Assembly (NCBI GenBank): GCA_946638615.1
Contig: CAMPBO010000005.1
Span: 1 to 32,479 of the forward strand
Reading direction: 5' to 3'
DNA from: an uncultured Candidatus Saccharibacteria bacterium
GTDB lineage: Bacteria; Patescibacteriota; Saccharimonadia; Saccharimonadales; Saccharimonadaceae
DNA: 32,479 nucleotides
In this document: positions 1-32,479 of the stretch, piece after piece
Position numbering within the stretch: the first letter of the stretch is position 1
Layout: the number at the start of each line of letters is the position of its first letter
The notes under the pieces: generated by a model
What the model was told of the DNA's origin: nothing
The model's database searches: none
Seen by the model: only the letters and a program-made list of their open reading frames with translations
Made by a program: the position numbers and the translations under genes

Positions 1-2
1 AC

Positions 3-1553
3 TTAATGGACAGTACTAATGGTATTACACTCAGTCTAGATCTATATAGAAATACCTATACATTAACCGTCTCAGCTGGCTCTAATACATCTAACCCTAC
101 CATTAGCACCACTGCAGTATATGAAGCAAATAACGCTAAATACTTCAGATGGGGACAAGAAGTAACAGTAGGAATAACTAAAGCTGCTAATGTTACTTGT
201 ACAACCTACGCTACTCCTACTTGGACTCAATCCGGTACTGCTGGTACCTTCTCTTCCACTAGTGGTACTAGTGTAAACTTTACTATGGGTAAAGGCGATG
301 CTACCGCTACCGCTACATCTGCCGCATCCAATGTAGCTCAGACTATCACTCTAAGTAGATCTGGTGGTGCTAGTGGTATAAACATTGGTGGCACTAACTA
401 TACTGGTAGTAGTGTAAGCTTAAACTGTGGTACATACAATATTTCTGGTAACTATAGCACAGGATACACCTTCTCATCCTGGTCTAGAGCAAATAGTGTA
501 GCTGTATCATCTACTTCATCTGCTTCTACCACTATGACGATAACTGGGCCTGGCACACTCACCCTTAATGGCAAGGCTAGTACCTATAATCTCGTTATTA
601 CTGCAGATAGCCATACTTCAGCCTTTAGTGTAAGAGCTGGTAGTACTAGTGGTACATCTACATCCTGTACTAAATCCAGTAATACCTTCACTTGTTCTAG
701 CTTAACTTATGGTACCAACTACTACCTATATCCTACCTTCGCTAGTGGATATGAATTTAATAGTTACCAAAAGACTGATTCTGCTACTAATGCTAGTCTT
801 GGCTCTACTAGTAGTGTTAACACCTACTATAAAATGGGTGCAGGCAATGGCGCAATAACGATGACGAGTAAACAAAGTTGTAGTAGCACACTCAGCGGCG
901 TTATGCAGAATTTTGTACCATGTAGTAGTATTGCGGATGGAACAACTGGTACTATGACAGATAACCGTAGTGGCAATAAGACTTATACTGTAGCTAAAAT
1001 AGGTGATCTAATCTGGATGACTAGAAATCTAGATCTTCCTGGTGGCACCACCCTAACCGCAGCCGACTCTAATGTTTCTGCAGGATGTGCCCTAGGTGGG
1101 ACCAATAATTGCACTCTTCCAGCTTCTAGTACCAGTGGCTTCAGTGACAATGCTACCGCCTATGTTTACAATAGCAATAGCACTACATGCGGCGATGACC
1201 AACCCTGCTACTCCTACTATTCCTACGCAGCCGCTACTGCTGGTACTAATCCATCTAGTGGTGAGGCTACAAGCGATATCTGCCCTAAAGGTTGGAGACT
1301 ACCTACCCTAGCAGAATACAATACTCTTAGAAGCACTTACACTACTTTAGCTGCCTCACCATTTAATGGCGTTTACGCCGGCTACTACTATAGCTATAAC
1401 TATTTCTTCAGGGGTGGAGAAAAAGGCATCTATTGGTCTAGTACGGCCCACAGTGCATCGGGCGCCACCTACCTAGAATTTAGTACTTCGAGCGCCTCTA
1501 TGCTCAGCGATTCCAAGAAGCTCGGGCACTCACTACGCTGTGTAGCTAAGTAG
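3..1553 (+). CDS. FISUMP-domain surface/secreted protein with InlB-B-like repeats; 5' end truncated by the window edge
   Basis: The frame is open to the left edge (TTA before the ATG at 6). Repeats of the type 'NTYTLTV...GTYNISGNYSTGYTFSSWS' and 'YNLVITA...YGTNYYLYPTFASGYEF'. C-terminal FISUMP-like segment: 'GNKTYTVAKIGDLIWMTRNLDLPGG...CPKGWRLPTLAEYNTLRS...GIYWSST...GHSLRCVAK'. Confidence 0.85.
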   Translation, partial: LMDSTNGITLSLDLYRNTYTLTVSAGSNTSNPTISTTAVYEANNAKYFRWGQEVTVGITKAANVTCTTYATPTWTQSGTAGTFSSTSGTSVNFTMGKGDATATATSAASNVAQTITLSRSGGASGINIGGTNYTGSSVSLNCGTYNISGNYSTGYTFSSWSRANSVAVSSTSSASTTMTITGPGTLTLNGKASTYNLVITADSHTSAFSVRAGSTSGTSTSCTKSSNTFTCSSLTYGTNYYLYPTFASGYEFNSYQKTDSATNASLGSTSSVNTYYKMGAGNGAITMTSKQSCSSTLSGVMQNFVPCSSIADGTTGTMTDNRSGNKTYTVAKIGDLIWMTRNLDLPGGTTLTAADSNVSAGCALGGTNNCTLPASSTSGFSDNATAYVYNSNSTTCGDDQPCYSYYSYAAATAGTNPSSGEATSDICPKGWRLPTLAEYNTLRSTYTTLAASPFNGVYAGYYYSYNYFFRGGEKGIYWSSTAHSASGATYLEFSTSSASMLSDSKKLGHSLRCVAK

Positions 1554-1606
1554 CTCGGCTGTTTCCCTCGTTCTCCGCCGAATCCGCTTCTTTAGGGTTT
1601 GAAGTT

Positions 1607-1646
1607 ATATTAAATATAGCTCCCTATAGGGAGCTATATTTAATAT
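1607..1646. terminator. 40-bp perfect palindrome between convergent genes, candidate bidirectional terminator
   Basis: ATATTAAATATAGCTCCC-TATA-GGGAGCTATATTTAATAT; 18-bp arms with a self-complementary TATA centre, between the FISUMP gene (+) and dnaK (-). Confidence 0.7.
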
Positions 1647-1660
1647 CTAGGGACAATGGA

Positions 1661-3553
1661 TTATTTATCTACCACTTCACCTTCGACGGCGTCGTCGTCT
1701 TTGGAAGATTTGTCGTCGTCCGAAGAATCTTTCTTGGTATCTTCGGAAGCAGATTGATAGAGCTTGGCGCCGATTGGCATGATTTTGTCAGAAAGTTCCT
1801 TAGCGGCAGCTTCGAGCTTTTCTTTGTCGGCGTCGGTGTCATTTAGAACTTTTTTAGCGTCTTCGACAGCTTTTTTGATAGTTTCCTTGTCGTCGTCACT
1901 GATTTTGTCCTTGTATTCATCTGGCATTTTTTCGGCCTGATAGATGGCGTTTTCTAGGTGGTTCTTAGTATCAATCGTATCGCGCTTTTTCTTGTCTTCG
2001 TCGGCGTGCATCTCGGCTTCTTTACGAGCTTTTTCGATATCGTCTTTGCTCATATTGCCAGAGTTTTGAATCGTAATAGATTGCTCTTTGCCAGTTCCCT
2101 TATCCTTAGCGGTAACGTTCAAAATACCGTTGGCATCGAGATTGAAGGTAACTTCGATTTGTGGCACTCCGCGTGGAGCTGGGGCGATACCATCTAAGAT
2201 GAAGCGGCCGAGAGATTTGTTATCGGCGGCAAATTCACGCTCGCCTTGGAGAACGTGGATTTCTACTTGAGGTTGATTATCGGAAGCGGTAGAGAAAATC
2301 TCAGATTTGCTGGTTGGGATGGTGGTGTTTCTGTCAATCAACGGAGTACGAACACCGCCCATGGTCTCAATACCGAGGGTAAGTGGAGTAACGTCAAGAA
2401 GAAGCACATCCTTGACATCGCCTTGGAGAACACCGCCTTGGATAGCTGCGCCTACGGCTACAACTTCGTCTGGGTTAACACCTTGCATTGGGTCTTTGCC
2501 GAAGATGGATTTAACCTTTTCGACAACGGCTGGCATACGGGTCATACCACCGACCATCACGACTTCGTTGATGTCTTTGGTGTCGAGCTTAGCATCCTTT
2601 AGAGCTTTTCTCACTGGTTCTTCGAGACGATCGAGGAGCGGGGAAACGAGCTCTTCTAACTTGGCGCGAGTAAGAGTGGTCTCAAAATGCTTTGGCCCGT
2701 CAGCGTCAGCACTTAAGAATGGAAGGTTAATGTCGGTAGAGGTGCTGGAGCTGAGCTCTTTCTTGGCTTTTTCGGCTTCGTCTTTGACGCGTTGCATGGC
2801 GGCAGCGTCGCCTTTGATATCGATACCGGATTCTTTCTTAAATTCATCAACAAGGTAGTTAACGATGATGTTGTCGAAATCTTCACCACCGAGGTGGGTA
2901 TCACCGTTGGTGGACATCACTTCAAAGACACCGTCGCCGAGTTCGAGGATGGAAACATCAAAAGTACCACCACCGAGGTCGAAAACAACGATTTTTTCGT
3001 CTTTTTTGGATTCGAGACCATAGGCTAGAGCTGCGGCGGTAGGCTCATTGATGATGCGCTTGACTTCGAGGCCAGCGATTTTACCAGCGTCCTTAGTAGC
3101 TTGGCGCTGAGAATCATCAAAATAGGCAGGCACCGTGATAATGGCTTCGGTGACTTTCTCGCCGAGAAAAGCTTCTGCATCAGCTTTGATTTTGCTGAGG
3201 ACCATTGCGGAGATTTCCTCTGGGGTGTATTCTTTGCCGTCCATTTCGACAGCTACGCCCTGACCCTTTTTGACGATTTTGTAGGGGCTGATTTCGAGGT
3301 CGTGTTTGACTTCTTTGTCTTCAAATTTGCGACCGATTAAGCGCTTGATGCCGTAAATGGTGTTTTTAGGGTTGGTAACACGTTGGCGCTGAGCAACTTT
3401 ACCGACTAATCTTTCGCCCTTTTTGGTGACAGCCACTACTGATGGGGTAGTACGATCACCCTCTGCGTTAGTAATAACTTCTGGTTTGCCGGCAACCATG
3501 TAAGCGAAGGCGCTGTTGGTGGTGCCAAGGTCAATACCGATGATTTTTGACAT
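1661..3553 (-). CDS. dnaK: Molecular chaperone DnaK (Hsp70)
   Basis: [33 protein letters not shown], acidic C-terminal tail; SD AAGGAG upstream of the ATG. Confidence 0.98.
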
Positions 3554-3568
3554 ATTTTATCTCCTTTT

Positions 3569-3595
3569 CTAGCACTCGTTATGTTTGAGTGCTAA
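3569..3595. promoter_or_regulatory. CIRCE element (HrcA operator), dnaK-proximal
   Basis: CTAGCACTC-N9-GAGTGCTAA; one mismatch to TTAGCACTC-N9-GAGTGCTAA. Confidence 0.93.
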
Positions 3596-3605
3596 TCCTT
3601 CTCTT

Positions 3606-3634
3606 ATTGTATATCATTAGCACTCGTTTGTCAA
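3606..3634 (-). promoter_or_regulatory. dnaK promoter
   Basis: Minus strand TTGACA (3634-3629), 17-nt spacer, TACAAT (3611-3606). The -35 lies inside the N9 spacer of the distal CIRCE. Confidence 0.8.
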
Positions 3635-3643
3635 TAGTGCTAA
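3617..3643. promoter_or_regulatory. CIRCE element (HrcA operator), dnaK-distal
   Basis: TTAGCACTC-GTTTGTCAA-TAGTGCTAA; one mismatch. Confidence 0.93.
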
Positions 3644-3749
3644 CGTAGGGTTGTCTGCGGGGGGCGTTTCGGAAAAACAAATAAATTTATTTTTCTGGAT
3701 TTTTACCAAGACGAGTTTAGGAAGGGGGTATTTATGATATAATGTCAGT

Positions 3750-4769
3750 ATGGCAATAGAGAGGTTAGTGGAGCCAACTGCGGGTTCTAATGATATTGAA
3801 GAAGAGCGGATGGAGATTTCGCTTCGACCAACGTCGTTTTCTGAGTATATTGGACAGGAGCATCTTAAAAACAATTTGAAATTAGCGATTGAGGCAGTAA
3901 AAAAGCGAAACGATGGTTCGACGCTCGACCATATATTATTATATGGTCCACCTGGGCTTGGCAAAACTACAATGGCAGGGGTGATTGCACACGAGCTAGG
4001 TGCGTCTTTAAGGGTAACTTCGGGGCCAGCGATTGAGCGGGCTGGAGACCTTGCATCGATTTTGACCAACCTGAAAGATGGCGATGTGCTCTTTATTGAT
4101 GAGATCCATCGATTGCGCCGGGCGGTGGAAGAAGTTTTGTATTCGGCGATGGAAGATTATAAGTTAGATATCGTAATCGGAAAAGGCCCAGCAGCGCGTA
4201 GTGTGAGGCTAGATTTACCGAGATTTACAGTGATTGGTGCGACGACGCGAACAGGGTCTCTGGCAGGGCCACTCCGAGATAGATTTGGAATTATTCATCG
4301 GCTGGAATATTACAAGGAGCCAGAGATTGAGCAGATTATTAAACGTACAGCTGGGATTTTGAAGACAAAAATTCAGCCAGAGGCATGCGAACTATTAGCA
4401 ACACGTTCGAGATTGACGCCGAGAATCGCAAACCGTTTATTTAAGCGGGTGCGGGATTTTGCAGACGTGAATGGCGATGGTATAATTGATCGGGAAATTG
4501 CTACGCGCTCTCTTGAGATGATGGAGATTGATTATTTGGGGCTTGATCTGGCAGACAGAAACATGCTTAGACTGATGTATGAAAATTATGGGGATAGGCC
4601 AGTAGGGCTTACAACTATAGCGGCACTTACGGGTGATGAAATGACAACGATTGAAGATTTTTATGAGCCATATTTATTACAGCTGGGATTAATCGCAAGA
4701 ACCCCTAAAGGAAGAGTAGTAACCGAGAAAGGGCGAAAACATTTACAAAATTCTAAAAATAAGGTATAA
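3750..4769 (+). CDS. ruvB: Holliday junction DNA helicase RuvB
   Basis: [72 protein letters not shown]. Confidence 0.97.
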
Positions 4770-4790
4770 TCATAAAAAGGAGTACCTATT

Positions 4791-5387
4791 ATGGATGAAT
4801 CTTTGGTAAAAATTCGTCATGGGAGAAGCTTAAAAGATTTTCCACATTTAAAGCTTGAAAAAGATGAATATGTGGAATTTGCTTTCACAAGAGCCAAAAT
4901 ATGCCTCTTGATGATTATAGGTGGAATAGTATTAGGTTTTGTTGCGATTATCGCGGTTTTTCTGTTGGTTACAATGAGCGAATTGATGCTAGATAAAATG
5001 GGTGAACATTTTTTGTTTATTATTTTGGGAGCTTTGTTTGCGGCGGTATGTATAATGGGGATGGTGTCGATTCGGATTTATCGAGGTAATAAACTTTTTA
5101 TTACCAATAAACATATAATGCAATTTGTAATGAATTCACTAGTGTCAACTTCAATAAACATTATTGATATTGATTCAGTGGAAGATGTAAGTTTTAGACA
5201 AGATAACATTTTTCAAAAAATATTCCATTATGGAACTTTTAGACTTTCGACAATCGGTGATGAAACGACTTATACGTTTAATTATTCGGATATTTTGCCG
5301 TCAGAGCTTCGGGCGGTGACTAATATGGTGACTGCGGCCAAACAAAAGAACAAGAAAAGTAGTCAAAGAGTAGAAAAAGACAATTAA
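4791..5387 (+). CDS. PH-domain (bPH_2-like) membrane protein
   Basis: Two N-terminal TM segments, then 'RIYRGNKLFITNKHIMQF...STSINIIDIDSVEDVSFRQDNIFQKIFHYGTFRLST'; SD AAGGAG. Confidence 0.65.
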   Translation: MDESLVKIRHGRSLKDFPHLKLEKDEYVEFAFTRAKICLLMIIGGIVLGFVAIIAVFLLVTMSELMLDKMGEHFLFIILGALFAAVCIMGMVSIRIYRGNKLFITNKHIMQFVMNSLVSTSINIIDIDSVEDVSFRQDNIFQKIFHYGTFRLSTIGDETTYTFNYSDILPSELRAVTNMVTAAKQKNKKSSQRVEKDN

Positions 5388-5773
5388 TTACGGTTGTATT
5401 TAGTGTAGGCGTCTTCTTTTTCGAGCTCAGCTTTTAGAATATATTCTTTACATTTGCCGTCTTTACAGTTAGCTGGTTCGTAAGTATAAGAACTTAAAGG
5501 GTCGCCGAGATTAAAGCCAGAAGGGTCAGTCCAGAGTGCAGGGTCAATGACTTTGATGTTCTCTTCAGAAATGGTTTCGGGATAATAATTGTGTTCTTTA
5601 TAAAAACTTTCCTCAAGAGCGTAGTACATGGCGTTGATGGCGATTTTGCGTTTTTCATCGCGCTTCATAGCGTCAACGTTGGATTTTTGAACAAAAAACA
5701 AAATAATAAGAAATGATGCAAAAACCGCAACGATGATAAGCTCAAGTATAGTAAAACCTTTTTTTGTGTTCAT
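5384..5773 (-). CDS. Type IV prepilin-like / pseudopilin protein
   Basis: MNTKKGFTILELIIVAVFASFLIILFF is a prepilin peptidase/methylation motif; start moved from 5797 to 5773. Confidence 0.85.
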   Translation of the reverse strand: MNTKKGFTILELIIVAVFASFLIILFFVQKSNVDAMKRDEKRKIAINAMYYALEESFYKEHNYYPETISEENIKVIDPALWTDPSGFNLGDPLSSYTYEPANCKDGKCKEYILKAELEKEDAYTKYNRN

Positions 5774-5836
5774 AAAAACATTATAACATAACATCAAAAA
5801 ATCGGCTGAGATGCCGAATCTATATTATGAAATTGG

Positions 5837-5910
5837 TGGTACCGGGTGGGATTGAACCACCGACCTCGGGCTTATGAGTCCCACGCTCTAACCAGCTGAG
5901 CTACGGTACC
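5837..5910 (-). tRNA. tRNA-Met (CAT), probably elongator
   Basis: GGTACCGTAGCTCAGCTGGTTAGAGCGTGGGACTCATAAGCCC...GGTTCAATCCCACCCGGTACCA; paired acceptor, CAT anticodon. Confidence 0.9.
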
Positions 5911-5936
5911 ATTTGATACATTATACCACACTTTTT

Positions 5937-6012
5937 GGTACACCCGGCACGATTTGAACGTGTGGCCTTCAGTTCCGGAAACTGACGCTCTATCCAACTG
6001 AGCTACGGGTGC
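5937..6012 (-). tRNA. tRNA-Arg (CCG)
   Basis: GCACCCGTAGCTCAGTTGGATAGAGCGTCAGTTTCCGGAACTGAAGG...GTTCAAATC...CGGGTGTACC; anticodon loop TTCCGGA. Confidence 0.9.
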
Positions 6013-6105
6013 ATGAAATGTATTGTAGCATATTTTTAACAGAGAAAAAAGCCCAAACGGAATGAGATGGTTGAGTTTTTGGTGTGATGATGATAACAAC
6101 GTGAT

Positions 6106-7356
6106 ATGTTAAAAAAATCAAGGGAATTATTGAAAAAGTTTTGGGAAAAGCAGATTCATCAGTCTTGGCTGATGGTGTTTTTGTGTGCTGGAATAATCAT
6201 TGGTGCGGTGCTAGGATTAGTCTTTAAGATAAATTATTTTGCGTCGAGATGGTGGATTTTTTTGGCTTTGCTGCTTTTGGTTTTTGCATATTTGAAACCA
6301 AAATTTGCGTCAGTAATAGTGGCTTTTGTTGCGGGAATGATAATGGTGTTTTTGCGAGTGAGGACAGAGCTTATAAAACAAGATACTCTGGGTAAGAAAT
6401 ATAATGTAACGGCGGAAATAGAGACTGAAAAATGGGTAACGGACACGCGAGACTGGTTTGCGGAAAGGATACGAAAATTGGTGTCCGAACCAGAAGTAAA
6501 CTTAGGTTTATCTTACCTCATGGGAATGAAGTCGGGATTATCTGATGATTTGACGGAAGATTTAAAGACGATAGGATTGACACATATTGTAGTGGCGAGT
6601 GGTGCACACTTGTCGATTTTGGTAGAAATTGCGCGGAAGATTTTTGGGCGAGCTTCGCGATTTGTAGGACTTTTGTTTTCGATAATTTTTATTGGATTTT
6701 TTATGAGTATGGTGGGGTGGACGCCATCAATTTTGAGGGCTGGAGTAATGACGATTTTGACACTACTAGCATGGTATACGGGGCGAAAATTTGAAGCTTG
6801 GCGGATAATTTTATTGGTGGCTGGATTTACTTTAATGATAAATCCGATGTTTGTAACAAACCTAGGTTGGCTCTTGTCTTTTTCGTCATATGCAGGAATT
6901 ATGATTTTAGGGCCGAAGCTTAGTAAATTTTTTTATGGCGAAAAACAGCCAGGATTCATTGCGAGCATGATTATTACGACGGTTTCGGCAACGCTAATGA
7001 CGCTCCCGATTACGCTATATTATTTTGGACAGGTGTCACTGATTTCTGTAGTAGCGAATCTTTTGATTTTACCGACTCTGCCATATGCAATGGGGCTAAC
7101 TTTCCTTGCGGGGGTGTTTGCAGGATTGCCTGGAATTGAGACGGCAGTGGGTTTTGCTACGACAAAACTTTTGGATTTTCATATTGGGGTAGTGGAATTT
7201 TTTGGTGAAATGAAACAATTTGCGATAAAAATTGATCCATATAATCAGAAGTTATTTTTGTTTTATATATTAATAATAATTGGACTAAATTGGCGAAAGA
7301 TGGTAAAATTAAGAGAAGTTAGATATAAAATTAAAAGGATTTTGACGGGAGAAAAT
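6106..7356 (+). CDS. comEC: ComEC/Rec2-like competence domain protein, N-terminal part of a continuous frame
   Basis: 'IGLTHIVVASGAHLSILVEIARK', 'GWTPSILRAGVMTILTLLAWYTGRK', 'NPMFVTNLGWLLSFSSYAGI', multiple TM segments. No metallo-beta-lactamase domain; no stop before YebC. Confidence 0.8.
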
Positions 7357-8058
7357 ATGTCTGGACATAGTAAATGGGCGACCACTAAGAGGCAAAAAGC
7401 AGTAGTTGACGCTAAGCGCGGCGCGCTTTTTACCAAAATTGGGAACCAAATTGCAATTGCGGCGAGAGCTGGAACAGATCCAGCAATGAATCCAAGTTTG
7501 GCAATGGTGCTTGAAAAAGCACGACTTGCAAATATGCCAAAAGCTAATATTGAGCGGGCGATTCAGCGCGTAGCGGATAAATCGGCGGCGACTCTTATTG
7601 AAGAAGTATATGAAGCCTATGGCCCTGGTGGCGTAGGAATTGTAATTGAAGTAGCAACGGATAACAAAAATCGAACAATGCCAGAAGTGCGTCATGCTCT
7701 CGATAAAAATGGTGGCCGAATGGCAGAGCCAGGAAGTGTAATGTTTCAATTTGCTCGTAAGGGCGTGATTGAAATTTCCGAAAAAGGTGATGACGTGATG
7801 ATGGTAGCATTAGATGCTGGCGCGGAAGATGTGTCAGATGAGGATGAAGGGACAATAATTTATACAGCAGCTTCAGATTTGATGAAAGTAAGGCAAGCTT
7901 TGGTAGATGCAGGAACTACTGTGATGTCGGCTGAGCTTCAATATGTGCCAACATCATATGTTCCGATTGAAGGTGAGAATGCTGAAAAACTTGAAAAGCT
8001 ACTATCAGCAATCGATGATCTCGATGATGTGACGAACGTTTATATAAACGCAGAATAA
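7357..8058 (+). CDS. yebC: YebC/PmpR (TACO1) family protein, in frame with the upstream ComEC-like region
   Basis: MSGHSKWATTKRQKAVVDAKRGALFTKIGNQIAIAAR...; internal ATG at 7357 with an upstream GGGAG. Confidence 0.93.
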   Translation: MSGHSKWATTKRQKAVVDAKRGALFTKIGNQIAIAARAGTDPAMNPSLAMVLEKARLANMPKANIERAIQRVADKSAATLIEEVYEAYGPGGVGIVIEVATDNKNRTMPEVRHALDKNGGRMAEPGSVMFQFARKGVIEISEKGDDVMMVALDAGAEDVSDEDEGTIIYTAASDLMKVRQALVDAGTTVMSAELQYVPTSYVPIEGENAEKLEKLLSAIDDLDDVTNVYINAE

Positions 8059-8171
8059 AATTAGGAATCTTGCTTCGCAGGATACGTTTCCGCTTCGCTA
8101 TGACTAGACCTCGCTTCGCTTAGTGCGGATCTTGGGCTCGAATCCTGTCTTCTTGCAGGTAAGAAATATTG

Positions 8172-8199
8172 AAAAAATATCCCTGTTGGGATATTTTTT
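8172..8199. terminator. Hairpin terminator
   Basis: AAAAAATATCCC-TGTT-GGGATATTTTTT. Confidence 0.75.
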
Positions 8200-8289
8200 A
8201 ATACTTCCTGGCGGAAAGGACAGGATAAAACATCTCTGCCTCCTTCCTTCAGATCACTAAATCCAAAGCAAGCTTTGGATTTACTAATC

Positions 8290-8375
8290 TGGCGGAAGGG
8301 ACAGGATTCGAACCTGCGAGACGTTAATCTGCTGGTTTTCAAGACCAGTGCCATCAACCACTCGGCCACCCTTCC
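8290..8375 (-). tRNA. tRNA-Ser (TGA)
   Basis: GGAAGGGTGGCCGAGTGGTTGATGGCACTGGTCTTGAAAACCAG...GCAGGTTCGAATCCTGTCCCTTCCGCCA; long variable arm. Confidence 0.95.
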
Positions 8376-8393
8376 ATGCTTTATTATATCATA

Positions 8394-8422
8394 AAAAATA
8401 GACCCTTTAAAGGTCTATTTTT
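8394..8422 (-). terminator. Terminator hairpin overlapping the stop codon of the 34-aa ORF
   Basis: AAAAATAGACC-ctttaaa-GGTCTATTTTT; T-run on the minus strand. Confidence 0.7.
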
Positions 8423-8525
8423 AACGACCGTCTTTAAGACGTGGATGTTTGCGTTTATCGCTGTGTTTGTGGTTGTTGTTGCGATTTTGTTTACTGACCA
8501 CTTTTACTTTAAATTTTCTTGCCAT
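8421..8525 (-). CDS. 34-aa basic small protein MARKFKVKVVSKQNRNNNHKHSDKRKHPRLKDGR
   Basis: Not in the supplied ORF track. Minus-strand TGC-TATAAT ends 6 nt before the ATG, and a T-tailed hairpin follows. Confidence 0.6.
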   Translation of the reverse strand: MARKFKVKVVSKQNRNNNHKHSDKRKHPRLKDGR

Positions 8526-8582
8526 ATCGTAATTATAGCATATTCAGGCTGATACTAAAACTGTTTATGCTATAATAAATGT

Positions 8583-10205
8583 ATGGACGAAAACGAAATT
8601 CAACTGAAAAGACGAGAGAACGAAGAGCAGGCGACTAGAGGTCGAGCACGAATTTTGGGATTGCCATATCTTGATACGCGTAGCTTTGAAAATGAAATAC
8701 CTTTAACGATGAATTTACTTGATGTAGCGCAAATGCATAGAGATTATATAATTCCTTTGCAAAAAGGTGGAGGCGAAGAACATTTTCAATTTATGGTGAC
8801 AAGTCAGACACCAAGAACCTTGATTGAAAAAATGCGTCGAGAATATAACGATGATGGTGAGCGGGTGGATTTTTTCTTGATTTCAAATTCAGCTTATAAA
8901 AGTTTTATGATTCGATATGATCCGCCACGTGAGGTGAAATATGATGACATTAAAATTGCGAGTGACGGTGATTCGGAGACGATAGCAAGTGTGTCTCAAA
9001 CTTTGGCGACGGTTTCAGTAGATAAAGTTTTTGATTTTTTGATTGATCAAGCAGATAAATTAGGGGCTTCGGATATCCATATTGAAAACTTACGAAATGA
9101 AATACGAATTCGAATGCGTGTGGATGGAATTCTACATCCAGTAGCGACAATTGATAAAGATAAATATAGAATTATTATGGGGGAATTATCATCTAGAGCA
9201 AATGTGTCAATCGCGACAGATAAGCCACAATCTGGACATATGCAAAAAGAAATTACGAAAGACGGAACAACTCATTTACTTAATATTCGTGTGGAAACAA
9301 TTCCAACTATGTATGGGCAAGATGCGGTGCTTCGACTCTTCAATTTTGATGAAACTCTGCTTAATTTGGATTTGCTGGGATTATCGAAAGTGGAACGAGC
9401 AGAAATTAACGAAGTGATTTCGCACCCAAGAGGACTAGTCTTGATGGTTGGCCCGACTGGTTCGGGAAAATCGACGACTTTGTATTCAATGCTGAATGCG
9501 TTAAACACTACTGATCGAAAAATTATTACTTTGGAAGACCCGATAGAATATGGTATTACTGGGATTTCACAGATACCAATAAATACAAGTAAGGGAGGAT
9601 CTTTTGCGGATGGACTTCGAAGTGTTCTGAGGCTGGATCCAGATGTAGTGATGGTAGGTGAGATTCGTGACGCAGACACCGCGAAAACTGCTATTCAAGC
9701 TTCGATAACTGGTCATTTGGTGTTATCGTCTTTCCATGCCAACTCCACTTCGGCGGCTTTTTCAAGAATGATTGATCTTATTGGCGTGAATCCGATTTTT
9801 GCGAGCTCGATTCGTTTAGTTGTCGCACAGCGATTGGTTAGAAAACTATCTGATTCCAAAAAACAAAGGTTGGCGACAGATTCAGAGATAAAATATATTC
9901 GCAAAGTACTAGAAGGTGTATCAGCAGAAATTTTATCAGATTTTGATTTGGAAAATCCTCTACTTTATGATCCTGTGATGACAGAAAATGAACCTTTTGG
10001 GTATAATGGTCGAATTGTAATTATGGAACAGCTAGTCGTGTCGGATGAGATACAAGCTTTTCTTCGTGGTGATATTGCAAATACCAATGCTAAAAAAATT
10101 GAGGAGATAGCCAAAAAGAATGGAATGTTAACGCTCGAACAAAAAGGAGTGCTTGCAGTGCTACGTGGAGAAACTACGCTTGAAGAAATCTCGAGAGTTA
10201 TTTGA
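8583..10205 (+). CDS. pilB: Type IV pilus / type II secretion assembly ATPase (PilB/GspE family)
   Basis: GASDIHIENL, VLMVGPTGSGKSTTLYSMLNALN, LEDPIEY, LRLDPDVVMVGEIRDADTAKTAIQASITGHLVLSSFHANS. Confidence 0.95.
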   Translation: MDENEIQLKRRENEEQATRGRARILGLPYLDTRSFENEIPLTMNLLDVAQMHRDYIIPLQKGGGEEHFQFMVTSQTPRTLIEKMRREYNDDGERVDFFLISNSAYKSFMIRYDPPREVKYDDIKIASDGDSETIASVSQTLATVSVDKVFDFLIDQADKLGASDIHIENLRNEIRIRMRVDGILHPVATIDKDKYRIIMGELSSRANVSIATDKPQSGHMQKEITKDGTTHLLNIRVETIPTMYGQDAVLRLFNFDETLLNLDLLGLSKVERAEINEVISHPRGLVLMVGPTGSGKSTTLYSMLNALNTTDRKIITLEDPIEYGITGISQIPINTSKGGSFADGLRSVLRLDPDVVMVGEIRDADTAKTAIQASITGHLVLSSFHANSTSAAFSRMIDLIGVNPIFASSIRLVVAQRLVRKLSDSKKQRLATDSEIKYIRKVLEGVSAEILSDFDLENPLLYDPVMTENEPFGYNGRIVIMEQLVVSDEIQAFLRGDIANTNAKKIEEIAKKNGMLTLEQKGVLAVLRGETTLEEISRVI

Positions 10206-10277
10206 CTTTTACTGATAAGTGTGATATAATTAAGAAATGGGTCTTTTTTAGTTTTGTTTGTATGATATAATACGGAC

Positions 10278-11027
10278 ATGAGTGAAAAAGTTATTTCTGA
10301 CTACAACGGATACGATTATAAAAAAATTTTCTGGGAAGATGCGGATCGTGAGTATGAAGATCAGGCTGATCGCATGGCGATTCGAAAACTACTTCCAAAA
10401 AGAATGGCAAAATTTGCAGATATTGGCGGTGGCTATGGACGACTTGCGAACGAATATTTGAAACGGGCGCACAAAGTAATAATTTTTGATTATTCAAAAA
10501 CTGAACTTCAGCAAGCCAAAGAAGTGTATGGTGACAAAATCGAAACTCGAGCTGGAGATATTTATGATTTGCCGTTTAAAGATGACGAATTAGATGGTTT
10601 GATGATGATACGTGTGACGCATCATTTGAAAGACATGAAGAAAGCAATGGCTGAACTTTATCGGGTTTTGAAACCAGGTGGAGTAGCAGTAATTGAAGTC
10701 GCAAATAAAAGAACTTTACCTAAAATCGTAAGGTTCATGATTGGAAAATCAAAAGTAAATCCTTTCGATAAAAAAGTTGCAAACTATAAAGAAATATCAA
10801 AAGATGGTTTTTATAATTATCACCCGAAATATGTGGAGGAAATTTTTGAAAAAACTGGTTTTAAAACAGAAAAAGTTTTATCGGTGTCGAATTTTAGGAA
10901 TAAGGGTTTAAAGAAGATTTTTAAGACTAATAATTTAGTAAAAATGGAAGATAAGGCGCAGTCAATTTTGGCGCCAATTCGATTTGCCCCGTCAATTTAT
11001 TATAAGTTGAGAAAACCAGAAGAATAA
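10278..11027 (+). CDS. Class I SAM-dependent methyltransferase
   Basis: FADIGGGYGRLANEYLKRAHKVIIFDYS, 'HHLKDMKKAMAELYRVLKPGGVAVIEVAN'. Confidence 0.88.
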   Translation: MSEKVISDYNGYDYKKIFWEDADREYEDQADRMAIRKLLPKRMAKFADIGGGYGRLANEYLKRAHKVIIFDYSKTELQQAKEVYGDKIETRAGDIYDLPFKDDELDGLMMIRVTHHLKDMKKAMAELYRVLKPGGVAVIEVANKRTLPKIVRFMIGKSKVNPFDKKVANYKEISKDGFYNYHPKYVEEIFEKTGFKTEKVLSVSNFRNKGLKKIFKTNNLVKMEDKAQSILAPIRFAPSIYYKLRKPEE

Positions 11028-11037
11028 GGTATAATAT

Positions 11038-11063
11038 AGAAACGGCAAGAGATTGCCGTTTCT
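11038..11063. terminator. Hairpin after the methyltransferase
   Basis: AGAAACGGCAA-GAGA-TTGCCGTTTCT, 11-bp stem. Confidence 0.55.
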
Positions 11064-11086
11064 AGAGTTAGATAATTCTAGTAGTT

Positions 11087-11161
11087 GGGCTCGTCGTTCA
11101 ACGGATAGGACATATCCCCTCTAAGGATACAATGCTGGTTCGATTCCAGCCGGGCCTACCA
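11087..11161 (+). tRNA. tRNA-Arg (TCT)
   Basis: GGGCTCGTCGTTCAACGGATAGGACATATCCCCTCTAAGGATACAATGCTGGTTCGATTCCAGCCGGGCCTACCA; stem TATCC/GGATA. Confidence 0.9.
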
Positions 11162-11175
11162 ATTTATTAATTTAT

Positions 11176-11252
11176 GCACCCGTAGCTCAGCGGATTAGAG
11201 CGTCTGTCTTCGGAACAGAAGGTCGTGGGTTCGAACCCCTCCGGGTGTACCA
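11176..11252 (+). tRNA. tRNA-Arg (TCG)
   Basis: GCACCCGTAGCTCAGCGGATTAGAGCGTCTGTCTTCGGAACAGAAGG...GGTTCGAACC...CGGGTGTACCA; anticodon loop CTTCGGA. Confidence 0.9.
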
Positions 11253-11284
11253 TATATATATATTATGTGGTATATAATAGAAAT

Positions 11285-12004
11285 ATGAATATTGTTGAAG
11301 TTAAAAATTTTAAAATGCGGTTTGGGGATAAAACCGTGATTTCTGATCTTTCTTTTGAAGTGAAGAAGGGGGAAATATTTGGACTTCTTGGGTCAAATGG
11401 CTCAGGAAAAACTACTACGGTTAGAGCGTTGCTCGGTTTTTATGCTCCAACAGCAGGTGAACTTTTGATCAATGGGAAAAAATATGATCCCGAAAATTCC
11501 AAAATGGTCGTAGGATATTTGCCTGAAGAACGAGGACTCTATCGTAAAGAAAATGTAATTGATACGATGACTTATTTTGGTGAACTTAAAGGTGTAAAAA
11601 ATCCACATGAATGGAGCATGAAGTATTTGGAAAGAGTGGGTTTAGCTGATAAGTTCAATGAAAAAGTTGAAAAATTATCAGGTGGGCAGCAACAAAAGAT
11701 TCAACTTGGAATTACTATCATGGGAAACCCAAAGCTCTTAATATTAGATGAGCCAACAAAAGGATTTGACCCAATGAACCGAAGACTTTTGATGGAAATA
11801 ATCGAAGAATTACACGAAAAGGGTGCAGCAATTATTATGATTACACATTATATGGATGAAGTAGAAAAATTGTGTGACCGAGCTTTACTACTAAAAGATG
11901 GTGTGGCGAGGGCTTATGGTGAGATTTTGGAAATTAAAAAACAATTTGGAGGTAAAAGCCTTGACCAAATATTTGTAGATATTTATGGAGGCGAAGATGA
12001 ATAA
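11285..12004 (+). CDS. ABC transporter ATP-binding protein (NatA-like)
   Basis: Walker A 'LLGSNGSGKTTTVRALLG', signature 'LSGGQQQKIQLG', 'LLILDEPTKGFDP'. Start moved from 11225 (inside the tRNA) to 11285. Confidence 0.95.
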   Translation: MNIVEVKNFKMRFGDKTVISDLSFEVKKGEIFGLLGSNGSGKTTTVRALLGFYAPTAGELLINGKKYDPENSKMVVGYLPEERGLYRKENVIDTMTYFGELKGVKNPHEWSMKYLERVGLADKFNEKVEKLSGGQQQKIQLGITIMGNPKLLILDEPTKGFDPMNRRLLMEIIEELHEKGAAIIMITHYMDEVEKLCDRALLLKDGVARAYGEILEIKKQFGGKSLDQIFVDIYGGEDE

Positions 12005-13190
12005 ACATATTCTAAGAGTTGCAAAGTTTGAAATTATAAGGCAACTTAAAAAGCCAGCTTTTTGGGCGGCTACGTTACTTATCCCAGCTTTTATTGGTGG
12101 GATATATTTTATTAGTTTTGTTTCTTCACGAAATATAGAAACGAGCCCGACTTTGGATGAAAATACTAAAGTTGCCATTACGGATGATGCTGGGATTTTA
12201 TCAGCAGAAGCGCCTTTCGTAATAAATGGCGATAAAGAATATGGTAAAGAGTTGGTAAAAAATGGCGAAGTCGATTTGTACTATTATATTCCACAGGATT
12301 TTTTAGAAAATAAGAAAATAGAATTTTATCATGTTTCCGAAGGATTGGAAATTTTTAATAATGATGGAAATATCATAAAAGGATTATTACTCCAAGACGT
12401 AACGAAGCGAGTGAATGAGGCAGATGTATTGGTTTTGACTGGAAGATATGAAATTGTCGATAATAAATTAATGCAAAATGGACAGGATGCAAATGCGTTA
12501 GGTAAAGCTATTATTCCGCTTTTTATTGGTGTGATATTTTTCATGTTTATTGCTCTTTGTGGGAATAGATTCTTAATGACGGTGGTAGAAGAAAAAGAGA
12601 ATCGAATATCTGAACTCATTTTAACCTCTATATCTTCGAAACATTTAATTGTGGGTAAGATAATAGCAATGCTTGCACTTGGGTTAGTGCAAATTTTGGC
12701 TTTAGTAATACCTGTTTTGATATTAGTGTTTATGAATAATGAAAATCAAATGATCAATTCGATCATGTCGATGATTGAAATTGACCCAGTTTCGATTATT
12801 TTAAGTTTATTGTTATTTGTAGCGGCAGCAGTATTTTATGCAGGTACCTGTACTTTTGTGGGATCTTTGGTGTCGACTGCAAGAGATGCCTCTTCTTTTA
12901 TAGGGCCAGTAATTATTATGATGGTGTTTCCACTTTATTTTATGCAAATGTTTATGATGACAGAACCGACACTGATTGTACAATTTTTGACCTATTTCCC
13001 GTTTTCGGCGCCTGTTGCGTTGATGCTTAGAAATGGGTTTGGTACAATTACAACACCAGAATTTTTGCTAGGAATTGCGGTGGTGACGATTTCGGCAGTG
13101 ATTATGATTAAATTAGCTGTAAATTCTTTCCAAAAAAATGCAATAAACTTTGAAATGGTAAAATTAAAGTTTTTAAAAAGAAGAAAATAA
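11997..13190 (+). CDS. ABC-2 type transporter permease (NatB-like)
   Basis: MNKHILRVAKFEIIRQLKKPAFWAATLLIPAF..., 'VVEEKENRISELILTSISSKHLIVGKI'; ATG overlaps the ATPase stop. Confidence 0.9.
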   Translation: MNKHILRVAKFEIIRQLKKPAFWAATLLIPAFIGGIYFISFVSSRNIETSPTLDENTKVAITDDAGILSAEAPFVINGDKEYGKELVKNGEVDLYYYIPQDFLENKKIEFYHVSEGLEIFNNDGNIIKGLLLQDVTKRVNEADVLVLTGRYEIVDNKLMQNGQDANALGKAIIPLFIGVIFFMFIALCGNRFLMTVVEEKENRISELILTSISSKHLIVGKIIAMLALGLVQILALVIPVLILVFMNNENQMINSIMSMIEIDPVSIILSLLLFVAAAVFYAGTCTFVGSLVSTARDASSFIGPVIIMMVFPLYFMQMFMMTEPTLIVQFLTYFPFSAPVALMLRNGFGTITTPEFLLGIAVVTISAVIMIKLAVNSFQKNAINFEMVKLKFLKRRK

Positions 13191-13193
13191 TAT

Positions 13194-13234
13194 CATACAA
13201 AAATACGCTTCTTAAAAAAGCGTATTTTTGTATG
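13194..13234. terminator. Bidirectional terminator between convergent genes
   Basis: CATACAAAAATACGCTT-cttaaaa-AAGCGTATTTTTGTATG, 17-bp perfect stem. Confidence 0.85.
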
Positions 13235-13267
13235 GGCAAGTTAATTTAAATAAATTTGAGAATTTGA

Positions 13268-15067
13268 TTAGTCTTCTTCGGGAATGATAGCAAGGTGAGA
13301 TTCGTCAAGCTGAGCCTGATCGATTTCTGAAGGAGAGTTCATCATGAGGTCAACGCCAGAACCGTTTTTGGGAAAAGCAACGATATCGCGAATATTATCG
13401 GTGTTTTCAAGGACCATAAAAATACGATCGAGACCCGGAGCACAACCTGCATGAGGTGGGGCACCAAACTTGAAAGCATTAAGCATGCCACCAAAACGAG
13501 ACTCGACATATTCGTTGTTGTATCCCAGGATATTGAAAACTTTATACATTATTTCAGGATTGTAATTGCGGACTGCGCCAGAACAAACTTCGTATCCATT
13601 CATGACCATATCGTACTGATCGGCCCTAATGGCAAGCTTATCTTCGTCGGTCTTAGCTTCTTCGAGAGCCTTGAGACCACCTTTTGGCATTGAAAATGGA
13701 TTGTGACCAAAATCTAGTTTGTGGTTTTTGTCATCCCATTCGTAAAACGGAAAATCAATCACCCAACAATAAGCAACTTCGTCAGGATTTTTGAGACCGA
13801 AATGATCAGCAAAGGCGATACGGAGTTGCCCCAAAACTTTATTGACTTTTGCGGTATCATCGGCTCCGAAGAATACTGCGTCGCCGACTTTGGCGTTAGT
13901 CAATTTAGCTACTCCTGATATTTCGGATTCGGTCATAAACTTAAGAATAGGAGATTTGGCACCTTCTTCTGTGTATAATATATAAGCAAGGCCACCAGCG
14001 CCTTCTTTTTTGGCACGTTCAGTGAATTCGTCGATTTCACGACGAGTAAGAGAAGCGCCACCTTTAACACAAATAGCTTTGACGCAAGAAGTTTTGAAAA
14101 CTTTGAAATCTGTGTTTTTGAAAATTTCAGTAAGATCGATAAGCTCCATGCCATAACGGAGATCGGGTTTATCTACGCCATAAGTATTTATCGCAAAATC
14201 AAAAGGTAAACGAGGAACCTTTGATCCTTCGGTTAAATATTGTTTGGCGGGTTCGGAATTTAAAACAAGTTTCTTGTGGCCAAAGTCAGTTGCAAGTGAT
14301 AGATAAAGTGGTTCAATGGTCTTGCGAATAATTTCACCATCATTAACAAAAGACATTTCCATATCAAGTTGATAAAAATCACCATATAAGCGATCGGCGC
14401 GAGGATCTTCATCGCGGAAACAAGGTGCGATTTGGAAATATCGGTTGACTCCACCAACCATGAGGAGCTGTTTGAATTGTTGTGGGGCTTGAGGAAGAGC
14501 ATAAAACTTGCCTGGATGTAGTCTGGATGGAACAAGAAAATCACGAGCTCCTTCAGGAGAAGAGTTAGCAAGTATTGGTGTGGTAATTTCGATAAAATCG
14601 TGATTGTACATAAATTCACGTATAAAACGATAATATTCGGAACGACGTTTTAAGATTTTTTGCATAGAAGGACGACGCAAATCGAGATAACGATATTTAA
14701 GACGCATTTCTTCGGAAGATTTTTCGCCGTCATCATGAGTGTTAACTGGGAGTGGCTCAGATTTGTTGAGTAAAATAAGACTGTCCACTACAAGCTCGAT
14801 TTTACCAGTCTCAATATTTGGGTTAATTAAACTTGGCTCACGTTCGCGTAATTTGCCAGTAGCCTTTAAAACAAATTCATCGCGGACGGTTTCAGCAAGA
14901 GCAAAGGAATCTTTGGTTTCGGGAGTAATAACAAGTTGTAAAATACCCGTATGGTCACGAAGATCGATAAAAATCAAACCACCATGATCACGACGGGAAT
15001 TGACCCAACCTTCGACCGTAATGGTTTTACCTAAAAAATTTGACGATTCATTTGCTAAAATTCTCAT
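13268..15067 (-). CDS. aspS: Aspartyl-tRNA synthetase
   Basis: TVEGWVNSRRDHGGLIFIDLRDHTGILQLV, 'SPEGARDFLVPSRLHPGKFYALPQAPQQFKQLLMVGG', class II motifs. Confidence 0.97.
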   Translation of the reverse strand: MRILANESSNFLGKTITVEGWVNSRRDHGGLIFIDLRDHTGILQLVITPETKDSFALAETVRDEFVLKATGKLREREPSLINPNIETGKIELVVDSLILLNKSEPLPVNTHDDGEKSSEEMRLKYRYLDLRRPSMQKILKRRSEYYRFIREFMYNHDFIEITTPILANSSPEGARDFLVPSRLHPGKFYALPQAPQQFKQLLMVGGVNRYFQIAPCFRDEDPRADRLYGDFYQLDMEMSFVNDGEIIRKTIEPLYLSLATDFGHKKLVLNSEPAKQYLTEGSKVPRLPFDFAINTYGVDKPDLRYGMELIDLTEIFKNTDFKVFKTSCVKAICVKGGASLTRREIDEFTERAKKEGAGGLAYILYTEEGAKSPILKFMTESEISGVAKLTNAKVGDAVFFGADDTAKVNKVLGQLRIAFADHFGLKNPDEVAYCWVIDFPFYEWDDKNHKLDFGHNPFSMPKGGLKALEEAKTDEDKLAIRADQYDMVMNGYEVCSGAVRNYNPEIMYKVFNILGYNNEYVESRFGGMLNAFKFGAPPHAGCAPGLDRIFMVLENTDNIRDIVAFPKNGSGVDLMMNSPSEIDQAQLDESHLAIIPEED

Positions 15068-15092
15068 ATCTGTTATTATACCACTTTTTTAT

Positions 15093-15662
15093 TTAATTTA
15101 ATAGATAATCTAGCAGAGTCTGAATAGTGAAACATCCAACGGTGTCGTTGTGAGAATCTTTGACGAGAAAATAATAACTTTGATTACGTTCGATTTCTTC
15201 AATGGCAAAATTTAATGAGTCGGTAGTGTGAAGATAGTGAACGGTCTTGTCCATGTATTTTTCAGCACGATCAGTCTTTTTGATTTCGAGAGTATTTAGA
15301 GCTTCGGTATGAATAATGCCAACAACTTTATTATAATTATCAACAACTGGAAAGTTAGTAAAACCAGATTTATAGAGTCGATCGAGTATAAGTGGACCGA
15401 GAATTTCTTTGCTATTTACAAAAATAAGGTCTTTTTGGGGGATCATAATATCTTTAACCGTTCGTTCGTCAAAACTCATGATAGAAGCAATACGGTTGCG
15501 ATCTTTAATACTTAGAATATCTTTAGGTGTACGACGAAGGACGTCGATAAATTCTTTTAGAGATTTTGGAGTGTATTTAGGCGTAGGGGTTTTGGCTGGG
15601 CGGTATTTTTCAAGCTTGGGGTCGATAAATTTAACGATTTTTCTAATCAAACTTTCGAACAT
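15093..15662 (-). CDS. CBS-domain protein (CorC/hemolysin-like CBS pair)
   Basis: RTVKDIMIPQKDLIFVNSKEILGPLILDRLYKSGFTNFPVVDNYNKVVGIIHTEAL; start adjusted to MFESL. Confidence 0.8.
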   Translation of the reverse strand: MFESLIRKIVKFIDPKLEKYRPAKTPTPKYTPKSLKEFIDVLRRTPKDILSIKDRNRIASIMSFDERTVKDIMIPQKDLIFVNSKEILGPLILDRLYKSGFTNFPVVDNYNKVVGIIHTEALNTLEIKKTDRAEKYMDKTVHYLHTTDSLNFAIEEIERNQSYYFLVKDSHNDTVGCFTIQTLLDYLLN

Positions 15663-15693
15663 GATATAATTATTATAGCATAAAGGAGTTATC

Positions 15694-16455
15694 ATGAAAA
15701 AACGAAACGGTTTTTCGGTTGTTGGTGTAATTATTGGAATTGCGGTTATTGCACTTCTTAGTATCGCAACTTATGCGATAATTGATGGAAATAATAAGGC
15801 GGTAAACTATAAAGAATATGATTTTAATACAATAATTGAACCAAATAAGGATAATGGTGAAATTGGCGATCATGTAAAAGGAGATAAAAATGCTCCAGTG
15901 GTGATAGTTGAATATGCAGATTATCAGTGTTCGGCTTGCGCATCAATTAATCCACGTGTGCGTAAGGCAATTGATGAGCTAGATGGTAAACTAGCGGTGG
16001 TGTATCGTAACTATCTTTTATCTTATCATCAAAATAGTACTGCGGCGGCTTCGGCGGCTGAAGCAGCAGGGTTGCAGGGTTATTGGGAAGAATATGGTGA
16101 TAAATTATTTGCTGGACAATCGGAATGGTATTATGCTACAGCATCGGAACGAACCGAAATCTTTAACAAATATTTTATGGAAGTAACAAATGGTAAAGGT
16201 GATATCGAAAAATTTAATCAAGATATTGCAAGTGAGGCTATATCGAAGAAAATTAGTTTTGATATGGGAATAGGCAAACGAATGAACCTAGAAGGAACAC
16301 CATCGTTTTTTATTGATGGTCAGTTGATTGATTGGAGCAATAAAAATGGTTCATCGGTGACGGTAAATGGCGAAACCGTTTCTTGGACTGAAGCTCAATC
16401 GGGTGAGAAATTTGTAGAACTAATTAAAAGAATTGTAGAAGCTAAGCTTAAATAA
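15694..16455 (+). CDS. Membrane-anchored DsbA-like thioredoxin-fold protein
   Basis: N-terminal TM; DHVKGDKNAPVVIVEYADYQCSACASINP (CSAC active site); 'NLEGTPSFFIDGQLI'; SD AAGGAG. Confidence 0.88.
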   Translation: MKKRNGFSVVGVIIGIAVIALLSIATYAIIDGNNKAVNYKEYDFNTIIEPNKDNGEIGDHVKGDKNAPVVIVEYADYQCSACASINPRVRKAIDELDGKLAVVYRNYLLSYHQNSTAAASAAEAAGLQGYWEEYGDKLFAGQSEWYYATASERTEIFNKYFMEVTNGKGDIEKFNQDIASEAISKKISFDMGIGKRMNLEGTPSFFIDGQLIDWSNKNGSSVTVNGETVSWTEAQSGEKFVELIKRIVEAKLK

Positions 16456-16470
16456 AATATCAAATACAGC

Positions 16471-16494
16471 AAAAATCCCCTTTCGGGGATTTTT
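16471..16494. terminator. Terminator hairpin
   Basis: AAAAATCCCC-TTTC-GGGGATTTTT. Confidence 0.85.
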
Positions 16495-16504
16495 GTATCG
16501 AAGA

Positions 16505-16591
16505 TTAAATTTCGATAAACTCTTGCCATTCGGCAGGAGCGATTTTTGACTTTTGATGCTGTTTGGCACGTACGAGTCGTTTGATACGCAT
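16505..16591 (-). CDS. 28-aa small protein MRIKRLVRAKQHQKSKIAPAEWQEFIEI
   Basis: Not in the supplied track. SD AAGGAG (minus-strand AAGGAGATAATTAGATAC-ATG); followed on the minus strand by the 16471-16494 hairpin. Confidence 0.5.
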   Translation of the reverse strand: MRIKRLVRAKQHQKSKIAPAEWQEFIEI

Positions 16592-16749
16592 GTATCTAAT
16601 TATCTCCTTAATGTTTCTGCTCTTTTCGACCGACCCACCTCGCTTTTATAAGTTTAAACATAAACCTATTGGGAAAAATAACGAGCAATGGGATATATTT
16701 TAGCAAAGATTATAAAAACATGCAAGCGCAAAAATGATATAATAATGAT

Positions 16750-17421
16750 ATGAAAAAGCGTGGGCGTTTTAAATTTGAAATTAAAACTTGGCAATTACTT
16801 TTAATTTTAATACCGCTACTTTTTATTGATGCAACGCTTTTAAGGAGAGATCATATAAAGATGACTGAACTTCGTGATGCGGTGCTTGCGGCGGATGCAG
16901 CGGAAAATGATGAAGAGTTAGAGCGGGCTTTGGCTGAATTAAAAGAATTTACTTTCTCAAATATGGTTATAAATATTGTAGATAATAATGGAACACAAAA
17001 GATTACTTTCGGAACAGGGCCATTTTATTTAGAGCATCAATATATTAGAGCAGCAAATGCAGCGCTTGAAGAAGCGGAAGCTCATTTGTCTTCGGATACA
17101 AATCCGAACGGTAATATATACGCAGCCGCTTCAGCGGTTTGCCGACCACAAGCGATAGCTGGAGGATGGAACTGGAATGATTCAAGGTATATAAATTGTA
17201 TGATGACAGAAATTAATAAGTATCCAGCAGCAGACGAAATTCAAGACCAGATAATCGCTAGCCTCCCTTCGACAGAATTATATCGTAGGAATTATGCTTC
17301 ACCAATTTGGGCACCAACTTTGACTGGTTTTATGTTTCTAATAACTGGGATCATTATTGTTGTAATTTTTATTCGAGGGATAATCTGGATAATATTACGG
17401 TTATCTCTGTTGTTTGTTTAA
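16750..17421 (+). CDS. Hypothetical protein with N- and C-terminal TM segments
   Basis: Long ORF; hydrophobic WQLLLILIPLLFIDATLL and FMFLITGIIIVVIFIRGIIWIILRL. Confidence 0.75.
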   Translation: MKKRGRFKFEIKTWQLLLILIPLLFIDATLLRRDHIKMTELRDAVLAADAAENDEELERALAELKEFTFSNMVINIVDNNGTQKITFGTGPFYLEHQYIRAANAALEEAEAHLSSDTNPNGNIYAAASAVCRPQAIAGGWNWNDSRYINCMMTEINKYPAADEIQDQIIASLPSTELYRRNYASPIWAPTLTGFMFLITGIIIVVIFIRGIIWIILRLSLLFV

Positions 17422-17437
17422 AATCTCTAAAAACCTC

Positions 17438-17466
17438 TTGACAACTAAGGCGTTGGGTCATAAGAT
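17438..17466 (+). promoter_or_regulatory. Sigma70-type promoter
   Basis: TTGACA-N17-TAAGAT upstream of the 67-aa ORF with SD AAGGAGG. Confidence 0.7.
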
Positions 17467-17497
17467 AAGGGTATATTAACTTAAGGAGGAAAGCTCA

Positions 17498-17701
17498 ATG
17501 GCTTACGAACATACCAACGGCAAGGGAGTAAAGTACTACTTGCATAAATCTGAAGTTACTCTTCGCGGTGGTAAACCACAGACAATCTATTTCTTCACTA
17601 AGGACGAGAAGGGCGGTAAAGGCACGCCATGTGATCTTCCAGCAGACCGTATGGTTTGTGAAAATCCACGCAATGGGTTTCTTACTCTTAAGAAGAAATA
17701 A
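17498..17701 (+). CDS. 67-aa conserved-looking small protein
   Basis: MAYEHTNGKGVKYYLHKSEVTLRGGKPQTIYFFTKDEKGGKGTPCDLP...; strong promoter, SD and terminator. Confidence 0.85.
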   Translation: MAYEHTNGKGVKYYLHKSEVTLRGGKPQTIYFFTKDEKGGKGTPCDLPADRMVCENPRNGFLTLKKK

Positions 17702-17712
17702 TTAATCTATAC

Positions 17713-17744
17713 AAAAAAGTACTACAGAAATGTAGTACTTTTTT
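17713..17744 (+). terminator. Rho-independent terminator with GAAA tetraloop
   Basis: AAAAAAGTACTACA-GAAA-TGTAGTACTTTTTT. Confidence 0.9.
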
Positions 17745-17795
17745 TGTGGGGTTATAGTAATAAATAAACTCCCAAAGGGAGTTTCTTTATTACTA

Positions 17796-17872
17796 TGGTG
17801 GGGGTACTTGGACTCGAACCAAGGACACTGCGTGTATAAGACGCATGCTCTGACCAACTGAGCTATACCCCC
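17796..17872 (-). tRNA. tRNA-Ile (TAT)
   Basis: GGGGGTATAGCTCAGTTGGTCAGAGCATGCGTCTTATACACGCAGTGTCCTTGGTTCGAGTCCAAGTACCCCCACCA; loop CTTATAC in stem TGCGT/ACGCA. Confidence 0.88.
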
Positions 17873-17910
17873 GCTACTCTATTTTACCACAAAATGCTAT
17901 AATGATAAGC

Positions 17911-18339
17911 ATGAGCGGGGCAATAAATAAATTAAGACAATTCAAATATAAATTGAAACATGATTTTTTGACGATAGAAAACATAGTGCTTGTGTTTGCG
18001 ATTGTCCTTTGCCTAGTCTGGACTTACCAATCTATCGTGGCGATGTCGAGGAACTGGGAACTATCGGAAAGATTGACGACTGAAAGAAAAGCTTTAGAGC
18101 TTTTGAAAGTTGAAGTCGAGGCAATAGAGCTAGAAAATGAGTATTACAAAACTGAAGAATATCAGGAATTAATGGCACGAAAGTATTTAGATAAAAAACT
18201 TCCTGGTGAAAAGATGGTGGTAATGCCAAATAATTCTGAAGTTGCAAGAAATAAATACCAGCAAAACGTAAATGAAACAAAAGAAAAAACTTATTCAAAT
18301 TTTGAAAAGTGGATGGTATATTTATTTCCGAACTATTAA
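17911..18339 (+). CDS. DivIC/FtsL-like septum formation initiator protein
   Basis: Short N-terminus, one TM, coiled coil 'SERLTTERKALELLKVEVEAIELENEYYKTEEYQELMARKYLDKKLPGEKMVV'. Confidence 0.65.
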   Translation: MSGAINKLRQFKYKLKHDFLTIENIVLVFAIVLCLVWTYQSIVAMSRNWELSERLTTERKALELLKVEVEAIELENEYYKTEEYQELMARKYLDKKLPGEKMVVMPNNSEVARNKYQQNVNETKEKTYSNFEKWMVYLFPNY

Positions 18340-18360
18340 GCTTATGATATAATATACAAT

Positions 18361-19155
18361 ATGAAGGTTCGGAAATCCGGATTTACTTTGGTGGAGGTAT
18401 CGCTTTTTTTGGCAGTAACAGCGTTGCTTTTTTTGGGAGTAACATTGGGAGTAAGAGGGTCGGTTTTTCAGCAAAGATATACTGATTCAGTTCAAAGTTT
18501 TGCGGAATTTCTTCGAAATGTATATGCTGAGGTGGCGAATGTAGAACATACTGGTACAGGACGATCTGATTTGGTAATTTATGGAAAATTAATAACCTTT
18601 GATGAAACTTATGATTTGTATGGGAATAAAATAACTGACGAAGAAAATAGAATATTCTCTTACACCATAGTAGGAAAAACTGGCGATATCGGGTCGGGAG
18701 ATATACTTGGTGCACTAAAAGCTTTAGAGGCGAATGTGTTAATTAAAGAAGGCTCCTCGTACAAATTTGCTGGTATAACACAAGAATATATTCCGAGATG
18801 GGGTGCTGGTGTTCAAACTACGGCGGGATATGCGGGGGGCTACCAACCTTTTAAAGGGACACTTCTAGTCGTGAGGCACCCACGATCAGGGACAATTAAC
18901 ACCTATTATTATAATACAACGATTGAAGTAAATAACACAATGCGAAGTGGCAGTGCATCAGCCAAAACAAGTTTATTGACAAGTAAGTTAAATAGTACTA
19001 ACTTTAGAACTAAGGAATTGGATTTTTGCATTAATCCATTAGGCGTGGCGAAGAGTAATACCAGAAGAGACATTCGTTTGGTCGAAAATGCTCGTAATGC
19101 TTCTGGTGTAGAAATAATAAGTCAAGATGGCTCAGAGAATAGGTGTGGTAAATGA
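18361..19155 (+). CDS. Type IV prepilin-like protein
   Basis: MKVRKSGFTLVEVSLFLAVTALLFLGVTLG. Confidence 0.87.
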   Translation: MKVRKSGFTLVEVSLFLAVTALLFLGVTLGVRGSVFQQRYTDSVQSFAEFLRNVYAEVANVEHTGTGRSDLVIYGKLITFDETYDLYGNKITDEENRIFSYTIVGKTGDIGSGDILGALKALEANVLIKEGSSYKFAGITQEYIPRWGAGVQTTAGYAGGYQPFKGTLLVVRHPRSGTINTYYYNTTIEVNNTMRSGSASAKTSLLTSKLNSTNFRTKELDFCINPLGVAKSNTRRDIRLVENARNASGVEIISQDGSENRCGK

Positions 19156-20048
19156 TGAGTATAATACAAAAAAATCAAATAGGAAAACGTTTAGAAGGGT
19201 TTACTTTGGTTGAGCTATCGTTGTCTCTTGTATTTATTGCAACTTTATCTTTAATTATTGTTCTTTTAATAAATAATACAGTATCTTCGTATCGACGAGG
19301 GCTAATATTAAAACAAATCAATACGGTTGGTGCAAATATAGTGGATGATATGCGAGCGGCGGTGCAAAATTCATCGACAAAATCGATCGTGAGTGATTGC
19401 AATACAGTTTTTAATGATACAAATAGTATCGCTGATTGTGAGAATAGCGGCGGAAAAAGTTTTGTAACGGTAACAAAGAATGCTTCTAGAGTTGAATTAA
19501 ATACGAATGAATCTATTAGTAATATCCCGATGATTGGAGCTTTTTGTACGGGTTCTTATTCTTATATTTGGAATTCTGGATATTTTTTCACCACAAAAAA
19601 TAATGGCTATCCGAAAATTACAGGTGTGGAAAAAGCGAAATTTATTTACGGAAGTTCAAGTGGGACAACAATTAGTGATTTTAGATTACTGAAAGTGCGT
19701 GACGATGATAGGGCGATTTGCGTGGCAGCGAGTCTGGGAGGGCTTTCTAATAATACTTTTGATATTCGAAATTATGGAGATATCATAAGTGAAAAACCAA
19801 TTGATTTGTTGCAGACAACGGATATTGGTCTAGCTTTATATGATTTAACGGCGTCAACTCCAGCAGATAGTGCATCACTTAGTAGCTTATTCTATTCAGT
19901 ATCTTTTGTGTTAGGAACAGTTCAAGGTGGAATAAATATTGCAACATCAGGAAATTTTTGTGCCACACCGAATGATTACGCGAATCAAAACTTTGATTAT
20001 TGCGCAATTAATAAATTTAATTTTGCTGCACGAGCAACAGGAGAATAA
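19152..20048 (+). CDS. Type IV prepilin-like protein
   Basis: RLEGFTLVELSLSLVFIATLSLIIVLLINNTV; overlaps the upstream stop (ATGATG). Confidence 0.85.
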   Translation: MMSIIQKNQIGKRLEGFTLVELSLSLVFIATLSLIIVLLINNTVSSYRRGLILKQINTVGANIVDDMRAAVQNSSTKSIVSDCNTVFNDTNSIADCENSGGKSFVTVTKNASRVELNTNESISNIPMIGAFCTGSYSYIWNSGYFFTTKNNGYPKITGVEKAKFIYGSSSGTTISDFRLLKVRDDDRAICVAASLGGLSNNTFDIRNYGDIISEKPIDLLQTTDIGLALYDLTASTPADSASLSSLFYSVSFVLGTVQGGINIATSGNFCATPNDYANQNFDYCAINKFNFAARATGE

Positions 20049-20051
20049 TAT

Positions 20052-21425
20052 ATGACAAAAAAAATTAAGCTAAAATTTAAAAAAGGGGCGGCATCATTTT
20101 ACGTAGTAGCGTTTTCGACGCTAGTACTAGTGATTCTTGCGGCGAGTTTTGCAGCAATTATAATATCGGAGATGACACGAACTGCGAATGACGATTTGTC
20201 ACAATCTGCTTATGATTCGGCACTTGCGGGGATAGAGGATGCGAAATTAGCTTTCTATAATTATCAAGCATGCAAAGAACAGGGTATTTCTGCATCGGTG
20301 AGTAGACCGACTGGTACTGGAGCATTAACTTGTGCGGAAATTATTTGGTATATGGAAAAAGGTCTAAATGATAAAAACTATAATAGTTGTGATATGGTGG
20401 CGCATATTCTTGGTCGAATTAGCAAAGATGAAAATAGCGAAGTGATGATTCAAGAAACCATAAAAGGTGGCGATAATTCGATGCAACAGGCGTATACTTG
20501 TGTAAAAATTAATACAAAATTAAGTGACTATCGTTCAACATTGACAGAAGAGAATCCAACACGAACAGTTAAGGTTCAATTAGCTAATGTAGCCGCAAAT
20601 AATATAAAAAAGGTAAAAATAAGTTGGTATTCGAGAACGGACGGAACGGATTTGGTTTATTCTGGCATAAGCTCTGGGTCGGTACGATTCCCGACTTTGA
20701 GAGAAGGAAGAGCTCCGACTCCGCCAATACTGTCTCTAGGGTTAGTGCAAACAACTGATACTTTTAATTTTAGTGATTTTGATAAGGTTACTAGCAATGC
20801 CACCAATAGGGCTACGGTATTTTTTGTTCCTACTGACAACCAAAATGTAGCAAGAAGTAGCAAGGCCCCAGATAACTATATAGGTGTTTATAATGGTAGC
20901 GAAAATGTTTTAACGAGTGCACAGATAATTAAATCAAATGATCGAACAGTTAAAAACATTCCTTATGTAGTGTATTGTCCAAAAAATCTTGAGTATGGTG
21001 ATTTTACTTGTTCTGCAACCGTGGATTTACCTGATGCAATTGGCGGAACGAGAAACGATGAAACTTTCATGTTTGTTGTATCAATTCCTTACGGACAGCC
21101 AAGCACGGATTTTGCTTTGGAGTTTTTCTGTGCAGAAGGTCAGACTTGTGGGACCGTTGTTGAAGGGGCGGGAACGGCTCCAAATCAAGCAATACTTGAA
21201 GGTGTACAAGTAAACATTGATTCGACTGGACGGGCAAATAATTTATATAGAAGAATTGAAGCAAGATTGGATACGGCGGATGCTAATTTTCCATATCCTC
21301 TTTATGCGATTGAGCTTTTGCGGGAAAAGGCTAGCGGATTTTTGTTATATAAAGATATGACAGTAACACGAGAATTTAGTGAAAATACATATCCAAACAA
21401 TTTAAATCTCTTACAAGCAAGATAA
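20052..21425 (+). CDS. PilX-like pilus assembly / minor pilin-associated protein
   Basis: KKGAASFYVVAFSTLVLVILAASFAAIIISEM...SQSAYDSALAGIEDAKLAF; third gene of the pilin-like operon. Confidence 0.7.
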   Translation: MTKKIKLKFKKGAASFYVVAFSTLVLVILAASFAAIIISEMTRTANDDLSQSAYDSALAGIEDAKLAFYNYQACKEQGISASVSRPTGTGALTCAEIIWYMEKGLNDKNYNSCDMVAHILGRISKDENSEVMIQETIKGGDNSMQQAYTCVKINTKLSDYRSTLTEENPTRTVKVQLANVAANNIKKVKISWYSRTDGTDLVYSGISSGSVRFPTLREGRAPTPPILSLGLVQTTDTFNFSDFDKVTSNATNRATVFFVPTDNQNVARSSKAPDNYIGVYNGSENVLTSAQIIKSNDRTVKNIPYVVYCPKNLEYGDFTCSATVDLPDAIGGTRNDETFMFVVSIPYGQPSTDFALEFFCAEGQTCGTVVEGAGTAPNQAILEGVQVNIDSTGRANNLYRRIEARLDTADANFPYPLYAIELLREKASGFLLYKDMTVTREFSENTYPNNLNLLQAR

Positions 21426-21436
21426 TTATCTTAGGG

Positions 21437-21465
21437 TTGACAACAGGGGATTCTTAGTGTATACT
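21437..21465 (+). promoter_or_regulatory. Sigma70-type promoter for initiator tRNA
   Basis: TTGACA-N17-TATACT upstream of tRNA-fMet. Confidence 0.85.
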
Positions 21466-21513
21466 GGGGTAGTGTTGTATTTATGACACTACCTTTCTGC
21501 TATAAAGGGATGT

Positions 21514-21590
21514 CGTGGGGTAGAGCAGCCTGGTAGCTCGTTTGGCTCATAACCAAAAGGTCGCTGGTTCAAATCCAGCCCCCACAACCA
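21514..21590 (+). tRNA. Initiator tRNA-fMet (CAT)
   Basis: CGTGGGGTAGAGCAGCCTGGTAGCTCGTTTGGCTCATAACCAAAAGGTCGCTGGTTCAAATCCAGCCCCCACAACCA; C1:A72 mismatch diagnostic of initiators. Confidence 0.93.
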
Positions 21591-21610
21591 AATTAAAAAG
21601 CAGCTTTTGG

Positions 21611-21644
21611 TTCAACTTGAGTTACCCCCCTAACTCAAGTTGAA
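21611..21644 (+). terminator. 14-bp hairpin with C6 loop followed by a T-run
   Basis: TTCAACTTGAGTTA-CCCCCC-TAACTCAAGTTGAA, outer CAGC/GCTG then TTTTTTT. Confidence 0.8.
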
Positions 21645-21663
21645 CTGAGGGCTGTTTTTTTGA

Positions 21664-23031
21664 TTATTTTTGAGCAAGAAGCTTTTTGGCGGCAAGCTTA
21701 ATAGCGTAATTATAATTATTAATTAAATGAGGAGTACTAGCGATTTCAATGATGGGAAGATTATGTCTAATAGCAAGAGCTAATTCGGAAGAAAGCAATT
21801 CGGCATGAGGAGCAAAAATGCAAGCACCAATGAGGCGATTGGCCTTATCGGAAATAAGTTTAACAAAGCCATAAGGAGAATTGTAAATTTTGCTGACGAA
21901 AATTTCGGAGAAAGGAACAACGGCGGTTTTATATTTACGATCGCGACGAATAAGATCGTCTTCGCTAAATCCGATAGTGACCAGGGTTGGATTGGTGTTG
22001 GTGAGGCGAACAAAGCCGTGATAATCGGCGGGGTTTTTGGTTTTCTTGATAAGATTATTAGCAAGAAGAGTGCCTTCATAATCAGCTATTTCGGTTGAAG
22101 ATTCTTTACCAAGGCAGTCACCGATTGCATAAATATTTTTTGCTGAAGTCTCAAAATAACGATCTACAATAATGCCAGAATTTTTATATTTGATACCAGC
22201 ATTTTCAAGTCCAAGATCAAGGGCAGGTTGACTTCCGGTAGCAAGGACGACACAATCGGTGCGAATCATTTTTTCGGCACGGTTATTAACAAAAATTACA
22301 CGTTTAATCGGATTATCTTGTTCGATGGCTACAACTTTGGAGTTTGTTAGGACCATGACACCAAGTTCTCGAGTAAAATAATTAGTAACGGCGTCGCTGG
22401 ATTCTTTGTCTTCATGGGGAAGAAGGCGAGAAGATGATTCTAAAATGATGACTTTGGTGCCGAGTTCGGCATAATAGGTGGCAATTTCACAACCAGTGGA
22501 ACCACCGCCAACAATTACAACCACCTTGGGCAGTCGATGAGCTTTAATGGCGGTTTCTGGAGTGAGATAATTAACCTGATCGACGCCAGAGATTTCGAGA
22601 GTCCTGAGTTTGGCGCCAGTAGCAATGATGAAATATTTGGCAGTATATTTTTGATTATTTACAGCGATAGTGTTGTTGTCTAAAAAATTAGCATAGCCAC
22701 TGATGCAACTAACACCTGCGGCTTTAAAAAGATTTTGGTTATTGCCACCACAATTTAGAATGACTTGCAGCTGATGAGAAACCGCGGTGGGTAAACTAAA
22801 TGACAAATCTTGATTTTTGAATTCGGGAAGAGAAAGAAGCTTTCTATAGGTATGCGAAAAATCGAGAGCAACATCAAAAGGAATGTTGCGAGTGTTGATA
22901 TTAGAGCCACCAAAGAAGCGACCTTCAACAATAGCCACGTGTTTTTTGGCTTTAGTAAGACAAGTAGCAGCAGCTGAACCAGCTGGCCCGCTACCAATAA
23001 CTATATATTCAAAGTCGTATTTCTTTCCCAT
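21664..23031 (-). CDS. Pyridine nucleotide-disulfide oxidoreductase family flavoprotein lacking redox cysteines
   Basis: YIVIGSGPAGSAAA, VVIVGGGSTGCEIATYYAELGTKVIILESSSRLLP, NIYAIGDCLG; CxxxxC position reads GGSNINTRNIP. Confidence 0.9.
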   Translation of the reverse strand: MGKKYDFEYIVIGSGPAGSAAATCLTKAKKHVAIVEGRFFGGSNINTRNIPFDVALDFSHTYRKLLSLPEFKNQDLSFSLPTAVSHQLQVILNCGGNNQNLFKAAGVSCISGYANFLDNNTIAVNNQKYTAKYFIIATGAKLRTLEISGVDQVNYLTPETAIKAHRLPKVVVIVGGGSTGCEIATYYAELGTKVIILESSSRLLPHEDKESSDAVTNYFTRELGVMVLTNSKVVAIEQDNPIKRVIFVNNRAEKMIRTDCVVLATGSQPALDLGLENAGIKYKNSGIIVDRYFETSAKNIYAIGDCLGKESSTEIADYEGTLLANNLIKKTKNPADYHGFVRLTNTNPTLVTIGFSEDDLIRRDRKYKTAVVPFSEIFVSKIYNSPYGFVKLISDKANRLIGACIFAPHAELLSSELALAIRHNLPIIEIASTPHLINNYNYAIKLAAKKLLAQK

Positions 23032-23032
23032 C

Positions 23033-23272
23033 TTATATTATTGTATCACGATTTTTATAAACATAAGCTAAATCTGAATGATATTTTTTGAGTTCTTTGT
23101 AAACGAGTCTTTTTAAATCTTTATCGGTAATGATAGACTTGTTCTGAAGTGATTTTTGTACGCTTTTTAAGATTTCGTCAATAAAACTTTCAGCAGCGCC
23201 GACTGGTATGTTCAGGGCACGGGCATCAATTTTAAGTTCTTGACGGAGAGATTTTTCGTCAAATAGTTTCAT
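23033..23272 (-). CDS. 79-aa small protein, weakly ATP-cone-like
   Basis: Co-oriented, overlapping the upstream gene; 'ITDKDLKRLVYKELKKYHSDLAYVYKNRDT'. Confidence 0.55.
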   Translation of the reverse strand: MKLFDEKSLRQELKIDARALNIPVGAAESFIDEILKSVQKSLQNKSIITDKDLKRLVYKELKKYHSDLAYVYKNRDTII

Positions 23273-23967
23273 ATGATAAATTCTCCGATTAATATTATTG
23301 CGATTAAAAGATAAAGAAGGCTAGGAAAAATACGGAAAAAAGTTTGGTTTTTAATACGAAGACGTAAAAAATCAGCAAAATTATGATTGGTTCTAAAAAA
23401 AGCATGAACGGCAAAAAGTGGGCAGACAGTAGAAAGAGCATAAAACATAATAAGTCCTGCATAGGGGAGTGGCGAAGGATTGATATTACTAATAGCGAGG
23501 ATGGAAATAAAATATAATGGCAAAGAAAAAACTAATTCTGGAACGTGAGCGATAAAACCGAAAACGAAAGCGTCAGAACGACGTTTGATAAATTTAGGCT
23601 GGGTGATTAATTTTGTGGCGGTTTTTCTGGAGATAAAAAGTTTGCCTTTTTTGCGAAAGTAGAGAAAAAAAGTAGCAATGCTCAGAGCCAAAAAAATACC
23701 AGCAAGTATCCAAATAAGGATAGAATTATTGAGATTGATAACAAAAATTGGTAAAGTCCAAATAATCATGGTGATAAGAAAGAGAATTAAAGTAACCATG
23801 GTTTCGGCGCCAAGAATAAAGAAAAGACTAAGATCGTCGGCTTTTTTGCGAGAATATTTGCCAGAAACATAATGAAAAAAATTAGCAAAAACACTTGGTA
23901 CAAGGACTAAAAAAGATGAAATAAGCATAGACAAGACCAAAATTCCCAAAGAGATAAAAACGCTCAT
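23269..23967 (-). CDS. Polytopic membrane protein of unknown function
   Basis: Multiple TM segments; start moved to MSVFISLGILVLS, 6 nt from a TATAAT. Confidence 0.75.
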   Translation of the reverse strand: MSVFISLGILVLSMLISSFLVLVPSVFANFFHYVSGKYSRKKADDLSLFFILGAETMVTLILFLITMIIWTLPIFVINLNNSILIWILAGIFLALSIATFFLYFRKKGKLFISRKTATKLITQPKFIKRRSDAFVFGFIAHVPELVFSLPLYFISILAISNINPSPLPYAGLIMFYALSTVCPLFAVHAFFRTNHNFADFLRLRIKNQTFFRIFPSLLYLLIAIILIGEFII

Positions 23968-24026
23968 GCTTTTATTATAGCACAAAGAGGGTTGCAATTC
24001 CACTAAGAGCATGCTAGCTTGGCGTC

Positions 24027-25397
24027 ATGAAAAAAATTTTGAGAATTTTGGCGGTGACGTTAGGGATGAATTTTATGATGGTTTTTGTATTTTTGGGTCA
24101 GGTTTTTGCTGAAGATTTGAAAAATAACCAAATCCCAGAATTATATATTAAGGCTATTAATCCTGGATATACTGTGGAAGAAAAAAATAATGTCGGAGAA
24201 ATGATAGAAATTGCCCGTAAAAAATCCGATGAACCGATTTTGCTCGCTGGAGCCACTGTAGGCTATACTAATTCAAGCGGGAACAGCACTATTTTGTTTG
24301 AGTTTCCCGAGAACAGTTGGATGACTGGCGAGAGTATCCTCCTTCGCTTAGCCAGCTCGCCGATGAGCGAGCTGGCAAACGTGAATTATACAAAGACGTT
24401 AGCTTTTAAGGCGGGGGTAAATCTAAGTATAGATGGTGAAGTGGTGGATGAAGTTTGCTGGACTAGCAAGGATGGGTGTTATGCAGAATTTAAGTCAAGC
24501 AACCCAACAACTCTAGTGCGGAATCTGGAAACAGGTGGGTTTGAGCATATGCTTGAATACGAGTTTAAATATGATGCGGAAGCATATAGAGTGGAAAAAG
24601 ATGAAGAAAAAGAAATCGTGAGCCAATGTAAGGGATTAATCTTTTCGGAAATCTTAAGTTATTATGAGAATTCACAGTCAGAGCAATTTATTGAGCTGCA
24701 TAATACTTTGGCGGAGCAGATTTTGTTGGACGGATGCAAAGTCCGTTATAAAAATAAAACATATGATTTAACTGGAGTAGTGCGGGCAGAAGAATATTAT
24801 AAGTATTTACCTACATTTAGTTTAACGAAAAATCCAACTAATGTTGGTGTCTTGGAAATAATTGACACAGATGGAACGGTAGTTAATAAGCTAAACTATC
24901 CTAATGGGCAGAGAAAGGGAGCCTCTTATGCCTTAATTGGCTACGATGATTCAGGCGCGGAACTTTGGCGGACGACTTATGCTCCAACTCCAGGAGAAGC
25001 GAATAATTATCAAGAATTTAAAACTTGCGAGGAGGGTAAAGTGATAAATGAGGCGACGGGTAATTGTGTAAAAATTACAAGTGTGGCTGAAAAAATTTGT
25101 CTAGAAGGGCAATATTTAAATATTTTGACTGGGCGATGCAAAAAATATGAAGAAACAGCAGAAAAGACTTGCAAAGAGGGATATTATTTAAATCCTGAGA
25201 CTGGACGATGTCGAAAAGTTCAAGAGAATAACGGGGCAGAATATAAATTGGTAACTGAAAATTATGAACGAGAGTCTTCTTTCGTGGCATTATATTTGAT
25301 TATTGCGGCTATAATCGTAGGGCTAGGATATTTGGTTTACGAATTTAGACGTGAGATTCTAAAGTTTTGGCGTAAAGTTTTTCGACGATTTCGTTAA
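24027..25397 (+). CDS. Secreted/surface lamin-tail-domain protein with Cys-rich tandem repeats and C-terminal TM anchor
   Basis: Signal peptide; 'FSEILSYYENSQSEQFIELHNTLAEQILLDGCKVRYKNKTYDL...ASYALIGYDDSGAELWRTTYAPTPGEANNY'; three C-EG-LN-TG-C repeats; terminal TM plus basic tail. Confidence 0.8.
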   Translation: MKKILRILAVTLGMNFMMVFVFLGQVFAEDLKNNQIPELYIKAINPGYTVEEKNNVGEMIEIARKKSDEPILLAGATVGYTNSSGNSTILFEFPENSWMTGESILLRLASSPMSELANVNYTKTLAFKAGVNLSIDGEVVDEVCWTSKDGCYAEFKSSNPTTLVRNLETGGFEHMLEYEFKYDAEAYRVEKDEEKEIVSQCKGLIFSEILSYYENSQSEQFIELHNTLAEQILLDGCKVRYKNKTYDLTGVVRAEEYYKYLPTFSLTKNPTNVGVLEIIDTDGTVVNKLNYPNGQRKGASYALIGYDDSGAELWRTTYAPTPGEANNYQEFKTCEEGKVINEATGNCVKITSVAEKICLEGQYLNILTGRCKKYEETAEKTCKEGYYLNPETGRCRKVQENNGAEYKLVTENYERESSFVALYLIIAAIIVGLGYLVYEFRREILKFWRKVFRRFR

Positions 25398-25968
25398 AGA
25401 CATCATCACGGGATTGGTTGCCGTTAATTTCAATTAGGAGATTGAGACTCCTGTAGTGTTGAAGAACAGGAAGAGTCTTTTCATGAAATTCTTGAAGACG
25501 AGTATGAAAAATTTCAATATTACTGTCATCTTCACGTTCCCCACGATCGTTAAGAATTTTAGAAGTTTCAAAACGGTTTTTGGCTTCTTCTTCGGAGATA
25601 TTGAGAAAAATAACAGCCTTAATATTGTGACCAGCTCCAGCGGCAACGGACATAACTTGATTTTCTTCGCCAGACCAGCGACCAATAGAAGAAAGAATTA
25701 AAGGATAACCAAAAAGATCACGACGTTCAAAATATGGCAAAACCCATTCGTAAAAAATATTAGTAGGAACAAGAGCGCCTTTTGATGAATATTTTTGTTT
25801 AGTTTCTGCTTCCATAGCGCGAATAATCATGCCTGAAGATAAGAATTTGGCATTTAGGGCTTCGGCGAGACGAACACCTTGAGTGTCTTTGCCTGACATG
25901 GGCAATCCAAAGATATTGATTGAGCCAGTGTCAAGCCAGGTTTTGATAGTTTCGAGTTTTGCTTCCAT
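25345..25968 (-). CDS. Adenylate kinase-like nucleoside monophosphate kinase
   Basis: INIFGLPMSGKDTQGVRLAEALNAKFLSSGMIIRA...; P-loop and ADK-like layout. Confidence 0.8.
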   Translation of the reverse strand: MEAKLETIKTWLDTGSINIFGLPMSGKDTQGVRLAEALNAKFLSSGMIIRAMEAETKQKYSSKGALVPTNIFYEWVLPYFERRDLFGYPLILSSIGRWSGEENQVMSVAAGAGHNIKAVIFLNISEEEAKNRFETSKILNDRGEREDDSNIEIFHTRLQEFHEKTLPVLQHYRSLNLLIEINGNQSRDDVFNEIVEKLYAKTLESHV

Positions 25969-26010
25969 ACTATGTATTATAACATGTTCTAAAGATTGAT
26001 GTTTTGAGGA

Positions 26011-26037
26011 TTAGCACTCTTTACTTTTTAGTGCTAA
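26011..26037. promoter_or_regulatory. CIRCE element upstream of hrcA
   Basis: TTAGCACTC-TTTACTTTT-TAGTGCTAA, immediately upstream of TATAAT (26043-26048). Confidence 0.93.
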
Positions 26038-26054
26038 TTTTATATAATATAGAT

Positions 26055-26819
26055 ATGGAAATTACTCGACGTCAGAAAGAAATTCTTTGTCAAATTATCG
26101 AAGAATACGCTGAGACGGCTTCGCCTGTAGGGAGTGTGACGCTTGCGAAATTATTTGGGGTTTCTTCTGCTACGATACGTGCAGAGATGGCTCGTCTTGA
26201 GGTTTTGGGACTAATTGCTCAGCCACATACTTCGGCGGGAAGAGTGCCGACGGATGCTGGCTATAGATTCTATGTAAACGCTTTAAATAGAGAAGAAAGC
26301 GAGTATGAAAACGCCTTATATGAATATGTGATGCCAGAATCTCGAATGCTTGAGGAGAGTAATTTGAAGCGGGGTATGCATGCGCTAGAAGTGAGGGTTA
26401 GTTCGCAGTCACGAGCAGATGCGGCGATTCGAGGGGCGGTGGATGCTTTGGTGGAGTTAACGGGAAATTTGGGACTCGCAACGATAGGCGAACAGCTTTA
26501 TCTTGCGGGGATATCGAGACTTTTTACACAGCCTGAATTTGGTGATACTAGGAGAGTCCAGTCGGTGGCTAAATTATTAGATAATTTGGAGCCATGGCTT
26601 AGAGAAGCGGCACCAGGTGAGGCTTTAAACATCTTTATCGGTCAAGAAAATCCAATTGGTAGGAATTCGGAGGTATCGTTGATTATTTCAAAGTTTCGTT
26701 CGCCGTTTTCGGATAAAAGTTATATCGGAGTGTTAGGGCCAACGAGGCAGAATTATTCAAGAGTAATGTCGCTGGTTCGACATGCTGGGAATATGCTAGA
26801 AGAAATTTTGGAGGATTAA
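26055..26819 (+). CDS. hrcA: Heat-inducible transcription repressor HrcA
   Basis: MEITRRQKEILCQIIEEYAETASPVGSVTLAKLFGVSSATIRAEMARLEVLGLIAQPHTSAGRVPTDAGYRFYV; start corrected from 26004. Confidence 0.96.
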   Translation: MEITRRQKEILCQIIEEYAETASPVGSVTLAKLFGVSSATIRAEMARLEVLGLIAQPHTSAGRVPTDAGYRFYVNALNREESEYENALYEYVMPESRMLEESNLKRGMHALEVRVSSQSRADAAIRGAVDALVELTGNLGLATIGEQLYLAGISRLFTQPEFGDTRRVQSVAKLLDNLEPWLREAAPGEALNIFIGQENPIGRNSEVSLIISKFRSPFSDKSYIGVLGPTRQNYSRVMSLVRHAGNMLEEILED

Positions 26820-26820
26820 A

Positions 26821-27237
26821 ATGAAAGAAAAAAAGATTGATGAAAAAGTTGTAGAACTTACGAATGACTTACAGAGAACGCGAGCAGATTTTGAAAATTA
26901 TCGTAAGCAAGTAGAAAATCAGAAGGAGAATGAGAAAAAGGCAACTCGACTAGCCACGGTGTATAAAGTGTTGCCTTTGCTTGATGATTTGGATCGAGCA
27001 ATCGGCGCTTATGCGGAACTAAAACCGTTGGAAAAATCACTAGCTAAGACCTTGGAGAGCTTGGAACTTAAAAAAATTGATTCTAGCGTAGGCGTGGAAT
27101 TTAACCCAGATTTGTTTGAAGCGGTGATGGTAGAAGGGGATGGTGAAAAAGAAATGGTAGCAGAGACACTCCGACCAGGGTATTATTATGGCGGCGAGGT
27201 ACTAAGACCAGCGATGGTAAAAGTAAAGCGGGGTTAG
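26821..27237 (+). CDS. grpE: Nucleotide exchange factor GrpE
   Basis: LQRTRADFENYRKQVENQKENEKKATRLATVYKVLPLLDDLDRAIG...VGVEFNPDLFEAVM...VLRPAMVKV. Confidence 0.95.
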   Translation: MKEKKIDEKVVELTNDLQRTRADFENYRKQVENQKENEKKATRLATVYKVLPLLDDLDRAIGAYAELKPLEKSLAKTLESLELKKIDSSVGVEFNPDLFEAVMVEGDGEKEMVAETLRPGYYYGGEVLRPAMVKVKRG

Positions 27238-27352
27238 GGGTTCCGTGGGGGGTGTTACTTTAGTACAAAAAACTCAAATTTATGAAGCATAATCTTCTTG
27301 TGTTTTAAACATAATTACTATATTATATATAATATAAAAGCTGTAATAGGCC

Positions 27353-27502
27353 ATGGGCCAGGGTGAGAGCGGCTTCTTTTGGGCCCCTACTTGGTACAAT
27401 ACCTACCGCATGAGGGTCCTCTACATGGGTACTAGTAATATCGACCCTAGCGACTACAACATCTGGTACTACGGATTTAGCGTACGTTGTATAGTTAAGT
27501 AG
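27353..27502 (+). pseudogene. Orphan FISUMP C-terminal fragment (49 codons), remnant or silent cassette
   Basis: MGQGESGFFWAPTWYNTYRMRVLYMGTSNIDPSDYNIWYYGFSVRCIVK*; aligns with GGEKGIYWSST...GHSLRCVAK* at the end of the gene at 3-1553; in-frame TAA TAG just upstream. Confidence 0.7.
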
Positions 27503-27625
27503 TTCCTTATTCTTCCTTGCACGGTGATATTTCTACCGCCGCTTACCCCAGCTGCGTCAGGAATGATGATTTTACTTTTTCGTATAGGAGTGATAAACTT
27601 AAAGAATAAGTTAAAAGGATAAAAT

Positions 27626-28300
27626 ATGGCTGAATATAAATTAACGCTAGAAAAGCGTGAGTTGACTGGTAAAAAATTAAGTACACTTAGGGCTAAAGGA
27701 TTTATTCCATCGGTAGTTTATGGTGGTAAAGAGCCTGTATTAATGGCATCTGAGTATGTAGCAACCGAAAAAGTTCTAACGAAAGCTGGCTATCATTCGC
27801 CAATTGATCTTGATATGGCTGGAAAAAAGCAGCTTGCAATCGTAAAGAGTGCGCATATCGACCCAGTTTCTCGCAAGATTATCAATATTGAATTTCAAGC
27901 GATTTCGGCAAAAGAGGTAGTTGAAGCAACGACGCCAATAGTCGTTGTAAATTTCGAAGCTTCAGAAGCGTCGAAAACTTATCATTTTGCTTTGACTCAA
28001 GCAATTGAAGAACTCGCAGTAAAAGCGAAGCCAGCAGATTTGCCAAAAAGTCTCGAAATTGATGCGTCGAATTTGAAAGAAGTTGACGATAAATTAACAA
28101 TTTCTGATATTATACTTCCTAATGGTGTTGAATTTGCTGATAAGGAACTTGACCCTGAGCAAGTAGTAGCATCACTTTATGATCCAGCTCTCGAAGCTGA
28201 AAAGCGTGAGGCTGAAGCAGAAGAGCCTGCAGTTGAAGCTGCCGATGTTCCAGCAGATAATGGTACTAAACCTGAAGCTGAAGCCGAAAAAGCTGAATAA
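27626..28300 (+). CDS. rplY: 50S ribosomal protein L25/general stress protein Ctc
   Basis: YKLTLEKRELTGKKLSTLRAKGFIPSVVYGGKEPVLM...IDPVSRKIINIEFQAI; acidic C-terminal tail. Confidence 0.93.
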   Translation: MAEYKLTLEKRELTGKKLSTLRAKGFIPSVVYGGKEPVLMASEYVATEKVLTKAGYHSPIDLDMAGKKQLAIVKSAHIDPVSRKIINIEFQAISAKEVVEATTPIVVVNFEASEASKTYHFALTQAIEELAVKAKPADLPKSLEIDASNLKEVDDKLTISDIILPNGVEFADKELDPEQVVASLYDPALEAEKREAEAEEPAVEAADVPADNGTKPEAEAEKAE

Positions 28301-30184
28301 TTATAAAACTTCAATATTTGCGATGAGCCTGTCAAGAAAAGCTTGACGGGCTTTTTCGCTGTTATCTGGATTGCCGGCCCAAGCGTAAAGGGCGGGATCT
28401 TGCAAAGCGCGAGCAAAAGAGAAGGTAACAGGCCAAGGGAAAGGGCCGTTTTTGACGATTTCGGCGAGGTTTTCGGTAGCTTGCTCTTCTGTCTGCCCCC
28501 CAGAAAGGAAGACGATACCAGCAAGTTCTGTAGGAACGTGATTTTTTAAGACCTCGGCGGTAGCTTGACCGACGACTTCGGGAGTGGACTGTTTTAGCCA
28601 TTTTTTACCAGCTAGAATCATATTAACTTTGAGAATACAAGCTTTCAGGTTAACTTGCTTTTCTTTGAGATCCTCAAAAAGTACGTCTAGAATATGACTG
28701 GTAACTTCGGCGGATTTTTCGATTGGGTAATTACCGTCGTAGACGACTTCTGGTTCAACAATGGGGACAATGTTAGCGGATTGGCAGATAGAAGCGTAAT
28801 CGGCTAGGATACGACAGTTTTCGGCGATGGCGGTATCAGTGGGGGTGAGAAGCTCGCCATCATCAGTGAGAGTAATATTAAAAGCGGTGCGCCATTTGGC
28901 AAAGCGCAGTCCCATTTGATAGTATTCTTCAAGACGAGATTTCAAGTTATCTAGACCTTTGGTGTAAGTCTCAATAGTGTCTGCTGGAAGGTTGGGGTAG
29001 ATTTCGCTCAGTGGAGCAAGACCTTCGTCAACTTTGATGCCTGGAATGATGCACCTACTAGTGAGATATTTGACAATATTTTGGCCATTACTAGTAGTAC
29101 CACGAGCGGTTTCGTCAAAAAGAATGATGCCGCTTAAATATTTCTCGATTTCGGGGGTAGAGAAAAAGAGGTTGCGATAATATTGGCGATTGTCGTAGGT
29201 GTCTTCGATGTTTAGCTGAGCGAATTTCTTTTTGATGGAGCCACCAGATTCGTCGGCGGCGAGGATGCCTTTTTTGTCAATTACTAGGCTTGCAGCAATG
29301 AGTTCGAGCCCATCATTAGAACTTAAGGTGGAAGCGATTTCTTTAAGTTTGTCGAGAGGGAGAACATCGTTTACTTTGGCGTTTTCGATGTTAGCGCGAG
29401 CGAGTTTGAGACTTTGTTCGACCGAAAGCCCTAAAATAAAACTGCCTAGTACTGTAGCAGATAAAATGGAATAAGCCGAAAGATGAGTGAGAGTATCGAT
29501 ATGTCCAACAGTGATGCGCTCTGTGATGTCGAGATAAGAAAGTTGGTTTTCGGAGAGATGAATGATTTTTGATGGTGAAATAGAAGCAATTTTAGATGTG
29601 AAATCAGACGTAGCAAGCGCGTAAGGATTTTCCGATTGGTCTTTGTTGTTTTCGAGAAAAACCAAATCGGCTCTTAGTAAGAGTGGGGCGAGATTTTCGC
29701 TGTTTTGAGGATGGATATAGAGAACTAGTTTGGTCTTTGAAGAAAGTTCGAGGTAGGCTTGGATTTTTTTGACGGAATCTGGACTAAGATTGGCAGAGCG
29801 GTCGACAAAAAGATAATCAATAGCTTCGGTGGGAGATTGAAAAACAGTCTCTTTAAATTGGCTAGGAGCAAAATATGTTACTTGATTATCTGCAATCAAT
29901 AAATAACGATAGGCGGAAGGAAAAATTTCAAAAGACGATTGTTCGGTTAAAAAATCAAGTTTGGAATTAGAAATAGTAGCAGAAAGTCCTAGCTTTTGAA
30001 GGACCTCAAGAGAAACGGCGGCGCCACCAAAACTACTATCACGATTAAAAAAGTTGTGTTTACTGGCATTAAAACTAAGATTTAGCCATTTAGTGCCGTT
30101 ACGATCGGTTTCAAAAAACTCAGACCGAGTATCGAGATTAAGATAGACATCTTTAGTAATGTTGCCCACCACTACAATGTTCAT
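28301..30184 (-). CDS. Fusion: N-terminal PfkB-like sugar kinase domain (degenerate) + C-terminal class I fructose-bisphosphate aldolase
   Basis: N-terminus MNIVVVGNITKDVYL...SFGGAAVSLEVLQKLGLSATI; C-terminus 'KKGILAADESGGSIKKKF...LKACILKVNMILAGKKW...GIVFLSGGQTEEQATENLAEI...PWPVTFSFARALQDPALYAWAG'. Confidence 0.92.
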   Translation of the reverse strand: MNIVVVGNITKDVYLNLDTRSEFFETDRNGTKWLNLSFNASKHNFFNRDSSFGGAAVSLEVLQKLGLSATISNSKLDFLTEQSSFEIFPSAYRYLLIADNQVTYFAPSQFKETVFQSPTEAIDYLFVDRSANLSPDSVKKIQAYLELSSKTKLVLYIHPQNSENLAPLLLRADLVFLENNKDQSENPYALATSDFTSKIASISPSKIIHLSENQLSYLDITERITVGHIDTLTHLSAYSILSATVLGSFILGLSVEQSLKLARANIENAKVNDVLPLDKLKEIASTLSSNDGLELIAASLVIDKKGILAADESGGSIKKKFAQLNIEDTYDNRQYYRNLFFSTPEIEKYLSGIILFDETARGTTSNGQNIVKYLTSRCIIPGIKVDEGLAPLSEIYPNLPADTIETYTKGLDNLKSRLEEYYQMGLRFAKWRTAFNITLTDDGELLTPTDTAIAENCRILADYASICQSANIVPIVEPEVVYDGNYPIEKSAEVTSHILDVLFEDLKEKQVNLKACILKVNMILAGKKWLKQSTPEVVGQATAEVLKNHVPTELAGIVFLSGGQTEEQATENLAEIVKNGPFPWPVTFSFARALQDPALYAWAGNPDNSEKARQAFLDRLIANIEVL

Positions 30185-30939
30185 AGAACTCCTAAAATAC
30201 CCTTTAAGGCGAAGGCGGTGTCTTCGTGGCTTCTAACGGTGATAGTATCGATGCCCATTTCGACAATAGGATAATCGTTGCCACCAGGTTGAGTCATGTC
30301 GCCAAAATAAAGGACGTCTTCCTTCTTAGCGCCTAGCTCTTCTAGGAGATGTTTCATACCGAAAGCTTTATTCATTCCTGGGGTGATGGCGTTGATTGAG
30401 GTGGTACCACCAATTTCATAGTCAAATTCGGGAGCAAGCTCTTTGCAGCGAGCGACGATTTTTTCGCGTTTTTTACAATCGGGATCCCAAGCGTATTTCT
30501 CTTCTGTGCCAGCATGCTGACCGAGGGCAGAAAAAGTAACTTGAGAGAGGCGATTTTCGATAATCTCGTCGCCTGGTTTTAACTTATCTTCTTCCCAGAA
30601 ACCCAGCTCTCTAGCGGCCCGCTCAATGGTCTGGCTGATTTTTGTAACTTGTTCATTAGTTAATGGATAATTATAAACTTGTTTCCAGTCGCCATTTTTA
30701 TAACGATAATATTGAGTGCCCTGAGCAACGAAGAGGTGAAGATGTGAGAGCTGCTCTGGAGTGGGGCTCTTAAGGCGATTGACGATTTGGATTAAGAATT
30801 GGTCGAATTTTTGGCCAGAAATTGGACAGATTTCAAAACGATCAAGACATTTGACGAGCAAATCGGCAATTTCGTCATTGATTGGGGTTTTTGCAACATT
30901 TAAAGTTTGGTCAATATCAAAAGCTAAAATTCTTTTCAT
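30181..30939 (-). CDS. HAD superfamily phosphatase / phosphomannomutase-like (HAD-IIB)
   Basis: ILAFDIDQTLNVAKTPI, 'GGTTSINAITPGMNKAFGMKHLLEELGAKKEDVLYFGDMTQPGGNDYPI'. Confidence 0.82.
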   Translation of the reverse strand: MKRILAFDIDQTLNVAKTPINDEIADLLVKCLDRFEICPISGQKFDQFLIQIVNRLKSPTPEQLSHLHLFVAQGTQYYRYKNGDWKQVYNYPLTNEQVTKISQTIERAARELGFWEEDKLKPGDEIIENRLSQVTFSALGQHAGTEEKYAWDPDCKKREKIVARCKELAPEFDYEIGGTTSINAITPGMNKAFGMKHLLEELGAKKEDVLYFGDMTQPGGNDYPIVEMGIDTITVRSHEDTAFALKGILGVL

Positions 30940-30953
30940 GTTATAATTGTATC

Positions 30954-31724
30954 ATGAAAACTTATATCGTGGGCAATTTTAAGTTAAACTTTACAGTCGG
31001 TGAAGCATCTATTTATCTTCACAAGCTTTTAAAGGCTTTACCGAATTATCGGGATATAGAGGTAGTAGTAGCGCCACCTATAATTGCGTTGCAACCATTG
31101 TCGCTTCAAACTGATCGGCATAAAATAAAATTGGCTGCACAAAATGCGTTTTATAGAGATTACGGAGCTTTTACTGGTGAGACATCGTTTTCTCAGTTGC
31201 GGGGTGTGGCGGATTATACAATTATCGGGCATTCGGAACGAAGGTATATTTTTGGCGAAGATGACAAAATGGTGGGAAAGAAAATTGCGGCAGCGATCCG
31301 AAACAAAGTTACACCAATTTTGTGTATAGGTGAGACAGAATCAGAGCGAGCATTTGGTGAAACTGCCGACGTAATTCGTGATCAGGTGATCGGTGGACTA
31401 ATTGATGTTTCGGACGATGATTTGGATAAAATAATAATTGCTTATGAGCCAGTATGGGCAATTTCTTCGACTAAGGCAGCAAAACTAGCCACTCCAGATG
31501 AGGTTGCGGAGGCGGTAGCGCTAATTCGGAAGACTTTAGCGGACACTTACGGGGCGGGTCTGGCCGAAAAAGTACCAGTTCTCTTTGGTGGAAGCGTAAA
31601 CCCATCTAATGCAGGGGCATATTTGACAGTGCCTGGAGTGAATGGACTTCTTGTTGGTGGTTCAAGTTTGATTCTTGGTGAATTTACTGATATAATTGAG
31701 GTTGCAAAAAGAGTTAAATCATGA
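30954..31724 (+). CDS. tpiA: Triosephosphate isomerase
   Basis: TYIVGNFKLNF, IIGHSERR, IIAYEPVWAI, LFGGSVNPSNA, GLLVGGSSL; start corrected from 30882 to 30954. Confidence 0.96.
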   Translation: MKTYIVGNFKLNFTVGEASIYLHKLLKALPNYRDIEVVVAPPIIALQPLSLQTDRHKIKLAAQNAFYRDYGAFTGETSFSQLRGVADYTIIGHSERRYIFGEDDKMVGKKIAAAIRNKVTPILCIGETESERAFGETADVIRDQVIGGLIDVSDDDLDKIIIAYEPVWAISSTKAAKLATPDEVAEAVALIRKTLADTYGAGLAEKVPVLFGGSVNPSNAGAYLTVPGVNGLLVGGSSLILGEFTDIIEVAKRVKS

Positions 31725-32281
31725 ATAAAAGATATATAGATTTTGTTCCGACCAAAAAGACAAAAGGTGAGGCTTTGCAAGTATCAAAAAAAGTGACTGC
31801 TTCAAAAGAGTTAAGCGCTCCTAGGAAAATGGTTGCTTCGGTGAATACGACCACCTTGAAAAGAACTGTTATTTCAAAAAAGATTGCTTCTTCACCACAG
31901 CGAGAGGCGCTTCCTCGTTCAAGAAAAGAGCCCCAAGAGGAAACTCATCTAGGTGTAGTAGAAAATCTTACTACGGCCCAAAATATAGCAAAAATTGATT
32001 CCGACAATAAATCCATGAATAAGCCTAAAAAAGAAGCAACGAAAATTTTCCAAGTTCCCAAAAACCCATTCATCAATCAGGGAAAGGTTGAAAAGCGACC
32101 ACTTTCAAAAAACGTTTATCAGAAAAAAATCGTAGTTCCAAAAGAAGAGCCAAAAGGTCCAGTAACGATTATTTCAAAACCAGACAAAGATACTCATGTA
32201 AGTTTAGTTGTGGCAGTGATTTTGACCATTATTCTCGGTGCGGCGGCAGGAACAGTTGCTTTCTTACTTTTGCCAAAATAA
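31721..32281 (+). CDS. Basic, disordered protein with C-terminal TM anchor
   Basis: Lys/Ser-rich; C-terminal VSLVVAVILTIILGAAAGTVAFLLLPK; ATGA overlap with the tpiA stop. Confidence 0.65.
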   Translation: MNKRYIDFVPTKKTKGEALQVSKKVTASKELSAPRKMVASVNTTTLKRTVISKKIASSPQREALPRSRKEPQEETHLGVVENLTTAQNIAKIDSDNKSMNKPKKEATKIFQVPKNPFINQGKVEKRPLSKNVYQKKIVVPKEEPKGPVTIISKPDKDTHVSLVVAVILTIILGAAAGTVAFLLLPK

Positions 32282-32308
32282 TTTTAGATATGATATAATG
32301 TATGTCAT

Positions 32309-32386
32309 GGTGGGATTAGCTCAGATGGTTAGAGCGTCTGATTGTGGTCCAGAAGGTCGTCGGTTCGATCCCGATATCCCACCCCA
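32309..32386 (+). tRNA. tRNA-His (GTG)
   Basis: G-GTGGGATTAGCTCAGATGGTTAGAGCGTCTGATTGTGGTCCAGAAGG...GGTTCGATCCCGATATCCCACCCCA; encoded G-1 opposite C73. Confidence 0.92.
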
Positions 32387-32399
32387 TTAAAAATTTGTT

Positions 32400-32474
32400 G
32401 CGAGTGTAGTACAGCGGTTAGTATACAAGTTTTCCAAACTTGGGATGAGGGTTCGACTCCCTCCACTCGCACCA
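32400..32474 (+). tRNA. tRNA-Gly (TCC)
   Basis: GCGAGTGTAGTACAGCGGTTAGTATACAAGTTTTCCAAACTTGGGATGAGGGTTCGACTCCCTCCACTCGCACCA. Confidence 0.93.
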
Positions 32475-32479
32475 TTTTT

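Follow-up and report, generated by a model that had tools for sequence, protein, structure and literature searches.

The window analyzed here is a 32,479-nucleotide stretch of contig CAMPBO010000005.1 from an uncultured "Candidatus Saccharibacteria" bacterium (GenBank assembly GCA_946638615.1). As a preliminary description of the sequence had stated, without naming a strand, a single open reading frame encodes a two-domain protein, whose C-terminal half is a full-length class I fructose-bisphosphate aldolase; the frame lies on the minus strand (Table 1). In a Pfam search, residues 293 to 623 matched PF00274 with an E value of 7.6e-103 and 344 bits (cut-off, 22.2), and the same half scored 377.5 bits against NF033379 (curated cut-off, 250); among solved structures, its closest relatives are class I aldolases (1a5c and 2eph, for example). 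Each of the nine active-site residues examined, K519 included, is present: rabbit D33, K107, K146, R148, E187, E189, K229, S271, and R303 correspond to D311, K384, K430, R432, E477, E479, K519, S561, and R592. These matches and residues bear out the complete aldolase, with its Schiff-base context ACILKVNM, that had been reported. Judging from its sequence, the protein appears to combine a catalytically dead PfkB domain at its N terminus with a class I fructose-bisphosphate aldolase whose active site is complete.

Table 1. The fusion gene, its domains and motifs, and the gene upstream (window positions)
Feature	Position	Strand	Evidence
Fusion gene, PfkB-derived pseudokinase plus class I fructose-bisphosphate aldolase, 627 aa	28301..30184	-	ORF and profile matches
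N-terminal pseudokinase domain, aa 1 to ~285, ribokinase-like fold	29330..30184	-	hhalign, fold match, alignments
Residues 51-67, SFGGAAVSLEVLQKLGL, former GGxxxN motif of the sugar side (GG retained, Asn lost)	29984..30034	-	alignments
Y92-R93-Y94, aligned with YRF of E. coli Pfk-2	29903..29911	-	alignments
D128-R129-S130-A131, pseudokinase-specific conserved DRSA	29792..29803	-	alignments
T233-S239, THLSAYS in place of DxTGAGD (catalytic Asp to S239)	29468..29488	-	alignments
Class I fructose-bisphosphate aldolase domain, aa 293-623	28316..29308	-	PF00274, NF033379, solved relatives, active-site residues
Schiff-base lysine K519 within ACILKVNM, equivalent to rabbit aldolase K229	28619..28642	-	active-site alignment
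Upstream gene, HAD-IIB/phosphomannomutase-like	30181..30939	-	profile matches

The HAD-IIB/phosphomannomutase-like gene overlaps the start of the fusion gene by 4 bases, and the two probably form an operon, although the link is not a general one. It was found in 89 of 99 genomes of the genus, mostly with 72 to 88% identity, which exceeds the conservation of the N-domain of the fusion. We rejected a joint loss of this gene and the aldolase, given its presence in the aldolase-less genomes G228, G249, G257, and G265; its place varies. Elsewhere in the window, a 650-aa frame (positions 6106 to 8058, plus strand) begins as a ComEC-like membrane protein and continues without a break as a complete YebC/PmpR-like protein (MSGHSKWATTKRQKA...). 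Noted by eye only, it may be a real fusion or the product of a lost stop codon.

Residues 1 to about 285 matched neither PF00294 (PfkB) nor any other Pfam family at an E value of 1 or below, whereas related fusions with an intact kinase match PF00294 at 1e-29 to 1e-34. Because the PfkB profile is silent on this half, its earlier assignment as a PfkB/ribokinase-like domain was not a trivial one. The assignment was sustained by a comparison of alignments: 27 N-domains (A1), set against an alignment (A2) of six intact PfkB domains found in the same bacterial family, gave an hhalign probability of 99.3 and an E value of 3.8e-20 over 269 columns, and A2 matches solved ribokinases and fructokinases. 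Structure prediction, which had been suggested as a check, likewise pointed to a ribokinase-family fold; in a Foldseek search with the predicted N-domain, the top PDB matches all belonged to the ribokinase family (E value, 3e-6). Model quality was limited, since the two structure predictions were built from the sequences of the window, L002, and L003 only. Neither AlphaFold model is better than mediocre in the N-domain (pLDDT 58.9 and pTM 0.64 for the three-sequence AlphaFold2 model of this domain, with pLDDT below 50 at residues 9 to 57 and 68 to 110), and both are weak exactly at its conserved residues. The pseudokinase profile retrieved nothing useful from PDB chain sequences (best E value, 0.28), so the ancestry rests on profile-profile comparison and fold. 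No relative was found in the viral contigs scanned with this profile.

The N-domain was aligned with its pseudokinase homologues, with E. coli Pfk-2, and with intact K2, the name given here to the PfkB kinase found across the order Saccharimonadales. The GN/GDxxxD strand, the GG loop, and the helix that follows GAGD align with those of PfkB kinases, including K2, whereas NxxE, TDGxxG, and DxTGAGD are absent from the N-domain. The last of these motifs is replaced within residues 228 to 239 (HIDTLTHLSAYS; positions 29468 to 29503, minus strand). The preliminary description had found the correct site, but its interval, 29474 to 29497, falls 6 bases short at each end. In a register that runs without gaps through the next helix, GAGD corresponds to S236-A237-Y238-S239 and DxT to T233-H234-L235; another register, with D230 on the Asp of DxTGAGD, was rejected in favor of this gapless one. 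The reported loss of the kinase GAGD is thus confirmed, and the residues in its place lie within a new motif, THL[ST]xYS. Its conservation in homologues, another suggested check, is high: over 57 homologues, THL is 88 to 98% conserved, and the position of the catalytic Asp is occupied by Ser in 86%. No aligned homologue of the pseudokinase clade retains the Asp, the GAG anion hole, NxxE, or TxGxxG, and the C-terminal nucleotide loop of the pseudokinase domain is lost as well. Nucleotide motifs that are lost in the 57 homologues are intact in the related fusion and in the ancestor, which supports the earlier view of a pseudokinase as opposed to a bifunctional kinase-aldolase. The N-domain is very probably dead as an ATP-dependent kinase, and we infer that it no longer phosphorylates anything.

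Conservation within the domain is uneven. Over the 57 pseudokinases, the ATP side scores 0.28 (NKEE) and 0.41 (TDGPKG) against a mean of 0.51, while the four former sugar-side motifs reach 0.84 (GNxxKD), 0.76 (GG loop), 0.67, and 0.66, and the lid reaches 0.61. Residues W33, H43, R48, R93, D128, and R129 are invariant or nearly so in the pseudokinases but not in the K2 kinase. R93, invariant across all 57, is replaced by W or Y in intact K2 kinases; it lies in YRY, which aligns with the YRF motif of E. coli Pfk-2, where Arg90 contacts fructose 6-phosphate. With the Asn of GGxxxN lost on the sugar side, substrate binding of the K2 type cannot be assumed.

A K2 kinase-aldolase query gave matches in 237 of the 247 order genomes sampled; in most families, only the kinase part was matched. 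K2 is a stand-alone protein in most families of Saccharimonadales, and several genera in the family of the window have a K2 with an N-terminal extension. A K2 that retains all kinase motifs is fused to a class I aldolase in genera g35 and g31 (L053 and L054 exceed the cut-offs of both PF00294 and PF00274). The fetched K2 loci have an intact DRTGAGD, apart from L118 and L121, which escaped the strict search pattern; L121 reads ERTGAGD. In the aldolase tree, which has a single distant outgroup, the intact-kinase fusions and the pseudokinase fusions are sister groups (SH-aLRT 90). The distant Saccharimonadales fusion with an intact DRTGAGD appears to show the ancestral state, itself derived from the order-wide PfkB kinase, and the simplest history would be that fusion came first and the loss of kinase chemistry second. 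The extended form of K2 (L096 to L118) has intact motifs and an extension of about 170 aa without a Pfam match; it usually stands in tandem with a second PfkB (K1), and a SLOG-like gene lies downstream where examined (L096).

Matches were found in 140 of 295 genomes of the family, and the same fusion also occurs in genus g11. By a hand count over 74 genomes of the window's genus, the full fusion is present in 62; nine others retain the N-domain, but their aldolase is missing or eroded or their gene is truncated. The remaining three (G219, G247, and G257) have neither half, so the whole protein is dispensable there. A sequencing or assembly fusion, which the preliminary description had raised as a possible refutation, is ruled out by the recurrence of the full fusion in the 62 genomes. 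The dN/dS of the N-domain is 0.05 to 0.16 in fused pairs and 0.076 (L062/L063) and 0.069 (L072/L073) in stand-alone pairs (some pairs have saturated synonymous sites), values that point to strong purifying selection on the pseudokinase domain. A nonfunctional relic or an artefact would suit the missing PfkB profile match, but this idea is refuted by the conservation of the fusion in the genus and in g11 and by the low dN/dS, and it retains practically no probability.

The aldolase half has a different fate in several lineages. Remnants that lack some catalytic residues are found in L061, L062, L063, and L065, and no aldolase domain is left in L064, L066, L068, L070, L071, L072, and L073; the stand-alone pseudokinase is a protein of about 265 aa. 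On the N-domain tree, a minimum of seven changes is needed for loss or decay of the aldolase, with fusions that end at contig ends (L060, L067, L069, and L058/L057) left out of the count. The aldolase half has thus been lost, or is decaying, in at least seven lineages that keep the pseudokinase. Most assemblies are drafts, in which single absences are weak evidence, and the key losses were read at the locus with neighbors on both sides. No class I, class II, or DeoC-type aldolase was found in G195, G251, G264, G233, G265, and G228 (95 to 98% complete), and no PfkB kinase was found in G265, G228, and G286; all that is left of the aldolase in G286 is a decayed remnant. In G165, the stand-alone pseudokinase gene shares its final codons with the start of a class II aldolase gene, and the class I domain was seemingly displaced in place by this unrelated enzyme (L070, positions 3019 to 4852). 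In the L042-L044 clade, the fused aldolases are 51 to 56% identical and the pseudokinases 70 to 77%, so that the aldolase evolves faster, the reverse of the usual pattern; this clade also has E189D at an otherwise fixed active-site position of the aldolase.

Canonical phosphofructokinase (PF00365) was found in 4 of 121 family genomes, and the genomes sampled from the window's genus yielded none; its absence has been reported for Saccharibacteria and CPR bacteria (PMC8386444, PMC7304191). The only canonical genes among the 121 genomes are L075 to L078 (G002, G059, G025, and G087), and G002 and G059 also carry the pseudokinase-aldolase fusion, that of G059 being split over two contigs. Given this gap and the attachment of the N-domain to the next enzyme of glycolysis, the domain might be taken for a still-active kinase that supplies the missing phosphofructokinase. 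We rejected this explanation as highly improbable on two grounds. (i) The catalytic Asp, the GAG anion hole, NxxE, and TxGxxG are gone throughout the clade. (ii) The window's genome encodes another PfkB, K1 (L001), which has an intact DSTGAGD and lies beside rpiB and rpe. Relatives of K1 adjoin a class II aldolase gene in g7, g31, and g35, an arrangement that resembles TM7x_02415/TM7x_02420, where a predicted PfkB-type phosphofructokinase lies beside a fructose-bisphosphate aldolase (PMC12815258). K1 is a better phosphofructokinase candidate than the pseudokinase domain and, by synteny only, may be the counterpart of TM7x_02415.

We propose that the N-domain has been repurposed as a noncatalytic binding module that would act as a sensor or scaffold. 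Its likeliest ligand would be a sugar or phosphosugar, bound through the former sugar side of the fold with the newly conserved set K11, D12, E25, D27, W33, H43, R48, R93, D128, and R129, or else a partner protein; a sugar phosphate is the first guess because of the location of the conserved residues. In the fused form, the domain may also tune or position the aldolase, but this would not be its essential role. Taken as a whole, this explanation seems to us a little better than evenly balanced. Its parts differ in strength: the retention of the domain after the aldolase was lost or began to decay in at least seven lineages indicates a function of its own, and an independent, conserved function is quite probable, while the choice of sugar-phosphate sensing or scaffolding over a new enzyme activity is an even one. 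The preliminary description had favored a regulated kinase-like/aldolase pair. A pseudokinase joined to an intact aldolase is indeed what the window encodes, but regulation of the aldolase as the only role does not fit a domain that outlives it. A sensor acting purely in cis on its own aldolase, allosterically or through the substrate, would account for the domain being fused, in 62 of the 74 genus genomes, to an aldolase whose active site is complete, and the class II aldolase gene overlapping the 3' end of the pseudokinase gene in G165, where the class I domain is gone, is the one hint that aldolase chemistry and the pseudokinase still belong together. Such a sensor is nevertheless unlikely, as selection on the N-domain continues after the aldolase losses, in some cases in genomes where no fructose-bisphosphate aldolase was found.

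Independence from the aldolase would equally suit a neofunctionalized enzyme, with new chemistry performed by THL[ST]xYS and the newly conserved Asp, Arg, and His residues. The conservation of THL[ST]xYS means that this motif could form a new active site, and the dense polar set K11, H43, R48, R93, D128, R129, T233, and H234 is not found in the ancestral kinase. On the other hand, conserved residues alone cannot tell binding from catalysis, the profile found no similar sequence among solved PDB chains, and no enzyme of the ribokinase fold is known to us to function when the GAGD region is missing; we consider a new enzyme about as doubtful as the in-cis sensor. The lid region is the dimer interface in ribokinases, and the lid is among the better conserved parts of the domain, as expected of a structural or oligomerization module that merely stabilizes the protein as a dimer clasp. 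A stabilizer should vanish with the aldolase, yet the domain is kept alone as a small protein, which makes this role improbable. We find it reasonably likely that these proteins form a bacterial PfkB pseudokinase family with a new, aldolase-independent function (metabolite sensor, protein adaptor, or novel enzyme). This family would have originated within a fusion of kinase and aldolase, lost its kinase chemistry, and then repeatedly outlived the aldolase, even in genomes that yielded neither a phosphofructokinase nor a PfkB kinase nor a fructose-bisphosphate aldolase.

Genomes of 0.5 to 1.1 Mb rarely keep dead enzymes, and a conserved dead sugar kinase that outlasts its partner in gut Saccharibacteria suggests that these bacteria have an unrecognized function, in regulation or binding, at the head of the glycolytic pathway. 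Such a function would bear on how carbon enters metabolism in Saccharibacteria without canonical phosphofructokinase (PMC7304191, PMC8386444, PMC12815258). Our findings also carry a warning for annotation: the open reading frame is labeled as an aldolase only, Pfam misses the pseudokinase half, and the stand-alone forms would be called "hypothetical." No description of this pseudokinase or of a pseudokinase-aldolase fusion was found in the open-licence literature.

The aldolase domain resembles other class I fructose-bisphosphate aldolases (PF00274 and NF033379) in being full-length, above the curated cut-offs, and complete in its active site; it differs from them in bearing an N-terminal pseudokinase and in decaying or disappearing in several relatives. 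With PfkB/ribokinase-like kinases (PF00294, including K2), the N-domain shares fold and ancestry, but it lacks a match to the family profile at an E value of 1 or below and carries newly conserved residues. A PfkB-type kinase and an aldolase also share one chain in the 5-dehydro-2-deoxygluconokinase/aldolase (NF047869) and KHG/KDPG aldolase-sugar kinase (NF041633) families, neither of whose models matched the window protein at an E value of 1 or below; these proteins act on other substrates, whereas the window protein pairs a kinase predicted to be dead with a class I fructose-bisphosphate aldolase. TM7x_02415/TM7x_02420 of Nanosynbacter lyticus likewise bring together a PfkB-type kinase and a fructose-bisphosphate aldolase in Saccharibacteria (PMC12815258), but they are two genes, the kinase is predicted to be active, and by synteny it probably corresponds to K1 (L001) and not to the pseudokinase. 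The plant proteins FLN1 and FLN2 are of the PfkB type, have no fructokinase activity, and are part of the plastid RNA polymerase complex (PMC3409070, PMC9698557); they are examples of PfkB-fold proteins that lack sugar kinase activity and serve another role, as proposed for the N-domain. No link to transcription was seen for the window protein, and the FLNs retain a G/ASGD motif, including its Asp (PMC9698557), whereas in the window protein this motif is wholly replaced.
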